This document shows, piece by piece, positions 1 to 64,000 of a stretch of DNA of 64,000 nt. This DNA comes from Nocardiopsis sp. CC223A. Lineage in GTDB: Bacteria > Actinomycetota > Actinomycetes > Streptosporangiales > Streptosporangiaceae. Position 1 is the first letter of the stretch; each line of letters starts with the position of its first letter. The stretch lies in the NCBI RefSeq assembly GCF_030766825.1, contig NZ_JASFDV010000025.1:1-64000 (forward strand), read 5' to 3'. The notes under the pieces are model-generated. The model was not told the DNA's origin. It was given only the letters and a program-made list of their open reading frames with translations, and made no database searches. A program made the position numbers and the translations under genes.

Positions 1-801
1 GGCGGCCCGCCGTCCGCACAACCGCCCCGGCCCGGCTGGGGTCCGCCGCCGCCCTCGGCCACCGGCGCCTTCCCCGGCTACGGGCACCCGCCCGCCCCCG
101 AGCCGCCCGAGCCCGAGAAGAAGAAGTCGCGCAAGCCGGTCCTCATCGGGCTGGCCGCCTTCGCCGTGGTCTGCATGGTCGGCGGCTCCGTCCTCACCTA
201 CGTGGTCATGGACCGCGGCCTGCCCTTCCTGGCGGGCGACTCCCAGCAGGTCGCCGCCGACGACCCCGACGGGCCGCCCGCCGACCCCTCCGAGGCCGAG
301 GAGGAGGCCCCGCCGATGGCCGCGCAGCCCACCGGCGCCCCCAAGGAGGACGCCTCCGGGCCCGGCACCGACCCCGACGCCCCCGCGCCCGGGGACACCA
401 CCCTGCTCACCCAGATGGAGATCGTCGACAGCCACCAGGACTCCTGGCTCCCCGGCACCGGCCGCGCCGAGCTGAACGGCGAGGCCCACACCAGGGCCCT
501 CGTCTCCACCGACTGCGGCGGCGACTACGACCCCTGCACCGGCTGGGCCGACTACAACCTGGGCCGCAAGTGGTCGACCTTCACCGCCACCATCGGGGTG
601 GACGACACCTCCAGTGCCTCGGCGACCACCACCTTCACCGTCCACATCGACGGCGAGCCCGAGGTCACCGAGACCCTCGAACTGGGCGAGACGATGGAGG
701 TCGAGGTCGACGTGCGCGACGCCCTGCGCCTGCGCATCGAGGTGGAGAGCGACGCCGGGGGCGTCTACCCCGTCTGGGCCGACCCCACCCTCACCGCCTG
801 A
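1..801 (+). CDS. NPCBM-like membrane-anchored surface protein, 5' partial
   Basis: The frame is open from the first base, so the start lies outside the window. Visible parts in order: a Pro-rich presumed cytoplasmic stretch, a basic KKKSRK cluster, one membrane segment (about codons 46-67), an acidic Pro-rich linker, and a C-terminal extracellular domain of about 130 residues. The domain has a Cys pair (CGGDYDPC), the string YNLGRKW and a closing VWADP motif, which resembles NPCBM/NEW2 carbohydrate-binding domains seen at the end of actinobacterial membrane proteins. I infer a cell-surface sensor or sugar-binding role; the missing N-terminus could carry a kinase or other domain. A strong terminator lies downstream. 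Confidence 0.7.
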   Translation, partial: GGPPSAQPPRPGWGPPPPSATGAFPGYGHPPAPEPPEPEKKKSRKPVLIGLAAFAVVCMVGGSVLTYVVMDRGLPFLAGDSQQVAADDPDGPPADPSEAEEEAPPMAAQPTGAPKEDASGPGTDPDAPAPGDTTLLTQMEIVDSHQDSWLPGTGRAELNGEAHTRALVSTDCGGDYDPCTGWADYNLGRKWSTFTATIGVDDTSSASATTTFTVHIDGEPEVTETLELGETMEVEVDVRDALRLRIEVESDAGGVYPVWADPTLTA

Positions 802-959
802 TGCGACCCCCCCGGGCCGCTGGGACCCGGTGCCGTGGCCGTCGGCAGGTGACCGCTCCCGTCGCCGGAACCGTCGGGTTCCGGGGCCGGTCCGTGCCCT
901 GGCCGGTCGGCCGGGAGGTCGGGCCGCTGACGGGGCGGCGCGCCCGCCCCGCACGCACC

Positions 960-997
960 GGTGCCCCGCGGCCGCTTCCGGTCGGCCGCGGGGCACC
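960..997. terminator. Bidirectional hairpin terminator
   Basis: Perfect 15-bp stem (960-974 with 983-997) and an 8-base loop, lying between two convergent genes (ends 801 and 1009). There is no clear T-run, as is usual in this GC range. Confidence 0.6.
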
Positions 998-1008
998 TTC
1001 GCGCATAC

Positions 1009-2808
1009 CTACTCGGCGCGCCAGCCGCCCTGCCGGTCGGCCAGGTTCAGCGCCGTCGTCACCAGGGGCACGTGGCTGAACGCCTGCGGGAAGTTCCCCA
1101 CCTGCCGCCCGATCCGCGGGTCCCACTCCTCGGCGAGCAGCCCCACGTCGTTGCGCAGCGCCAGCAGCCGCTCGAACAGCTCCCGCGCCTCGTCCTGGCG
1201 CCCGATGGACAGCAGCGCGTTCGCCATCCAGAAACTGCACGCCAGGAACGCGCCCTCGTCCCCCGGCAGCTGGTCGGCCGAGTTCTCCAGGTCCGTCCGG
1301 TACCGCAGCACGAACCCGTCCACCATCAGGTCCTTGCGCACCGCCTCGATCGTCCCGATCACCCGGGGGTCGTCATAGGGCAGGAACCCCACCTCGGGGA
1401 TCAGCAGCAGCGCCGCGTCCAGTTCCTTGCTGCCGTAGTACTGCGTGAACGTGTTGCGCTGCGGGTCGTACCCGTACTCGCACACCTCGGCGTGGATGGT
1501 GTCCCGCAGGGCCTTCCAGCGCTCGATGGGTCCCTCCTTGCCGAACTCCTCGATGCTGCGCACCGCCCGGTCGGCCGCCACCCACGCCATCACCTTGGAG
1601 TGCACGAAGTGCTGGCGCGGCCCGCGCACCTCCCACAATCCCTCGTCGGGTTCGTCCCAGCACCATTCCAGGTAGTTGACCAGGGACCGCTGCAATCCCC
1701 ACAGGTAGTCGCCGCCCCGGATGCCGTGCCGCCGGGCCAGGTGCAGCACGTCCATGACCTCGCCGTACACGTCCAGCTGGTACTGGCCGACGGCGGCGTT
1801 GCCGATGCGCACCGGCCGCGACCCCTCGTACCCGGGGAGCCAGTCGGCCTCCCACTCGGTGAGCCGCCGCTCGCCCCGGATCCCGTACATGATCTGCATC
1901 AGCTGGGGCTCTCCGGCGACCGCCCGGACCAGCCATTCGCGCCAGGCCAGCGCCTCGTCGGTGTACCCGGAGCGGATGAGCGCCTCCAGGGTGATGGTGG
2001 CGTCGCGCAGCCAGCAGTACCGGTAGTCCCAGTTGCGGACGCCGCCGATCTCCTCGGGCAGGGAGGTGGTGGGGGCGGCGACGATGCCGCCGGTGGGCCG
2101 GTAGGTGAGGGCCTTGAGCACGATGAGGGACCGGATGACGGCCTCGCGGTAGGGGCCGTCGTAGGTGCACTGGCCCACCCACTTCTCCCAGAACCGCTCG
2201 GTCCGCGACAGCGCCTTCTCGGCGTCGAGGTGGTCGGACTCCTCCACCTGGGAGGGGTGCCAGGTGAGGACGAAGGGGACGCGCTGCCCGGCGCTGACGG
2301 TGAAGGTCGTGTCGTGGGTGAAGTTGTGGCCCTGGAGGCTGACGGGGGTGCTGAGCCACACGGCGTCGGGCCCGGCGATCGCCACCAGCTCGCTCCCGGT
2401 CCGGTGCACCCACGGGACCACGTGCCCGTAGTCGAACCGCAGGCGCAGTTCGGTGCACATGGTGACCCGGCCGCTGACGCCCTCCACGATGCGCACGATG
2501 TGCGGCGCACCGCCGCGGGGCGGCATGAAGTCGATGACCCGGACCGTCCCGGTCTCGGTGTCCCACTCCGATTCCAGGATGAGCGTGTCCCCCCGGTAGC
2601 GGCGCCGGGTGGCCCGGGGTTCGCCGTCGGCGGGGCGCAGGGTCCAGTTGCCGTTCTGCTCGTCGCCCAGCAGGGCGGCGAAGCAGGCGGAGGAGTCGAA
2701 GTCGGGCAGACACGCCCAGTCGATGGAACCGTCGCGTCCGACCAGCGCGGCGGTCTGCATGTCGCCGATCATTGCGTAGTCTTCAATCCAGCCGGGCACG
2801 CGGCTCAC
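1009..2808 (-). CDS. Glycoside hydrolase family 15 protein (glucoamylase/trehalase-like)
   Basis: Cytoplasmic GH15 enzyme of about 599 residues, the usual length for actinobacterial glucan 1,4-alpha-glucosidase or trehalase-type members. The N-terminal beta-sandwich region begins IEDYAMIGDMQTAAL, followed by the (alpha/alpha)6 barrel with YCWLRDAT, DEGLWEVRG (catalytic Glu region) and a C-terminal NFPQAFSHV. I chose the GTG at 2808 because family members start a few residues before IEDYAMIGD. A longer frame opens at 2916 but its extra residues are low-complexity. Substrate (trehalose versus maltooligosaccharide) cannot be decided from sequence. It stands alone, convergent with the upstream surface-protein gene. 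Confidence 0.88.
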   Translation of the reverse strand: MSRVPGWIEDYAMIGDMQTAALVGRDGSIDWACLPDFDSSACFAALLGDEQNGNWTLRPADGEPRATRRRYRGDTLILESEWDTETGTVRVIDFMPPRGGAPHIVRIVEGVSGRVTMCTELRLRFDYGHVVPWVHRTGSELVAIAGPDAVWLSTPVSLQGHNFTHDTTFTVSAGQRVPFVLTWHPSQVEESDHLDAEKALSRTERFWEKWVGQCTYDGPYREAVIRSLIVLKALTYRPTGGIVAAPTTSLPEEIGGVRNWDYRYCWLRDATITLEALIRSGYTDEALAWREWLVRAVAGEPQLMQIMYGIRGERRLTEWEADWLPGYEGSRPVRIGNAAVGQYQLDVYGEVMDVLHLARRHGIRGGDYLWGLQRSLVNYLEWCWDEPDEGLWEVRGPRQHFVHSKVMAWVAADRAVRSIEEFGKEGPIERWKALRDTIHAEVCEYGYDPQRNTFTQYYGSKELDAALLLIPEVGFLPYDDPRVIGTIEAVRKDLMVDGFVLRYRTDLENSADQLPGDEGAFLACSFWMANALLSIGRQDEARELFERLLALRNDVGLLAEEWDPRIGRQVGNFPQAFSHVPLVTTALNLADRQGGWRAE

Positions 2809-3255
2809 CCCCAACACGTCGTCATGAGTCCTTGCGGTCGGCGCGGGCACTCCTGCCTCCGGACGGGGGTGGTGCGGTGCTCCAGACCGGCCCGCTGCGT
2901 GCACGCCCGTGTACACGCCCCGTCGGGGTGCTTCTCCCGGCCCGTTCCGGCGGGGCGGTGCCCGCCGCGGGCAGGGGCGCCGTTCGGGTCACGGCCCCTC
3001 CCCTCGCGACCACGTGCCGCTTGCCCCTGTACCCGGGTATGTGCCCAGGTGAGGGCTGACACAAAGGTCGGTTCAGGGGAGCCGGCCCGAAACGGTCCTT
3101 TTCCGTTCACCGCGGTTCCCCATCTTCCCCCCTCTCCGGTGGGTACGCCACCCGCAATTGCACGTGCACCTGAGAGTGCAGGGCGGTATGTGGTCAATTG
3201 TGGGAGTTTGTCAGGCCAGAAGTTATGTCGTGGTGATCAACTAATGTCGACCGGG
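2809..3255. other. Intergenic region upstream of GH15 gene, no gene seen
   Basis: About 450 bases without a credible coding frame. It must hold the GH15 promoter (minus strand), but I see no convincing -35/-10 pair. It contains the perfect 10-bp palindrome TGCACGTGCA (3159-3168). The part around 3100-3240 is less GC-rich than its surroundings. Confidence 0.5.
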
Positions 3256-4011
3256 TCACCGATCGGTCGATCGGATCGGTGTTTCCGGGTGGTTCTCGGA
3301 CATCCGGAACAAGGGTAGGAAGATCTGGGTGAGCGGGCCGATCGCCACCGCGAACACCAGCGTCCCCACGCCCACCGTGCCGCCCAGCAGGAACCCGGTG
3401 ATCACCACGGCCACCTCGATCACGGTGCGGGCCAGGCGCACCGACAGCCCCCGGGCGGCCAGGCCGGTCATGAGCCCGTCGCGCGGGCCCGGGCCCAGCG
3501 CCGCACCGATGTAGTAGCCGGTGGCCAGCGCGCACGCCAGGATGCCCAGCAGCAGCTCGGCGATGCGGATCCACAGCACCCCGGTCTCGGGCAGCAGCCA
3601 CAGGAACAGGTCCGCGGTCGCGCCGATCATGACCACGTTGCTCAGGGTGCCGATCCCGGGCTTCTGCCGCAGCGGGATCCACAGCAGCATCAGCAGCGCT
3701 CCGACGATGATCGTCCAGGTGCCGATGGACAGCCCGGTGCGCAGGGCCAGCCCCTGGTCCAGCACGGCCCAGGGCATGGCCCCCAGGTCGGACTCGATCA
3801 GCAGGGCGACGCTCAGCCCGTACAGGGTCAGGCCGACGTACAACCGCACCAGGCGGCGCAGCCGCGGCCGGGGCAGCGCCGGGGTGACCATCACCCGACT
3901 CAACAGGGAGGGACGGTCGGCGGGAGGGAGGTCGGGGGATGCGGGGACCGCGGGGCCCTCCGGCCCGCCGGGGCGGAACTCGTCGGGGCGGGGGTCGCGC
4001 CGTTCGTCCAC
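3256..4011 (-). CDS. YczE/YyaS-type integral membrane protein
   Basis: Multi-pass membrane protein of 251 residues with about five hydrophobic segments after a 45-residue Pro-rich N-terminus. Motifs GLSVALLIESDLGAMPWAVLD near the first helices and GYYIGAALGPGPRDGLMTG in the middle match the YczE family of unknown function. The GTG start at 4011 is preceded by AAAGGAC. It is divergent from a MocR-type regulator, the usual arrangement for this family, which suggests that the regulator controls it, perhaps for a pyridoxal- or amine-related transport step. That last point is inference. Confidence 0.85.
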   Translation of the reverse strand: MDERRDPRPDEFRPGGPEGPAVPASPDLPPADRPSLLSRVMVTPALPRPRLRRLVRLYVGLTLYGLSVALLIESDLGAMPWAVLDQGLALRTGLSIGTWTIIVGALLMLLWIPLRQKPGIGTLSNVVMIGATADLFLWLLPETGVLWIRIAELLLGILACALATGYYIGAALGPGPRDGLMTGLAARGLSVRLARTVIEVAVVITGFLLGGTVGVGTLVFAVAIGPLTQIFLPLFRMSENHPETPIRSTDR

Positions 4012-4101
4012 GGACCCGTCCTTTCAGGGCGAAGGGGGGATCATCGGATCAGGTGGTACGGAATCCTCCCGGCTCCACCGCCATCCCCCCGTGCCGCAGT
4101 G

Positions 4102-4165
4102 GTGCCACCTCGGTATCCTGGACCATGTGGCACCGTACTCAAAGTGCCAATTCCAGAAAGTGGCC
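4102..4165. promoter_or_regulatory. Probable MocR operator region
   Basis: The divergent intergenic region has half-sites GTGCCA (4102-4107), TGGCAC (4128-4133), GTGCCA (4144-4149) and a degenerate TGGCCC (4161-4166). The middle pair is a perfect 6-bp inverted repeat with a 10-base spacer. Repeated half-sites between a MocR regulator and its target are typical. Confidence 0.6.
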
Positions 4166-4215
4166 CCACGGGGTGCGCGGACACCAGCGGGAACGAGTAC
4201 GAGGGGAGCGGCGCC

Positions 4216-5703
4216 ATGGCGTCACGACAGGGCGGCACGGTCCGAACGGCGGAGCGCTCCACGGCCGGGGGCGGCACCCGCCGGATCAACGGCCGCCTGC
4301 TGGCCCGCCTCATCGGCGAGGCCCCGGTGGAGCGCCCCTACTACCTCTCCATCGCCCGGGCCGTCAGCGGCCTGGTGCTGGACGGCCGGGTGCCCACCAA
4401 CACCCGCCTGCCCGCCGAACGCGACCTCGCCACCGCCCTGGGCGTCAGCCGCAACACCGTCACCGCCGCCTACTCCTGGCTGCGCGACAACCGGTTCCTG
4501 GACAGCCGCCAGGGCGCGGGCAGCTGGACCGTGCTGCCCGACACCGGCGCCGGGGACCCCTCCCCGTCGCCGTTCCTGTCCGGGGCCGCCGAGCACATCG
4601 ACCTGGGTGTGGCCGGGCCCCCGGCGGTGGAGGGCCTGCGCGACGCCGCCTTCCGGGCCGCCGAGCAGCTGGCCGCGCACGTGGGCGGCCTCGGCTACTA
4701 CCCCTACGGCCTGCCCGAACTGCGCCACGCCATCGCCCGCCGCTACGTCGAACGCGGACTGCCCACCACCCCCGAGCAGATCTTCGTCACCAACGGCGCC
4801 CAACAGGGGGTGGCCCTGCTCCTGGACCTGCTGGTCCAGCCGGGCGACGAGGTCCTGGTGGAGTCGCCCACCTACCCGCACGCCCTGGACGCGGTCCGCC
4901 GCAGCGGGGCGCGGGTGCGCACGGTGGGGGTGACCCCGCAGGGCTGGGACATGGAGTACCTGGTGGACGCGTTCCGCCAGTGGCGGCCCTCACTGGCCTA
5001 TCTCATCCCCGACTTCCACAACCCCACCGGCGCCCTCATGGACGACGACGAACGGCGGGTGCTGGTGCGCGAGGCGCGCCGGGCCGGGGCCCACCTGGTG
5101 GTCGACGAGTCGATGGCCGAGCTGGCCATCGACTCGGGCGACCTGCCCGCCCCGGTGGCCGCCCACGACACCGACGGCCGGGTCGTCACGGTCGGGTCCG
5201 TGGGCAAGCTGCTGTGGGGCGGGCTGCGGGTGGGTTGGGTGCGCACCACCCCGCCGATGGTGGCCCGGCTGATGGCGGTGCGCCAGCGCTTCGACCTGGC
5301 GGGGGCGGTGCTGGACCAGCTCACCACCACACACCTGCTCGCCGACGTGATGCGCATCCGCGCCGAGCGCAGCCGTTGGCTGCGCCGCAACCGCGACGCC
5401 CTGCTGGCGGCGCTGCGCGACCGGCTGCCCGACTGGCGGCCCAACGTGCCCGGCGGCGGTCTGGTGCTGTGGGCGACGCTGCCGCAGCCGGTGGCGAGCG
5501 CGCTGTCGGCGGCGGCGGTCCGGCACGGGGTCCACCCGGCGGCGGGCCCGGTGTTCGGGTCGGACGGGACCCTGGAACGCTACCTGCGGCTGTCCTACAC
5601 GCGGCCGCCGGACGTGCTCGCCGACGCCGTGGACCGGCTGGCCGCCGCCTACGCCGAGACCCTGGCGCACCCGGCCCAGCCCCACGGCCGGCTGTACGTC
5701 TGA
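4216..5703 (+). CDS. MocR-type regulator (GntR winged helix fused to aminotransferase-like domain)
   Basis: Regulator of 495 residues. The N-terminal GntR-type winged helix (about 25-100; RLPAERDLATALGVSRNTVTAAYSWL) is followed by a fold-type I PLP-binding domain (about 120-480) with FHNPTGALM, VVDESMAELA and the putative PLP lysine in VGSVGKLLWGGLRVGW. PLP or a vitamer is the expected effector. The ATG at 4216 follows GAGGGGAG at 4201-4208, so the longer frame from 4099 is rejected; it would also swallow the operator repeats. It is divergent from the yczE-like gene. A strong terminator follows. Confidence 0.9.
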   Translation: MASRQGGTVRTAERSTAGGGTRRINGRLLARLIGEAPVERPYYLSIARAVSGLVLDGRVPTNTRLPAERDLATALGVSRNTVTAAYSWLRDNRFLDSRQGAGSWTVLPDTGAGDPSPSPFLSGAAEHIDLGVAGPPAVEGLRDAAFRAAEQLAAHVGGLGYYPYGLPELRHAIARRYVERGLPTTPEQIFVTNGAQQGVALLLDLLVQPGDEVLVESPTYPHALDAVRRSGARVRTVGVTPQGWDMEYLVDAFRQWRPSLAYLIPDFHNPTGALMDDDERRVLVREARRAGAHLVVDESMAELAIDSGDLPAPVAAHDTDGRVVTVGSVGKLLWGGLRVGWVRTTPPMVARLMAVRQRFDLAGAVLDQLTTTHLLADVMRIRAERSRWLRRNRDALLAALRDRLPDWRPNVPGGGLVLWATLPQPVASALSAAAVRHGVHPAAGPVFGSDGTLERYLRLSYTRPPDVLADAVDRLAAAYAETLAHPAQPHGRLYV

Positions 5704-5710
5704 CCGCGGC

Positions 5711-5737
5711 CCGGCGGTCCGGCGGCCGGACCGCCGG
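5711..5737. terminator. Bidirectional hairpin terminator
   Basis: Perfect 12-bp stem (5711-5722 with 5726-5737), three-base loop, between convergent genes ending at 5703 and 5749. Confidence 0.7.
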
Positions 5738-5748
5738 ACCGGGACCCC

Positions 5749-6570
5749 TCAGGCGGTGAACCGGTGGGCGAAGCGCACGACCTCGCCGATCACCTCGTCG
5801 CGGTTGGTCTCGTTGAACACCTCGTGGCGGGCCCCGGGGAAGACCCGGGCGGTGAAGTCCGAGCCGAGGATCGCCTCGATGCCGGTGATGGTCCCCGCGA
5901 GCGGCACCAGACGGTCGTCGGAGCCGTGCACCCACAGCAGGGGCAGGTCCCCCAGCGAGCCCGCGTCGAGCCCCCGGTCGATCTCGGTGAGCATCGCGTT
6001 CACCGTGGCCTTCTTGAACGGGCCGTGCCAGACCAGTTCGTCGGCCACGTAGGCCTCGCCGACGGCGGGGTCGCGGGAGAGGGTGGCGGGGTCGATGGGG
6101 ATGTCGGGGATCTCCGGGGCGGCGGCCAGCGCCTCCAGCACCTCCCAGCGGCCCAGCACGGGGCCGGACAGCACCAGCGCGGTCGGCTCCCCGGGGTGGG
6201 TCTGGGCGTAGCGGGAGGCGATGAGACCGCCCATGGAGTGGCCGATGAGGACCAGCGGCAGCGATCGGTAGGCGGTCCGGGCCTGGGCGACGACCCGGTG
6301 CACGTCCTGGACCACCTCCGCGTAGTCGTCGATGAGGACCCGTTCGCCGGAGGAGCCGCCGTGCCCCCGGTGGTCGGCGCCGTAGACCACCGCTCCGGCG
6401 GCCACCAGGTCGGCGGCGACCTGCTCGTACCGCCCCAGGTGTTCGCCGTAGCCGTGGACCAGGACGGCCAGCCAGGTGGGTTCGCCCTCGGCGGGCGCCC
6501 AGGCCCGTGCGGCCAGCCTCCCGGAACCGTTCGGCCCGCCGGCCAGTCCCCATTCCCGTGTGGTGATCAC
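5749..6570 (-). CDS. Alpha/beta hydrolase, monoacylglycerol lipase-like
   Basis: Hydrolase of 273 residues without a signal peptide. It carries the oxyanion region VLVHGYGEHLGRYE, the DHRGHGGSSGERV segment and the nucleophile elbow GHSMGG. The acid lies in WVHGSDDRLVP and the His in FPGARHEVFNE, completing a Ser-Asp-His triad in the order of the monoacylglycerol lipase family. Likely a lysophospholipase or monoglyceride lipase acting on membrane lipid breakdown products. It is a single gene, convergent with the MocR gene. Confidence 0.85.
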   Translation of the reverse strand: MITTREWGLAGGPNGSGRLAARAWAPAEGEPTWLAVLVHGYGEHLGRYEQVAADLVAAGAVVYGADHRGHGGSSGERVLIDDYAEVVQDVHRVVAQARTAYRSLPLVLIGHSMGGLIASRYAQTHPGEPTALVLSGPVLGRWEVLEALAAAPEIPDIPIDPATLSRDPAVGEAYVADELVWHGPFKKATVNAMLTEIDRGLDAGSLGDLPLLWVHGSDDRLVPLAGTITGIEAILGSDFTARVFPGARHEVFNETNRDEVIGEVVRFAHRFTA

Positions 6571-6924
6571 CGTGTCCTGCCTCCTCGTCGGCCTGCGCGT
6601 CTGCGACCATCGCTGTGATGGTCGCCTGTGGCGTTGGACACCCTAGAACACCGCCCGTGGGTGTTCGCGGGGCCCCGGGCCCGGCGGCCCGGTCATCCGC
6701 ACCCGTCACCTGCGGTCGCGGCCCGGGCGCCGCGTCCGGAGGATGCTCCGGAAACGGCGGTGTTCTCTCGTGCGCGCCGACGAAATATGTCAAAGGGTGT
6801 GATCGGGGCTACTCCCCCCGAAAGCGAATCTTCTACGCTGAACAGATGGGTATCCCTTCGGATGACCCCCGAGTGGTGCAAGCGGCGTTCTGCTCGACGA
6901 CTTCGACTGGAGAGGGTGACGCCC

Positions 6925-7932
6925 GTGCTGACCGACTCCTATGGGCGCGTGGCGACCGACCTGCGGGTCTCGCTCACCGACCGGTGCAACCTGCGCTGCA
7001 CCTACTGCATGCCCCCCGAAGGCCTGGAGTGGCTGCCCAAACCCGAACTCCTCACCGATGACGAACTGCTCCGCCTCATCGACATCGGCGTCACCCGCCT
7101 GGGCATCACCGAGGTCCGCTTCACCGGCGGCGAACCCCTGCTCCGCCGCGGCCTGCCCGCCATCGTCGCCGGGACCGCCGCCCTGCGCCCCCGCCCGCAC
7201 ACCGCCCTCACCACGAACGGCATCGGCCTGGCCCGGATGGCCCCCGCACTGGCCGAGGCGGGCCTGAACCGCGTCAACGTCTCCCTGGACACCCTGCGCC
7301 CGGAGGTCTTCGAGACCCTCGCCCGCCGCCGCCGGTTCGACGACGTCATCGCGGGCATGGCCGCGGCCGCCGAGGCCGGGCTCACCCCGGTCAAGGTGAA
7401 CGCGGTGCTCATGCGCGGCGTCAACGACGGCGAGGCCGCCGACCTGCTGCGCTACTGCATCGAGCACGGCTACGAGCTGCGCTTCATCGAGCAGATGCCG
7501 CTGGACGCCCAGCACGGCTGGCGGCGCGACGACATGGTCACCGCCGACGAGATCCTCGCCCGCCTGGAGACCGCGTTCGACCTCGCCGAGGCCGACCCGG
7601 GCACGCGCGGCAGCGCCCCGGCCGAACTCTTCCGGGTCCTCGGGCACACCTTCCCCGACGGCCGCGAGGCCACCGTCGGGGTGATCGGCTCGGTCACCCG
7701 GCCCTTCTGCGGGACCTGCGACCGGGTACGGCTCACCGCCGACGGCCAGATCCGCAACTGCCTGTTCGCCCGCGAGGAGTCCGACCTGCGCACCCCGCTG
7801 CGGGAGGGGGCCACCGACGCCGAGATCGCCGAGCGCTGGACGGCGGCGGTCGCCCGCAAGTTCCCCGGGCACGGCATCGACGACCCGGGGTTCCTCCAGC
7901 CCGCCCGGCCCATGTCCGCGATCGGCGGCTGA
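6925..7932 (+). CDS. moaA: GTP 3',8-cyclase MoaA (molybdenum cofactor biosynthesis)
   Basis: Radical-SAM enzyme of about 335 residues that starts molybdopterin synthesis by cyclising GTP. The N-terminal cluster motif CNLRCTYC and the C-terminal CGTCDRVRL...NCLF set (Cys-X2-Cys-X13-Cys) are both intact. The protein ends in GG, needed for activation of SAM cleavage. The frame is open far upstream. I chose the GTG at 6925 (VLTDSYGRVATDLR) because GGAGAGG at 6909-6915 is correctly spaced and family members start there. The mobA gene of the same pathway is 3.5 kb downstream. Confidence 0.95.
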   Translation: MLTDSYGRVATDLRVSLTDRCNLRCTYCMPPEGLEWLPKPELLTDDELLRLIDIGVTRLGITEVRFTGGEPLLRRGLPAIVAGTAALRPRPHTALTTNGIGLARMAPALAEAGLNRVNVSLDTLRPEVFETLARRRRFDDVIAGMAAAAEAGLTPVKVNAVLMRGVNDGEAADLLRYCIEHGYELRFIEQMPLDAQHGWRRDDMVTADEILARLETAFDLAEADPGTRGSAPAELFRVLGHTFPDGREATVGVIGSVTRPFCGTCDRVRLTADGQIRNCLFAREESDLRTPLREGATDAEIAERWTAAVARKFPGHGIDDPGFLQPARPMSAIGG

Positions 7933-8061
7933 CCGGCCTGCCCCGAGGCCCCCTCACGGAAAACCGGTGGACGAACAGCCCCCTTTACGGCTCAATGTTG
8001 CGGGGCGCGACCGCGCCCGACCCGTGAGAACAGGCCGTTCGCGAAAGGGAGGTGGCCTGTC

Positions 8062-9249
8062 ATGTCCTATACCGAGATCCCCGGTACCCGGATCCCCATC
8101 CGCATGTGGGCCCGCCCGGACGAGGTCGAGGGCGCCGCCCTCGAACAGCTGCGCAACGTCAGCGGCATGCCCTGGGTGCACGGCCTGGCCGTGATGCCCG
8201 ACGTGCACTACGGCAAGGGCGCCACCGTCGGTTCCGTCATCGCCATGCGCGACGCCGTCAGCCCGGCCGCCGTCGGTGTGGACATCGGCTGCGGCATGAC
8301 CGCGGTGCACACCGACCTCACCGCCTCCCGCCTGCCCGACGACCTCGCCAAGCTGCGGTCGGCCCTGGAGGCCGCGATCCCCGTGGGGTTCCACTTCCAC
8401 GACGAGGCCGTCGACCCGGCCGCCGTCCCGGGGCTGCGCAGCACGCGCTGGGACACGTTCTGGCAGGGGTTCGACGACCTCGCCGAGGCCGTCCACCCGC
8501 GTCGCGAGCGGGCGCTGCGCCAGATGGGCACCCTCGGCGGCGGCAACCACTTCCTGGAAGTGTGCCTGGACGACGACGACACCGTGTGGCTGGTGCTGCA
8601 CTCGGGTTCGCGCAACATCGGCAAGGAGCTGGCCGAGCACCACATCGGACGGGCCCGCGCCCTGCCGCACAACCAGGACCTGCCCGACCGCGACCTGGCG
8701 GTCTTCCTCACCGGGACCCCGGAGATGGACGCCTACCGCCGCGACCTGTTCTGGGCCCAGGACTACGCCCGCCGCAACCGCGACGTCATGATGGGGCTGG
8801 CCTGCGAGGTCCTGGCCGGGCAGGTGCCCGGCACCCGGTTCGGGCAGTGGATCTCCTGCCACCACAACTACGTGGCGGAGGAGACCTACGACGGGGTGGA
8901 CGTGCTGGTCACCCGCAAGGGCGCGATCCGCGCCGGTGCGGGGGAGTACGGGATCATCCCGGGCAGCATGGCGACCGGGACGTACATCGTGAAGGGGCTG
9001 GGAAACGAGGACTCGTTCAACTCCGCCTCGCACGGGGCCGGGCGCCGGATGAGCCGGACCAAGGCGCGCAAGACGTTCACCGCCGCCGACCTGGCCGCCC
9101 AGACCGAGGGTGTGGAGTGCCGCAAGGACGCGGGGGTCGTGGACGAGATCCCGGCCGCGTACAAGGACCTGGAGTCGGTGATCGCCGCCCAGACCGACCT
9201 GGTGCGCGTGGTCGCGCACCTGCGCCAGGTGGTCTGCGTCAAGGGCTGA
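8062..9249 (+). CDS. rtcB: RtcB-family RNA ligase
   Basis: GTP-dependent 3'-phosphate/5'-OH RNA ligase of 395 residues, used in RNA repair or healing. Family signatures are in order: PDVHYGKGATVGSV, DIGCGM (Mn-binding Cys), GGGNHFLE, HSGSRNIG, CHHNYV, and SHGAGRRMSR with the histidine that is guanylylated. The ATG is preceded by AAAGGGAGG. There is no archease gene beside it. The next gene downstream is a WYL regulator in convergent orientation; in other bacteria rtcB is sometimes tied to stress regulators, but there is no evidence for that here. Confidence 0.94.
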   Translation: MSYTEIPGTRIPIRMWARPDEVEGAALEQLRNVSGMPWVHGLAVMPDVHYGKGATVGSVIAMRDAVSPAAVGVDIGCGMTAVHTDLTASRLPDDLAKLRSALEAAIPVGFHFHDEAVDPAAVPGLRSTRWDTFWQGFDDLAEAVHPRRERALRQMGTLGGGNHFLEVCLDDDDTVWLVLHSGSRNIGKELAEHHIGRARALPHNQDLPDRDLAVFLTGTPEMDAYRRDLFWAQDYARRNRDVMMGLACEVLAGQVPGTRFGQWISCHHNYVAEETYDGVDVLVTRKGAIRAGAGEYGIIPGSMATGTYIVKGLGNEDSFNSASHGAGRRMSRTKARKTFTAADLAAQTEGVECRKDAGVVDEIPAAYKDLESVIAAQTDLVRVVAHLRQVVCVKG

Positions 9250-9319
9250 CGACGGTCGTGGGCCGCCCGCGCCCGGCACGGGGCCCGGTGGCGGCCTGCG
9301 GCGGGTCCGGCGCCGTCCC

Positions 9320-10297
9320 TCAGGGCGGTGTCCCGTAGCGGTCGGCCATCGCGGCGGCGCGGTCGCGCAGGGCGGTGCGCAGCCACCCCGGGGACAGGAC
9401 CTCCGCGTCCGCGGCCAGCCGCCACAGGGCCCACTCGGCGTGCCGGGGGTCCTGGAAGGCCACCTCCAGCCGCAGCCGGCCGTCCGCCTCCGGGGTCTCC
9501 TCCCCGCGGACGGTCAACGCGGTGCCCGCCAGCTCCTCCCGCCGCTCCGGGGCCACCAGGGCGAGCACGGCGACCTGGTCGCCGCCGGTCCGGAACCGTG
9601 TGCTGCGCTCCTGCCAGACCCGGTCCAGATCCACCCGGTCCGGCCGCCGCGCCGGTTCGTCCAGCGCCTCGGCGGCCAGGACCCGGGACAGCCGGTAGGT
9701 GCGGTCCGCGCCGGCCCTCGTGGCCAGCAGGTAGCCCTGGTCGCGCACGGTGACCAGGCCGATCGGGTCGACCGTGCGCCACTGCGGGTCCCGGCCGGCG
9801 GCCGCGTAGCGGATGCGCAGCCGGTGTCCGGCGAACACCGCGCGCCGGATCTCGGCCACCACGGCGTCGGGTACCTCCTCGGCGGCGAGCCGGCGCGCGA
9901 GCAGGTCGGTCTCCGGGTCGACGAGCAGCCGCCGGGCCGCCCCGGCCGCGGTGGCCCGGTCGCCCTCCGGCAGCGCGTCGACCACCTTGCGCATGGCCGA
10001 GGCCAGCGCCGAGCCCAGGCCGAACGCCTGCGCCCCGCGCCGCGACCCGGCGACCAGCAGGGCGAGCGCCTCGTCGTGGCTCAGACCGGTGAGCTCGGTC
10101 CGGAAACCGGGCAGGAGCGCGAAACCGCCGTGCCGACCGCGTTCGGCGTAGACCGGGACGCCCGCCGCGGACAGGGCCTCGATGTCGCGCAGCACGGTGC
10201 GCGTGGACACCTCCAGCTCACGGGCGAGCGCGGTCGCCGACAGGCGTCCGTGCCGACGCAGCAACAGCACCAGTGACACCAGCCGATCCGCGCGCAT
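9320..10297 (-). CDS. HTH-WYL domain transcriptional regulator (YafY-like)
   Basis: Regulator of 325 residues. An HTH_11-type helix-turn-helix at about 5-58 (GRLSATALARELEVSTRTVLRDIEAL) is followed by a WYL ligand-sensing domain at about 135-225 and a WCX-like C-terminus. The WYL domain is thought to bind nucleic acid or nucleotide signals. It is divergent from a small NTF2-like gene only 60 bases away, so the two probably share a control region. The near-palindrome CATGACA-N5-TGTCGTG (10319-10337) lies in that gap and could be its operator. Confidence 0.88.
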   Translation of the reverse strand: MRADRLVSLVLLLRRHGRLSATALARELEVSTRTVLRDIEALSAAGVPVYAERGRHGGFALLPGFRTELTGLSHDEALALLVAGSRRGAQAFGLGSALASAMRKVVDALPEGDRATAAGAARRLLVDPETDLLARRLAAEEVPDAVVAEIRRAVFAGHRLRIRYAAAGRDPQWRTVDPIGLVTVRDQGYLLATRAGADRTYRLSRVLAAEALDEPARRPDRVDLDRVWQERSTRFRTGGDQVAVLALVAPERREELAGTALTVRGEETPEADGRLRLEVAFQDPRHAEWALWRLAADAEVLSPGWLRTALRDRAAAMADRYGTPP

Positions 10298-10357
10298 CCG
10301 AGAACCCTACCGAAATACATGACAGAGGATGTCGTGATTCGCCGGGAGGCTGGTCGT

Positions 10358-10711
10358 ATGACGAACAAGAAAGCGGCCATCGAGCCGAACGACCTGGGCA
10401 GGTACTTCATCGAGCGCGGCAACGCGGGTGACGTCGACGGATTGGTGGCGTTGTACGAGCCGGACGCCGTGCTGGCCTTCCCGCCGGGCAGCCTTGCGAC
10501 CGGTCACGAGCAGATCCGCGCGGTGTTCGAGCGGTTCGCCGCGGCCGCGCCGGTGCTGGAGCCGGGGAAGCAGCAGCCGGCCCTGGTGAGCGGCGACCTG
10601 GCCCTGACGGTGGCCACGCAGGCCGACGGCGACGTGAGCGTCGAGATCGCCCGGCGCCGGCCGGACGGGACCTGGCTGTGGGTCGTGGACCAGCCGGCCC
10701 TGAGGTTCTGA
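10358..10711 (+). CDS. SnoaL/NTF2-like small protein
   Basis: A 117-residue alpha+beta-barrel protein of the NTF2/SnoaL-like type. The pattern YFIERGNAGDVDGLVALYEPDAVLAFPPG, then GHEQIRAVFERF and a C-terminal PDGTWLWVVDQP, is characteristic. The ATG at 10358 follows GGGAGG, so the slightly longer start at 10319 is less likely. Possibly an isomerase, hydrolase or ligand-binding protein. Divergence from the WYL regulator suggests that the regulator controls it. Followed by a very strong terminator. Confidence 0.8.
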   Translation: MTNKKAAIEPNDLGRYFIERGNAGDVDGLVALYEPDAVLAFPPGSLATGHEQIRAVFERFAAAAPVLEPGKQQPALVSGDLALTVATQADGDVSVEIARRRPDGTWLWVVDQPALRF

Positions 10712-10724
10712 CGGGGTGACGGCT

Positions 10725-10767
10725 GCGGGCCCCGCCGTCCGGTGCGGCACCGGACGGCGGGGCCCGC
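10725..10767. terminator. Strong bidirectional terminator
   Basis: Perfect 20-bp stem (10725-10744 with 10748-10767) and a 3-base loop between convergent genes ending at 10711 and 10804. Confidence 0.8.
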
Positions 10768-10803
10768 TCCGCGGGGCGGGGCCCCGGGGGCTCCGCCGGG
10801 GCG

Positions 10804-11190
10804 TCAGTAGACCAGCGGGGTGAACTGGGGGGAGGCGAAGGTCCCACCGGTGTGGAAGTCGATGCTGCGGCCGGACGGGATGCCGTACAGGGTGGTGGTC
10901 TTGGCGGGGGAGCCGGCCCAGGTCCCGCGGATGGTCACGTGGTAGGACGAGGACGCGGAGGGGATGCCGACCGAGGTGCACCGGCCGGGGCCGACCACGT
11001 AGGTGGAGAAGCCGCCGGTGTTGGAGAAGGCGGCCTTGGCCGTGTAGTCGGAGGCCACGTTGCACAGGCGGAAGGTGCCGGCCGCCGCCGCGGCCGGGGC
11101 CGCGGTTCCGACCGTGATGCCGAATGCCAGCACCAGGCCCAGGACCAGGGCCAGGGCGAGCGACTTGCCTCGGGAGAGGGCGGCTGTCAT
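10804..11190 (-). CDS. Small secreted protein of unknown function
   Basis: A 128-residue pre-protein. It has a clear Sec signal peptide (SRGK, then a long Leu/Val/Ala core, then AAPAAAAAG), leaving a mature domain of about 90 residues with two cysteines (LCNVAS and PGRCTSV), likely a disulfide. It is rich in Ser, Thr, Gly and aromatic residues. I do not recognise the family; small beta-rich extracellular proteins of this size are common in streptomycetes and Nocardiopsis. GAGGAG lies upstream of the ATG. Confidence 0.75.
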   Translation of the reverse strand: MTAALSRGKSLALALVLGLVLAFGITVGTAAPAAAAAGTFRLCNVASDYTAKAAFSNTGGFSTYVVGPGRCTSVGIPSASSSYHVTIRGTWAGSPAKTTTLYGIPSGRSIDFHTGGTFASPQFTPLVY

Positions 11191-11282
11191 GGGACTCCTC
11201 GAAGGACGGTGGGTGAGGGGCAGGGGCGCCCCGCGTCTGGGGGCGGTCCGTACTCAACCACATCCGGAGTGTCACGACTAGG

Positions 11283-11346
11283 TGTTTGTGTGGCTTTTAT
11301 TTTTTTCTGCGTGTGTTTTCTCAGGATTTCTGTTGTGTTCGTGTGG
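11283..11346. other. T/G-rich tract in intergenic region
   Basis: The 11191-11462 gap contains about 64 bases with almost no A or C on the plus strand and several T runs, in otherwise very GC-rich DNA. No coding frame or known motif was recognised. It lies upstream of both mobA and the secreted-protein gene. Confidence 0.6.
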
Positions 11347-11462
11347 TGACGTGTTCAGGGTTCCGCGGGGAGGAGAGCCTCGGCGGGCCTTCGGCGGCCC
11401 GCACCGCCCCGACCCGGACCGCCGGGGTGGAGGGAGGAGGCCGCTGGGGCCATGCTGGGGAC

Positions 11463-12011
11463 ATGAGCACTCTGGACGCGGTGATCCTCGCGGGCGGGGC
11501 GGGCACCCGCATGGGCGGCGTCGACAAGCCGGGCCTGGCCGTCGGCGGGCGCACCCTGTTGGAGCGCGTCGCGGCGGCGGTCCGCGACCACGCGCCCGGG
11601 GCGCGGATCATCGTCGTGGGCCCCGAGCGGGACTCACCGGAGGCGCTGTACGTGCGCGAGGACCCGCCCGGGTCGGGTCCGGTCCCGGCCCTGCGCGCGG
11701 GGCTGCCGCAGGTGCGGGCGGACCGGTTCGCGCTGCTCGCCGCCGACCTGCCCCACCTGACCGGGCGGCATCTGGCCCTGCTCGAACCGAACGCCGTGTT
11801 CGTCGACGCCGACGGGCGCGAGCAGTGGCTCACCGGCGTGTGGCGCACCTCCGACGTCCGCGACGCCCTGGCCGCCTACGAGGGCCGGTCCCTGCACGGC
11901 CTGCTCGGCCCGCTGGAGCCCCGGCTCGTCCCGGCGCCGGACCCGGAGGCCGTCGCCGACTGCGACACCCCCGAGGACCTGGAGCGCGCCGCCCGCCGCC
12001 TGGACGCCTGA
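11463..12011 (+). CDS. mobA: Molybdenum cofactor guanylyltransferase MobA
   Basis: A 182-residue nucleotidyltransferase with the N-terminal signature LAGGAGTRMGGVDKPGL for nucleotide binding, LLAADLPHL (metal-binding Asp) and a C-terminal DCDTPEDLE. It attaches GMP to molybdopterin for the DMSO-reductase family of enzymes. The ATG at 11463 is the natural start (STLDAVILAGGAG). The frame is open upstream through non-conserved residues. No molybdoenzyme gene is in the window, but moaA is nearby. Confidence 0.85.
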   Translation: MSTLDAVILAGGAGTRMGGVDKPGLAVGGRTLLERVAAAVRDHAPGARIIVVGPERDSPEALYVREDPPGSGPVPALRAGLPQVRADRFALLAADLPHLTGRHLALLEPNAVFVDADGREQWLTGVWRTSDVRDALAAYEGRSLHGLLGPLEPRLVPAPDPEAVADCDTPEDLERAARRLDA

Positions 12012-12020
12012 CGCCGGACC

Positions 12021-12348
12021 GCCGCCACGGGGATCGGGGTCTCCCCGCCGTGCGGGCCGTGTCGTCGCGGCACGTCCGCCGTCGCGGCCCGGACCTGGGA
12101 CGGCCATGCCCGGCGGTGCGCGGCCGCCTGCCCCGTCCGTGGTTCCGGCGGTCCCGGACTTGCGCAACGCCCGTCCGGTCCCCCGCCGCCACGGGGGTCG
12201 GGGTCTCCCCGCCGTGCGGGCCGTGTCGTCGCGGCACGTCCGCCCTCGCGGGCCGGACCTGGGACGGCCATGCCCGGCGGTGCGCGGCCGCCTGCCCCGT
12301 CCGTGGTTCCGGCGGTCCCGGACTTGCGCAACGCCCGTCCGGTCCCCC
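12021..12348. repeat. Two-copy tandem duplication, 164-bp unit
   Basis: Bases 12021-12184 and 12185-12348 are near-identical direct copies, with only a few substitutions. They fill the gap between mobA and the next gene. Each copy contains TTGCGCAA near its right end. Confidence 0.9.
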
Positions 12349-12395
12349 ATCATGAGCGCCATGACGATCAGGAAGGGCGGAATCCGCCCGGGCCG

Positions 12396-15300
12396 TTGAG
12401 CCCCACCGAGCCGACGCGGGCGTCGGCCACCCACCTTCTGTCCACCGTCGAACCCCTCTCCTGCGCCGCGCGGACGCACGCCCTGACGGGCTTCGCCCGC
12501 CGACACGCGGGAACCCCGGAACTCTCCGCGGTCGTCCGCGACCTTGAGGATTTCGTCCGGGACTCCGGGTTCGCCCCGCACGCCCAACGGGCGTTCGCCT
12601 CCCACCTGGCCCTGGTGTCCCGCGACCTCGACGCGGTCGCCCGCCACCTCGCCTCACCCCACCCGGACCTGCGCCGCGCCGCCCTGCGCGCCGTGCGCAC
12701 GCTCCCGGTCCCGGACGAGGCGGTGCCCCCCGTCCTGCACGACGCGCCCACCGGGCTGCGCCGCGCCCTCTACCGCACCCTGTTCCACGCCCGCCGCCCG
12801 GCCCTGGCCGACCGGCTGCTGCCCACCGTCCGCCGCGACCACGGCGCCCCCGAGGCCGCCGTCCTCCTCCCCGCCTGCTCCGTGCAGGCCGTCGCCGACC
12901 ACCTGCCCGACCTCGCCCACGCGGTCGGGTCCTGGAGCAGGCTCGCCCGCCGCCACCCCGACACCCTCGTCGCGTACCTGCGCACCCTGGGCGACGAGCC
13001 GGTGCGGCGGGCCCTGCTCGCCCTCGACCCGATCCGCCCGGCCGCGGTCGCCGAGCTCGCCTCCGGGAACGAGCGTTGGCGGCCGCACCACTACCCGCAC
13101 GCCGCCCGCACCAGGGACGGGAACGACGAACGCTTCTACCCCTCCCGGTACCCGGTGACGCCCTACGGCGACCGCAGCGTCCGCTCCCTGCACCGGGCCA
13201 TGCGCATGTTCCCGGAACGGGCCCGTCCGGTGCTGCGCGCCATGGAACCCGGGACGCGTGCGCGTCACCTGGAGCGTTTCTTCGCGGACCACCACCGTCT
13301 TCCGTTCCGCGTGATCCTGGCCCACCTCGACCTGTGCCCCCGCGAGGCGGCCGAACGGCGGGCACGGGTCGTCCTGGCCGAGATCCGCCGCGACCAGCGG
13401 TGGCAGCACCGGCACGGCGATCCCCACCTGGACCTGGACGCCCTCGCCTTCCTGCCCTACGCCGAGGTCGCGGACACGCTCGCCGACGCCGCCGCCTCCG
13501 GTGACGCGGCGCGCCGGGCCCGCGGTCTGGCCGCACTGGTCACCGCGGCGGGCCGTACGGGGGACCCGGCACTGCTCGCCGACGTCCTGCTCACCCGGGC
13601 GGACCGGGCGCGCGCCGAACGCGATCCGGTGCGCCGGGCGCTGCTGCGTTCGGTGGCCGGCCTCCCGGTACCCCTGCTCGGGCAGGCGCTCCCGGCCCTG
13701 GAACGGCTGCTCGTCCACACCGTCCAGAGCCGTGACGCGGGCGAGGACACCCGCCGGGCGTTGCGGGACATCGCGATCCGCCTGCTGCGCCACCCGGATT
13801 CCGGAGCGGAGGCCCGCTCGTGGGCCCTGGACGTGTACGTCCGCCTGGTCGAGCGGTTCGGCCGGGACGGTCCGGGCCGGGTCGGGCGGCCCCGCAGCAA
13901 CCCGCCGTGGTGGGCCGGACGGCGCTGGAACACCCCGACCGATCTCGAACCCCACCTGGACCAGGTGCTGCCCGCCGGGGCGGAGACCGAGCTGTACCGG
14001 CGGCTGGCCCCGGTGCTGGACGCGGCCCGCGCCCGCGGCGAGCACACCTCCACCGTTCTGGTGGCCGCAGACCTGGGCCGCCGGATCCGGAACCTGCCGG
14101 AGCTGCGCGCACACCTGCGTTCGGCGGTGCTGGAGGCCGAGCACCGGGCGGTGGCGAACACCGCGGCCCGGCTCTACCTGTCCGGTCCGGACGCCGCCGC
14201 CAGGGCGCGGGACCTGGTCGAGGCCGCCCCGGACACCGTCGGGCTGCCGAGGGTCTGGCCCCTGCTGCTCCGCTCGCAGCCCACCGACACCGTGCTGGCG
14301 TCCCTGGCGGCCGCCGACCCCTCCCGGGTCCCGGCCCCGGACCGGCGCGCGGCCCGCCACCTGCCGGCCCGCCTGACCGCGGCCCTGGCCGACCGCCTGG
14401 CGGACATCGCGGCCGACCCGGCCGCCGGGACCGTCGAACGGGAACGCGCCCTGCTCCGGCTGGGTGACCTGCCCCGCACGATGCACCGGCTGCGGCCCTA
14501 CCTGAAAGGCGAGGACATCGTGCTGCGCGAGGCCGCGCTGTCCGCCCTGGGCCGCAGCGGCGACCGGACCCTGGACCTGATCCTGCGGGGTGCGGACGGG
14601 CCGCAGTCGCGGGCGGCCGGGCCGGCGCTGTCACGCCAGGCCCTGGCCGCGTCGCCGACGGAGCTCGGACCGGCCCTGGCCGACACCCTCCTGGGTCCGG
14701 CCAAGGTCACCGTCCGCAAGGCGGCGGCGCGCCTGCTCGGGCACCACCGGCCCCCGGGCGCGGTCGGACACCTGGTCCGCGCGCTGGACACCGAGGAACT
14801 GCACCGCGACGTGCGCGCCGCGGTGGTGGGCGCCCTGGTCCGCTGCCTGGACGACCCGGCGGCGCTCCCGGCACTGGCCCGGCACGCCCCGTCCTTCACC
14901 GAGGCCGAACTGCACCTGGCCCTGCTCGCCCCGGGGCTGTCGCGCTGCCCGCCCGAGCACCGGGCGGCCATGGCGGCCCTGGTCGGCGGCCTGCCAGAAC
15001 CGGATACGCACCACTGGCGGCTGGAGCAGTGGACGGCCCGCTGGCTGCCCTGGGGCGAGCCGCGGGCCGTCGACGCGGTCATCGACGCGCTGTGCGACAT
15101 GGGCGTGCCCTTCGCCGGGCCGCAGGCGGAGATCCTGGCTTTGTGGGGCCGGGGCATCGCCCTGGAGCGCCGGGCCGAGGTGTTCGGCCGCCTGCTCGAC
15201 CTCGTCCCGGCCGACGGTCCGCCCGTCCCGGCCCCGAGGGGGGAGGACACCCCGCACCGCCGGCTGCTCTCCCTGCTCCAGCGCTCCGAGGCGGTGATCC

Positions 15301-15782
15301 GGAACCGGTCGGCGGCCGACCGCCGGGCGGCCGAGGTCCTGGATCTGCTGGAGTCCCGCGACGAGTACGCGACCGAGGCGGCGCGCATCATCGTGGAGCG
15401 GATGCGCGAAACGGCCCAGAAGGAGGACGTGCGTCCGGAGGTGTTCGTGGGGCTCGTGCTGCGGTACCTGCGCACGGCCGATCGACGCGGGCGGTTCGGC
15501 CGGGAGGACGCGGAGGCGTTCGCGGGGGCGCTGTTCGACCGGTACGGCCGGCCCCCGGTCGAGGACGGGACCGTGGCCGGGATCTGTGCGGGACTCCTGG
15601 ACGCGGCCGCCCGCGAGGATCCGCCGCTCAGGGAGCGGGCGGGATGGGCCACGCTGGCCGTGGTCGAACGGGCGACCCGGTACCACGGCTGGGCGGACCC
15701 CTGGCCCGCGCTGCTCACCCGCGTCGCGGAGCTGGGCGACCCCGCCCTGCGCGCCGCCGCCCGGCGCCTGGCCGCCGACTGA
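12396..15782 (+). CDS. Large HEAT-like alpha-helical repeat protein
   Basis: About 1128 residues, made almost entirely of Leu/Ala/Arg-rich helical pairs such as DLRRAALRAVRTLPVPDEAVP and VRKAAARLLGHHRPPGAVGHLVRAL, the pattern of HEAT/ARM solenoids. No catalytic motif or membrane segment is visible. Similar very long solenoid proteins of unknown function occur in streptomycetes. The start is uncertain: the TTG at 12396 fits the homologous region (LLSTVEPL) and overlaps the stop of a short frame (TTGA). The open frame continues upstream into the duplicated repeat, which is unlikely to be translated. Probably a protein-binding scaffold. Confidence 0.75.
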   Translation: MSPTEPTRASATHLLSTVEPLSCAARTHALTGFARRHAGTPELSAVVRDLEDFVRDSGFAPHAQRAFASHLALVSRDLDAVARHLASPHPDLRRAALRAVRTLPVPDEAVPPVLHDAPTGLRRALYRTLFHARRPALADRLLPTVRRDHGAPEAAVLLPACSVQAVADHLPDLAHAVGSWSRLARRHPDTLVAYLRTLGDEPVRRALLALDPIRPAAVAELASGNERWRPHHYPHAARTRDGNDERFYPSRYPVTPYGDRSVRSLHRAMRMFPERARPVLRAMEPGTRARHLERFFADHHRLPFRVILAHLDLCPREAAERRARVVLAEIRRDQRWQHRHGDPHLDLDALAFLPYAEVADTLADAAASGDAARRARGLAALVTAAGRTGDPALLADVLLTRADRARAERDPVRRALLRSVAGLPVPLLGQALPALERLLVHTVQSRDAGEDTRRALRDIAIRLLRHPDSGAEARSWALDVYVRLVERFGRDGPGRVGRPRSNPPWWAGRRWNTPTDLEPHLDQVLPAGAETELYRRLAPVLDAARARGEHTSTVLVAADLGRRIRNLPELRAHLRSAVLEAEHRAVANTAARLYLSGPDAAARARDLVEAAPDTVGLPRVWPLLLRSQPTDTVLASLAAADPSRVPAPDRRAARHLPARLTAALADRLADIAADPAAGTVERERALLRLGDLPRTMHRLRPYLKGEDIVLREAALSALGRSGDRTLDLILRGADGPQSRAAGPALSRQALAASPTELGPALADTLLGPAKVTVRKAAARLLGHHRPPGAVGHLVRALDTEELHRDVRAAVVGALVRCLDDPAALPALARHAPSFTEAELHLALLAPGLSRCPPEHRAAMAALVGGLPEPDTHHWRLEQWTARWLPWGEPRAVDAVIDALCDMGVPFAGPQAEILALWGRGIALERRAEVFGRLLDLVPADGPPVPAPRGEDTPHRRLLSLLQRSEAVIRNRSAADRRAAEVLDLLESRDEYATEAARIIVERMRETAQKEDVRPEVFVGLVLRYLRTADRRGRFGREDAEAFAGALFDRYGRPPVEDGTVAGICAGLLDAAAREDPPLRERAGWATLAVVERATRYHGWADPWPALLTRVAELGDPALRAAARRLAAD

Positions 15783-15977
15783 CCCGCTCGCCGTCGACCG
15801 TTGTCCACAGGCCACGCGAGCGGATGGCGGGCCGTGGCGGTGGTGGCCGAGAATGGATGCGGGGGTGCCGTGTCGCGTCGGTGCAGAGGCACGGCGCCCC
15901 CGAATCGACGGTACTCCGCCCGCTGCGCGCCCGCCGCCGGATCCTCACGGCCTGTGGACGACGCACGGGGTCGGGGG

Positions 15978-16196
15978 TCAGTCCCTCATTTCGTCGAGGG
16001 GGAGGGTCTCGCGCAGGAAGCCGCGCAACCGGAGGAAGTTCTCCAGGTAGGCGCGGTGCTCGTCGCAGGCGGTCCACACCTTGCGCCGGTCCGGGGTGTG
16101 GACCTTGGGGTTGTTCCACACCAGGGCCCACACCGCCGCGTCGCGGCAGTCGCGCCGCGAGCAGATCACGGTCTCGGCCCGTTCGGAATCACCCAT
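15978..16196 (-). CDS. Conserved small Cys-containing actinobacterial protein
   Basis: A 72-residue protein with CSRRDC near the N-terminus and C..H in TACDEHRAYL, a possible zinc site of CxxxxC...CxxH type. The string WALVWNNPKVHTPDRRK is typical of a widespread actinobacterial family that is sometimes mislabelled as acetone-related; the true function is unknown. The ATG at 16196 matches the family start. The longer frame to 16421 would cover an RNA-like hairpin array and is rejected. It lies just downstream of that small-RNA candidate on the same strand. Confidence 0.8.
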   Translation of the reverse strand: MGDSERAETVICSRRDCRDAAVWALVWNNPKVHTPDRRKVWTACDEHRAYLENFLRLRGFLRETLPLDEMRD

Positions 16197-16264
16197 GCTG
16201 CCCCCGATGAAGAAAAGCGGATCGCCCGATGGACGGGCGGCAACGGCAGGGTAGGGGAACCGGG

Positions 16265-16384
16265 CCGGAGAAGACAAAGGCGACGCCGGGTGGCTACGGG
16301 GGCAAACCACCCGGCGTCGCATGCGATGTTCCGACGGGGGCTCGAAACATCGTCCCGCGCTCCGACGGGGGACCGGAGCGCCAA
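16265..16384 (-). ncRNA. Three-hairpin small RNA with CCCCCG loops (6C-like)
   Basis: On the minus strand three successive hairpins each expose a loop with CCCCCG. Hairpin 1: 8-bp stem (16381-16374 with 16364-16357), loop GTCCCCCGT. Hairpin 2: 7-bp stem (16352-16346 with 16330-16324) plus an inner 3-bp stem, loop GCCCCCG. Hairpin 3: perfect 14-bp stem (16320-16307 with 16293-16280), loop TTTGCCCCCGTAG, followed by CTTTGTCTTC as an intrinsic terminator. TTGACG (16421-16416) and TGTACATT about 18-20 bases on form a plausible promoter. Actinobacterial 6C RNA has C-rich hairpin loops, usually with six or more C; here there are five. Confidence 0.65.
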
Positions 16385-16730
16385 GACCCAATGTACACCG
16401 CCACCCCCGGGGGTACGTCAAGAGTCAGTTACGACGTTGTCTCGGGAGAGTCCCGGCGAGTGAAGGTCTTAAATACCAGGTCAGGGCTTATATGCCTATT
16501 TTGTGAGGGATGCGGGAGCGTGACGGAGGAGACGTCCGTGCCTTCCTGGTCACGGAAATCCCAACAGGGCCCAAAGTCCTTATCCGTACCCGGTCAAGCG
16601 TCGCTTCCGTTCCCTTCTCCGGTGCGGCGGGCGAGAACGGGGCCGGTGTGGCGGGCGGTGAATGTGGGGAGGCAGGTGAGCGGGGGCGGGCCCGCGGGGC
16701 CGCGCGCAACCGATCAGTCAGGGGGTCCAC
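16385..16730. other. Intergenic region between small RNA and dodecin genes
   Basis: No coding frame is credible. The left end carries the putative minus-strand small-RNA promoter. The middle (about 16465-16505) is AT-rich for this genome and could hold the dodecin promoter. Nothing else was recognised. Confidence 0.45.
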
Positions 16731-16949
16731 ATGTCCGGCCACACCTACCGGGTCACCGAGATCGTCGGCACGTCGCCCGACGGGGTCACCGAGGCGATCA
16801 ACAACGGGATCGAACGGGCGTCGAGCACGCTGCGCGGGCTCGACTGGTTCGAGGTCACCGAGATCCGCGGCCACATCGAGGACGGTGGCGTCGCGCACTT
16901 CCAGGTGGGCCTCAAGGTCGGTTTCCGCTTGGAGGAACCGCAGGGCTAG
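16731..16949 (+). CDS. Dodecin (flavin-binding protein)
   Basis: A 72-residue protein matching dodecin along its full length: HTYRVTEIVGTSPDGVTEAI, then GLDWFEVTEIRGHI with the tryptophan that stacks on flavin, and a closing FQVGLKVGFRLE. Dodecins form 12-subunit shells that store or buffer FMN/riboflavin in the cytoplasm. The TAG stop is supplied by the edge of a short inverted-repeat element inserted at its 3' end, so the final residues after EE may differ from relatives. Confidence 0.93.
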   Translation: MSGHTYRVTEIVGTSPDGVTEAINNGIERASSTLRGLDWFEVTEIRGHIEDGGVAHFQVGLKVGFRLEEPQG

Positions 16950-17052
16950 GGTGTGCTCGGCGGACGCCTTCGTGTGTCTCGGCGCTCGCGCCGAGTGCGG
17001 GGAACGGTCGCGAGGCGGCCTCCCCCGGCATGATCCGCCGAACACGTCCTAG
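16946..17052. mobile_element. MITE-like element, copy 1
   Basis: A 99-bp non-coding core flanked by CTAG on both sides (16946-16949, 17049-17052), fitting a YTAR target duplication as in the IS5 group. Left end GGTGTGCTCGGCGGA, right end (inverted) GACGTGTTCGGCGGA. An internal hairpin CTCGGCGC...GCGCCGAG is shared with the copy at 25514. No transposase is encoded. Confidence 0.75.
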
Positions 17053-17093
17053 GCGCAATGACCTGACAGGTCAGGTCCCGGCCGAGCGTCGGC

Positions 17094-17130
17094 GGGGCCG
17101 GGCCGGGGGAGTCGTCCCCGGCCCGGCCCC
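17094..17130. terminator. Hairpin terminator after peptidase gene
   Basis: Perfect 15-bp stem (17094-17108 with 17116-17130), 7-base loop, downstream of the minus-strand gene ending at 17153. A smaller perfect repeat ACCTGAC-AG-GTCAGGT lies at 17061-17076. Confidence 0.7.
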
Positions 17131-17152
17131 GCTCCGTGTCGGTCGGTGCCGG

Positions 17153-17944
17153 TCAGCGTTCCTCGGCCGGGTCGCTGCCGCGCTGCACGTCCACGTGCAC
17201 GTGGTCCAGGTGCCGCAGGATCTCGTTGTCGGGGTCGGCCTCGTAGTCGCGCCACCCCAGCGACGGGTAGTAGGTGCTCCAGATGCGGTCGTCGAAGATG
17301 ATGACGTCGATCTCGTAGTCGGGCGCGTGCGCGATCAGCCAGTGCGCCATGATCCAGCCCGCCCGCCGGTTGTCCTCGTTGACCGGGCGGTAGAAGATGT
17401 CCAGCGCCCGCCCCTCGTAGTGCGCCGACCTCTCGCCGTGGCCGGTGTTGTAGCCGCCGGGCGTGAAGCCGCCCAGGCTGAGACCGGAGAAGTGCTCCTC
17501 CACACCCTCCTTGAGCGTCTGCGCCCGAGGGGTCAGGCCCGAGGGCTCCAGGTCGGGTTCTGTGGCCAGGTCGCTGTTCTTGACGGAACGGCAGGTCAGC
17601 GAGGGTCCGGCATCGTCCTCGGGGCCGTTCGTCAGGACGTCCATCACGGCGTCGGGAATGTCGTCGGTGCCGGGGGCCTCCAGCGGCGCGTCGTCGCCCT
17701 GGGCGACGACCGCGGCCGCGGTGGTGGCCCGCCGGGCCTGTTCGCGCTCCAGGCGGACGGTCTCCTCGCCGGTCCACACGGAGCATTCGGGTCCCCACGG
17801 TGTGGAGATCGGGAAGGCGGAGTCGCTCCGCTGGACGACCCAGCGGGTGCCCAGGGCCGCGAGGGCGCCCAGGATGACGAGGATGCCCACGGCCAGGAGG
17901 ACCCCGTTCCAGCGCCGCCCCCGTCGTACGGGTCTGTGTGCCAT
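17153..17944 (-). CDS. Membrane-anchored M15-like (ARB_07466-type) peptidase
   Basis: About 263 residues: a basic N-terminus, one signal-anchor helix (about 13-35), an extracellular linker with two cysteines, and a C-terminal domain of about 120 residues. The C-terminal motifs GERSAHYEGRALDI (His and Asp) and HLDHVHVDV (His) have the zinc-ligand spacing of LAS/M15-type metallopeptidases such as D-Ala-D-Ala carboxypeptidases. A peptidoglycan-trimming role outside the membrane is likely but inferred. I prefer the ATG at 17944; a TTG at 18007 extends the frame but has a poorly placed ribosome site. Confidence 0.75.
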   Translation of the reverse strand: MAHRPVRRGRRWNGVLLAVGILVILGALAALGTRWVVQRSDSAFPISTPWGPECSVWTGEETVRLEREQARRATTAAAVVAQGDDAPLEAPGTDDIPDAVMDVLTNGPEDDAGPSLTCRSVKNSDLATEPDLEPSGLTPRAQTLKEGVEEHFSGLSLGGFTPGGYNTGHGERSAHYEGRALDIFYRPVNEDNRRAGWIMAHWLIAHAPDYEIDVIIFDDRIWSTYYPSLGWRDYEADPDNEILRHLDHVHVDVQRGSDPAEER

Positions 17945-18099
17945 GCCCCTTGTGCCCTTCGCTCGTGCCGGGCGGTGGCCGCCCGGCGCGGGTTCCAGAG
18001 TGGTCAACTCCCCAGAGGATGCTCAGATTTCCGGCACAGTGGACATTTTTCCCACATTGTCGCGCGCCCACCCGTGGGGACGCGGGGCGGGGAACGCGC

Positions 18100-18984
18100 T
18101 CAGCGCACCGACCAGAGCACCAGCAGGCCGCCCACCAGCAGGGTCACCGCCCAGATCCGGTCCATGGTGACCCCCTTCCACCGCAGCGCGCGGACCCCGA
18201 GGAGGTCGTGTGCGACCAGCGCCGCCGCGGTGCAGGCGGCCAGCATCGCCGCGGTGTGCACCCCCGCCGCCCACAACCCGGTGAGCGTGGCGTCCCACAG
18301 GTCCCACACCCCGTCCCCCGGCGCGGGCCCCGCCGTACTCCCGTCGGTCCCGTCGGCCCCGGAAGTCTCGCCCGCTCCGCCGGTTCGTCCCGTATCGGCG
18401 TCCCCACCGAGCACGGGTGCCTCGTCCGTCTCGGTATCCGCGGCCGTCCCACCGGCCCCGCCCGCCTCGGGGGCATCGGTGCTCTCCGCGGCCCCGCCGG
18501 GTTCCGCGGCACCGGTGCCGGCGGAGGGCGGGGCGGCGGCGCCGTGGCCGGTGTGGCCGCCGCCGTGGCCCGTAACGCCATGCGAGGTGCGCCCCGCCAG
18601 CACCGGCATGAGCATCAGACCCGCGCCGTGCGCCGACGCCATGACGAACGACCAGGCCGCCAACTGCCAGGGCGGCAGCCGGATCTCCGTCCGGTGGACG
18701 TGGCGACGCCACAGCAGCATCACCAGCCCCACCACCACGATCACCCCGCCCCCGACCACGGGGAAGAGCACGGACGCGGTCACCGACCCGGTGACGGTGA
18801 TCGCCACCGCGGCGGCCGCGACGCTCACCGCGTGACCGGCGGCGATCGGGGGCAGCGCGCGCAGCACCGCGCCGCGACCGCCCTCCTGTAGGCCCCGGGC
18901 CACCGCCAGCATCCAGCCCATGCCCGGGTGCAGGCCGTGGAAGGCGCCCAACGCGACGAGGGTCAGAAGCTGAGCGGAGGTCAC
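18100..18984 (-). CDS. Multi-pass membrane protein with HGLHPGMGW motif
   Basis: A 294-residue protein with about six hydrophobic segments, three in each half. The first helix carries FHGLHPGMGWMLAVARGLQ and the third AAWSFVMASAHGAGLMLMPVL, both with potential metal-binding His. The halves are split by a loop of about 90 residues rich in Gly, Ala, Thr, Asp and Glu, plus an HGGGHTGHG histidine cluster. I do not recognise a named family; the His-rich motifs suggest a metal transporter distantly like RcnA/UreH proteins, which is only a guess. It is followed on the same strand by the peptidase gene. Confidence 0.65.
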   Translation of the reverse strand: MTSAQLLTLVALGAFHGLHPGMGWMLAVARGLQEGGRGAVLRALPPIAAGHAVSVAAAAVAITVTGSVTASVLFPVVGGGVIVVVGLVMLLWRRHVHRTEIRLPPWQLAAWSFVMASAHGAGLMLMPVLAGRTSHGVTGHGGGHTGHGAAAPPSAGTGAAEPGGAAESTDAPEAGGAGGTAADTETDEAPVLGGDADTGRTGGAGETSGADGTDGSTAGPAPGDGVWDLWDATLTGLWAAGVHTAAMLAACTAAALVAHDLLGVRALRWKGVTMDRIWAVTLLVGGLLVLWSVR

Positions 18985-19136
18985 GGCGTCAGATTCACAC
19001 GCGCCGGGGGAGCGGGCAACGGGTCGCCGCGGGCTGACCGACAGCGGTCACCTGCCGTGCCCGCGGTTTCCCCCCGGGTCCGAGCGGGCAGTCGCGGCGG
19101 ACCGCCCGGACCGGCACCGGTCCGCGCCGGGAACGG

Positions 19137-19173
19137 CGGAGGGCGCCGACCGGAACCCGGTCGGCGCCCTCCG
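19137..19173. terminator. Hairpin terminator after LCP gene
   Basis: Perfect 17-bp stem (19137-19153 with 19157-19173), 3-base loop, 12 bases past the stop of the minus-strand gene at 19185. Confidence 0.75.
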
Positions 19174-19184
19174 CGGTACTCGGG

Positions 19185-20780
19185 TCAGGGGCACAGGGCG
19201 TTGAGGTCGCTGGCCTCCTCGCCCACCTGGCGGCCCGGGTCGGCCGGGGACGGCTCGTCCAGACCGGTGTACTCCTGCCACTCGGTGCGGTCGTCCTCGG
19301 TGCCCTCCTCGCCCGGCACGGCCGGGTCCGACGGGCTCGGGGACCCGGTGGGCAGCTCGTCGCCGTCCGGGCCCTCGGGCGAGAGCGTCTCGACGACCAG
19401 GGCCCGGACGGCGTCCCAGTCCGGGTTCGCCGTGTTGACCTGCGGCGGGGACAGCTGAAGCGTGCTCATCTCGCCGGTGTCGGTCACCAGGTCCGCCAGC
19501 TCGATGAACGCGGGCACCTTCGACTGCGGGATGTCCGTGCTCAGCGTCCGCTGCGTGGCGCCGGCCAGCTCCCGGTAACCGGTGAGGACGGTGGTCGGCT
19601 CCACCTGCTCGGTCACGTACTTGATGAGGCAGCCCTGCCGCCCCATCCGCCCGTAGTCGTCGGTGTTCACCCGCGAGCGCCCGTACCAGAGCGCCTCGTG
19701 GCCGTCGAGCACCCGGACCCCGGGCTCCAGGACGCCGCCGTGGACGCCGTAGGGGATGGGGTCCTCGATCGTCACCCGGATCCCGCCGATGGCGTCGATG
19801 AGGTCCCGGAAGCCCATCATGTCGACCATCGCGTAGTAGGAGATGTCCAGGTCCAGGTTGTGGCCGATGACGGCCTTGAGGGTGTCGGCCGACGGGTCGG
19901 GCACGTGCGGGTTGATCGCCAGCTCCTCGGGCTCCTCGGCGACCGTCTGGTAGACGTCGTTGAGCAGCATGTCGAACCCGTAGGGCTCGGGGTAGCGCTC
20001 GGCCAGCGCGCTGTCCTCGGGGAAGCGCACGTTCTCCAGGTTGCGCGGCAGGCCGATCAGCACGGCCTCACCGGTGTGCGGGTCCATGCTGGCGACGATC
20101 ATCGTGTCCGTGCGGACGCCGTACCGGTTGTCCGCCGAGTCCGAGCCGATCAGCAGCACGTTGACCCGGTCCGCCCCGTCCCAGGGGTCGGCGGCGTTGT
20201 GCGGGGGCAGGTCTTCCCGTTCGGGGCCGCCGAAGATGCTGTTGAGCGCCTCGTACGCGGTGTACCCGCCGTGCAGGGCCAGCGCCGAGGGCGCGGCCAC
20301 CGTCAGGCACAGCAGGACCACCACGGCACCGCTGAGCAGCCGGGCGCCCGTCGACGCCCGACGCGGCCGGGTGATGGCCCACGAGTGCACGATGACGGTC
20401 AGCCACAGCACCGCCACGACGAACACGGTGCCCATCGCGGCCATCAGCCAGCCGCTGCGCAGGGCCAGGCTCGCCACGGACGTCAGAGTGTCCGGACCGG
20501 AGCGCCCCAGGCTCATCGCCCACACCGCCAGGGCCGCGATCCCGGCCAGGTACAGGCCCAGAATGACCCCGCCCGCCACCCTGCGGCGCATCCGCAGGTG
20601 GGCGATACCCGGAAGGGGGACCGCGGCGGCGGTCCACAACAGGGCCCCGGCCGTGCTCGGGCGCGCGGGCGCCCCGTCCTGTTGCTCGTCCTCCGCTGCC
20701 ACCGACGCTTCCTCTCCAGGGGACGGCGTTCCGGCCCCGTACTGTCCATTGTTCCCCGCCGCCGGACCGTTCGCGGTCAT
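19185..20780 (-). CDS. LytR-CpsA-Psr (LCP) family cell-wall glycopolymer ligase
   Basis: A 531-residue membrane protein. About four hydrophobic segments lie in the first 180 residues, then an extracellular LCP domain (about 210-430) with NVLLIGSDSADN, RTDTMIVASMDPHTGEAVLIGLPRN (catalytic Arg and Asp), YYAMVDMMGFRDLIDAIGGI and GHEALWYGRSR. These enzymes transfer teichoic-type or arabinogalactan polymers to peptidoglycan. The extra N-terminal helices are more than the single helix usual for LCP. The C-terminus is an acidic Pro/Glu tail. The ATG at 20780 is preferred over an open frame to 20939 made of Arg/Pro-rich sequence. Confidence 0.9.
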   Translation of the reverse strand: MTANGPAAGNNGQYGAGTPSPGEEASVAAEDEQQDGAPARPSTAGALLWTAAAVPLPGIAHLRMRRRVAGGVILGLYLAGIAALAVWAMSLGRSGPDTLTSVASLALRSGWLMAAMGTVFVVAVLWLTVIVHSWAITRPRRASTGARLLSGAVVVLLCLTVAAPSALALHGGYTAYEALNSIFGGPEREDLPPHNAADPWDGADRVNVLLIGSDSADNRYGVRTDTMIVASMDPHTGEAVLIGLPRNLENVRFPEDSALAERYPEPYGFDMLLNDVYQTVAEEPEELAINPHVPDPSADTLKAVIGHNLDLDISYYAMVDMMGFRDLIDAIGGIRVTIEDPIPYGVHGGVLEPGVRVLDGHEALWYGRSRVNTDDYGRMGRQGCLIKYVTEQVEPTTVLTGYRELAGATQRTLSTDIPQSKVPAFIELADLVTDTGEMSTLQLSPPQVNTANPDWDAVRALVVETLSPEGPDGDELPTGSPSPSDPAVPGEEGTEDDRTEWQEYTGLDEPSPADPGRQVGEEASDLNALCP

Positions 20781-21175
20781 CGGACACCGCCGACGAACGG
20801 GTCCTCGCCTCCCGACGGGGGCGTCCGGGACGGAACGCGGGGGACCACGCGGGGGCCTGCGGCGAACCGGGTCGCGCCGTCGGGGCCGGACGCCTCCGCC
20901 GCGGGGTTCGTGGTGCCCCCGGGGATGTCGCGCCGACACGTGTGATCAGTGTGGCGCTTTGTCGGGGTTGTGTGCACGGCTACTCCCTCATTAGGGATGT
21001 TCTATACAAGTCTGTTATGTGGTGCGGACGTTGCCGATGGGGCATTGAGCGGGCCCTTCCGGCTGTTCAAAGGGGTGAATCAGCCGATTTCTTTCGCGAT
21101 CGGTAGTGATGGCGGCGCCGTAGCTGCGATGATCTGGCCGCAGGAGGGGGCGTCGTCCGGGGGAAGGGCGGCGTC

Positions 21176-22105
21176 ATGGGAACGAAAGGCACCATTGTGC
21201 TCGATGCGGTTGACGCGGCGCTGATGCGCGCGTTGCAGGGGGACGGCAGAGCGACGTTCCAGGCACTGGCCGACGGGGTCGGCCTTTCACGAACGGCGGT
21301 GCGCGCCCGCGTGCGCCAGCTGGTCCAGTCGGGGGCGATCAGGATCGTCGGCGTCCTGCACGCCGGTGTGGTGGGCATGGAGGTCCTCGGCCATGTGTCG
21401 TTCCGTGTCACGGGTCCGGTGGGGCCCTTGCTGGACGCTCTCGCGGAGCGCGAGGCGGTGACCTTCGCCGCGCAGTCGGCGGGCAGGTTCCCGGCCGTCG
21501 CCCAGGTGCGGGTGGCCGATGACGGCGCCCTGACCAAGGAGCTCGCCGAGTTGCGCGCACTGCCGGGGGTGGACGGCGCGGAGGTGTTCCGGGCCGGTTC
21601 GGTGTTCAAGGACGCCCACAGCAGCGTGCGCGAACTGCGCGACGCCGAGTTGGACGCCCTGGACTGGCGACTGGTTCGCCGGCTGTTGCGCGACGGCCGG
21701 GCCTCGTACGCGGACCTGGCGCGCCAGGTGGGGCTGTCCCAGGCGGCGGCCCGCTCCCGGGTGGTGCGCCTGCTGGACTCGGGGGTGATCCATGTGACCG
21801 CGATCGTGGAGCCGACGGCGCTGGGCGCCAACGAGCAGTTGGGGTTCGGCCTGCGCTGCCGGGGGGACGCCGAGGCGCTGGGGACGGGGCTGGCGAACAT
21901 GTCCCGGGTGTCGTTCCTGGCCAGCGGGTTCGGCCGCTACGACGTGATCGGGACGCTCAGCGCCCCCGACCGCTGCCGCCTGGTGGAGGCGTTGGAGAGC
22001 GTCCGCTCGACTCCGGGGGTGGCCGACGTGGAGACGTGGGAGCACCTGTCGGTCCGCAAGGAACGCCGGGGAGGGGACCGCGCGCTGGAGTGGATTCCGG
22101 CCTAG
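21176..22105 (+). CDS. Two-module Lrp/AsnC-type regulator
   Basis: A 309-residue protein with two copies of the AsnC-type unit. Winged helix 1 (about 8-60; LSRTAVRARVRQLVQSGAI) is followed by a ligand-binding RAM domain. Winged helix 2 (about 160-210; LSQAAARSRVVRLLDSGVI) is followed by a second RAM domain. Ordinary Lrp proteins are half this length, so this is an internal duplication or fusion, as in other actinobacterial paired Lrp proteins. GGAAGGG precedes the ATG. It probably senses an amino acid. The RraA-like gene downstream on the same strand is the most likely nearby target. Confidence 0.87.
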   Translation: MGTKGTIVLDAVDAALMRALQGDGRATFQALADGVGLSRTAVRARVRQLVQSGAIRIVGVLHAGVVGMEVLGHVSFRVTGPVGPLLDALAEREAVTFAAQSAGRFPAVAQVRVADDGALTKELAELRALPGVDGAEVFRAGSVFKDAHSSVRELRDAELDALDWRLVRRLLRDGRASYADLARQVGLSQAAARSRVVRLLDSGVIHVTAIVEPTALGANEQLGFGLRCRGDAEALGTGLANMSRVSFLASGFGRYDVIGTLSAPDRCRLVEALESVRSTPGVADVETWEHLSVRKERRGGDRALEWIPA

Positions 22106-22265
22106 GCGTCGGCGGCCGGGAGCCGTGTGCGCCCCGGACCGCCGTTGGCCATCCCACCGCCCGCGCCCCCGGCGGCCCCGCGAAATGTAACCAGCGGTAG
22201 CATTTTTACGTGTTTCCGTCCCATATGGCTTGCGTCACGCTTAAGTTACCCGTGAGTATGGAAGG

Positions 22266-22283
22266 GGCCGGTTCGAACCGGCC
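22266..22283. promoter_or_regulatory. Perfect 18-bp palindrome before rraA-like gene
   Basis: GGCCGGTTCGAACCGGCC, 31 bases before the GTG at 22315. It could be an operator for the neighbouring Lrp-type regulator or an mRNA hairpin near the ribosome site. Confidence 0.5.
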
Positions 22284-22314
22284 ACACCGGGCGCGGGTGT
22301 AGTGGGAGGCTGAC

Positions 22315-23097
22315 GTGGCGCTTGCGGACACACTGACGGCTGTGGGAACGGTGGCGCTGGCCAGATGCGGCGGCCGCCCCTTCGGCACGCATCTCTTCTC
22401 CGTCTGGCCGGGGGCGTCGTTCGCGGCGACCGCCTTCCCGGTGCGCTGCACCCCCGGCGACAACCTCGCCGTCCACGTGGCCGTCGCCCAGGCTCCACCG
22501 GGGTCGGCCCTGGTCGTCGACGTCTCCGGGGAACCCGAGTACGGCTACGTCGACGAGATCCTCGCGGTGGCGGCGCGGGCCCGCGACGTGCGCGGCATCG
22601 TCCTGGACGGGTGCGTGCGCGACGTCGCCGCCATCGCCCGCTGCGAGCTGCCCGTGTTCGGCGCGGGGGTCGCGGTGCGCGAGGCCCGCCCCGAGTCGGG
22701 CGGCTCGGTCGGCGGCCCGATCACCATGACGGCCGCCGGGCCGGTCCCGCTCGCGGTGCGCCGGGGCGACTGGATCGTGGCCGACGACGACGGCGTGGTG
22801 TGCCTGCCCCGGGGGCAGGTCGGCGCCATCATCACCGAGACGATGGACAGCATCACCCGCGAGCAGGCGATCATCGACGCCGTGTGCGCGGGGGAGAGCA
22901 CCCTGGACCTGCTCGGCCTGGACCCGTCCCGGGTCAGCGGCTGGGAGGGCGGAGCGGACGCCCGGGGCCGCCGGGCCGGGGCGCGCCCCCGCCCCCTGGG
23001 TTCCCGCCGCGAGGTCCCGGCCCGCGGTGCCGCGGGCGACCCGGGCCGGTCACGGCTGTCCTCCCGGCCCGCGGTGGGCGACTCCTACCGGGATTGA
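22315..23097 (+). CDS. RraA/HMG-aldolase-like protein with repeat-derived tail
   Basis: The first 215 residues match the RraA-like fold shared by RNase E regulators and class II HMG/CHA aldolases: GDNLAVHVAVAQAPPGSALVVDVSGEPEYGY, then GIVLDGCVRDVAAI (phosphate/substrate loop) and GDWIVADDDGVVCLP. In this family GGxxxDxxxxR-type motifs bind metal and oxaloacetate or HMG; here LDGCVRD supplies the Arg and Asp. The last 45 residues are encoded by the first copy of a 142-bp tandem repeat and are Arg/Gly/Pro-rich, unlike the family. The GTG follows GGGAGG. Possibly a 2-oxo-acid aldolase or decarboxylase. Confidence 0.8.
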   Translation: MALADTLTAVGTVALARCGGRPFGTHLFSVWPGASFAATAFPVRCTPGDNLAVHVAVAQAPPGSALVVDVSGEPEYGYVDEILAVAARARDVRGIVLDGCVRDVAAIARCELPVFGAGVAVREARPESGGSVGGPITMTAAGPVPLAVRRGDWIVADDDGVVCLPRGQVGAIITETMDSITREQAIIDAVCAGESTLDLLGLDPSRVSGWEGGADARGRRAGARPRPLGSRREVPARGAAGDPGRSRLSSRPAVGDSYRD

Positions 23098-23257
23098 ACC
23101 CGCTCGGGGCCGCCGGGCCGGGGCGCGCCCCCGCCCCCTGGGTTCCCGCCGCGAGGTCCCGGCCCGCGGTGCCGCGGGCGACCCGGGCCGGTCACGGCTG
23201 TCCTCCCGGCCCGCGGTGGGCGATTCCTACCGGGATTGAACCCGCTCGGGGCCGCCG
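22964..23257. repeat. Tandem duplication, 142-bp unit, two full copies plus 10 bases
   Basis: Copies 22964-23105 and 23106-23247 differ at about one base, then a partial third copy runs to 23257. The first copy encodes the C-terminus and stop of the RraA-like gene. 142 is not a multiple of three. Confidence 0.92.
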
Positions 23258-23373
23258 CGCACCGTACGCACCACCGGCCCCACAAAAAACTTCGGTCCCA
23301 CCGGCCCCGGACACGGCGCGGCCCCGACCCTGGGGAGGGGCCGGGGCCGACGTGCGCGGGGGCGAGGGGCGCC

Positions 23374-24075
23374 TCACTCCTCGGTGAGCGACAGCAGTTC
23401 GTCGATGTAGCAGGTGGCCTCGCGGACCGCGGCCACCGGATCGGCGGCGCGGATGGCCTCGGTGAGTTTGGAGTGGTCGATGCCGTCCCCCGAGGGCGTG
23501 GGGTCGACGTCCTCCTTCTGGTTCTGCTCGTAGGCGGTGTGCGCGATGCTCGCGTGCACCACCTGCGCGATGTCGTCGTAGAGGTCGATGAGCAGCGTGT
23601 TGTGGGTGGCGTTGACGACCGAGCGGTGGAACGCGAAGTCGGCCTCCACGAACGCGCTCATGTCCCGCTCGCGCCAGGTCGACTCGCGCAGGCCCATCGC
23701 CCGGTCGATGTCGGCCATGTCCTCCTCGGTGTGGCGCAGCGCCGCCAGCCGGGCGGCCTCCACCTCCAGGGCCCGGCGCACCTCCAGGTTCTCGCGCAGG
23801 CGCGAGCGCTCCAGACGGCGCCGCAGGGCGCCGCCGAGTTCGCTGGAGGCGCGCACGAACGTGCCCGCCCCCTGGCGGATCTCCAGCAGGCCCGCGTGGG
23901 CGAGGGCGCGCACGGCCTCGCGCACCGTGTTGCGCCCCACCTCCAACTGCTCGGACAGCTCCGACTCGGTGGGGATACGGTCGCCGATGCCCCACTCACC
24001 CGAGTCGATCTGGGCTCGTAACTGACTGATGACCTGGTCGACTAGACCGGTCCGGCGTGTCGAGGCGAGGGGCAC
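23374..24075 (-). CDS. FadR-subfamily GntR transcriptional regulator
   Basis: A 233-residue regulator. The N-terminal winged helix (about 8-75; IPTESELSEQLEVGRNTVREAVRALAHAGLLEIRQGAGTFV) is followed by an all-helical FCD domain (about 90-225) with DFAFHRSVVNATHN and HSKLTEAIRAADP, which carry the Asp/His metal ligands typical of FCD sensors of organic acids. The GTG at 24075 follows GGAGG with seven-base spacing. It is divergent from a CynX-type transporter, a frequent pairing in actinobacteria, so it probably represses that gene. Confidence 0.9.
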   Translation of the reverse strand: MPLASTRRTGLVDQVISQLRAQIDSGEWGIGDRIPTESELSEQLEVGRNTVREAVRALAHAGLLEIRQGAGTFVRASSELGGALRRRLERSRLRENLEVRRALEVEAARLAALRHTEEDMADIDRAMGLRESTWRERDMSAFVEADFAFHRSVVNATHNTLLIDLYDDIAQVVHASIAHTAYEQNQKEDVDPTPSGDGIDHSKLTEAIRAADPVAAVREATCYIDELLSLTEE

Positions 24076-24242
24076 GCTTTTACCTCCTAGGGGCGGGTCG
24101 CCGGATGACAGGGCCAGCGTACGGGTGCGGTCGGTTAAAGCCGGAGCTTAGACCAGTCACGGACGGGAATCGGCCTCGGACGTCAATGCGTTATCCTCAT
24201 GCAGTACATCGGGTCATCCTATGAATATGTGAGCCGCCCTAC

Positions 24243-25517
24243 ATGAGCACCCGAGTCATTCCCCGAAGCAGCGAGATGAACCCCGTCCCCGCCGCCCCCG
24301 CCCGTCCCGGCGCCGGGGCGCTCCTCCTCATCGCCGCCGGCATCGCCCTGGCCGCGCTCAACCTGCGCACCGCCATCACCAGCGTTGGCCCCCTCCTCGA
24401 CGAGGTCACCGCGGGCGTGGGCATGACGGCCGTGGGCGCCGGAGTCCTCACCACCCTGCCCGTGCTGAGCTTCGCCCTCTTCGGCGGGCTCACCCCCGCC
24501 CTGTCCCGCCGCCTCGGGTCGCACCTGCTCCTGCTCCTGGCCCTGGCCGCCGTCACCGTCGGCCTGGCCGGGCGCGCCCTGGCCGACTCCCCGCCCCTGT
24601 TCCTCGGGCTGAGCGTGCTTGCCCTGTCCGGCGGCGCGGTCGGCAACGTGATCCTGCCCGCCCTGGTCAAGCAGCACTTCCCGCACCGGGTCGGGCTGAT
24701 GACCACCGTGTACACCACGGCCCTGGCGCTGGGCACCACCATCGCCGCGGCCGCCACCGTGCCCGTGTACGAGTCGACCGGGCAGTGGCGCGTCGCCCTG
24801 GGCTCCTACGCCCTGTTCGGCCTGATCGCCGTGCTGCCGTGGCTGCTCACCCTGCGCCACCGGCCCGCCGCCGGCGACGGCGCCCGGGCGCTGGGTTTCC
24901 GCCGGGTGCTCTCCACCGGGGTCGGCCTCCAGGCGATGCTGTACTTCGGCACCCAGTCGTCGATCGCCTACATCATGTTCGGCTGGTACGCGCAGATGCT
25001 GCGCGACGAGGGCATGAGCGCCCAGAGCGCCGGGCTGGCCCTGTCGTACCTGACCCTGCTGGGCATCCCCATGTCCCTGGTGCTGCCCACCCTGCTGACC
25101 CGGGTGCGCGACCAGCGGCCGTTCGTGCTGATGTTCGCGTTCGCCTACCTCGTGGGCCTGGGCGGCCTGTGGATCTCGCCGATGAACGGCGTGTGGGTGT
25201 GGACCACCCTGATCGGCATCGGCATGGGCAGCTTCATCTACGCCCTCACCTCGTTCGCACTGCGCACCCGTACCGGGGAGGGCACGGCGGCGCTGTCGGC
25301 CACCAGCCAGAGCCTGGGCTACCTCATGGGCGGCGCGGGACCCTTCCTGTTCGGCCTGCTGCACGAGCTGACCGGGGGGTGGCACGCGCCGCTGCTGCTG
25401 GTCCTGGTGCTGGTCCTGGGCAACATCGCGGCCGGTTGGCTGCTGGGGCGCCCCCGCTACCTGGAGGACGCCCTGGCCGCCCGGGACGAGGCCCGGGCCC
25501 TCCGGAACCGGGCCTAG
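24243..25517 (+). CDS. MFS transporter of the CynX/NimT family
   Basis: A 424-residue permease with 12 predicted helices. The family marker ALNLRTAITSVGPLLDEV lies in helix 1, with PALSRRLGSHLLLL after helix 2. CynX/NimT members export or import small anions or 2-nitroimidazoles; the substrate here is unknown. The start could be 24243 or the Met at 24276. It is divergent from a FadR-type regulator. The TAG stop lies in the edge of a MITE-like element. Confidence 0.87.
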   Translation: MSTRVIPRSSEMNPVPAAPARPGAGALLLIAAGIALAALNLRTAITSVGPLLDEVTAGVGMTAVGAGVLTTLPVLSFALFGGLTPALSRRLGSHLLLLLALAAVTVGLAGRALADSPPLFLGLSVLALSGGAVGNVILPALVKQHFPHRVGLMTTVYTTALALGTTIAAAATVPVYESTGQWRVALGSYALFGLIAVLPWLLTLRHRPAAGDGARALGFRRVLSTGVGLQAMLYFGTQSSIAYIMFGWYAQMLRDEGMSAQSAGLALSYLTLLGIPMSLVLPTLLTRVRDQRPFVLMFAFAYLVGLGGLWISPMNGVWVWTTLIGIGMGSFIYALTSFALRTRTGEGTAALSATSQSLGYLMGGAGPFLFGLLHELTGGWHAPLLLVLVLVLGNIAAGWLLGRPRYLEDALAARDEARALRNRA

Positions 25518-25673
25518 GGCGTTGTTCGGCGGATACTTTCGTGCGGCTCGGCGCTTGCGCCGAAAGACACGGGAGGCGGCCTGGCGGCTCCGCGGAGACA
25601 CCGCGCCGAAGGCGTCCGTTGAGGGTGGCGGTGGGTGACGGGCGGGCGGAATGATCCGTCGAACACGCCCTAG
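25514..25673. mobile_element. MITE-like element, copy 2
   Basis: A 152-bp core between CTAG repeats (25514-25517 and 25670-25673). Left end GGCGTTGTTCGGCGGA, right end inverted GGCGTGTTCGACGGA. It shares the internal CTCGGCGC-TT-GCGCCGA hairpin and GGGAGGCGGCCT with the copy at 16946 but is 53 bp longer. The two TAG trinucleotides at its ends are the stop codons of the two convergent flanking genes. Confidence 0.8.
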
Positions 25674-26509
25674 GAGGGCAGCCAGTCCAGGCGGCCGATG
25701 AGGTACACCGAGCCGACGAACGCCACGATGTCGATGACGGTGTGCGCCACCACCAGCGGCATCACCCGGCCGTAGCGGTGGTAGAACCAGCCGAACACCA
25801 GGCCCATGACCAGGTTGCCGAAGAACATGCCCACGCCCTGGTACAGGTGGTAGAAGGCGCGCAGGACCGAACTGGCCACCACCGCCTTCCACGGGGTCCA
25901 GCCCAGCTGCCCCAGCCGGTGCAGCAGGTAGCCGACGACGATGACCTCCTCCAGGATGCCGTTCTTGGCGGCCTGGAGGACGAGCACGGGGACGTCCCAC
26001 CAGTTGCCCTCCAGAGTGCTGGGGGCGATGGTGACGGTCATGCCCAGCCGCCACGACACCACGTAGACGGCCAGGCCGCCCGCCCCGATCAGGGCCGCCA
26101 GCACGGCCCCCGACCGCAGGTCGAACCAGGGGCGGCGCAGGTCGAACCCGATGGTGCGCATCGACTCCGCGGAGCGGTGCAGCAGGTACCCGGCCAGCAG
26201 CACCGGGGCCAGGCCCACCGCCACCCGGTACAGCTGCCAGGACAGGTCCAGCCACGGCCGCTGGTCGGCCTGGGGTCGGACGAGGCTGGCGGTGTGCTCG
26301 GACAGGGCCTCGGGCGCGGTGAGCACGCCGAGGAAGGAGATGACCGCCGACACCGCCGAGGCGCCCAGGGACAGCACCAGCAGGCACACGATCTCCCAGC
26401 GCAGGGTGGCCGCCCCGGGCAGGGCCGGGCCCGGGGCGGGTGCGGCGGCCGGGGCCCGGGTGTCCTCGGCGGTCGGGGTGTCCTCGGCCGGCCGCCGGCC
26501 GGAGTGCAT
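25670..26509 (-). CDS. CPBP-family intramembrane metalloprotease
   Basis: A membrane protein of about 279 residues with 7-8 hydrophobic segments after an Ala/Pro-rich N-terminus. The C-terminal half carries the CPBP (Rce1-like/Abi) motifs: NGILEEVIVVGYLLHRL (Glu-Glu motif 1), RAFYHLYQG (motif 2 His) and VVAHTVIDIVAFV (motif 3 His). Catalysis inside the membrane on prenylated or signal-like substrates is the family model. Motif 1 ends in His rather than the usual Arg of EExxxR. The TAG stop is contributed by a MITE-like element. Confidence 0.85.
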   Translation of the reverse strand: MHSGRRPAEDTPTAEDTRAPAAAPAPGPALPGAATLRWEIVCLLVLSLGASAVSAVISFLGVLTAPEALSEHTASLVRPQADQRPWLDLSWQLYRVAVGLAPVLLAGYLLHRSAESMRTIGFDLRRPWFDLRSGAVLAALIGAGGLAVYVVSWRLGMTVTIAPSTLEGNWWDVPVLVLQAAKNGILEEVIVVGYLLHRLGQLGWTPWKAVVASSVLRAFYHLYQGVGMFFGNLVMGLVFGWFYHRYGRVMPLVVAHTVIDIVAFVGSVYLIGRLDWLPS

Positions 26510-26762
26510 CTCGTCTCTCACGCAACGCAATCTATGCGCCCCGCGCGCCCCCTCGGGCTCCGGGGGCGGCCGCCGGCCGCGGCCCCCGCGGCCGCGGCCC
26601 CCGCGGGGCGTCTCGGCAGAGCCCCCGTGAGGTCACGGCCGCCCGTCCGGTGGCGTGCGGCGGCTTCCCCGGACGGGCCGACGAATCCCCCGGGGACGAC
26701 CCGCCGGTGCCGGTCGGCCGGCGGTGCGGACCCGCCGGGGAAGCCACCGCACATCCTCACGG

Positions 26763-26963
26763 TCAGTCGTCGCCCCCGCCGCCGTAGCCGCCGCCGTCCC
26801 CGCCGTTGTCGCCGTCCTCCTGGCCCTGCTCGGCGTCATCGTCGTCCCCGCCGCCGAGATCGCAGGCGGTCGCGCCCATCGACACGGCGCCGGCCAGCGT
26901 CAGAGCGGCCAGCAGGGCGCGCAGCGGCGCCCACCACGGGCGCGGGGTGTCGGGAAGTGTCAC
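26763..26963 (-). CDS. Small putative lipoprotein
   Basis: A 66-residue product with an N-terminal hydrophobic signal (LRALLAALTLAGAVSM), a lipobox-like GATAC and an acidic, Gly-rich mature part (DDDDAEQGQEDGDNGGDGGG). The lipobox lacks the usual Leu at -3, so lipidation is uncertain. Such tiny acidic lipoproteins are common and uncharacterised in actinobacteria. Confidence 0.55.
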   Translation of the reverse strand: MTLPDTPRPWWAPLRALLAALTLAGAVSMGATACDLGGGDDDDAEQGQEDGDNGGDGGGYGGGGDD

Positions 26964-27300
26964 GGGTCCCTCCGCATCTCCTCCGCCGGGCCGGGTCCGG
27001 CCCGTACGGCGCTCAGCTTAGGTCCGGGGGCCCGTTCCGGCCGGGAACACGGCCGTGCCCGGCCCGCCGGAGTCCGCGAACGGGCACGCCGCCCGGACGT
27101 CCGCGGGCCGGACCGGGCGTGTCCCGGACATGCTTCGGCGGCCGCCTCCAGGGGATGGGAGGCGGCCGCCGGACAAGCCGCCGGCCATGCGCGTGTGACA
27201 CGGAGCGCGCATGGCCGACGGCTAGGGGGTGGCGGTCGCCCCGCCCCGCCCCAGCCACGAAAGCGGGGAGAGGCGACCGCCTGGGAAGAGAAGACCAGGG
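26964..27300. terminator. Gene-free region with three hairpins downstream of aceA
   Basis: Three perfect stems lie in series: 27231-27240 with 27272-27281 (10 bp), 27183-27193 with 27206-27216 (11 bp) and 27136-27149 with 27158-27171 (14 bp). The first reached by aceA transcription starts 20 bases after its stop. No coding frame was recognised. Confidence 0.6.
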
Positions 27301-28599
27301 TCAGTGAGCCGCTGAGAACTGGTCTTCCTCGGTGGAGCCGGTGAGAGCCGTGGTGCTGGCCTCGGGGGCGATGGTCGTGCTGATGGTGTCGAAGTAGCCG
27401 GTGCCGACCTCGCGCTGGTGGCGGGTCGCGGTGTAGCCGTCGGCCTCCGCCGCGAACTCGGCCTCCTGAAGCTCGACGTACGAGGTCATCCCGTTCTGGG
27501 CGTAGCCCTTGGCCAGGTTGAACATCGAGTAGTTGAGCGAGTGGAAGCCCGCCAGGGTGATGAACTGGAACTTGTAGCCCATGTGGCCCAGCTCGCGCTG
27601 GAACTTCGCGATGGTCGCGTCGTCCAGGTGCCGCTTCCAGTTGAAGGACGGCGAGCAGTTGTAGGCCAGCATCTGGTCCGGGTACTCGGCCTTGATGCGC
27701 TCGGCGAAGTTGCGGGCGACCTCCAGGTCCGGGGTCGCGGTCTCCATCCAGAGCAGGTCGGAGTGCGGGGCGTAGGCCAGGCCGCGGGCGACGCAGGCGT
27801 CGACGCCGTTGCGGAAGCGGTAGAAGCCCTCGGCGGTGCGCTCACCGGTGACGAAGGGCTGGTCGCGCTCGTCGATGTCGCTGGTGATCAGCGTGGCGGC
27901 CTGCGCGTCGGTACGGGCGATGACCAGCGAGGGGACACCGGCGACGTCGGCGGCCAGGCGCGCGGCGTTCAGCGTCTTGACATGCTGGCTCGTGGGGATG
28001 AGGACCTTGCCGCCCAGGTGGCCGCACTTCTTCTCGGAGGCCAGCTGGTCCTCCCAGTGCACACCCGCCGCGCCGGAGGCGATCATGCCGCGCATGAGCT
28101 CGTAGGCGTTGAGGACGCCGCCGAAGCCGGCCTCGGCGTCGGCGACGATCGGGGCGAGCCAGTGCGGGGCGCTGTCGTCGCCCTCGGCCCAGGTGATCTG
28201 GTCGGCGCGCATCAGGGCGTTGTTGATGCGGCGGACGACGGCCGGGACGGAGTTGGCCGGGTAGAGGCTCTGGTCCGGGTAGGTGTTGCCCGACAGGTTG
28301 GCGTCGGCCGCGACCTGCCACCCGGAGAGGTAGATGGCCTTGAGGCCGGCGCGGACCTGCTGGACCGCCTGGTTGCCGGTGAGGGCGCCGAGGCTGTTGA
28401 CGTAGTCCTCGGTGTGCAGCAGGTTCCACAGGCGCTCGGCACCGAGACGGGCCAGCGTGTGCTCTTCGGTGACCGAGCCGCGGAGCTTGATCACCTGGTC
28501 GGCGGAGTAGGTGCGCTCGATCCCGGCCCACCGGGGGTCGGTCTCCCACTCCCGCTGGAGTGCCGCGCTGGCTTCCTGTCGTCGAGCGCTGGTGCTCAT
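27301..28599 (-). CDS. aceA: Isocitrate lyase
   Basis: A 432-residue glyoxylate-cycle enzyme that splits isocitrate into succinate and glyoxylate. Diagnostic parts are [23 protein letters not shown], the catalytic [11 protein letters not shown] loop with the active Cys, [12 protein letters not shown] and [13 protein letters not shown]. Its length is typical of the short bacterial form. The ATG at 28599 is preceded by AAGGCGGGA. It is divergent from a RamB-type regulator, as in corynebacteria where RamB represses glyoxylate genes on non-acetate carbon. The upstream in-frame extension is not conserved. Confidence 0.97.
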
Positions 28600-28786
28600 G
28601 TGCGTTCCCGCCTTACGTGTAGTCCCCAAGGTGTTCGCACCGGTCGAGGGGAGGCCCTGCCCGGGGCCAGGGGGTGAGCCCTGGGCGGTAAGTTCCCCGC
28701 CGGTAACTATGATTCTTAGGGAAGATCCAAGGCTTTTCCACTCGAAATCGGGTGAAGATCGTCGTTTCTTTCCGTACCATGAACGC

Positions 28787-30262
28787 ATGGCGTACTTTGG
28801 TGCTGAAGAAATACCGTCTTTGACAGGTGACCTGGATCTCGTCACCTTTGGCCAGCGGCTCCGTCATCTTCGTCGAGCGCGCGGCATGACCCTCTCTGAC
28901 CTGGGAGAACGCGTGGGCAGGGCGCCTTCCCAGCTCTCCCTGCTGGAGAACGGCAAACGCGAGCCCAAGCTCTCCCTTCTCACGTCCCTTGCCTCCGCCC
29001 TCGGCGTCTCCGTCGAAGAACTTCTCTCCAAGCAGCCCCCCAGCCGGCGCGCACAGCTGGAGATCGCGGTCGAGGAGGCCCAGCGCGACCCCGTCTACCA
29101 GACCCTCAACCTGCCCCACCTCAAGGTCGGCAAGCGGGTCCCCAACGACGTGCTCGAACACATCGTGGGCCTGTACGACGAGCTCAAGCGCCGCAGCGCC
29201 AAACCCACCGCCACCCCCGAGGAGGCCCGCCGGGCCAACGCGGACCTGCGCCGCCAGATGCGCGAACGCGGCAACTACTTCGAGCACATCGAGAAGGCCG
29301 CCGCCGAGACCCTCGACGCCGTCAACTACAGCGCCGGCGCGCTCTCCCAGGGCCAGATCCTCGCCATCGCCACCCACCACGGGTTCAGCCTCCGCTACGT
29401 CCAGGACCTGCCCCGCTCGGTGCGCTCCCTCACCGACCACATCAACCGGCGCATCTACCTCAAGCGCGAGACCACCCTGGGCATGCACAGCCCGCGCACG
29501 ATCCTGCTCCAGACCCTGGGCCACGTCGTGCTGGGCCACCAGCGGCCCAAGGACTTCGGCGACTTCCTGCGCCAGCGGGTGGAGGCCAACTACTTCGCGG
29601 CGGCCGTCCTCATCCCCGAGTCCACCTCGGTCACCTACCTCCAGGAGGCCAAGCACGCCCGTGACCTGTCCGTCGAGGACCTGCGCGACGTCTACTCGGT
29701 GTCCTACGAGATGGCGGCGCACCGGTTCACCAACCTGGCCTACCGCCACCTCGACCTGGTCTGCCACTTCATCCGCAACGACGAGACCGGCATCATCTAC
29801 AAGGCGTACGAGAACGACGGGCTGGTCTTCCCCACCGACGAGACCGGCGCCATCGAAGGCCAGCGCATGTGCCGCCAGTGGTCGGGGCGCCAGGTGTTCG
29901 CCTCCCCGGACCGGTACTCGATCTACTACCAGTACACCGACAAGCCCAACGGCACCCACTGGTGCGTGGCGCACGTCGACCCCAGCCGGGAGCGCAACTT
30001 CGCCATCACCCTGGGCGTGCCCTACAAGGAGTCGCGCTGGTTCCGGGGTCGGGAGACCACCAACCGCACCAAGTCCAACTGCCCCAACGGCGAGTGCTGC
30101 GTGCGCCCGCCGGCGGAGATGACCGCCCGCTGGGAGGGCAACGTGTGGCCGTCGGCGCGCGCCCACTCCCACGTCCTGTCGGCACTGCCCTCGGGCACCT
30201 TCCCCGGTGTGGACGAGCACGACGTCTACACGTTCCTGGAGAAGTACGCCCACGAGGACTGA
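28787..30262 (+). CDS. ramB: RamB/ScfR-type regulator (XRE-HTH plus IrrE-like and DUF2083 domains)
   Basis: A 491-residue regulator. The N-terminal XRE helix-turn-helix (about 20-75; [28 protein letters not shown]) is followed by an IrrE/DUF955-like region around 240-300 and a C-terminal DUF2083 (short-chain fatty acyl regulator) domain with [21 protein letters not shown]. The HExxH of active IrrE peptidases is replaced by HVVLGH, so proteolysis is unlikely. The ATG at 28787 begins MAYFGAEE, as in the family. Divergence from aceA supports control of acetate/glyoxylate metabolism; acyl-CoA-type effectors are expected. Confidence 0.88.
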
Positions 30263-30291
30263 CTGTGAGGACGTGCGGTGGCTTCTCCGGC

Positions 30292-30650
30292 GGCCCCGGC
30301 CTGTGGAGGTGCCTGTCGGTGCCGGAGGGTGTTCCGTGCGGGTCTGTCGGCCGAGCGCATCGGTGCCCGGGCCTGTGCCGGGGGAGGGGTGTTCCGTGCG
30401 GGGGTGTCGGTTCGCCCGGGGTGGTCCGTGGCGGGTCGCGGGGTCGCGCGGCGGGCCTGTCCGGTGGCCCCGGCCTGTGGAGGTGCCTGTCGGTGCCGGA
30501 GGGTGTTCCGTGCGGGTCTGTCGGCCGAGCGCATCGGTGCCCGGGCCTGTGCCGGGGGAGGGGTGTTCCGTGCGGGGGTGTCGGTTCGCCCGGGGTGGTC
30601 CGTGGCGGGTCGCGGGGGCGCGCGGCGGACCTGTCCGGTGGCCCCGGCCC
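30292..30650. repeat. Tandem duplication, 174-bp unit, two copies plus partial third
   Basis: Copies 30292-30465 and 30466-30639 are almost identical, followed by about 11 bases of a third. Each unit contains two GGTGTTCCGTGCGGG sub-repeats. The 30263-30735 gap has no other recognisable content except the terminator at its right end. Confidence 0.92.
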
Positions 30651-30682
30651 GTCGGCGGACCGGCGGCGACCGGCACCGACGC

Positions 30683-30717
30683 GGAAGGCCCGCCCGGAGG
30701 CTCCGGGCGGGCCTTCC
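30683..30717. terminator. Strong bidirectional terminator
   Basis: Perfect 16-bp stem (30683-30698 with 30702-30717), 3-base loop, followed by TCT; between the RamB-type gene and the minus-strand pectate lyase gene. Confidence 0.8.
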
Positions 30718-30735
30718 TCTCGTCGGCGGGGCCGG

Positions 30736-33465
30736 TTACAGCTCGACCTCGTCGCCGCCGATGGTCACCACGAGTCGGCCGTCGGAGTCGAAACCCCAGT
30801 CCAGCGACCCGGAGTACTGGGAGCAACGGGAACCGTTGGAACCGTCCCAGAACTGGTTCGAGCCGTCGGCGTCGCCCTCGAAGCGGTCGCTGGAACCGCC
30901 GTCGCACGAGGTGTTGCCGCGGAACACCGAGTCGCCGCCGTCGAACTGGAAGTTGCGCTCCTCGCTGCCGATGCCCAGGTTGTCCGAGACCGTCATGCTG
31001 CCGGGGTTCGAGTTGTAGGTGAACCCGTGCTTGCCGTTGTCGAAGGCGATGCTGTGGTGGATGTGGTGGTCCACCGCGATGTCCGAACCCCCGAGCTTGA
31101 ACCCGTTGCGGTCGCCGTCCGAGTGCTGGGAGCCGTCCGAGAGCGAACCGTTGCCCAACGCCAGGGAGTGCTCGATGGTCACCTCGCCGATGGGCCCCGT
31201 GTCCGACTTCGTGTACAGGTCGTAGCCGTCGTCGATGTTGTTGTACGCCACGGTGTAGCGGAACACGTTGCCGTCCCCGACCGTGAGCTTCGGGGCGAAC
31301 CCGTCGGCGTCCTCACCGTCGGAGTCGGCGTTGTCGTGCGAGACCGAGCTGACGATCAGGTTGTCCGAGGGCCACTCCGACCGGGGAGCCCCCGCGGTGT
31401 ACCGCGACAGCTGCAATCCGCTGTCGCGGTTGAACCGGGTGGTCACCCGCTCGATGATGTTGTCGTTGCCGCCCAGCAGGATCCCGTTGTCACCGGCGCG
31501 CTCGACGATGAGCCCGTTGATGTGCCACCGGTCGCCGCCGATGGCGAGCCCGCGGTTGGCCGAGTCCTCGCTCTGCGCCGAGAAGTCCAGCACGGGGGTC
31601 TCGCCGGGGTAGGCGAACAGCTCGTTGCGGTCGCCCGCCAGGCCGTCGTTCCCCGGCTCGATGTGCACCGTCTCGGAGAGGCCGTAGGTGCCGCCGCGCA
31701 GGTAGATCGTCCCGCCGGGCTCGATCCGGTCGATCGCCGAGGTGAGCGTCGTCGGGTCGGACTCGGTGCCGGAGGCGCCGTCGCTTCCGTTCGGGGCCAC
31801 GAAGAGCTCGTCGCCCGAGGGCTGGGGGGTCTGGCCGCCGTCGCCGTCGTCACCATCCCCGTCCCCGCCGTCGCCGTCTCCGCCGCCACCCGACGGCGTG
31901 CCGGCGTAGGTCTCGAACTCGGCGATGCGCGGCGTGCCGTCCGAACCGGTGATCTCGAAGTCGATCTTGCGCAGCGACGTCGGCTCGAAGGTGATGACGC
32001 CCGCTCCGCTGCCGGTCGCCAGGACGGTACCGCTGTCGTGGTCGACGACCCGCCAGGAGCCGACGTTGCCCTCGGCCCCGGCCGCCTCGCGGATGTTGAT
32101 CGTGGACACCGTGGTGTCGGAGCCCCACTTGACCGAGATGCGGCCGGTCGAGCCGCTCGGCGACCAGTAGGTGCCCATGTCACCGTCGATGACGTTCCCG
32201 TAGCTGGTCCCGTCGCCCTTGCCGGAGCCGTCGGCGCCGGCACCGATGCTGAGGTTGGTCCCACCGGGGGGATCGGTCGGGTCCGGGTCCGTCGGGTCCG
32301 GGTCGGTCGGGTCCGGGTCCGTGGGATCGGGGTCGGTGGGATCGGGGTCGGTCGGCTCCTGCCCCGCGCAGTCGCCGTCCGAGACCTGGTTGCCCTTGCC
32401 CGCGCCGGCGATCTGCCCCAGCATCGCGGGCACGCAGTCGGCGTCGTCGAGCTCGTAGGGGTACGGGATGCTCACCGACGTGGTGGACTGCGGGTCGGGA
32501 CCGGCCGGGTAGTTCTCGTCGCCCTCGTCGGACCAGGTCACGTTGTCGAAGACGTTGCCGCCGACCTGCCAGGAGCCCCGCTCGTTGGTGTAGAAGGTGC
32601 CCAGGACGTCCCGGGAGTCCTGGAAGTAGTTGTTCTCCACCTTCGCGCTCGCACCGGCCCGGGAGTTGATCCCGGACTTCACGATGCCGACGTAGTGGTT
32701 GTTGTACATGTGCCCGACGCCGCCGCGCAGCAGGGGCGTGCGCGACTCGATGTTCTCGTACACGTTGTGGCTGTACGTGACGAAGCCGTTGGAGCGGTCG
32801 CTCTCGCTGGACCCCACCAGGCCGCCGCGGCCGGAGTTGCGCAGGACGCTGTAGGAGAGGGTGACGTACCGGGTGTCGTTCTTCATGTCGAAGAGGGCGT
32901 CGTAGCCCTCCGACTCCCCGCCCGACGCCTCCAGGGTGACGTGGTCGACCCAGACGTTGCGGACGCCCGCCTCCATCCCGATGGCGTCGCCGCCGTTCGA
33001 CGTGGGCGAGCCGGACTTCTTGACGTTCCGGACGGTCACGTTCTGGATGATGATGTTGCCGGACTCCCGGATGTGGATGCCCAGCTCGTCGAACACGGCT
33101 CCGCCGCCGACGCCCACGATCGTGACGTTGCTGATCTTCTTCAGCTCGATCACGTCGTCGGCCGTGTCGCAGCCGTCGCCCGACACCTTGGAGGTGTTGC
33201 CGTGGTCGATGGTGCCCTCCACCTCGATGATGATCGGGGTGGAGGTGTCGGGCCGCTCGCACAGGGCCTCGTGGATCTGGGTGCCGGTGGTGGCGCGTAC
33301 CGTCTGTCCGCCCGCGCCTCCGGTGGTCCCGCCGTTCTGTGTCGCGTAGCCGGTGGCCTCACCGGTCTGCGCCGAGGCCTGGGCCGTCGACAGCGTCAGA
33401 CCGCCGGCGACCAGAGTCGCCGCGGCCAGCGTCGATACCACCCGACGTGTGCTTGATCGTCTCAC
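30736..33465 (-). CDS. Secreted two-domain pectate lyase (PL1-CBM-PL9)
   Basis: A 909-residue exoenzyme. Order: signal peptide (RRSSTRR then Leu/Ala core to AQASAQT), PL1 right-handed beta-helix (about 40-350; AGVRNVWVDHVTLE, RTPLLRGGVGHMYNNHY), a TDPDP repeat linker, a discoidin/F5-8C-like binding domain (about 400-530; DGDMGTYWSPSG, VKWGSD, INIREAAG), an Asp/Gly linker, and a PL9 beta-helix (about 560-830; ADGFAPKL, NNIDDGYDLYTK, NRNGFKLGG style motifs). The GTG at 33465 follows AAAGGGG and lies about 40 bases after the promoter; a GTG at 33507 would overlap the promoter. It degrades pectate outside the cell. Confidence 0.9.
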   Translation of the reverse strand: MRRSSTRRVVSTLAAATLVAGGLTLSTAQASAQTGEATGYATQNGGTTGGAGGQTVRATTGTQIHEALCERPDTSTPIIIEVEGTIDHGNTSKVSGDGCDTADDVIELKKISNVTIVGVGGGAVFDELGIHIRESGNIIIQNVTVRNVKKSGSPTSNGGDAIGMEAGVRNVWVDHVTLEASGGESEGYDALFDMKNDTRYVTLSYSVLRNSGRGGLVGSSESDRSNGFVTYSHNVYENIESRTPLLRGGVGHMYNNHYVGIVKSGINSRAGASAKVENNYFQDSRDVLGTFYTNERGSWQVGGNVFDNVTWSDEGDENYPAGPDPQSTTSVSIPYPYELDDADCVPAMLGQIAGAGKGNQVSDGDCAGQEPTDPDPTDPDPTDPDPTDPDPTDPDPTDPPGGTNLSIGAGADGSGKGDGTSYGNVIDGDMGTYWSPSGSTGRISVKWGSDTTVSTINIREAAGAEGNVGSWRVVDHDSGTVLATGSGAGVITFEPTSLRKIDFEITGSDGTPRIAEFETYAGTPSGGGGDGDGGDGDGDDGDGGQTPQPSGDELFVAPNGSDGASGTESDPTTLTSAIDRIEPGGTIYLRGGTYGLSETVHIEPGNDGLAGDRNELFAYPGETPVLDFSAQSEDSANRGLAIGGDRWHINGLIVERAGDNGILLGGNDNIIERVTTRFNRDSGLQLSRYTAGAPRSEWPSDNLIVSSVSHDNADSDGEDADGFAPKLTVGDGNVFRYTVAYNNIDDGYDLYTKSDTGPIGEVTIEHSLALGNGSLSDGSQHSDGDRNGFKLGGSDIAVDHHIHHSIAFDNGKHGFTYNSNPGSMTVSDNLGIGSEERNFQFDGGDSVFRGNTSCDGGSSDRFEGDADGSNQFWDGSNGSRCSQYSGSLDWGFDSDGRLVVTIGGDEVEL
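32271..32354. repeat. 15-bp coding repeat (TDPDP linker)
   Basis: About five and a half 15-bp units encode a TDPDP linker between the PL1 domain and the binding domain of the pectate lyase. Third-base differences show partial homogenisation. Confidence 0.9.
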
Positions 33466-33502
33466 CGCTTCCCCTTTCTGGGGGACGAGTGTGGGGTGTG
33501 TC

Positions 33503-33544
33503 ACCACCGAGAATTAGGGAAAGCGCTTTCCCCGTCAAGAGGGT
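33503..33544 (-). promoter_or_regulatory. Pectate lyase promoter with 16-bp palindromic operator in its spacer
   Basis: On the minus strand TTGACG is followed by exactly GGGAAAGCGCTTTCCC (33517-33532) and then TAATTC as -10. The palindrome fills the 16-bp spacer, so a bound repressor would block RNA polymerase. GCGC-centred palindromes of this type are typical LacI-family sugar regulator sites. Confidence 0.85.
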
Positions 33545-33961
33545 CAGTCGCCCTTTTTCGGGAAACCCGAATGCCGCGAACTCTTCGCATGTGCGTAACC
33601 AGCGATTTCGCCGAATTCGACGCGGAATTTAGGATCGGGTACCAAGAAGTACGCGATCGGTGATGCCGCCCCGCGGTCGTGCGAGGACTCTCATGCGCCG
33701 CTCCACCAGTGGTGATGGCTCCGGGCGGTGCTTCGCTCGCCCCTGTCGGCCGGGGCGGGCGCGCCCCGGCCCGCGGAGCGGTCCCCTCCGGGCGGGGTGT
33801 GCGAATGTCCGTGTGGGGCGGTTCCGGGCTCCGTTCGGAGGGGCCTCGTGGGTCCGCTCTGCGTTCGGATGTTACGGAAAGCGCTATCCCTCGTGGTGTC
33901 CGTCGAGCCCTGCCCGGGCGGGCCGCGCGCTCCGGGGCGGAGGCCGCCCCGGGCGGTGGAC
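33545..33961. other. Gene-free region with a second operator-like site
   Basis: No credible coding frame. GGAAAGCGCTATCC at 33876-33889 matches the pectate lyase operator at 13 of its 14 inner bases, about 350 bp away. It could be an auxiliary operator for DNA looping or a relic of a lost promoter. Confidence 0.6.
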
Positions 33962-34516
33962 TCAGTCGTCCGGAATGAGGGCCAGGGGCCGCGCCGAGTG
34001 GTGGATCCACCGGCCCCGGGTCCGGTACAGGCGGGCGCTCTCCCAGCCCTCGCCGGGGCGGCGCCCCAGCCGCAGGGAGGACCAGGACCACCGCCAGCGC
34101 AGGAACTCGCCGGTGTGCACGTTGATGCGCTCGCCGTGGTGCAGGCTGGGCCGGAAGGTGACCCAGGTGACCTCCACCCACAGGTCGCCGGGATCGGGGT
34201 CGGGCAGGGTGACCGACAGGTGCAGGGGCTCGGAGTCGGGGGAGACCCGGTTCTTGCGGACGCGCGGGCGCAGCCCGGCGGCGGAGGCGCCCCGCAGGGT
34301 GCAGACCACGCTGTAGACGGTGCCGCGTCCCTCGGACAGGACGTGGACGTCGACCCGGCCCGGGCGCGGCGGATCGGTGGCGGTGCGCGGCGAGGACGGG
34401 GTGATGTGGCGGCGCACCCGCCAGGCGTGCTGCGGGGCCTTGAGCCATTCCAGGCGCCACAGGACGATGCCGGCCGTCGCCGCGACCAGCGAGAAGAGCA
34501 GGGTCAGAACCTCCAC
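33962..34516 (-). CDS. Membrane-anchored protein of unknown function (DUF2550-like layout)
   Basis: About 184 residues: one N-terminal membrane helix (LTLLFSLVAATAGIVLW) followed by a basic, Trp- and Arg-rich domain (RWRWSWSSLRLGRR, GRWIHHSARPLAL) that should face the cytoplasm or cell wall. Size and layout are similar to small actinobacterial DUF2550-type anchors, but I cannot confirm the family. The start at 34516 (VEVLTLL) places the helix at the N-terminus; the frame extends to 34561. No operon partner. Confidence 0.6.
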   Translation of the reverse strand: MEVLTLLFSLVAATAGIVLWRLEWLKAPQHAWRVRRHITPSSPRTATDPPRPGRVDVHVLSEGRGTVYSVVCTLRGASAAGLRPRVRKNRVSPDSEPLHLSVTLPDPDPGDLWVEVTWVTFRPSLHHGERINVHTGEFLRWRWSWSSLRLGRRPGEGWESARLYRTRGRWIHHSARPLALIPDD

Positions 34517-34731
34517 CCGGCCACGGTAACCCGCCGCGTCCCACCGTCCCGCCCCGGACACACGGGCGGCCCGCGGTGATCGGTGGCCGGGGCGCTGGAC
34601 TCCGCCACTGCCGCCGGCCCGCCTGCGCCGCCGCCCCGCCGCCCCGACCGACCCATCACAGCGACCGATCCGCCTGCGCCGGACCGTCGGCGGTACCGGG
34701 GAGGATGGGGCCGACGAACGGAAGGAACACG

Positions 34732-35358
34732 GTGAACGTTACGAGCAAAGGCGTCGGTGTGACCGAGGTCGGACCCGACGAGGGGCACCCGGTGCTGCTC
34801 CTGCACCCGTGGTGGGGTGTCACCCCGGCGGTACTGGAGTGGGCCGACGCCCTGGCGGCCGCGGGCCGCCGGGTGGTGGTCCCGGACCTGTACGGCGGGC
34901 GGGTCGTCGACACGATCGCCGAGGCCGAGGCCCTGGCCGAAGGCCTGGACCACGGCACCGCGCTGGCGGAGCTGGGCGTGATCGCGGACGGGCTGTCCGG
35001 CCGGGGGCTGCCCTGGGCGGCGATGGGATTCTCCCTGGGCGCGTTCTTCGCCGCGCGGCTCGCCGGTCGCGGTGCGGCCGGGCCGGACGAGCTGGTGCTG
35101 TTCTACGGCGGATGGTCGCCCGGGGGAGGGGTGGAGCGCACCGGGCGGGTGGAGCTGCACCGGGTGCCGGACGACCCGTACTTCACGGAGGATGAGGTGG
35201 CGGAGACCGTCGAGGGGTTCCGCCGCGCGGGTGTCGAGCCGGAGGTCCACGTGTACGAGGGGGCGGGCCACTGGTTCGCCGAACGGGGCGCCCCCGGGTT
35301 CGACGGGGACGCCCACGCGCTCGCCCGTTCCCGCGTGATCGGGCGGCTGGGCGGATAG
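34732..35358 (+). CDS. Dienelactone hydrolase-family protein with Ser nucleophile
   Basis: A 208-residue alpha/beta hydrolase of the DLH family: LLLHPWWGVTPAVLEWADALAAAG at the front (oxyanion region), VVVPDLYGG, the nucleophile elbow GFSLGAFFA, and GAGHWFAERG with the catalytic His. True dienelactone hydrolase uses Cys in the elbow; this protein has Ser, so the substrate is probably a different ester. The GTG at 34732 follows GGAAGGA. A strong terminator lies directly after the stop. Confidence 0.82.
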   Translation: MNVTSKGVGVTEVGPDEGHPVLLLHPWWGVTPAVLEWADALAAAGRRVVVPDLYGGRVVDTIAEAEALAEGLDHGTALAELGVIADGLSGRGLPWAAMGFSLGAFFAARLAGRGAAGPDELVLFYGGWSPGGGVERTGRVELHRVPDDPYFTEDEVAETVEGFRRAGVEPEVHVYEGAGHWFAERGAPGFDGDAHALARSRVIGRLGG

Positions 35359-35390
35359 CGGATGGCCGCCGGGCGGCCGGCGGCCATCCG
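35359..35390. terminator. Hairpin terminator
   Basis: Perfect 14-bp stem (35359-35372 with 35377-35390), 4-base loop, directly after the DLH-like gene. Confidence 0.75.
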
Positions 35391-35524
35391 GCCGGGCGCC
35401 CGTGCCGCTGCGCTCCGCACCCCCGTATCCCGCCCCGCGGTCCCGTCGAGGCCCGGTGTTCCCGTGCCCTTCCCCTGTTCTTCCCCGGTTGGCCGGGGGC
35501 GGCGATTGTGCCGGGACACCCTTG

Positions 35525-35543
35525 GTGTTACCGTTGGTAACAC
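35525..35543. promoter_or_regulatory. Palindromic operator before acyl-CoA dehydrogenase gene
   Basis: GTGTTACC-GTT-GGTAACAC, a perfect 8-bp inverted repeat, 50 bases before the start codon. The size and symmetry suit a TetR-family repressor of fatty-acid degradation. The cognate regulator is not obvious in the window; the TetR genes at 38992 and 42303 are candidates, although the first has a different operator. Confidence 0.75.
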
Positions 35544-35592
35544 GAGTTGACCTCCCCCCTCCCCCGGAGGGTCCGACAAAGGATGTAAGCGC

Positions 35593-36822
35593 ATGAGTGA
35601 GGCCACCGCGCCCGCCTTCAGCCTGGAACCGAGCGAGGACGTCCGCGAGGTCCGGGACTGGGCCCACGGGTTCGCCGCCGACGTCATCCGCCCCGCCGCC
35701 GCCGAATGGGACGAGCGGGAGGAGACCCCCTGGCCGATCATCCAGGAGGCCGCCAAGATCGGCCTCTACTCCCTCGACTTCTTCGCCAACCAGTGGCTGG
35801 AGCCCAGCGGCCTGGGCATCCCGGTCGCCTTCGAGGAGCTGTACTGGGGCGACCCGGGCATCGCGCTGGCCATCACCGGCACCGGCCTGGCCGCCGTCTC
35901 CGTCGCCGCCAACGGCACCCAGGAACAGATCTTCGAGTGGACGCCGCAGATGTTCGGCACCGCCGACGACATCAAGCTCGCCGCGTTCTGCTCCTCCGAG
36001 CCCGACGCGGGCAGCGACGTCTCCGCCATCAGGACCCGCGCCGTCTACGACGCGGCCAAGGACGAGTGGGTCCTCAACGGCACCAAGACCTGGGCCACCA
36101 ACGGCGGCATCGCCGACGTCCACGTGGTCGTCGCCTCCGTCGACCCCGAACTGGGCTCGCGCGGCCAGGCCACCTTCATCGTCCCGCCGAACACCCCCGG
36201 CCTGAGCCAGGGGCAGAAGTTCGCCAAGCACGGCATCCGCGCCTCCCACACCGCCGAGGTGGTCCTGGACGACGTGCGCGTCCCCGGCGCCTGCCTGCTG
36301 GGCGGCAAGGAGAAGCTCGACGAGCGCATCGCCCGCGCCCGCGAGGGGCAGCGCTCCAAGGGCCAGGCCGCGATGAAGACCTTCGAGGCCTCCCGCCCCA
36401 CCGTCGGCGCCATGGCCGTGGGCTGCGCCCGCGCCGCCTACGAGTACGCCCTGGAGTACTCCACCCAGCGCGAGCAGTTCGGCAGGCCCATCGGCGACAA
36501 CCAGGGCGTGGCCTTCCTGCTCGCCGAGATGGCCACCCGCATCGACGCCGCCCGCCTGCTGGTGTGGCGGGCCGCCTGGATGGCCCGCAACGGCAAGGAC
36601 TTCGACAGCGCGCAGGGCTCCATGAGCAAGCTCTACGCCAGCGAGACCGCGACCTTCGTGACCCAGAACGCGGTGCGCATCCTCGGCGGGAACGGCTACA
36701 CGCGGGAGTACCCCGTGGAGCGCTGGCACCGCGACGCCACCATCTTCACCATCTTCGAGGGCGCCAGCGAGATCCAGAAGCTCATCATCGGCCGCGCCGT
36801 CACCGGACTCCCCGTCCGCTGA
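35593..36822 (+). CDS. Acyl-CoA dehydrogenase
   Basis: A 409-residue FAD enzyme for alpha,beta-dehydrogenation of acyl-CoA. Markers: [18 protein letters not shown] (FAD/acyl binding loop), [40 protein letters not shown] and the C-terminal [17 protein letters not shown] with the catalytic Glu of short/medium-chain enzymes, then [17 protein letters not shown]. The ATG follows AAAGGATG. It stands alone after a palindromic operator, so it is probably induced by its substrate or a fatty acyl-CoA. Chain-length preference cannot be read from sequence. Confidence 0.94.
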
Positions 36823-37039
36823 CGGGAGGTGGGCGGCCCGCGCCGCCCTCCTCCGTGACCGGCCCTCTGTGACCGGCCCGGCGGGGCGCTCCGACGGGGA
36901 CCCCGGTCCCCGGCCCCGCCCGGGTCCGAAACTTGTGCGGAGCCGTCGTGGCCTGCGGGCCGCCGCCGTTCCGCGGGCGCACCCGCACCGGGCCCTCGCC
37001 GCTTCGTGCCCGCGGCGCGGATGTGCCAGGATTCCGGAT

Positions 37040-38533
37040 ATGCCCGGCACCGCACCCCCCGCCGACCCGCACCCCGCGTCCGCTCTGGCCGTTCTGAGCG
37101 CGCTCCTGGACCGCTCCCTCGCACAGATCGAGGACGCCACCGCGGACGCCCGGTTCCACGACCGGGAGACCGTCCGCGCCACCGCGGACGTCTGGGACGA
37201 CAACACCCGTGCCCTCTTCGTCTCCGCCCTGGGCCGCACCCGCCGCTCCCGGGACCGGCGCGCCCGCCGGGCCCTGCGGTGGATGGCCGACCTCGGACCC
37301 GCACGCCGCGCCTGGATGGCGGCGAGCGCGGCCGAGGCGGGCCATGGGGCCGATGCGCTGCCGAAGCCCGCACAGGAGGACTCCGGCGGTTCCGCCCCCT
37401 CGGTCCTCCCGGTGACCGGCGGCGTCGCCGAGGGGCTGGCCGCCGACCACCGCCTGGACACGGCCACGGTCAGCACGTTCTCGGTGGAGCGGCGGGGCAC
37501 CCGGCTGACCGCCCGGGTCGTCCTCACGGCGGAACGCGCCCGCCGGGAGCCGGAGGGGACCGGCGCGGAGGGCGAGGGGGCGGCCGACCTGGTCGTGCAC
37601 CTGCCCGAGGTGGACGAGGTCCGCTTCGACACCCGCGACGTTCCCGGCGCCCGCCTGTCCTGCGACCACCACGGGGTCACGGTGGCCTTCGGCGACGGCC
37701 TGTTGCGCGGACCCGCCGCCACAGTGGAGGTCCGCGGGGCCTTCCGGGGTTTCGAGCCGCCGGTGGTCACCCGGAGCTGGTCGCCCCCGCCCCCGCCCTT
37801 TCCCGAACCCGCCCGAAGACGGGACCGGGGCCGCGAGGTGCGCCCCGTCACGGGGGAGGTCCACGGTCCCGCCGCCCGGGCCGTCTGCCACCTGCTCATC
37901 TGGACCATGATGAGGATCCGCTCGTCCGGCGGCCATCCCGGTCGGAGCACCACGACCCCGGTGCCCGCCCTGTGCCGGGCCCTGGCCGGGGCGGGCACGG
38001 ACATCGCCGCGGCCGCGGCGCACCTCACCCGGGGGCGGCGCGAACGGGCCTTCCGCGACCTGGCCCTGACCTGGGTCCGCCGCGGCGGACCCGAGACGGC
38101 CGCCCACTTCGACCGGGCGCTGGACGCGGTGTCCCGCACCTCGGGCGTCGACGAGCTGGAGGCGGCCCGGCGGCTCGTCCGCGAACTGCGCGGGCAGGAC
38201 GGGGCCCCGGTGCCGCCGACCGCCCCGGGGCGGGAGCCCGACGTGCCCTCCGCCGCCGCCCTGCGCCTGGTCTCCTACACCGCCGGGCGGTCATGGGAGG
38301 GCGGCACCCTGGGTCCCGACGCCACCGTCCACCTGGCGGCCCCCGCCGATCCCGCCGACCCGGGCGCGCCCTGGCGGCTGCGGATCCTGCACGCCCACGC
38401 GCCCGACCGGGTGCGGGTGTCCACCCCGGCGTTCCGCGGCACCCTGCGGCCCCGCACTATCGACGACCACGACGGCCGCGCCACCCTGGTCGCGGCGGAC
38501 GGCGCATTGGAGGTCCGGGGCGGCTGGCGCTGA
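37040..38533 (+). CDS. Hypothetical protein, 497 residues
   Basis: Soluble protein of unknown family. The N-terminal part is helical and Arg/Ala-rich (LLDRSLAQIEDATADARFHDRETVRATADVWDDNTRALF), the middle (about 150-280) looks beta-rich with repeated Val/Thr strands and an SPPPPPFPEP hinge, and the C-terminal part mixes a helical bundle with a final beta domain ending VAADGALEVRGGWR. No signal peptide, membrane helix or catalytic motif is seen. The ATG at 37040 follows AGGA; the frame is open upstream. The next gene overlaps its stop, suggesting translational coupling. Confidence 0.65.
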   Translation: MPGTAPPADPHPASALAVLSALLDRSLAQIEDATADARFHDRETVRATADVWDDNTRALFVSALGRTRRSRDRRARRALRWMADLGPARRAWMAASAAEAGHGADALPKPAQEDSGGSAPSVLPVTGGVAEGLAADHRLDTATVSTFSVERRGTRLTARVVLTAERARREPEGTGAEGEGAADLVVHLPEVDEVRFDTRDVPGARLSCDHHGVTVAFGDGLLRGPAATVEVRGAFRGFEPPVVTRSWSPPPPPFPEPARRRDRGREVRPVTGEVHGPAARAVCHLLIWTMMRIRSSGGHPGRSTTTPVPALCRALAGAGTDIAAAAAHLTRGRRERAFRDLALTWVRRGGPETAAHFDRALDAVSRTSGVDELEAARRLVRELRGQDGAPVPPTAPGREPDVPSAAALRLVSYTAGRSWEGGTLGPDATVHLAAPADPADPGAPWRLRILHAHAPDRVRVSTPAFRGTLRPRTIDDHDGRATLVAADGALEVRGGWR

Positions 38534-38871
38534 CCGGCGGCCCCGCGGTCCGCGCCCGCTACTTCGCCCAGCCCGCGGTGCGCGGGCTGATCGACGCCGG
38601 GCCGGCGGGCGATTCGGGGTGCTTCATCGACGTGTTCGACCGCTCCCGGGAGGAGTACGTCGCCGACGCCCGTGACGGGGTCGGCCTCGGCTTCGCCTCC
38701 CTGGACCCGGACGGCACCTGGTACGACCCCGACGAACAGGCCGGGGTGCGGGCGCCGGTCACCCAGGAGAGCCGGATCGCCCGCCGCCGCGCCCACCTGG
38801 ACCGGGTGGTGCCGTTGCCGGACGCGGTGCCCGGCGACGCCTACGTCGTCACGGTGGACCACCACTCCTGA
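38530..38871 (+). CDS. Small conserved-looking hypothetical protein, coupled to previous gene
   Basis: About 113 residues if it begins at the CTG that overlaps the upstream TGA (CTGA), or 97 from the GTG at 38578. Conserved-looking stretches are ARYFAQPAVRGLIDAG, CFIDVFDRSREEYVADA, SLDPDGTWYDPDEQAG and DAYVVTVDHHS. It is rich in Asp, aromatic residues and Gly, and has no membrane segment. I do not recognise the family. Codon bias matches its neighbours, so I believe it is real although no ATG is available. Confidence 0.55.
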   Translation: MTGGPAVRARYFAQPAVRGLIDAGPAGDSGCFIDVFDRSREEYVADARDGVGLGFASLDPDGTWYDPDEQAGVRAPVTQESRIARRRAHLDRVVPLPDAVPGDAYVVTVDHHS

Positions 38872-38991
38872 CCGGGGCGTCCGCGGCGTTCGGGAACGGG
38901 CGGCCGCCGTGCCCGCGGGGAACGACGGAACCGCCCCACCGGGACCGCCCGGCCGTGGTGGCCGCCGCCGCGGCCGCGCGGAACGAGGCGT

Positions 38992-39588
38992 TCAGGGCCG
39001 GGGCGTGAGCAGGCGGAGCGCCGCGTCGGCGGCCGCCTCCTCCGCACGGGCCGGGACGGTCCCGCCCCCCGCCAGGTGCCGGCGCACCAGGGCCAGGGGC
39101 AGGTCCACCACCGCCGTCCGCACCCGTTCCAGGGCCGTGTCGGCCGGTTCCCCGGGCGCGCGCAGCCGCTCGGCGACGGCCACGACGGCCGTTCCCAGCC
39201 GGGCGTTCCCGCGGTCCCGTCGCTCCCGCGCGTCGGGCGGCCACCGCTCCGCCTCGAAGTCGGCGTCCGAGTACAGCAGGACGCGCGCCCGGTCCGGGGC
39301 GGCCCGGCTCCAGGCCAGCACGTGCCGGGCCGCGTCGGCGGCCGCCGCCAGCGGGTCCTGCGCGGCCAGGGCCGCGGAGCACCCCTCCTGGAAGTCGGTC
39401 AGCGCGCCCAGCCATACCGCCGCCAGCAGCGCGGGCCGCCCCGGGAACCGGTGGTAGACCGATCCGCTGGGCGCTCCCGCCTCCCGTGCCACGGCCGCCA
39501 TGGTCACCGCCGCGGGACCGCCCCGGGCCGCCAGCGCGGTCGCGGCGGCCACGAGGACGTCGGAGTCGAAGCGCGCGGGTCTTCCCAT
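38992..39588 (-). CDS. TetR/AcrR-family repressor
   Basis: A 198-residue regulator. The N-terminal helix-turn-helix (about 10-55; VTMAAVAREAGAPSGSVYHRFPGRPALLAAVW) is followed by an all-helical ligand domain. It is divergent from an SRPBCC-like gene, with a perfect inverted repeat in the 63-base gap, so it almost certainly represses both. The effector is unknown. Confidence 0.9.
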   Translation of the reverse strand: MGRPARFDSDVLVAAATALAARGGPAAVTMAAVAREAGAPSGSVYHRFPGRPALLAAVWLGALTDFQEGCSAALAAQDPLAAAADAARHVLAWSRAAPDRARVLLYSDADFEAERWPPDARERRDRGNARLGTAVVAVAERLRAPGEPADTALERVRTAVVDLPLALVRRHLAGGGTVPARAEEAAADAALRLLTPRP

Positions 39589-39613
39589 GGTGCCGACTTT
39601 ATGCTGAACTTGG

Positions 39614-39635
39614 TTTTAGAGACATCCCTCTAAAA
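39614..39635. promoter_or_regulatory. Operator for the TetR/SRPBCC divergent pair
   Basis: TTTTAGAG-N6-CTCTAAAA: perfect 8-bp arms in a 22-bp site, standing out as AT-rich. It lies 26 bases before the TetR start and 17 before the SRPBCC start. Confidence 0.85.
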
Positions 39636-39651
39636 AGATGGGAGCGCACCG

Positions 39652-40179
39652 ATGCGCGTCCGCAACCTGCACCAGCGACACCTCGCGGCGACCCCTGAAC
39701 AGGTCGGCGCCCTGGTCGACGGCCTGTCCTCGCCCGACGACGCCCTCTGGCCCGACGACTGGCCCGCCCTGCGGCTGGACCGGCCCCTGGGGGTCGGCGC
39801 GGCGGGCGGGCACGGCCCCGTCCGCTACACCGTCACCGACCACACGCCGGGTCGGCACGTGCGGTTCCGCTTCACGGCCCCGCGCGGGTTCGACGGGTTC
39901 CACGAGTTCACCGTCGAACCCGCGGACGGCGGCACCGTGCTGCGCCACCTGCTGGTCATCCGGGCGCACGGCCCGGCCCTGCTCACCTGGCCCCTGGTGT
40001 TCGGGCCCCTGCACGACGCCCTGCTGGAGGACGGCCTCGACCGCGCCGAGCGCACCCTCACCGGCACCGTCCGCACACCCGCCCGGTGGAGCCCGTACGT
40101 CCGGCTGCTGCGCACGGCGATGGCGCGCGCCGGCCGGGGGCGCCGGAATCCCCTGGGCGATCGGGCGACCCTTCCCTAG
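39652..40179 (+). CDS. SRPBCC-like (START fold) protein
   Basis: A 175-residue protein. The order of strands and helices fits polyketide-cyclase/START-type SRPBCC proteins: an N-terminal strand with a following helix (LAATPEQVGALVDGL), alternating strands in the middle (PVRYTVTDHTPGRHVRFRFTA, HEFTVEPADGGTVLRHLLVI) and a long C-terminal helix (LHDALLEDGLDRAERTL). A hydrophobic ligand pocket is expected. Repressed by the divergent TetR regulator by inference, perhaps responding to a lipid-like compound. Confidence 0.75.
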   Translation: MRVRNLHQRHLAATPEQVGALVDGLSSPDDALWPDDWPALRLDRPLGVGAAGGHGPVRYTVTDHTPGRHVRFRFTAPRGFDGFHEFTVEPADGGTVLRHLLVIRAHGPALLTWPLVFGPLHDALLEDGLDRAERTLTGTVRTPARWSPYVRLLRTAMARAGRGRRNPLGDRATLP

Positions 40180-40219
40180 GATGGGCGGCGGCGCGCCATC
40201 CACCCCCCTCAGGAGACCC

Positions 40220-40753
40220 GTGTCCCACCTCCCCCTGCTGTTCCTGGACGTCGACGGCCCCCTCAACCCGTTCCGGGCCCCGGCCCAACGCCGACCCGAC
40301 GGCTACACCACCCACCGCCTGCGCCCCCGGGGCTGGGAGGACTCCCCCAAGCCCCTGCGGGTGTGGTTGCGGCCCGACCACGGCGAACGCCTGCTCGCCC
40401 TGCCCTACACCCTGGTCTGGGCCACCACCTGGGAGTACGACGCCAACACGATGATCGGCCCCGTCATCGGACTGCCCGAACTGCCGGTGGTGGAGCTTCC
40501 CCACTGGTCCAGCGCCACCGGCGGGCTCTGCTTCAAGACCACCACCCTGGTCGGGTACGCCGACGGGCGGCCCTTCGCCTGGGTCGACGACATGATCACC
40601 GACCACGACGCCGACTGGGTGCACCGCCACCACCCGTCCTCGGCCCTGCTGCACCGGGTGGACCCGCGGATCGGGCTGCTCGACACCGACTTCCGGCGCC
40701 TGGAGGAGTGGCCGCCCGCCCACCTGGCCGCCGCCCTCCCCGAGGAGGACTGA
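40220..40753 (+). CDS. HAD-like hydrolase domain protein
   Basis: A 177-residue protein with an N-terminal LLFLDVDGPLNPF (HAD motif I, DxDG), VWATTWEYDANT (motif II-like Thr after the strand) and FAWVDDMIT (motif IV Asp pair). The compact size and the WATTWE motif resemble the HAD domains seen in RNA-repair (SAK) contexts, but no ligase partner is adjacent; rtcB is 31 kb away. The GTG at 40220 follows AGGAG. A small-molecule phosphatase is equally possible. Confidence 0.75.
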   Translation: MSHLPLLFLDVDGPLNPFRAPAQRRPDGYTTHRLRPRGWEDSPKPLRVWLRPDHGERLLALPYTLVWATTWEYDANTMIGPVIGLPELPVVELPHWSSATGGLCFKTTTLVGYADGRPFAWVDDMITDHDADWVHRHHPSSALLHRVDPRIGLLDTDFRRLEEWPPAHLAAALPEED

Positions 40754-40800
40754 CCCCGGCGGGGCCGCCGACCCGTCCGCCGGAGCGGAGCGGCGGCGTC

Positions 40801-41046
40801 CCCGGCCGGGCGCCGCTCTTTCCTTCACCCCTGCGCGATGCCACTTCCGGTCCGTGTGCTCCCGGGAGACCCCTGCTCGGTTGTGCTCGCCGGTGGCGGT
40901 GGCGGTGGCGGTGGCGGTGGTCGCCCGGCCGGGCGCCGCCCTTTCCTTCGCCCACTGCGCGGTGCGGGTCCCCCCACCGTGTTTCCGGGATGCCCCTGCC
41001 CGGCCGCGTCCGCCCCCGGGCGCGGTGGCCCCGGACCGGGCCGGAC
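40801..41046. repeat. Diverged 123-bp tandem repeat with GGTGGC array
   Basis: The segment from 40801 (CCCGGCCGGGCGCCGC...TTTCCTTC) recurs at 40924 with many changes, and the two are separated by about five GGTGGC units (40892-40920). The whole gap 40754-41402 lacks a coding frame. Its right part holds a GGTGTCCCACC motif (41111-41121) and a doubled CTGTAAG (41275-41289). Confidence 0.6.
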
Positions 41047-41402
41047 CCGTGCGGACGGGGTCCGGGGTGACCCGGCGGAGCGCGGGGAACCGACCAGGCG
41101 GCCGGTGGATGGTGTCCCACCGAGTGATGCGACTTTTCCGGTCCTGTTCTCACGGACGCACGTCGGCGATGTCCGCCGGGTCGGTGTGCCGCCGCCTTCG
41201 GCGACGATCTCATCCCGGTCAGCGGGCCGCCGGCGCGTGATGGACCTTCAGCGCCCACCGGCATCGCGATGACCTGTAAGCCTGTAAGGAGGCGGCCGGG
41301 CGAAAGTCGCACCACCCCAGGAGACGTGACCGGCCGGTGCCGTGCGGACGGGGTCCGGGGGCGTCCTGGCGGCGGGAAACGTCCCACCTCTACTCTGGAG
41401 TG

Positions 41403-42185
41403 ATGCACGCCACCACGGGCAACGACGCCCCCACCATCACCATCCCCACCACGCACAACGGCCCCGACGGCTCCGGCAACGGCGGCTACAGCGCCGGACT
41501 GCTGGCCGCCCGCCTGACCGCCGCCGGCGGCCCGGCCGTGCAGGTCACCCTGCGGGTCCCGCCGCCCCTGGGCCGACCCCTGACCGTCGAAGAGGAGGAC
41601 GGGGCGCCCGTGCGGCTCATCGACCCCGAGGCCGCCGACGCCAAGGCCCGGCTCGTCGCCGAGGCCGAGACCGTCGCCGCCCCCGACACCCCCGCGGTCC
41701 CCGGCGGGCCCGTCGACCCGGCCGCCGCCGCGGACGCCGAGGGCCGCTTCGCGGGCCTGGACCTGCACCCCTTCCCCCGCTGCTACAGCTGCGGACCCGA
41801 GCGCGCCGAGGGCGAGGGCCTGCGCCTGTTCGCCGGCCAGGTCCGCCCGGGCCACGGTCCCGACGGGGTCGGCAACACCGTCGCCTGCACCTGGACCCCG
41901 CACCCCTGCCTGGACGACGGTTCCGGCACCGTCGGCCTGCCCGACGTGTGGGCCGCCCTGGACTGCCCCGGCGGCTGGTCCAGCGACGTCGCCGGCCGCC
42001 CCGCCGTCCTGGGCCGCATCACCGTCCGGACCCTGCACGCGCCCCGGATCGGCCGCACGTACGTGGTCGCCGGCCACCTGGACTCCGTCGACGGCCGCAA
42101 GATCCGCACCGGCAGCGCCCTGTACGACGCCGACGGTCAGGTCCTCGCCCAGGCGTGGGCCACCTGGATCGCCCTGCGCGGCTGA
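41403..42185 (+). CDS. Hotdog/thioesterase-like protein of unknown function
   Basis: A 260-residue protein. It has an N-terminal GSGNGGYSAGLLAARL helix-type motif and a C-terminal half with DLHPFPRCYSCGPERAEGEGLRLF, PDVWAALDCPGGWSS and RTYVVAGHLDSVDGRKIRTGSALYDADGQVLAQAWATWI. The NGGY motif and the final strand pattern are those of double-hotdog acyl-CoA thioesterases. The CYSCG motif is typical of an actinobacterial subset. Probably acts on an acyl-CoA, perhaps with the TetR regulator gene that follows 117 bases downstream. Confidence 0.7.
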   Translation: MHATTGNDAPTITIPTTHNGPDGSGNGGYSAGLLAARLTAAGGPAVQVTLRVPPPLGRPLTVEEEDGAPVRLIDPEAADAKARLVAEAETVAAPDTPAVPGGPVDPAAAADAEGRFAGLDLHPFPRCYSCGPERAEGEGLRLFAGQVRPGHGPDGVGNTVACTWTPHPCLDDGSGTVGLPDVWAALDCPGGWSSDVAGRPAVLGRITVRTLHAPRIGRTYVVAGHLDSVDGRKIRTGSALYDADGQVLAQAWATWIALRG

Positions 42186-42302
42186 GCCCCGCGCCCTGCC
42201 GGGCGAGCCCGCCGGGGCCGGGCGCCGCCGACGCCGCGGCCCCCGTGGGATCGCTCCCGGCGCGGGCGCCGGACCCCGCCACACCCTCTAAGCTCGAACG
42301 TT

Positions 42303-43001
42303 GTGGCCTACCAAGACGTGCGGCGGATCCCGATGACCGACAGCGACGACGTCCCCGGCACCGCGCCCGTGTCGGACACCCCTCCGGCACCCCGCGCCCG
42401 CGGCGGGCGGCGGAGCGGACGCGGGCGCGACCCCGAGCGCCGCCGCGCCATCCTCGACGCCGCCAACCGGGTCATCCAGCGCGACGGCCCCGACGCCTCC
42501 ATGATCGCCATCGCCGCCGAGGCCGGGATCAGCAAACCCATCCTCTACCGGCACTTCGGCGACAAGAGCGGCCTGTACCGGGCGCTGGCCTCCCGCCACG
42601 TCGACCCCCTCATCGGGCGGATCCGCGACGAGCTGCACCAGCACACCGAGTTCGAGGTACGCGCCCGGGCCACCGTCGGCGCCTACCTGTCGATGATCTC
42701 CCAGAACCTCAACCTGTACCGCTTCCTCATGGACCGGGCCACCTCCGAGGACCAGCGCACCCGCAGCGACCTGGGCATGATGGTGCGCCGCCTGGGCGAG
42801 GAACTGGCCGAGCTCCTGGTCGGCGAGGGCCGCATCGCCGGGCGGCTGCGCGCCCAGATCGCCGCGCACGCCATCGTCGGGATGGTGCAGGCGGCGGGGG
42901 AGTGGTGGCTGGAGCACCCCGAGGTCGGCGCGGAGGAGATCATCGACCACCTCACCGCCGCGGTGGTCGGCGCGGTGCAGGGCAGCAGCGACCAGGCCTG
43001 A
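42303..43001 (+). CDS. TetR-family regulator
   Basis: A 232-residue regulator. After a 45-residue basic, disordered N-terminus comes a helix-turn-helix (about 60-100; SMIAIAAEAGISKPILYRHFGDKSGLYRALA) and a TetR_C ligand domain with EFEVRARATVGAYLSMI and HAIVGMVQAAGEWWLEH. Mycobacterial fatty-acid/lipid regulators have this layout. The GTG at 42303 lies directly after a -10-like TAAGCT (42289-42294), so the mRNA may be leaderless; Met at 42333 is an alternative. A possible regulator of the acyl-CoA genes nearby. Confidence 0.87.
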   Translation: MAYQDVRRIPMTDSDDVPGTAPVSDTPPAPRARGGRRSGRGRDPERRRAILDAANRVIQRDGPDASMIAIAAEAGISKPILYRHFGDKSGLYRALASRHVDPLIGRIRDELHQHTEFEVRARATVGAYLSMISQNLNLYRFLMDRATSEDQRTRSDLGMMVRRLGEELAELLVGEGRIAGRLRAQIAAHAIVGMVQAAGEWWLEHPEVGAEEIIDHLTAAVVGAVQGSSDQA

Positions 43002-43057
43002 CGCCCCGGGGCCGCACCGCCCGGGGCCCGTTCGGGGAAGCCGTTCGGGAACGGCCC

Positions 43058-43095
43058 TTGACCTGGAGTGCGCTCCAGGTCCCATGCTTGACCCG
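43058..43095 (+). promoter_or_regulatory. MerR-type promoter with 19-bp spacer and dyad operator
   Basis: TTGACC (43058-43063) and CATGCT (43083-43088) are separated by 19 bp, the long spacer characteristic of MerR-activated promoters. The dyad CCTGGAG-TGCG-CTCCAGG (43062-43079) sits between them. The GTG start at 43095 is seven bases past -10, so the transcript should be leaderless. Confidence 0.88.
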
Positions 43096-43502
43096 TGAAG
43101 GACTACTACACCCCCGGGGAGATCGCCGAGCGCTTCGATCTCACCCTCGACACGCTGCGCTACTACGAGAAGGCCGGGCTGCTGCGCCGGGTGGACCGGG
43201 CGCCCAGCGGCCACCGCCGCTACCGCACCGACGACGTCGAACTCCTCCACCTCATCCGCTGCCTGCGCGACACCGACATGCCCATCGCCCGGCTGCGCGA
43301 GTTCGCCGAACTCGTCCGCTCCGGGGACCACACCATCCCCGAGCGCCTGGACGTGCTCCAGGAGCACAAGAACCGGCTCGACGCCCGCATCGCCGAGCTC
43401 ATCGACCGCCAGGGCGCCATCGAGCACAAGATCGACTACTACCTCGGCGTCCTCTCCGACCGCGCCGCCCAGACCGCCCACACCCTCAAGGACGAGAACT
43501 GA
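43095..43502 (+). CDS. MerR-family regulator
   Basis: A 135-residue regulator. Winged helix at 1-70 (YTPGEIAERFDLTLDTLRYYEKAGLLRRVDRAPSGHRRY), then a coiled coil (about 80-118; RLDVLQEHKNRLDARIAELIDRQGAIEHKI). It lacks the Cys pattern of metal sensors, so an organic or redox signal is more likely. It autoregulates through the MerR-type promoter before it. The stop overlaps the start of the aldo/keto reductase gene (TGATG), giving a two-gene coupled operon. Confidence 0.92.
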   Translation: MKDYYTPGEIAERFDLTLDTLRYYEKAGLLRRVDRAPSGHRRYRTDDVELLHLIRCLRDTDMPIARLREFAELVRSGDHTIPERLDVLQEHKNRLDARIAELIDRQGAIEHKIDYYLGVLSDRAAQTAHTLKDEN

Positions 43503-44470
43503 TGCGTTACACCGAGATCGGCGGCCGCAAGGCCAGCGCCCTGTGCCTGGGCGCCATGAAGTTCGGCAGCCAGACCGACGACGCCGCCTCCGCGGCCCTG
43601 CTGGACCGGTTCATGGAGGCGGGCGGCACCTTCGTCGACACCGCCGACTGCTACCAGTACTGGGTCGACGGCTTCAAGGGGCACGAGAGCGAGGTCTTCC
43701 TGGGCCGCTGGCGGCGCGAGCGCGGCATCACCGACGAGGTCGTCATCGCCACCAAGCTCGGCGCCCAGCCCACCGTTCCCGGGGGCGGCCCCGAATCCTG
43801 GGAGGGGCTGTCCGCCGAGGCCGTCGCCACCGCCGTCGAACGCAGCCGGCGGCGGCTGGGCGTGGACCGCATCGACCTGCTGTACACGCACAAGGAGGAC
43901 CCGAACACCCCGCTTGAGGAGACGATGGCGGCCCTGTCCCGGTCCGTCGACGAGGGCGCGGTCGCGCAGCTGGGCATGAGCAACCACCGCACCTGGCGGC
44001 TGGAGCGCGCCCGGGCCGCGGCACAGGCCCACGGGCACCGGGTGACCGCTCTGCAATACCGGTACAGCTACCTACAGCCCCGCCACGAGGTGCAGCTGGA
44101 GTCCCTGGGGTTCACCCACGTCACCCCCGAGCTGCTGGACTACGTGAGCGCCGAGAACGCCGCCGGGCGCGACCTGGTCCTGACGGTGTACACCCCGCTG
44201 CTCGGCGGGGCCTACGCCCGGCCCGAACGCGCCGCCGACCTCGGCCCCGCCTACGACCACCCGGGCACCCGCAACCGGCTGGCCGCGCTCGACGAGGTCG
44301 CCCGCCAGACCGGCGCGACCCGCAACCAGGTGGTGCTGGCCTGGCTCATCGGCGGCGGGATCGTCCCCGTGATCGGGGCCAGCCGGGCCGAACAGCTCGA
44401 CGAGGCGGTGGAGGCCGCCGACCTCGAACTCACCCCGGAGCAGTGCGAGACCCTCGACGCGGCCCACTGA
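43502..44470 (+). CDS. Aldo/keto reductase
   Basis: A 322-residue NADP-dependent TIM-barrel oxidoreductase. The catalytic tetrad is readable: Asp and Tyr in FVDTADCYQYW, Lys in VVIATKLGAQ, His in LLYTHKEDPNTP. The C-terminal nucleotide site includes IVPVIGASRAEQLDEAVEA. It is cotranscribed with the MerR regulator, whose inducer may be an aldehyde or its precursor. Substrate unknown. Confidence 0.93.
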   Translation: MRYTEIGGRKASALCLGAMKFGSQTDDAASAALLDRFMEAGGTFVDTADCYQYWVDGFKGHESEVFLGRWRRERGITDEVVIATKLGAQPTVPGGGPESWEGLSAEAVATAVERSRRRLGVDRIDLLYTHKEDPNTPLEETMAALSRSVDEGAVAQLGMSNHRTWRLERARAAAQAHGHRVTALQYRYSYLQPRHEVQLESLGFTHVTPELLDYVSAENAAGRDLVLTVYTPLLGGAYARPERAADLGPAYDHPGTRNRLAALDEVARQTGATRNQVVLAWLIGGGIVPVIGASRAEQLDEAVEAADLELTPEQCETLDAAH

Positions 44471-44500
44471 CCGGTCCGGACCGGCCGCCGCCCGGGCCCG

Positions 44501-44553
44501 CCCCGGCGCACCGGGGCGCACCGGGCCCGCCCTGGCGCCCCGGTGCGCCGGGG
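44501..44553. terminator. Large hairpin terminator
   Basis: Perfect 19-bp stem (44501-44519 with 44535-44553), 15-base loop, 30 bases after the aldo/keto reductase stop. The rest of the 44471-44822 gap holds TTGACC at 44755-44760, probably the promoter of the next gene. Confidence 0.7.
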
Positions 44554-44822
44554 CGCGGCCGGAAGCGGACACCCACCGGCCCCGCGCGCCGCGGCCGACC
44601 CGTACCGGTCCCGGATCCGGGCAGGTCGGACCGGGTAAGGGCAGGTGGGAGCGGACGCCCGGGGTCTCCCACCGCTCCTGGGACACGAGTGACGCCTGAG
44701 CAACCGCGGGCCCGCGCCGTGCACATGTTCGCGAACACGGTTTTTACCGGCGTTTGACCGGATACCTTCCCTAGAGGCGGCGGTCGGATCCCACCGCCCC
44801 GGCGACCCGCGGGGAGGGGCAC

Positions 44823-47800
44823 TTGCCCGAGAGCACGTACCACCAGATCCACTTCGCCTGGGCCGAACCCACCCTGCTGGGGCGCGTCGGCCCCGGGCCC
44901 GCCGCCTCCTCCCTCACCGAGGACGAACGCCTCACCCTGCGCGCCTGGCGCAACCGCCTCCAACCGGCGCTCACCGTCGACTACCGGGTGTGCCTGCCCG
45001 ATCCGGCCGAGCACCCCGAGACGCTGTGGGTGCGCGCCTACGAGGACGGGCAGGCCGCGCTCGTCTACCGCTGGCCGGGGGACGTCGGGGCCGCGCACGC
45101 CTGGGCCATCGTCGGCCCGGCCGAGGGGCTCACCCTGCCGCGCCTCCTGAGCCTGCACGAGAACCCCAACACCCGCCCGCACCGCACCCGCCCGCCCGCG
45201 CCGGGGTGGGCGACGATGCCGGTGCTGGACGCCCCCGAACCCTGGGAGCGGTCGGCGGCGCCGGGCGCGGTGCGCGCCCGCGACCGCCGCGCGGCCGACC
45301 TCGCCGCCCCGGGCGGGGAGGAGCTGCTGGCGCTGGGGGTCGCCGCGGCGCTGGAGCGGCCCGACCTGCCGGTGCGGGTGTTCCTGGACCCGGGGCGGGC
45401 GGACCTGTGGAACGCGGTGCAGCTGCGTTTCCTGTGGGGGCTGCACCGGAGCCTGTACGAGGTGCTGAGCCCGCGCGGGACGAGCCCGGCGCCGGGCTGG
45501 GAGTGGTCGCTGTCCACGTACGACCCGGTGCTGGAGGAGAGCCGTCAGCACATCGTCTTCGGGCCGCCGACGGGGGCGGGGCCGCTGCTGCGGATGCCCG
45601 GCGCGGAGTTCCGAACGGTGGCCGAACGCCTGGTGGGCGTGCTGCGCGAGGAAGGCGGGGACGCGCTCGCGGACCACCTCGCGGAGCGGGGGGTCCCGGA
45701 CGCGCCGACGTTCGGAGAGCGCCGCGGCCTCCTCACCGACTGGCTGGACCCCCGCCCGTCGGCCGCCCCGGCGGCGGACGGCGCCGGGGGCGGGGGCCGG
45801 GACGCCGCCGCCCGCCCGTTCCCCGACCCGGACGCCGCCCCTGCGGTGGACGAGGCCGGGAGCGGAGGCGGCGTCGAGGGCAGCGCGGACGGCCCGGAGC
45901 CCGGAGCCGAAACCGTGCGGGACGACCCGCACCACTCGCCGGAACCACCCGCGGCCACGTCTTTGCCTCCGGTACCCGTGGCCCGCCCGGAGGGAGCCGC
46001 GCGTCTGCGCCGCTTCGTCACCGAGGGCATCCCCGGCCCCGCGGAGACCGAAGACCCCACCGGCCCCACCGGCCCCACCGGTGGCGGGGGACCGGGCGAC
46101 CGCACCGGCCCCGTCGGCTCGGGCGACGATCTGTCGGCGGCCGCGCACCCTACCTCCACGGACGGCGTCACCTCCACAGACGGCGCACGCCTCACGGATG
46201 CCGGGGAGTCGGCCGAGGACGCACCTGCGGACGCCCCTGACGGTCCCGGCAGCGGCTCCTCCGCTCCCACGGGCCTCACAGGTACCGGGGATGCGGCTTT
46301 CAGCGCCGTCGATGGCGGTGCCTTCCCCGACACCGGCGAACCCTCCGGAGTCCTGGGGGACGACCTGCCGGTGGTGGAGCCCCTGCCCGCCGTTCCCCGC
46401 ACCCCCACCGATGCCGCACGCCTTGTGGATGACGAGGTTTCCCCCGTCCGCCCCGTCGGCGGCGGTGAGCCGTCCGACTCGGTCGGCCCTGCGGGTGCCA
46501 TGGATGTCGGGGGTCCGGTCTCCGGCCTTGTCGACGGCGGGGCGTCGGCCGATCCCGACGGCCGTACCGGTCCCGCGGACACGGAGGGCGACCTGCCGGA
46601 GGCCGAACCCCTGCCCGCCGTCTCCCGCACCCCCACCGACGCCGCACGCTTCGTGGACGACGAGGCCTCCCCGGTCCACCCCGGCGGCGGTGAGCCGTCC
46701 GACTCCACCGGTCCCGCGGACACGGAGGGCGACCTGCCGGTGGCGGAGCCCCTCCCCGGGAGCCCCGGCGACCCTGTCGCCTTCGACGGCTCCGACGGCT
46801 CCGACGGCTCCGACGGTCCCGCACGGCCCGTCGACCCCGGCGGTCCTACGGCGGTGCCCATCCCCGCGGGCCGCACCGACCCCACCCGCATCACGGATAC
46901 CGAGGCGGCGGGAACCGTTCACCCCGCGGACAGCGGGGGCACCGCGGCGGTCGGGGACGAGCTGCCCGAGGCCGAACCCCTGCCCGGTGACACCGGCGGC
47001 GGTTCCGCGCCCCCGTCCTCCCCCTTCCCGAGCACCTCCCGTGCCCGAGACCTCCCCGCCCGGGCCTGGGCGGTCTGGGCGGCCGCCGCCGAAGCCGCCT
47101 CCGCCCTGCCCGAGGTCGAACCGCCCGGCACCGACGAGACCGGACCCCAGGCTCCCCCCGAGCCCGCGGTCCCCAGCGGCCGGGCCGCCGTGGAGGCGCC
47201 GGGCCCCGAGCCCGAAACCGAGGAACCCCTCTGGCCCGGCGTCGCCCCCGTCGCCTCCGGCGGAGCGGACCCGGACGAGGCACTGTGGCCGTCCGCCGCC
47301 CCGGACCCCGGCCCCGGGTTCGGCAACGGTGCGGCCGGTCCGTGCCGCCCCCGCATCGCGCCGACGCCGACCGAGCCGACCACCGCCCCCGAGTCCCCGG
47401 ACCCGGGCACTCCCCGGCCGGAGGAGCGCCCTTCGCGCATCTTCGACGCCCCCGAACCCCGCAGACCGCGCATCGCCCCCGCCGCCGACCCCGAAGCCCC
47501 GCAGGACCCCGAAGCCCCGCAGCCCGAAGCCCCGCAGGACCCCGAGCCCCCCGCCCCCGCCCGGCGTTCCCCCTCGCCCATCCGCACCGGCCTCTTCCGC
47601 AAGCGGACCACCCGGCGCGACAGCCCCGCCGGCGGTACCCCCAGCGCCGAGGCGCCGGAAACGCCGCGTTCCGACGGCCGGGTCCGCGCCCTGGCCGAGG
47701 GCGCCTTCGGGGGCCGCCCCACGCGGTCGACCCCGCAACCCCCGGACCCCGAAGAGTTCCCGCCCGCCGCGGAACGCACCCCGGACGAGGCCCCGCCCCT

Positions 47801-48323
47801 CTTCTCCGCCGCCGACACCGACGCCCCCGACACCGCCCCCTACCCGGAACCCCCCGACACCCCCGACTACGCCGCCGAGACCGCACCCGAACCCGCCGAG
47901 CAGGCCGCCGCGGGGGACAACTGGCCCACCCAGTACGTCGACCTCCCCCTGGCCCGCCTGGAGCGCTGGCTCACCAAGTACGGCCCTGAGGAGGCCCGCG
48001 TCGACCTCGTCGACGCCCGCGCCGCGGTGCGCGCCGAACGTTCCGAACTCCAGCGCGTGCGCGACGAACGCGACCACTACCACGCCGAACTCCAGGACTC
48101 CCGCCGCGAGGTCGCCCGCCTGGACCGTTCCTGGATCGACCGGGAGGACGACGACGAACCCCCCACCACCGGGCCCCCGCCGCGCCGCTGGCCCGTCCGC
48201 GTGCTGGTGGTGCTGCTCCTGTTCGCCTTCCTCATCACCGGCCTGGAGGCCGGGGCCCGCTTCGGGGTCGGCGCCCTCGACCTCCTCGACCCGCTCACCG
48301 GCGCCCCCTGGTGGCCGCTCTGA
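44823..48323 (+). CDS. Large tail-anchored protein with globular N-domain and disordered repeat region
   Basis: A 1166-residue protein. N-terminal globular domain (about 1-285; QIHFAWAEPTLLGR, GPAASSL, AAHAWAIVGPAEGL), then a disordered acidic Pro/Thr/Gly stretch of about 680 residues with DLPxxEPLP repeats, a Pro/Ala/Glu stretch (EAPQDPEAPQPEAPQ), a coiled coil (about 1040-1105) and one C-terminal membrane helix (VLVVLLLFAFLITGL). The N-domain reminds me of GTPase-associated GAP1-type domains of actinobacterial conflict systems, at low confidence. No GTPase gene is adjacent. The TTG at 44823 follows GGGGAGGGG. It probably holds a domain at the membrane on a long tether. Confidence 0.75.
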   Translation: MPESTYHQIHFAWAEPTLLGRVGPGPAASSLTEDERLTLRAWRNRLQPALTVDYRVCLPDPAEHPETLWVRAYEDGQAALVYRWPGDVGAAHAWAIVGPAEGLTLPRLLSLHENPNTRPHRTRPPAPGWATMPVLDAPEPWERSAAPGAVRARDRRAADLAAPGGEELLALGVAAALERPDLPVRVFLDPGRADLWNAVQLRFLWGLHRSLYEVLSPRGTSPAPGWEWSLSTYDPVLEESRQHIVFGPPTGAGPLLRMPGAEFRTVAERLVGVLREEGGDALADHLAERGVPDAPTFGERRGLLTDWLDPRPSAAPAADGAGGGGRDAAARPFPDPDAAPAVDEAGSGGGVEGSADGPEPGAETVRDDPHHSPEPPAATSLPPVPVARPEGAARLRRFVTEGIPGPAETEDPTGPTGPTGGGGPGDRTGPVGSGDDLSAAAHPTSTDGVTSTDGARLTDAGESAEDAPADAPDGPGSGSSAPTGLTGTGDAAFSAVDGGAFPDTGEPSGVLGDDLPVVEPLPAVPRTPTDAARLVDDEVSPVRPVGGGEPSDSVGPAGAMDVGGPVSGLVDGGASADPDGRTGPADTEGDLPEAEPLPAVSRTPTDAARFVDDEASPVHPGGGEPSDSTGPADTEGDLPVAEPLPGSPGDPVAFDGSDGSDGSDGPARPVDPGGPTAVPIPAGRTDPTRITDTEAAGTVHPADSGGTAAVGDELPEAEPLPGDTGGGSAPPSSPFPSTSRARDLPARAWAVWAAAAEAASALPEVEPPGTDETGPQAPPEPAVPSGRAAVEAPGPEPETEEPLWPGVAPVASGGADPDEALWPSAAPDPGPGFGNGAAGPCRPRIAPTPTEPTTAPESPDPGTPRPEERPSRIFDAPEPRRPRIAPAADPEAPQDPEAPQPEAPQDPEPPAPARRSPSPIRTGLFRKRTTRRDSPAGGTPSAEAPETPRSDGRVRALAEGAFGGRPTRSTPQPPDPEEFPPAAERTPDEAPPLFSAADTDAPDTAPYPEPPDTPDYAAETAPEPAEQAAAGDNWPTQYVDLPLARLERWLTKYGPEEARVDLVDARAAVRAERSELQRVRDERDHYHAELQDSRREVARLDRSWIDREDDDEPPTTGPPPRRWPVRVLVVLLLFAFLITGLEAGARFGVGALDLLDPLTGAPWWPL
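46359..46970. repeat. In-frame coding repeats in the disordered region
   Basis: Two near-identical units of 228 bp (76 codons; 46359 and 46587) encode DLPxxEPLPAVxRTPTDAARxVDDE...GEPSDS. Shorter DLPVAEPLPG and ELPEAEPLPG copies follow at about 46731 and 46959. All stay in frame. Confidence 0.8.
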
Positions 48324-48669
48324 TCCCGCCCGGCGGTCCGCCCGGTCCAGCACGCTCCGCCGCGTCCGCCACCGCACCCCGGCAGGCCACGGTGGGACCC
48401 CGAGCGGCGGCCCTCCCTCCCCGCGTCCGCGCGGCCGCACCCCGGGCGGCCGACTCCCGGCCCCGACGGCTCCGACACGTCCGCACCGCCGCCACCGGTC
48501 ACATCCCGGGGCCGTCCGGATCCGCCCGCCGGTCCGCGACGGCGGGGGCCGACCGCCGCCCCTGCCGCAGGCACCCGACCACGGCCTCGGGCTGTGACCT
48601 TCCGCTGCCTTGCACCGCCGCTGCCCGCGAGCGGCGCGGCGGGGTGGCGCCCGCTCCTAACCTGGAGGG
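48324..48669. other. Gene-free region before first SEC-C gene
   Basis: No supported coding frame. TAACCT with a GGAGGG ribosome site sits just before the start at 48670. Nothing else was recognised. Confidence 0.4.
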
Positions 48670-49731
48670 ATGACAGGAACACCGCCGGTCCCCGCCACCC
48701 TCCCGCAACCGCTGCTGGAGGCGGTCCACGCCCTTCCCCTGCCCGAGCGGCGGCGCGCCGCCCTCGCCGCGGCCCCGGACGCGCACCTCCTCCTCGACGC
48801 CGCGGTGGACCTGGGCGACACCGCCCCCGACGGTGCCCGCGCCCTCCTGGACGCCCTGCGCTCCCACGCCCCGCAGGAGGCGCACCGCCAGTACGCCACC
48901 CACGCCCTGGCCACCCTCCTGCGCCGCCGGGGCGACGCGGACACGGCCGACCGGCTCATCGCCGACCTCCTCGACTCCGGCCGCCTCGACCGGGTCCTCG
49001 CCCTCCTCCTCGCCGAGGAGTTCGCTGCCGACGGCGCCCTCGAACGCGCCCTGAACTGCTACAACATCGCCTGCCGCAGCATCCTGTCCGGCCCGGCCGA
49101 GACCGTCGCCGACCTCAACCGCATCGGCCTGATGCCCCTCCTGGGCCGGGCCGCGGTCCGCGAACGCCTCGGCCTGTCCCCCGACGGCCACGACCTGGCC
49201 GCCCGCGAGGCCGACCGCCACCTGCCCGACGCGGCCGCCGAACTCCGGCGCCTGGCGGGTGGGACCACCGCCCCCGACCTCCCCCTCCCCGAGCTCCCCG
49301 AGGACTTCTCCGGCGCCTTCCCCCAGGACACCGGCGCCCCCCGCCCGGTCCCGGAGACCGTGCGCGAGAACCACGCCTTCTTCCCCCACCCCGCACTGGG
49401 CGAGGCGCGCGAGCGCGGCCTGCTGTCCGCCGACGCCGCCGACCCGGCCGCCCACCACCACACCGTCGAGCGCACCCTGCGCGCCCAGGCCCGCGGCTTC
49501 CCGGACGTCCGCCTGGGCACGATCGCGGTCACCCCGGACGAGGTCGCGGCCTTCGCCGCCGAACACGGCCTCGACCCGGCCGACCCGGGCACCCTCCGCG
49601 CCTGGGTCTCGGCGGTCCCTGCACCGGACTCCCCGCACGTCGCGCCCTGGCCGCCCGAGCGCAACCACCCCTGCTGGTGCGGATCCGGCCGCAAGTACAA
49701 GAAGTGCTGCGGCTCCGCCTCCCTGCGCTGA
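48670..49731 (+). CDS. SEC-C motif protein A with helical repeat N-terminus
   Basis: A 353-residue protein. An all-helical TPR-like N-terminal part (QYATHALATLLRRRGDADTADRLIADLL, GALERALNCYNIACRSIL) is followed by a variable middle and a C-terminal zinc-binding SEC-C motif NHPCWCGSGRKYKKCCG with all four metal ligands. SEC-C occurs in SecA and many stand-alone proteins that bind ribosomes or SecA. The gene at 53377 is a clear paralogue. It may be linked with the following DUF5685-like gene on the same strand. Confidence 0.85.
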   Translation: MTGTPPVPATLPQPLLEAVHALPLPERRRAALAAAPDAHLLLDAAVDLGDTAPDGARALLDALRSHAPQEAHRQYATHALATLLRRRGDADTADRLIADLLDSGRLDRVLALLLAEEFAADGALERALNCYNIACRSILSGPAETVADLNRIGLMPLLGRAAVRERLGLSPDGHDLAAREADRHLPDAAAELRRLAGGTTAPDLPLPELPEDFSGAFPQDTGAPRPVPETVRENHAFFPHPALGEARERGLLSADAADPAAHHHTVERTLRAQARGFPDVRLGTIAVTPDEVAAFAAEHGLDPADPGTLRAWVSAVPAPDSPHVAPWPPERNHPCWCGSGRKYKKCCGSASLR

Positions 49732-49876
49732 CCCGCCCGGTCGGCCCGGGCCGGGGCAGGGGGACCGCGGCAGGGCGGCACCGCCGCCCTCCTGCCCGAT
49801 GCCCCTGGAACCCGGAGGCCGCCCGCGGCATCGAACCGTCGTCCCATCGCGACGATCCGGAAGTGAGGTGGCGCCC

Positions 49877-51190
49877 GTGTTCGGAATCCTGCGCCCCTGT
49901 CGCCACACTCTGCCCGATGGGCTGGCCGACGAGTGGACGGCCCACATGTGCGGGCTGTGCCTGGCCCTGCGCGACGACCACGGCCAGGTCTCCCGGATCG
50001 CCACCAACTACGACGGTCTGGTCATCTCCGTCCTCACCGCCGCCCAGGCCCCGGAGCAGGCCGGGACCAGGCAGGCCGGACGCTGCCCGCTGCGCGGCAT
50101 GCGCGGGGCGCGGGCGGCCGACGGCGCGGGCGCGCACCTGGCCGCCGCGGTGTCCCTGATGCTGGCCTCGGCCAAGATCACCGACCACATCGAGGACGGC
50201 GACGGCCTCTACGCCCGCCGCGGGGTCCGCGCCCTCGCGGGCCGGACGGCCGAACGCTGGCGGCGCGGCGCCACCGCCTCCGGCGACGGGCTCGGCCTCG
50301 ACGGCTCCGCCCTCCTCGCGGTCATCGACCGCCAGCGCGAACTCGAACTCTCGGCCGGGCCCGGCACCGACGTCCTCACCGTCACCGCCCCGACCGAGGA
50401 GGCCACCGGAGAGGCGTTCGCGCACACCGCCGTCCTGGCGGGCCGCCCGGCCAACACCGGGCCGCTGCGCGAGGCGGGCCGCCTCTTCGGCCGCATCGCC
50501 CACCTCCTCGACGCCGTCGAGGACCTGGAGGAGGACCGGGCCCGCGGTGCGTGGAACCCGCTCACCGCCACCGGCACCGGCCCGGACCGGGCCCGTGAAC
50601 TGTGCGACGACGCGGTGCTGGGCGTCCGACCGGCCCTGGCGGAGACCGCCTTCACCGACGACCGCCTGGTCCGCGCCCTCCTGGTGCGCGAACTCGGCCG
50701 CGCCGTCGACCGCACCTTCTCCCGGGCGGGCCACCACCCGCCCGGCCACGGCCACCCGCACCCCGGGCAGCGCCCGCGCCCCGGACAGCACCCGCACCGG
50801 CACCCCGGGCAGTACCCGGCCGGCGGCCCGCACCACCCCCACGGCCACCCGGACCGGAACCGCAGGCGCCGCCGCGACGACAGCGGCACCTCCGGCGACG
50901 GCTACGACGCCCACTCCTACGGCGGAGGGGACCGCGGCGGCCGCGACAAGGACGGCGGCGGCTGCTGTGAGACGTGCACCTGCGGAACCCCGCGACTGCA
51001 TCACCCGCCCAAGCGCCGGGGGCCCATCGCCGGCTGCGCGGTGGCGCTGTTCATGTGCTGTAGCTGCCAGTTCTGCTGCCGCGACCCCCACCCGGGCCCC
51101 TGGACGGGCAAGCGGCGCGACGCCTGGTGCGACGGGTGCGACTGCCCGGACTGCAACTGCGACGGCGACTGCTGCTGTTGCTGCGACTGA
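49877..51190 (+). CDS. DUF5685-like protein with His-rich and Cys-rich tail
   Basis: A 437-residue protein. The first 290 residues are helical with an N-terminal FGILRPCRHTLPDGLADEW, MCGLCLALRDDHGQ and a possible metal site (CxxC, HIEDGD), and match DUF5685 actinobacterial proteins whose role is unknown. The tail has a His/Pro/Gly-rich stretch (PGHGHPHPGQRPRPGQHPHRH), an Asp/Arg/Gly spacer, then a region with about 20 Cys ending CDCPDCNCDGDCCCCCD. The GTG at 49877 with AGGTGG before it matches the family start. A metal storage or delivery role is plausible for the tail. Confidence 0.8.
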   Translation: MFGILRPCRHTLPDGLADEWTAHMCGLCLALRDDHGQVSRIATNYDGLVISVLTAAQAPEQAGTRQAGRCPLRGMRGARAADGAGAHLAAAVSLMLASAKITDHIEDGDGLYARRGVRALAGRTAERWRRGATASGDGLGLDGSALLAVIDRQRELELSAGPGTDVLTVTAPTEEATGEAFAHTAVLAGRPANTGPLREAGRLFGRIAHLLDAVEDLEEDRARGAWNPLTATGTGPDRARELCDDAVLGVRPALAETAFTDDRLVRALLVRELGRAVDRTFSRAGHHPPGHGHPHPGQRPRPGQHPHRHPGQYPAGGPHHPHGHPDRNRRRRRDDSGTSGDGYDAHSYGGGDRGGRDKDGGGCCETCTCGTPRLHHPPKRRGPIAGCAVALFMCCSCQFCCRDPHPGPWTGKRRDAWCDGCDCPDCNCDGDCCCCCD

Positions 51191-51310
51191 CCGCCGCCCT
51201 CCGCCACCTCCTCCACGGGCCTTCCACGGGCTCCCCACCGGGGCGTCGCCCCCGGTGACGGGTGCCTCGGGCGGACGGGGAGGACGGCCCTCCCGGAGCG
51301 GCCGTGCCCG

Positions 51311-53014
51311 TCACCCTCGACGGGTACGGGCCCTGTCGGCCGCCCGGCGCGCGGCCGCCGCGACCCGGGCGTCCGGGTGCAGGCGGCCCAGCGCCTCCAG
51401 GACCGGCAGGGCCTCGGGGTGGTCGACCCGCCACACCCGCTCCTGCCCGGACAGCAGGAGCTCACCGAGAGCGTCCGGCCCCTCCCCGACCCCGGGGCCG
51501 AACAGCTCCCCCAAGTGCTCCTCGCCCAGGGCCAACAGCCCGGACACCGTGTCGATCGTCCACCAGGGGCCGTACTCGGCGAGCAGGTCCCGGTGCTCCC
51601 CGGGAGAGGTCCCGGGCAGGGCCATCAGGGCCCCGGCCGCCAGCCCGGTCACCTCCGGGCTCCCGGATCCGAGCAGGGCGCGCAGCTCCGGCGCGGCCCC
51701 GTCGCCCACCGCGGCCAGCACCGACACCCCGATGGTGCGGCGCAGCGCCCCCAGCGGTCCGGGCTTGGCGGTCGCGGCGGCGATGTCCCGGACCGCCTCG
51801 GCGGCCGTCCGCCCGGCCAGCCACGGACCGATCTCCGCGTCGTGCCACCGCGGGGGCAGCGTGCTCAGCCGGTCGAGGAACCCGGTGGTCCCGGTATCGG
51901 CGGCCCGGCCGGCGGCGCCCGTGTCCGCGCTCGCGCCGGCGGACCCGGCCGCGGAACGCGGAGCGGGCACCGCGTCCGCGGCGACCGGCTCCGCACGCGG
52001 TCCGTCCCCGGGTGCGAGCAGCCGCGTTCCGTGGCGCCCCAGCGCGGTGAGCACCACCGCGCAGTCGACCGGTTCGGTCGACGTCGTCTCCTGGGCCCCC
52101 GGCCACAGCGGCAGCGGCGAGCGTCCGCGGCCGAGCCGGTGCGGGACCAGGAGCCCGGCGGGGGAGACCCCGACCAGCCGGACCGCCCCGGCCCGGGCCA
52201 ACCGCACCACACCGGCGTACACCGCCTCGGTCACCGTCGCACGGGCCCGCGGCTCCAGCTCCGCCGGGTACCGGTCGCGACGCATGCGCCACGCCAGATC
52301 GACCAGCTCCATCAGCGGGACCGCGGCGCCCTCGGGCATCCCCAGCAGCACACGCAGGGCGGCGGGCAGGACCTCGTTCCCGCCGACCTCCCGCCCGGGG
52401 ATCTCATCACCCCTGACGGCCGACCGGAACAGGGCCTCCCACACGGCCAGGAGCCCATCGGGGTCCCCGTCCGCGAACCCGGCGGCGGGGCGCGCCACCT
52501 GGGATTCCACCTCGACGACCCCCAGCTCCACCGCCGCACGCCACAGCGCGGCGAACTCCGGCAGGTCCCGGGCGTCGTTCAGCCGCCGCAACCGGTCGGC
52601 GCGGTCGGCGGCGGCCGCCTCCGTGACCGCGGGCCACAGTCCCAGCTCCGCCACCACGGCGCGCACGTCGTCGGCACCGAGCATCCCTGCGCTGGTCAGC
52701 GGTCTGCACGGGGCGAGCCACCGGGCCAGGTCCAGCAGGTCGCGCAGGGGCACGCTCCGCGCGGCGGCCCGGGCCGGTCCCGTCCCGTCCGGCAGCGCGA
52801 ACGCGACGCGGCCGCCCATGCCCCACCCCGACACCGGCAGCGATTCCTCGAAGCCGCCGTACCCGGGCTCGGCCACGACCCCCCGGGCCGAACACTCACC
52901 GGCACCCCCGGTGCCACCACCGGTTCCGCCGGTCTCCGCCGCCGGGGATCGCTCACCCCCGGAGACGATCCGCGGCCGGACCGGTCGGCCGCCGTCCGTG
53001 CCAGTCCACACCAT
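51311..53014 (-). CDS. Hypothetical protein, 567 residues
   Basis: Soluble, helix-rich protein typical of large uncharacterised actinobacterial families. The C-terminus carries a HEAT-like decay pattern (GAAPELRALLGSGSPEVTGLAAGALMALPG) and ends with RVWRVDHPEALPVLEALGRLHPDARVAAAARRAA, a tail I associate with proteins found near SEC-C genes. Middle segments LAPCRPLTSAGMLGADDVRAVV and ALPVLEALG look like winged-helix or helical bundles. The ATG at 53014 follows GGGGAA; the frame stays open to 53494 through non-conserved sequence. It is convergent with the DUF5685-like gene. Confidence 0.7.
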   Translation of the reverse strand: MVWTGTDGGRPVRPRIVSGGERSPAAETGGTGGGTGGAGECSARGVVAEPGYGGFEESLPVSGWGMGGRVAFALPDGTGPARAAARSVPLRDLLDLARWLAPCRPLTSAGMLGADDVRAVVAELGLWPAVTEAAAADRADRLRRLNDARDLPEFAALWRAAVELGVVEVESQVARPAAGFADGDPDGLLAVWEALFRSAVRGDEIPGREVGGNEVLPAALRVLLGMPEGAAVPLMELVDLAWRMRRDRYPAELEPRARATVTEAVYAGVVRLARAGAVRLVGVSPAGLLVPHRLGRGRSPLPLWPGAQETTSTEPVDCAVVLTALGRHGTRLLAPGDGPRAEPVAADAVPAPRSAAGSAGASADTGAAGRAADTGTTGFLDRLSTLPPRWHDAEIGPWLAGRTAAEAVRDIAAATAKPGPLGALRRTIGVSVLAAVGDGAAPELRALLGSGSPEVTGLAAGALMALPGTSPGEHRDLLAEYGPWWTIDTVSGLLALGEEHLGELFGPGVGEGPDALGELLLSGQERVWRVDHPEALPVLEALGRLHPDARVAAAARRAADRARTRRG

Positions 53015-53376
53015 TGCCGTTCCCCGCTCACATAGCACTTTCCGCGACGACCGCCTCACCGCGCGCAACGACCACCGTTCTACCGTCCGCGGGCCCGTAC
53101 CGGGGGCGGTTTCGTGCAATCCGCACCCGCTTCCCACCTCCCGCGCGCGAACACACCACCCGAGATGGTGTCCCACCGAGCGGTGTGACTTCGTTCGACC
53201 CCCGCGCCCCAAAGGCAACGACATACCGGTCAGTGATCCGTTCTTGTTCGAACATCCGTTGTTCTCGCACCACTCCACGGGACATGACCCCACCCGACGG
53301 CCCCGGCCGTGATCCGGTGCGGGGAACCCTGTGAACATCCGGACGGCGCCCGACGCACGGGGATAACGTGGTGGAC
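53015..53376. other. Divergent intergenic region before SEC-C gene B
   Basis: No credible coding frame. It contains ATGGTGTCCCACCGAG at 53165-53180, shared with 41109-41124, and GATAACGT just before the SEC-C gene start, a possible -10 for a leaderless transcript. Confidence 0.5.
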
Positions 53377-54402
53377 ATGGCCGAAGACACCTCCGTGGAC
53401 GTGCCCCCGACCCGGCACGACGACGCCCTGATGACCGCCCTGCGAGCCCTGGACCTTCCGGAGGCCGTTCTGCGCGACGCGCAGGCGCACCCACAGGAGC
53501 GGAGGGAGATCCTGATGGACGCCGTGGCGGCGGACCTCCTCCCGAACGGCCGACGCGACCAGGCCCTCCGAGTGCTGCGAGCGCTCCGCGAACACCCGCC
53601 CACCCCGGAGGACGGCCAGTACGCGGCGATCGAGCTCGCGTACACGCTCCGCGAGAGCGGCGCGCCAGAGGACACGGCCGAGGCCGACCGGATCACCGCC
53701 GAACTCCTCAGGCCCGGGAACCTGGAGAAGACGCCCGCGTTCATGCTCGCCGACGAGCTCCGCGAACGGGGCGCCACGGCCGAGGCGCTGCACTGCTACA
53801 ACATCGCCGCCCGCGCCCACCTGGTCCGCCCCGCCGAGGAGATCGAGGACCTGGGCCCCTACGACCTGGAACTCCTGATGCACCGCGCCGACATGCGCAT
53901 GCGGCTGGGGTTCGCCCCCGACGCGCACGACGTGACGGCGATCGCGGTGGCGGCCCGGGAGATGGCGCTGGACGACGGGGAACCCGGGTGGGAGGACGAC
54001 CTCCCACCGGGTGAGGGCGAACCGGACATGCACGTCGAGGTGCTCTTCGCCCGGGAGTCCTTCGAGGAGGCCCGCGACCGGGGCCTGCTCACCGGCGAGA
54101 CGGCGGAGCACGGTGCCGACGCCTACTACCGCGCGGCCGAGGCGATGATGCGCGGGCAGGCCCGCGAACACCCGGGCACACCGCAGCGGGTGCTCCTGCA
54201 CGGCGTCGCCGAGATCACGGCGTTCGCCGAGGACGCGGGCCTGGACCCGGCCGAGCGCCGGACCCATCTGGAGTGGGCGCGGGCGACCACCACCGTCGAC
54301 GGCCCGTGGTCGGCCGCCTGGCCGCCCGGCCGCAACGAACCCTGCTGGTGCGGCTCCACCCGCAAGTACAAGAAGTGCTGCGGTTCCCCGACCCACCGCT
54401 GA
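53377..54402 (+). CDS. SEC-C motif protein B (paralogue of 48670 gene)
   Basis: A 341-residue protein. It shares layout and strings with the gene at 48670: ALHCYNIAARAHLVRPAEEIEDL against ALNCYNIACRSILSGPAETVADL, and RLGFAPDAHDVTA against RLGLSPDGHDLAA. It ends in EPCWCGSTRKYKKCCG, an intact zinc-binding SEC-C motif, preceded by a TPR-like helical region (DQALRVLRALREHPPTPEDGQYAAIELAYTL). The ATG at 53377 is preferred; in-frame GTGs at 53368 and 53371 are close alternatives. Paralogue pairs of this kind suggest local duplication. Confidence 0.86.
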   Translation: MAEDTSVDVPPTRHDDALMTALRALDLPEAVLRDAQAHPQERREILMDAVAADLLPNGRRDQALRVLRALREHPPTPEDGQYAAIELAYTLRESGAPEDTAEADRITAELLRPGNLEKTPAFMLADELRERGATAEALHCYNIAARAHLVRPAEEIEDLGPYDLELLMHRADMRMRLGFAPDAHDVTAIAVAAREMALDDGEPGWEDDLPPGEGEPDMHVEVLFARESFEEARDRGLLTGETAEHGADAYYRAAEAMMRGQAREHPGTPQRVLLHGVAEITAFAEDAGLDPAERRTHLEWARATTTVDGPWSAAWPPGRNEPCWCGSTRKYKKCCGSPTHR

Positions 54403-54513
54403 CCCGGCACCGGCCGGGCCCCGTCACCGACCGCGCCCCATCCGGCCGGTTCCGGCCGTGAACCGGGCCTCGCGCCGCTGCCGACCCCCGCGCCACCGGA
54501 GCACCGAGCGCCG

Positions 54514-56199
54514 ATGACCGACAGCACCTCGGGCTTCTCGCGGCTCACGGTGCCGGGGGCGGCGGCGCAGACCCTCGACAGGTGGGCCTGGTCCGGACCG
54601 GCCGACCGCCGACGGTGCGGCTCCGGCGCGCCGACGTCGCGGGGACGAACCCCGCCCCGGTGGTCCCACACCCGCCGGAACTCCTCGCTGTGCGTCGGCG
54701 GCGGTTCGGCCGGGCGGCGGGCACGCGCAGGGGCTCGGGGCCGATACGCCCGTTGGACGTGCCCCGGGGGCGGATCGTGGCCGGCCGGGCGGAAGCAGGT
54801 GGTCGCGCTCGTCGAGCGACGGGTGCCGGCCCCTGGGCGATCGAGGCGGGCATCCGGGGGAGGGCCGCGGGCCGTGTTCCCGCCCCGGACGCGAGTGGTG
54901 GCCGGCCGACGTGCGGCACAGCGACGCGACCTCCTCGCGCCGCAGCCCGCCGACCCTGCGGCGCCGCCCGCGCGGCGGGCCGACACCGGGGCGTTCTCGG
55001 TCGCCGCGGTCGGGATGGCGATCGGCCTGGTCGTCGTCGCGCAGCTCGTGGACCGCTTCGCCGCCCGCCACATCCTCGTGCCGGGGTTCGTGCTGTTCGC
55101 GGCCTCCATGGCGCTGATCGGCCTGGTGCCGCCGGTCGAGTGGGTCTACCTCGTCCCGTGCCTCTTCGTGGGCTTCTTCGGGGCCGGGACGGCCGTGCCC
55201 GCCACCAGGGCGGTGGTGAGCTGGTTCGACAACAACCGCGCCCTCGCCGTCGGAGTCGTGACGGGCATCATCGGACTGGGCTCGGCCCTGGCCCCGCTGC
55301 TGACCGGAGCACTCCTCGAAAGCGTCGGATGGCGGTCGGCGTACGGCCTCATGGCCCTGGTCTCGGTCCTGGTGTCGGTCACGATGGTCACCCTGTTCGT
55401 GCGCGCCCGCGCCGAACACCACGTCCGCGGACGACTCGTCCGGGAGACCCGGGCCCAGGGCCGCGACGTCAGCCTCGAACTCCCCGGCCTGATGGTCGGC
55501 GATGCGGTCCGCACCCGGCGGTTCTGGGCCATCGCGCTCGGGCTGGGCCTGGTCGGGGTCGTCGTCTACGGCCTCCAGGTCCACCTCGTACCGATGATGA
55601 CCGACCGCGGGCCGGCCACCGAGCAGGCGGGCACCCTGCTGGTCGTCTTCGGCCTCGCCTCGCTCGTGGGCCGGGTCGCCGGCGGCCTCGTCCTCGACCG
55701 CGTGCACGCGACCGTCGTCGGACCGGTCGTGATCCTCGCCCCCATCGCCGGCATGCTCTTCCTGGAATCGCCCTTCACCGGCGCCGCCGTCGCGGTCGCG
55801 TTCATCGGCGTCGCCTTCGGCATCGAGGGCGACCTGCTCACCCTGCTCATCACCCGCTACCTGGGCACCCGCCACTTCGGCCGGATCCCGGGCCTGATCC
55901 AGACCGCGTTCCTCCTGGACAGCGCGCTGGGGCCGCTCCTCCTCGGGCTGGGCTACGACCTGCTGGGCTCCTACGACCCCGTCATCCCCGTCCTGACGGG
56001 CGTCCTCGTCGCCGACGCGGTCCTCATCGCCACCCTGGGCCGCTACGCCCACCCCGCCGTCCACGGCTTCGACCGCCTCGCCGCCCGCGACGAGCTCGCC
56101 GCCGCCGAGGTGCTCAGCGGCATCGCCGGGAGCGGCGACCCCATCGCCGGGAGCGGCGACCCCCACGGCTCCCCTGACAGGCCCCGGGCCTGCGGCTGA
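54514..56199 (+). pseudogene. MFS transporter (OFA-like) that has lost its first helix
   Basis: From about 54985 on, the frame encodes a normal MFS permease: TGAFSVAAVGMAIGLVVVAQLVDRFAARH is helix 2, followed by ten further helices including GLVGVVVYGLQVHLVPMMTDRG, as in oxalate/formate-type antiporters. The first 155 codons (54514-54984) contain no hydrophobic helix and are Arg/Gly/Pro-rich, so helix 1 is missing or replaced. MTDSTSGFSRLTVPGA at the start may be the original N-terminus, implying replacement of the segment between. Translation could restart at the ATG at 55015 (394 residues, 11 helices). Function is probably lost. Confidence 0.7.
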
Positions 56200-56256
56200 C
56201 CATCCCACCCCGTCCGCCCGGGCGGACGGCCGACACCGACCCTCCCAGGAGAGACC

Positions 56257-57434
56257 ATGACCGAACAGAACCCCTGGCCGACCCGGCGGGCGGGACGGGC
56301 GACCGTTCTCGCCCAGTTCGGACGCGCCCGAGCCGACCTGATGCAGTGGGCGCTGACCACCGGCGACGCGCTCGCCGACGCGGTCGTCGCCGAGATGCAC
56401 CGGCTCGGGACACAACAGGACAGGCCCGTGGTCGACCAGGGCATCCGGGAGGGCCTGGCCTCCCTCACCGACCCGCCCCGGCACTGGAGGCGCTGCTGCG
56501 GCAGACCGAGAGTCTGCCCGACTACGCGGACGACGCCCTGCTCGACCGGGGACCCCTGCCGTTCCACACCTCGCCGCCGCCGGTGCACGTCATCGCGCTC
56601 AACGCCGGTTCCCTGATCCGGGTCTACGGATCACCGTCGATCTCCACGGTGCTGACGACCACCGGGCGGCTGGTCGACTCCGCGCAGCGGCGCATCCAGG
56701 AGACCGGGGCGTGGCTCACCCGGGTCATGCTGCCCGGCTGCCTGCGCGTCGGACGGCCGGGCTACGCGGCGACCCTCCAGGTGCGGATGCTGCACGCGCA
56801 CATGCGCAGGCTCGCGCTGAACCGCGGCTACGACGCCTCGGCCGACGGCAGCCCGACCAACCAGGTCGACCTGGGGCGGACCTGGACGGACTTCACCCTC
56901 ACCGCCTACACGGCCGAGGCGATCCTCGGTTTCGGGCTGAGCAGCCGCGAACAGGCCGACCTGTACCGCTACCGGTGGTACGTCGCCCACCTGCTGGGGA
57001 TCGACGAGCGCCTGGTCCGGGGGATCGCGGGCAACGAGGCCGCCGCCCGCCTGGACGCCGTCTTCCAGACCGTGACCGGACCGGCCACGGAGGACTCCGC
57101 CGTGCTGGCGGACGCGACCCTGGAGTCGGCGACCTCCGCGCTGCACGGACTGCTCCACGTCCCGCGCGAACCGGCCCGGCCGGCGCTGAACGCCATCGCC
57201 CGCCGGATCCACGGCGACGCCGTGTGCCAGGACCTGCGGATCCCCCCTCCCGCTCGCCGACGCCTGGCTGGGCCCGTGCTCTCCGGGCTCGCGCTGGCGC
57301 GCGACCGCCGCCGCCGGGACCCGCAGCGCTGGCAGGCCGCGATCGACCGCAACCTGGCGGCCGCCCTCGACCTGGCGGCCCGGCCCGCCCGGCCCACGGC
57401 CTACCAGCGCGTCGCCACCGGCTCCGCCGACTGA
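56257..57434 (+). pseudogene. Oxygenase MpaB-family (DUF2236) gene with one frameshift
   Basis: Frame 1 from ATG 56257 encodes MTEQNPWPTRR...REGLASLTDPP, and the continuation PALEALLRQTESLPDYADD is in another frame and runs to 57434. The crossing point is about 56478-56490, where a single missing C in CCCGCCCC would restore the frame. The second part has family features: RVYGSPSISTVLTTTGRLVDSAQRRIQETGAW, GRTWTDFTLTAYTAEAILGFGL and YRYRWYVAHLLGIDERLVRG, with the heme-region His expected in HMRRLALNRGYDA. Total length (about 390) equals intact relatives. Either a recent pseudogene or a base-calling error. Confidence 0.8.
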
Positions 57435-57694
57435 AGGCACCATCCCGTACCCGCGCCCCGGCCGCGGGCACTGCTCCCCGTCGGCCTTTCCCGGACCGGC
57501 CGGGGCGGACCCGACCCGGGCGCCGCCGGAAGCACACCGACTCCAGGACGGTGCCCGCCCCACCTCCCGCCAGAGTCGGAAAGCCCTTCTCCATGGCCGT
57601 TTCCGGCCGTTCGGTGGTACTGGCTCCGACATGCGCGCACCGTTAGAGTCACTGCTCGATCACCGCTGAGCCCCCACCCTGTGCGAGGAGTACG

Positions 57695-58405
57695 GTGCCC
57701 ACCGAACGGATCTGGCTCGACGTCCCCTACGCGGAGAAAGACCTGGCGAAGGCCGAGGGCGCGCGTTGGGACCCCGGCGCCCGCCGCTGGTACGCGCCCC
57801 GGCCGGGCATCGCCGCGCTGGAGCGCTGGGCGGCGCGCCCCGACGTCCCCGACCTGCTCCCCGGCGAGGACCGCTCACTCGGCTCCGGCCTGTTCGTCGA
57901 CCTGGTGCCCACCACCTGCTGGTTCACCAACGTGCGTTCCTGCGTCTCCCAACAGGACTGGGAGCGGCTGCGGCGCATGGTCGTGAACCGCGCGGGCCGG
58001 GTGTGCGAGATCTGCGGAGCGTCCGCCGACCGTGCCGCGCAGCGCTGGCTGGAGGTGCACGAACGGTGGACGTTCGACGAGCGCTCCAGGACGCAGACGC
58101 TGCGGCGGCTGATCTGCGTCTGCACGCCCTGCCACACCGTCACCCACTTCGGCCTCGCCCAAGTGAAGGGGCTCGCGACCCAGGCGATGGCCCACCTGAT
58201 CGCCGTCACGGGAGCATCCCCGACAGCGGCCCGGCACCACGTCGACGAGGCCTTCGCCCTTTGGGAACACCGCTCCCGCACGGTCTGGGACCTGGACCTG
58301 GGCATGCTCACCGGGGCGGGGATCACCGTCCAGCCCCCGCCCGAAGCGCGTCGCCGCGCCGACCAGGCCCGCACCGAACTCCTCCGCAGGCAACCCCTCC
58401 GGTGA
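57695..58405 (+). CDS. DUF5710-type N-domain plus HNH-like zinc domain protein
   Basis: A 236-residue protein. The N-terminal 45 residues (RIWLDVPYAEKDLAKAEGARWDPGARRWYAP) are the DUF5710 motif found at the start of DNA-processing proteins such as relaxases and primases. The middle carries RVCEICGAS and VCTPCHTVTHFGLA, two CxxC pairs around a VHERWTFDE stretch, resembling a degenerate HNH nuclease zinc core. GTG start with GAGGAG before it. A nucleic-acid-binding or nuclease role is a reasonable guess. It sits inside a zone of decaying genes. Confidence 0.75.
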   Translation: MPTERIWLDVPYAEKDLAKAEGARWDPGARRWYAPRPGIAALERWAARPDVPDLLPGEDRSLGSGLFVDLVPTTCWFTNVRSCVSQQDWERLRRMVVNRAGRVCEICGASADRAAQRWLEVHERWTFDERSRTQTLRRLICVCTPCHTVTHFGLAQVKGLATQAMAHLIAVTGASPTAARHHVDEAFALWEHRSRTVWDLDLGMLTGAGITVQPPPEARRRADQARTELLRRQPLR

Positions 58406-58521
58406 CAGTGCCGTCCGACCGGCAGCGACCGGGCCGCCGCCGCCCGGAAAGCCGGAACCGCCTACCAGGACGTCGTGGTGTACTTCCGTCACCACAACAC
58501 GGGCAGGGCGAAGCGGTGGAC

Positions 58522-59131
58522 ATGGCCTGGTCGCGATCGATCGGCATCGGGGCCGGCGGTGCGGCCCGGTCCCCCCTGAGCTTGCTCCTGACCACCTCTC
58601 TTTTCCTCACGGCCTGCTCCACCGGAGACGACGGTGTGGGAGTACCACCACCGGCCGGGCCGCGGGTGCGGCGGACCTGGTGTGGGAAACGGACGATCGC
58701 ACATCCGCCGACGCACTCGTTCCGCTTCCCGGGGGCGTCGTTGTGGTCCACGAGGAAGGGATCGTGGCCCTGGACCGCTCGTCAGGAGAGGTCCTGTGGT
58801 CGCACGGCGGGAGGAACGAGGGACATGCCGAAGCCGTGGCCGACGGTTCTCTCGTCGCGTGGGAGACCACCCGGGACGGTGGAAAGGACGAAGTGAGGAG
58901 TCGCAGACGCTGGTGGTGCGGGTGGTCCTGGGCCGGTGCCACAGGGCCGCCGACCCGGTGACGGTGCGCGCGGAGGAGACCGAGGACACCGTCACCCTGC
59001 ACGGCACCTACCTGTCCTCACGGGACTCGTGCCTGGCGGAGGACGTTCGCACGGTTGCGGTGGAAGTGGAGCTGGCCGAGCCGCTGGGGAACCGTGAGGT
59101 GCAGGACACGTACGGCGAGTCGATCGACTAA
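58522..59131 (+). pseudogene. Broken PQQ-propeller lipoprotein gene
   Basis: Three pieces in three frames. 58522-58640: signal peptide and lipobox (LLLTTSLFLTACSTGDDG). About 58665-58890: one propeller blade (LVWETDDRTSADALVPLPGG, GIVALDRSSGEVLWSHGG). About 58893-59131: the end of the usual C-terminal domain (LVVRVVLGRCHRAADP, VAVEVELAEPLGNREVQD). Two frameshifts and an internal deletion of most blades are needed to explain it. The intact family is an extracytoplasmic lipoprotein of about 400 residues or more. Confidence 0.75.
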
Positions 59132-59249
59132 CGGTCAAGGCAGGCCACGGGGAAGGTGCGTCCGGGGCGGCGGCCGACGATCTTCCCGAACACCGGTGCG
59201 GCGACACCGCCGGGGGAGGGGCGCGCACCGCGCCCGGACGGCAGGCGCC

Positions 59250-60257
59250 TCACCCGCCGTGTGCCGTCGTCCCTTCGGCCGAAGGAACAGGAAGAGTCCC
59301 GGCGTACGCGGCGATGCGGGCGTTCCTGGCGTGGATGAACTCCATGCTCGTCTCCATGTACCGGCGGTACGTCGCCAGGTCCGGCGGCACCGACGGCATG
59401 GCGAACTCGTCGAACGGCATCGCGAACCGGACCCGGCCCCCGTCGAGCAGGTCGTGGAGGAGGAAGTGGTCGATGAACCCCTCGAAGGTCTCGAACAGGG
59501 CGAAGAAGTCGGTGTACCGGGCGAGAACGTCGCCGAGCGGGCTCCGCCCGCCCGCGTAGTGGCGGCGGACGCACTCGACGGTCAGGTCGAACCGGTCGGC
59601 GATCCGCGGGTGGAAGCCGCGGGCGCCGTTGATCGTCTGCTTGGTCCCGATCCTGTTGCCCGGCCAGATCATCGTCCCGCCGATCGTGTAGGCCAGGTTC
59701 CAGAACGCCTCGAACTCGCCGTCGTCGAGTTCCGCGACGACGGCCGCCGCCTTGTGCGGGAACGTGGGGACGACGGCGTCGCTGCTGAGCCAGAACAGCC
59801 CCTTGTCCGACTCGTGGACGAGGTAGCCCCCCGGCCTCGCATCGGTCAGGTCGAAGCGTGTTCCGTCGGGGAGTTCCCTGCTCCAGAGCGTCCGGTGGTA
59901 GTGGTGCAGGGTGTCGCTGAAGGCGTCGGGGTCCTTGCCCGCGGGGGTGTCGGTCTGGAAGTCGTACGTCGTGTCGATCAGGCGGCCGTCGAGTGGTCGC
60001 GACCTGCTCGACGGGCCGGTCGCGGACCCGGAGGCGCCGCCCACGGCGCGGACGGCATGGTCGGGGCAGTGGATCCGTAGCCACCCCTTCGCGTGCCGGG
60101 CGTGCCGACGCTTGACGACCGTCAACCGGTCGGCGGGCAGAACGGTCCCGCAGGTGGAACACCTGCGGTGGTCGGGGCCCGCGGTGTTCCGGTCGGGGAA
60201 GACCTCGCCCAGGACACGGGGCTCGTCGTACCCGATCAGGTCTCGCTCGTCGGTCAT
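59250..60257 (-). CDS. Hypothetical protein (DUF6994-like)
   Basis: A 335-residue soluble protein. The N-terminus has a CxxC pair (RRCSTCGTVLPADRL) with a later CPDH, a probable zinc knuckle. The main domain contains DTTYDFQTDTPAGKDPDAFSDTLHHYHRTLWS, IGGTMIWPGNRIG, TINGARGF and DRFDLTVECVRRHY, a pattern I associate with DUF6994 of unknown function. The ATG follows GAAGGGGG. The neighbours downstream on the same strand are broken or small unknowns. Function unknown. Confidence 0.75.
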   Translation of the reverse strand: MTDERDLIGYDEPRVLGEVFPDRNTAGPDHRRCSTCGTVLPADRLTVVKRRHARHAKGWLRIHCPDHAVRAVGGASGSATGPSSRSRPLDGRLIDTTYDFQTDTPAGKDPDAFSDTLHHYHRTLWSRELPDGTRFDLTDARPGGYLVHESDKGLFWLSSDAVVPTFPHKAAAVVAELDDGEFEAFWNLAYTIGGTMIWPGNRIGTKQTINGARGFHPRIADRFDLTVECVRRHYAGGRSPLGDVLARYTDFFALFETFEGFIDHFLLHDLLDGGRVRFAMPFDEFAMPSVPPDLATYRRYMETSMEFIHARNARIAAYAGTLPVPSAEGTTAHGG

Positions 60258-60393
60258 GCCCGGGCCCCCTTCCGTTGCTGCTCGGTCCCGGCACGCCGGA
60301 GAGGCGGAGATTCCACGGTGGTCCTTCTCGTCGTCAGGGGGCCGTCCGCCGCATCACCGCCGCGGTACGCCTGGATGTCCGTAGAGGGCGGGG

Positions 60394-60651
60394 TCAGGCC
60401 CCGATGCGGGGGTCGGTGAGGATGCCGAAGATGTACGACGGCCCCTGGAGGTCCTGGATCCTCCCGGGGCCGCTCAACGGCATGAGCGCGTACGCCTCGG
60501 CGAAGTCGGTGCGGGGGATGACGCGGTCGGTGTTGTTCAGGTGGACCTGCCCGTGCCGGACGGCGTAGCCGAACGGGATGCCCCTCTTGGTGTGGAACAC
60601 CTGGCCCGCGCACGCCTCGATGCTGTGCCGGACACCGTCAAAGGTCGCCAT
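60394..60651 (-). CDS. Small conserved hypothetical protein
   Basis: An 85-residue protein beginning MATFDGVRHSIEACAGQVFHTKRGIPFGYAV and closing LSGPGRIQDLQGPSYIFGILTDPRIGA. The compact beta-rich look and the near-C-terminal PSYIFGILTDPRI string suggest a conserved actinobacterial family, unknown in function. GGAGAATGG precedes the ATG. Same strand as the DUF6994-like gene (upstream on the chromosome map); the spacing of 136 bases is not operonic. Confidence 0.65.
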   Translation of the reverse strand: MATFDGVRHSIEACAGQVFHTKRGIPFGYAVRHGQVHLNNTDRVIPRTDFAEAYALMPLSGPGRIQDLQGPSYIFGILTDPRIGA

Positions 60652-60699
60652 GGCCCCATTCTCCGCTGACGGGTGCCGTGTACGGCAAGACCCGGGGCC

Positions 60700-61125
60700 C
60701 TATCCGTGCCCGAGAAGTCCTCGCACCGCCTCCAGATCGGACTCCCGGTTCCGGCGCAGCCGGCCACGGCCGTCGGCGTCCAGATCGGCGGGCCGGATCA
60801 CCACCAGCCGCAGGTCGTGCGCCGGGATCTCGGTGTCGCGCCGCCGGTCGTACAGGGCGCGCTGCTCGCCCCGGTGCACGCCGCTGACGGTGAGCTTGTC
60901 GGGCTTGTCGAAGTGGGGCATGGGCCGGTCGTGCTGGAGTTCGCGGTACTCGACCACGAGCCGTCGCCCCGGCCAATAGGAGTCGACGGGGAGCCTGACC
61001 CGCCTGCCGTTGGCACCCGGGTCACCGAGCAGCCAGTCGAACCTGTGCTGCCGGGTTCCGGTCTCGCCGAGGACCTCGTCGCACAGGCCGATCACGTACG
61101 CCTCGTCGCTGTCGTCTCTGCCCAT
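60700..61125 (-). CDS. Putative restriction-endonuclease-like fold protein
   Basis: A 141-residue protein with the order expected for a PD-(D/E)XK-type nuclease: GETGTRQHRFDWLLGDP, then RLPVDSYWPGRRLVVEYRELQH (Asp and Glu-X-Arg-Glu strand pair), then RRDTEIPAHDLRLVVIRPADL. The string LPVDSYWPGRRLVVEYRE is the most diagnostic. DNA cleavage or repair is possible but unproven. It is alone, about 50 bases upstream (minus-strand sense) of the 85-residue gene. Confidence 0.6.
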   Translation of the reverse strand: MGRDDSDEAYVIGLCDEVLGETGTRQHRFDWLLGDPGANGRRVRLPVDSYWPGRRLVVEYRELQHDRPMPHFDKPDKLTVSGVHRGEQRALYDRRRDTEIPAHDLRLVVIRPADLDADGRGRLRRNRESDLEAVRGLLGHG

Positions 61126-61207
61126 GCCCGGATGATGCCACCTCCCGCTGCCGCACGGGGGCGGATCACGAACCGATCAGGGGCCACTCCGACCTTGCAC
61201 ACCCCCG

Positions 61208-61357
61208 GTTGCCGCGGCCTCCACCAACGGCACCGTGCGGGTGTGGGACGCCGACATGCCCTTGGAGGAGCTGACGCGAGTAGCGCGGCGGTGTACCTTC
61301 CGGGCCCTGACACCGGAGGAGCGCCGCACGCACCTGCTCGCGGTCTCTGAGGGTTGA
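61208..61357 (+). pseudogene. Relic of a WD40-repeat protein
   Basis: Fifty codons without a start: STNGTVRVWDADMPLEELTR is the end of the last WD40 blade, followed by the C-terminal tail TFRALTPEERRTHLLAV and a TGA. The upstream blades are absent. Confidence 0.7.
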
Positions 61358-61372
61358 GGGGCGGGTGCGGGG

Positions 61373-61672
61373 TCAGTAGACCCTGGTGACCTCGCGGACC
61401 TCGGTGGAGAGCAGGTAGTCCTTCGGGTCCAGGGCCGGGGCCTCCCGCCGGGGAGAGCCCCAGTAGATGCGGTTGCGCTCGGCGAAGCCCTCGGGGCCGT
61501 CGTAGGAGATCTCCCAGACGAAGTGGTCGCGTTCCTGGTCGATCCAGGCGCCGCCGAGGGAGGAGCCGAACTTCAGGCGCAGGGGGACGATCTCCTCCCG
61601 CCAGCGCCGGACCCACTCGTGGAGCAGGCCTGCGCGGACGGTGTAGGTACGGAGTTGCGTGGTGGTGGCCAT
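61373..61672 (-). CDS. NIPSNAP-like protein
   Basis: A 99-residue ferredoxin-like alpha+beta protein. It matches NIPSNAP-family layout: TTQLRTYTVRAGLLHEWVRRWREEIVPLRLKFG, then GAWIDQERDHFVWEISYDGPEGFAERNRIYW and a C-terminal REVTRVY. NIPSNAP domains are of unclear function and often occur as small stand-alone proteins. The ATG at 61672 follows GGAAAAG; the frame extends to 61741 without support. Confidence 0.85.
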   Translation of the reverse strand: MATTTQLRTYTVRAGLLHEWVRRWREEIVPLRLKFGSSLGGAWIDQERDHFVWEISYDGPEGFAERNRIYWGSPRREAPALDPKDYLLSTEVREVTRVY

Positions 61673-61807
61673 GGCACTGCTTTTCCAGGGGTGCTGTGTC
61701 GTGGTCGGACGGAAGTTCAGCAGCTCTCCCGAGGCGAACATGCTGGGAAAGCACCGACGCCCCGGCCGGGGGAGGGCGGGGCGCTGCGGCGGGATGGTGG
61801 TTCGGGG

Positions 61808-61996
61808 CTACGGGTGGGATCTGCGAGCGGAGGTGAGGAAGGCGTCCCACTCCGCAGCGGGGAAGGGTAGATGGCCCCGGGCCGGGTGCTTGGAGTCCCG
61901 GACGGCAACCCCGCAGGGCAGGTCGGCGACCTCGACGCAGTTCTGTCCGTGCCCGCTGTAGCTGCTCTTCTGAAACACGAGCTCGTTGTTCATCAT
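61808..61996 (-). CDS. DUF397-domain protein of a WhiJ-like system
   Basis: A 62-residue DUF397 protein: VFQKSSYSGHGQNCVEVADLPCGVAVRDSKHP, then FPAAEWDAFLTSAR. The start overlaps the stop of the XRE regulator by four bases (ATGA), so the two are translationally coupled. In streptomycetes these pairs act together in developmental repression (WhiJ/BldB-type networks), with the small protein thought to modulate the regulator. Confidence 0.93.
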   Translation of the reverse strand: MMNNELVFQKSSYSGHGQNCVEVADLPCGVAVRDSKHPARGHLPFPAAEWDAFLTSARRSHP

Positions 61997-62853
61997 TCGC
62001 TCTCTAGGGACTGGAGGACCTCAGCGATGAACCTTGCTGACTGGGCCGTGCTCATCGCAGAGCCCTGAACATCGCCGAAGGTAACAGTATGTTGCTCCAC
62101 CTCTTCTGCCTCCTCCAGGAAGAGTCCGTCCCCAGCCGTCTCAATGAACACGATGGGAAGGTCGCGAGGGTCCGGGAAGTCCAGGATGACGAAAGGAGCT
62201 ACCAGCGCGGCATGAGAACCAGCGGAGAAGGGCAACACTTGCACGTCTACGTTGGGCAGCTTGGCCATATACAGCAGATGCCGTAGCTGCTCGGCCATGA
62301 CGTTCGTTCCGCCGATCACACGGCGAAGAGCTGCTTCATCCAAAACAGACCGGAATCGAGCGGGGTTGATCCGGGTCAGGATCTGGCGTCGCTCCATGCG
62401 GGCATCTACTCGACGCTGAAGGGCGGATGGCTCGGTATAACGCCCTCCCTGGAGTAGAGCTGTTGTGTACTCGGGGACTTGCAACAGACCTGGGATGACT
62501 GAGGATTCGAAGGTGCGAATGGTGGATGCCTCGGACTCGAAGTCCGGGAGCGACTGAGGGCCGAACACTTCGCGGTACTTGGACCACCAGCCGCGCACCT
62601 TGGCGTCCTTGGCCAGCGCATGCAGGGCTTCGCGTTTGTCCGGAGCTGTGACCTGGTACAGGTCCATCAGCTTGTCGAGGTCGCCGGGCTTCACCGTTTG
62701 AGTCTCGGCGTTCTCGATCTGGCTGAGTTTTCCGGCCGCCCACTTCAGGGCCTTGGCCACCTGGGTGGTAGTGAGACCGGCACCGGCGCGAGCCCGCTTG
62801 AGCTCAGCGGAGAGGCGTCGGCGGCGGAGCGTGGGGCTGTGGAGAGTTGCCAT
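61993..62853 (-). CDS. WhiJ-like XRE regulator with DUF5753
   Basis: A 286-residue regulator. N-terminal XRE helix-turn-helix (about 15-75; RARAGAGLTTTQVAKALKWAAGKLSQIENAETQTVKPGDL) and a C-terminal DUF5753 domain (about 95-275; FESSVIPGLLQVPEYTTALL, LRHLLYMAKLPNVDVQVLPFSAG, DLPIVFIETAGDGLFLE). It is divergent from an anti-sigma-type ATPase and coupled to a DUF397 gene, the classical three-gene set. It probably binds the inverted repeat at 62878-62915 and represses both directions. Confidence 0.95.
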   Translation of the reverse strand: MATLHSPTLRRRRLSAELKRARAGAGLTTTQVAKALKWAAGKLSQIENAETQTVKPGDLDKLMDLYQVTAPDKREALHALAKDAKVRGWWSKYREVFGPQSLPDFESEASTIRTFESSVIPGLLQVPEYTTALLQGGRYTEPSALQRRVDARMERRQILTRINPARFRSVLDEAALRRVIGGTNVMAEQLRHLLYMAKLPNVDVQVLPFSAGSHAALVAPFVILDFPDPRDLPIVFIETAGDGLFLEEAEEVEQHTVTFGDVQGSAMSTAQSARFIAEVLQSLESE

Positions 62854-62877
62854 GGGAGCAGTCTAGGGCACCTGAAG

Positions 62878-62926
62878 TGAGATTCATGAGTCAGCGTTGA
62901 CTTTTCTGAATCTCATGTTTTATGGT
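62878..62926. promoter_or_regulatory. Shared operator and promoter of the WhiJ-like cluster
   Basis: TGAGATTCA (62878-62886) and TGAATCTCA (62907-62915) form a perfect 9-bp inverted repeat with a 20-base spacer. TTGACT (62897-62902) and TATGGT (62921-62926) lie inside and beyond it with an 18-bp spacer and should drive the ATPase gene. Confidence 0.8.
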
Positions 62927-63101
62927 GAAGGTGTTGTCGGTGATCGATCCCTCACCGAGGGTGGTGGGGGTCGTTGCTGGTCAGGCTATGCCGTGGCCGT
63001 CCCCCGCGTCCGGTGAACGCGCAGGTTTCCCCTGTCCGTGGGCGCACCGGCCGTCTCTGTCGGAGATTCCCTGTTCGTCTGTGCCGAGGAGTGTCTTTGT
63101 C

Positions 63102-63677
63102 ATGCTCGCAATCGTTCCCTCACCTCCGCCGATGCCGTCGCTGCCGGAGGTGACCCTTCCCCTGGGGGAGCTGGTGCCGCGGCGGTGCCGGCACTACTTC
63201 AACCCGCACGCCCGCCGGGCGCACTACAACGTGCGTTCCTACGAGTTCGGGTCCTCGCCGCAGCTGATGCCGCTGGTGCGGGCCTTCCTGGACACCTGCG
63301 CCACCGGGCGGGATGCCGACTACCGGTACCTGTTCACCCTGCTGGGCTCGGAGCTGGCGTCCAACGCGCTCACGCATTCGCTGTCGGGACGGCCGTTCGG
63401 AACGTTCACGCTCCGCTGCGAGCGCCGCCGCACAGGGCTGCACCTGACCTGTACCGACCAGGGCGACCTCTCCGGCCGCACCACTCCGGACGGGCAGCGC
63501 GAGCACCTGGTCGCCGACCCCTGCGGCCTGGACGCGGATGCGGAGTCGGGGCGCGGGTTGGCGCTGGTCGACGCCCTGTCCACCTCCTGGGGCGACAACG
63601 GCATCGCCGACCACCGGCAGGTGTGGTTCTTCCTCGCCTACGACCTGACCGGCAACCCGTGGACCACCGCGGCCTGA
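63102..63677 (+). CDS. Anti-sigma-factor-type ATP-binding protein (HATPase_c)
   Basis: A 191-residue protein with a GHKL ATP-binding domain: GSELASNALTHS (N-box), TCTDQGDLSGRT (Asp of the G1-like box) and SGRGLALVDALSTSW (G2). Similar proteins work as serine kinases or anti-sigma factors of the RsbW type and are the third member of WhiJ-like clusters. The ATG at 63102 follows GAGGAG (63085-63090). The mRNA leader of about 170 bases is long. Confidence 0.9.
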   Translation: MLAIVPSPPPMPSLPEVTLPLGELVPRRCRHYFNPHARRAHYNVRSYEFGSSPQLMPLVRAFLDTCATGRDADYRYLFTLLGSELASNALTHSLSGRPFGTFTLRCERRRTGLHLTCTDQGDLSGRTTPDGQREHLVADPCGLDADAESGRGLALVDALSTSWGDNGIADHRQVWFFLAYDLTGNPWTTAA

Positions 63678-63708
63678 ACGGCCGTCTTCGCACCCCGGAA
63701 CGCGAAAC

Positions 63709-63745
63709 GGGCCCAGGAGAGCGCGGCAACGCTCTTCCCAGGCCC
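63709..63745 (+). terminator. Imperfect hairpin terminator
   Basis: GGGCC (63709-63713) with GGCCC (63741-63745) and GAGCG (63719-63723) with CGCTC (63730-63734), separated by a small internal loop. Confidence 0.5.
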
Positions 63746-63791
63746 TCACAATCCCGGAATCCACACTGCGATATGTAGGAAAGCAGGATCG

Positions 63792-64000
63792 ATGACGCAT
63801 CCTATCCCGGGCCCCCGGCCCTCCAGCGACCCGCTGTTCCGCCCGCCGCCACCGCTGCCGAGGCGGAGTCCGCAGGTCGGCCCGTTCTGTCCGTCCTGCG
63901 CGCACCCCTCCTGCCGTACCCTGCGCGCCCAGCGCCTGCCCCGGCTCGGCGGCCACCGCTCCGAAGTACCGGCGGGAGCACGCCCTCGCCGCCGCCTTCC
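63792..64000 (+). CDS. Hypothetical protein, 3' partial
   Basis: The frame opens at ATG 63792 after AGGAAAGCAGGATCG and stays open to the window edge. It begins MTHPIPGPRPSSDPLF, then FCPSCAHPSCRTLRAQ, a possible zinc-binding CxxCxxxxC. It is Pro- and Arg-rich, so it may be non-coding. If real, it would belong with the ATPase gene upstream. Confidence 0.4.
   Translation, partial: MTHPIPGPRPSSDPLFRPPPPLPRRSPQVGPFCPSCAHPSCRTLRAQRLPRLGGHRSEVPAGARPRRRL

Follow-up and report, generated by a model that had tools for sequence, protein, structure and literature searches.

RNA-based regulation in actinomycetes has been little mapped. Their known C-loop RNA is 6C, which reportedly binds its mRNAs through C-rich loops and does so without chaperones. 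As defined in the available portion of PMC8388888, 6C consists of two stem-loops, each holding six or more C, and regulates several genes in M. tuberculosis. Sequence searches have identified no Hfq homologue in actinomycetes, according to the part of PMC6789036 at hand, and in Streptomyces coelicolor two expressed small RNAs, scr5583 and scr1434, carry a C-rich loop (PMC3765725, available portion). A comparable logic is described for LhrC in the accessible sections of PMC4132741: three redundant CU-rich sites, the terminator loop included, bind one Shine-Dalgarno (SD) region, and loop A and the terminator loop can each bind the same start region, as can a single-stranded stretch, though more weakly. 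The same sections present the UCCC motif as a hallmark of SD-blocking small RNAs in low-GC bacteria.

In this study, we explored a locus with C-rich hairpin loops on the minus strand of the window, that is, the whole 64,000-nucleotide stretch of Nocardiopsis sp. CC223A DNA that was analysed. Our comparisons support a real, broadly conserved structured RNA which, by the searches made, is a new family of the C-loop kind that includes 6C. It is probably a small RNA regulator, with a predicted transcript, recurring across many actinomycetes including Streptomyces. Its structure, loop, promoter-like element and locus are conserved; its function we infer. The locus comprises the following features.

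15978 to 16196, minus strand: p72, the gene of a 72-residue protein, with GGGGG in its ribosome-binding region
16267 to 16279, minus strand: tail 3' of the terminator hairpin, CTTTGTCTTCTCC, found by sequence inspection
16273 to 16384, minus strand: predicted CCCCCGU small RNA of about 110 nt, with three CCCCCGU-loop hairpins
16280 to 16320, minus strand: hairpin 3 of the predicted fold, terminator-like, loop CCCCCGT at 16302-16296
16324 to 16352, minus strand: hairpin 2 of the predicted fold, loop CCCCCGT at 16340-16334
16357 to 16381, minus strand: hairpin 1 of the predicted fold, loop CCCCCGT at 16371-16365
16390 to 16395, minus strand: -10 TACATT with TG in front (extended -10), from alignment A2; comparable elements recur at regular distances among relatives
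16416 to 16421, minus strand: -35-like TTGACG, 20 nt from the -10, invariant in 24/24 sequences of A2
16422 to 16447, minus strand: conserved block TCCCGAGACAACGTCGTAACTGACTC upstream of the -35, from A2
16731 to 16949, plus strand: dodecin gene, divergent neighbour (Pfam PF07311, E 1.3e-28), with GGGGG in its ribosome-binding region

The first-pass annotation had described three tandem minus-strand hairpins presenting one loop motif, CCCCCG. This arrangement is confirmed, with the motif one base longer, CCCCCGT. The loops are indeed identical as it claimed; yet its statement that the stems differ completely goes too far, since 11 bases, CCCCCGTCGGA, are common to hairpins 1 and 2. The predicted fold of 16260-16386 reaches -69.6 kcal/mol (z = -5.04), a value equalled by 0 of 200 shuffles. 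Three of the 22 copies of CCCCCGT in the window lie within hairpins of at least 8 Watson-Crick pairs, all of them in this RNA, against 9 of 1461 copies of words with the same letters rearranged. Since two 400-kb samples from other genomes gave 1/87 and 0/110 for CCCCCGT in hairpins, with no excess over rearranged words, the excess in the window is confined to this gene.

The limits of the predicted RNA were placed from the -10 at the start and from the terminator hairpin at the end. The promoter-like TTGACG-20-TACATT stops 8 bases ahead of hairpin 1, and therefore the start is predicted near 16384 and the end after 16280. A conserved -10-like element and a terminator-like hairpin, which may represent an own promoter and an intrinsic terminator, are present, each with a reservation toward what had been proposed: the TTGACG element exists upstream but stands 20 nt from the sole good -10, TACATT, and hairpin 3 is terminator-like but its U-tail is weak in this genome. 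Several relatives have a terminator tail of CTTTTT or longer. A TG-extended -10 occurs in 43/47 relatives, 48-65 nt from the terminal loop or, in three-hairpin members, 88-92 nt from it, a count that is descriptive because the pattern was drawn up from those same sequences. The conserved block upstream of the -35 is a possible activator site. By eye, the -35/-10 spacer with its edges (window 16393-16416, minus strand) forms in several relatives an imperfect inverted repeat GTAC...GTAC, for example GTACACCG-N8-CGGTGTAC in locus L007, and this long-spacer repeat recalls promoters whose activator binds within an extended spacer.

How widely does the RNA occur? The neighbouring p72 gene retrieved 75 loci from named genomes, 23 of which show the triple CCCCCGT pattern; these belong to Nocardiopsis, Marinitenerispora, Allosalinactinospora, Streptomonospora and Murinocardiopsis, and to records titled Nocardiopsaceae bacterium and Glycomyces. 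One such locus (L017), titled Glycomyces fuscus, has a Nocardiopsis-type RNA with p72 and dodecin, and is possibly mislabelled. In a close-relative alignment of 24 sequences, window included, the three loops are invariant and the -35, the -10 and the upstream block are conserved. The covariance model built from it, R1, scores 126.1 bits at the window RNA, itself one of the 24 source sequences. At E 0.1 or better, R1 finds a match in 293 of the 298 genomes sampled from the window's family (65 of 68 genera); over 345 class genomes it matched 91, comprising 34 in the own family and 57 weaker ones outside. Reading 13 of the weak outside matches revealed C-loop hairpins in 12 and a terminator without them in one. 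For lack of a C-loop, one weak match (L145, genome G391, 34.2 bits) was left out of alignments A3 and A4.

A two-hairpin model, R2, matched 148 of 394 class genomes and 56 of 137 genera; 41 of the matched genomes belong to the window's own family, and under stricter filters the other 246 class genomes had no match at E 0.01. Among named records, R2 placed the RNA directly upstream of p72 in 9 of the 52 loci searched, with two C-loops in six Streptomyces, one Kitasatospora and a record titled Actinobacteria bacterium OK074, and one C-loop in Nocardioides islandensis. The remaining 43 p72 loci (e.g. Kocuria, Modestobacter, Microbacterium) gave no convincing R2 match, and the RNA is present at all 6 named Streptomyces loci retrieved via p72. 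The presence of CCCCCGT in R1 and R2 matches is partly built in, because both models contain the loop; shared neighbours are independent of it. Orthologous regions, once aligned, keep the hairpins and the loop motif, and the refutation that the first-pass annotation had envisaged, their absence at such loci, fails.

The pairing is recorded in substitutions on both sides of the stems. In alignment A4, which takes one match from each of 47 sources that we chose out of the wider set of 148 R2-matched genomes and which, being fitted to R2, leans towards structure and loop, changes fall on both sides of 19/22 pairs. Its both-side-change cells number 142 versus 30.2 in shuffles (0/500 as high), and the signal is gone when partners are slid by 1-3 columns. 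The free MAFFT alignment A3, of 21 sequences, agrees (15/22 pairs; 48 cells versus 13.6 in shuffles); two near-duplicates left out of it, L148 and L153, are both in A4. A family alignment, A5, of 36 chosen members (32 distinct) has 14 of 39 pairs changing on both sides, with 62 cells versus 13.4 in shuffles (0/500), and on a weaker one of its five measures, further pair types, 30 versus 27.0, a figure reached by 16/500 shuffles. By hairpin, both-side change affects 5/10 pairs in hairpin 1 and 5/11 in hairpin 2 (32 distinct family sequences), and in hairpin 3, the best-conserved portion of the RNA family, 4/18 within the family and 12/15 class-wide.

The loop, in turn, is fixed. Each aligned letter of the terminal CCCCCGT is invariant and the full word stands in 46 of the 47 sequences, the exception (L146) having four C, while stem columns fall to 49% identity in the same set. 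Within the modelled stretch the exact word occurs twice in 33/47 and once in 14/47, and it occurs three times in 33 of the 36 family members. Some of the 14 one-word members (L165, L169) keep a C-run in hairpin 1 without the exact word; L172, L166 and L170 keep the first hairpin with a loop that has no C-run. Streptomyces displays two loops, some lineages one and the window three. A conserved C-rich sequence exposed in hairpin loops, as in the class of C-rich-loop antisense small RNAs, is present throughout this series.

The gene neighbourhood is likewise shared. Outside the family, 50 of the 51 loci read adjoin dodecin, DUF3099, p72 or moaA. The first 32 of them all have at least one of these neighbours, with DUF3099 upstream on the same strand in 29, MoaA downstream on the other strand in 28, dodecin upstream and diverging in 24, and p72 downstream in 18. 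The 19 weakest R2-matched genomes have CCCCCGT within the sequence read in 19/19 and at least one of the four neighbours in 18/19 (dodecin 16, MoaA 13, DUF3099 6, p72 5), L262 being the sole exception; the R2-matched genomes G389 and G409 and the stronger remainder lie outside the set of loci read. Six of the seven fetched family loci have both dodecin and DUF3099, and the seventh, L152, has none of the four: in this family genome of 3.6 Mb (G040), the RNA lies away from dodecin, DUF3099, p72 and moaA. The window region has dodecin and p72, with no DUF3099 match. Pfam confirms the DUF3099 and MoaA domains and dodecin; for p72 it returned no family, nor did NCBIfam. The small Cys protein gene noted earlier beside the RNA is there in the window but is not a fixed part of the locus, p72 being found at 23/51 outside-family loci. 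Given the 28/51 without it, and L152, the CCCCCGU RNA is not merely the leader of the next gene.

Several other explanations may be weighed against these data. Chance, or an ordinary series of GC-rich hairpins, we regard as practically negligible: the genome is of high G+C and CCCCCGT is common in it, with 22 copies in the window, but the fold score, the loop-in-hairpin excess and the conserved locus all speak against this, and the covariation refutes it. That the RNA is 6C (RF01066) or a three-loop variant of it, as the first-pass annotation had considered next to a separate C-loop family, is highly improbable. The plan is the same, with C-rich loops and a terminator as last hairpin, and L136, a Streptomyces-like member, reaches 26.1 bits with the 6C model. 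Yet the covariance search with the Rfam 6C model that had been called for gave no 6C match in the window or in its own genome: RF01066 (gathering score 47 bits) was not among the matches at E up to 10 in a search of 701 bases, and had no match in the own genome at E 0.001 or 0.1. Across 120 family genomes, RF01066 was found in 111 at E 0.1 (101 above its cut-off); 9 are without 6C and 4 others without R1, and 107 have both RNAs. Where the positions were compared (G003, G005, G012, G015, G033, G034, G040, G057, G065, G086 and G119), the two RNAs are separated by more than 2 Mb in contig coordinates or sit on separate contigs in 11/11. At both of the called 6C loci with ORFs examined, 6C lies upstream of an ssd-like gene. 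The ssd-like gene of the own genome is on contig C53, and the window RNA lies between dodecin and p72. Thus, 6C orthology is rejected by score, locus and coexistence, the invariant GU also counts against the 6C reading, and it is the separate C-loop family that finds support; ancient paralogy with 6C, as distinct from orthology, may still hold. A cis element, either a DUF3099 terminator or a p72 attenuator or leader, seems quite unlikely. In many genomes the RNA does lie between DUF3099 and p72, sometimes a few tens of bases from p72; against this stand the extended -10 upstream of hairpin 1 in most relatives, the outside-family loci where p72 (28/51) or DUF3099 (16/51) was not found, and the window region itself as regards DUF3099, and we know of no ordinary terminators that keep a seven-base loop across a class. 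A p72 leader or attenuator in particular is unlikely, as the RNA occurs where p72 was not found.

The main rival is a protein decoy, because it too would explain the GU: the CCCCCGU loops would bind an RNA-binding protein, which the RNA would titrate, much as CsrB titrates its protein with GGA loops. We consider it unlikely, if a serious contender. A seven-base loop including GU in 46/47 terminal loops, a copy number of one to three, rigid stems and the lack of a clear ACGGGGG enrichment at start sites (see below) are all in keeping with it; conversely, one-loop lineages would be poor titrators, a loop complement in or beside the RNA in one family, f14, fits base pairing better, and to our knowledge no actinomycete protein has CCCCCGU specificity. 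To an antisense RNA, independently transcribed and acting in trans, whose C-loops pair with G-rich ribosome-binding sites and block translation, we give about an even chance. It is the likeliest mechanism, drawn by analogy with 6C and LhrC, with transcription, mRNA binding by the loops and the repressive effect all inferred. An RNA of about 75-115 nt would start just before the first hairpin and stop at the terminator hairpin. Its functional unit would be a CCCCCGU loop on a rigid stem, present in one, two or three copies by lineage, and the identical loops would offer interchangeable landing pads for the G-rich ribosome-binding sites of several mRNAs. Loop pairing would block translation without Hfq, as for 6C, and at multiple sites, as for LhrC.

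Start sites were examined for possible targets in two genomes, one a Nocardiopsis (275 genes; 253 in the other), each sampled as 20 stretches of 20 kb, with gene starts predicted from base composition by codon position and checked only by a GGAGG peak at the SD position. GGGGG in the SD zone is modestly raised, in 15/275 genes (controls 9 and 4) and 18/253 (controls 7 and 10), a weak rise that could be ordinary SD variation. The full loop complement, ACGGGGG, shows no clear enrichment there (0/275 and 3/253 genes versus 0-2 in neighbouring windows), and general SD pairing thus does not explain the invariant GU. We found no target with class-wide conservation. Nearer the locus, GGGGG at window 16197-16210 (minus strand) and 16715-16730 (plus strand) could pair with the C-loops. 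In Nocardiopsis, GGGGG stands at the ribosome-binding position of p72 in 11/18 and of dodecin in 11/18 loci, versus 15/275 genes in the Nocardiopsis sample; outside Nocardiopsis the start sites with it number 8/76 for p72 and 0/37 for dodecin. These neighbour sites are a lead, not a test, because the 18 loci are related to one another: 16 come from records titled Nocardiopsis, and the other two are the window and the Glycomyces-titled record. Within family f14, the sequence [A/G]CGGGGG is found in 9/11 one-loop members, inside the 88-base region on the 5' side of the terminal hairpin, as against 0/24 two-loop and 0/11 three-hairpin members; the carriers (L174, L245, L247, L251, L253, L255, L257, L258 and L261) are related genomes, and the pattern was noticed by eye. 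The G-run lies mostly 49-50 nt from the loop, with the first C-loop hairpin missing. It would pair with the loop, GU included, possibly as a pseudoknot or built-in competitor; it may also lie outside the transcript, because no -10 was matched in L174, the sole f14 member examined for one.

The 6C place of Nocardiopsis, upstream of the ssd-like gene, holds a C-rich RNA candidate of its own (L226, at G000:C53:38854-38998, minus strand), where the Rfam 6C model reports nothing. DNA matches to it occur in 16 of 40 genus genomes (L226 itself and relatives L227-L241), with the other 24 showing none. All 16 adjoin an ssd match and contain three C-runs at least five bases long, of which the third is CCCCCGT in every case; the fold was computed for the own copy alone. 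It is conceivable, if doubtful, that our RNA is a second C-loop regulator beside 6C, with CCCCCGU as a recognition module present in one to three copies per RNA and both RNAs sharing one reader in a dosage-tuned network. Such sharing is suggested because CCCCCGT is the third C-run at the Nocardiopsis 6C locus, and because of the loop complement in f14. The reader would be a common mRNA set or one RNA-binding protein, in bacteria without a known Hfq.

A second C-loop RNA, which our searches did not find in Rfam 15, is a ready subject for regulation studies. Lineages with one, two and three loops provide a natural dosage series, and the invariant GU after the C-run, for which plain SD pairing does not account, is a concrete clue. 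At Rfam cut-offs nothing was reported in the window or at the loci of 20 relatives. We found no description of the CCCCCGU RNA in the open-licence PMC literature; supplementary tables of Streptomyces small RNAs, outside that scope, may list it as an unnamed transcript.

Among described RNAs, Scr3202 (RF02833), with two C-rich-loop hairpins, is alike in plan and scores highest of the Rfam models on the window RNA (34.1 bits, E 0.0051, 701-base search). Membership is rejected, as its gathering score is 52 bits and the Streptomyces-like L136 was not listed for Scr3202 at E up to 10; nor did the window site appear in the genome search, in which 150 of 13757 candidates were scored. The scr5583 and scr1434 RNAs belong to other loci judging by their names, by which alone they are set apart here. 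LhrC of Listeria offers a model of how such an RNA might work, with near-identical C-rich sites repeated and the terminator loop among them; LhrC and the UCCC-motif RNAs that PMC4132741 names with it, RNAIII, RsaE, SprD and FsrA, are from Firmicutes, carry UCCC rather than CCCCCGU and are unrelated in sequence, and we claim no homology. Closest in kind is 6C (RF01066; B11/ncRv13660c in mycobacteria), likewise a short actinobacterial RNA with C-rich hairpin loops. Yet 6C has two loops of six or more C, whereas the window RNA has three hairpins, each with GT after a run of five C; the sequences of 6C compared have no GU after the C-run, whereas GU is invariant in the CCCCCGU RNA; and 6C lies beside an ssd-like gene, the CCCCCGU RNA beside dodecin, DUF3099, p72 or moaA.
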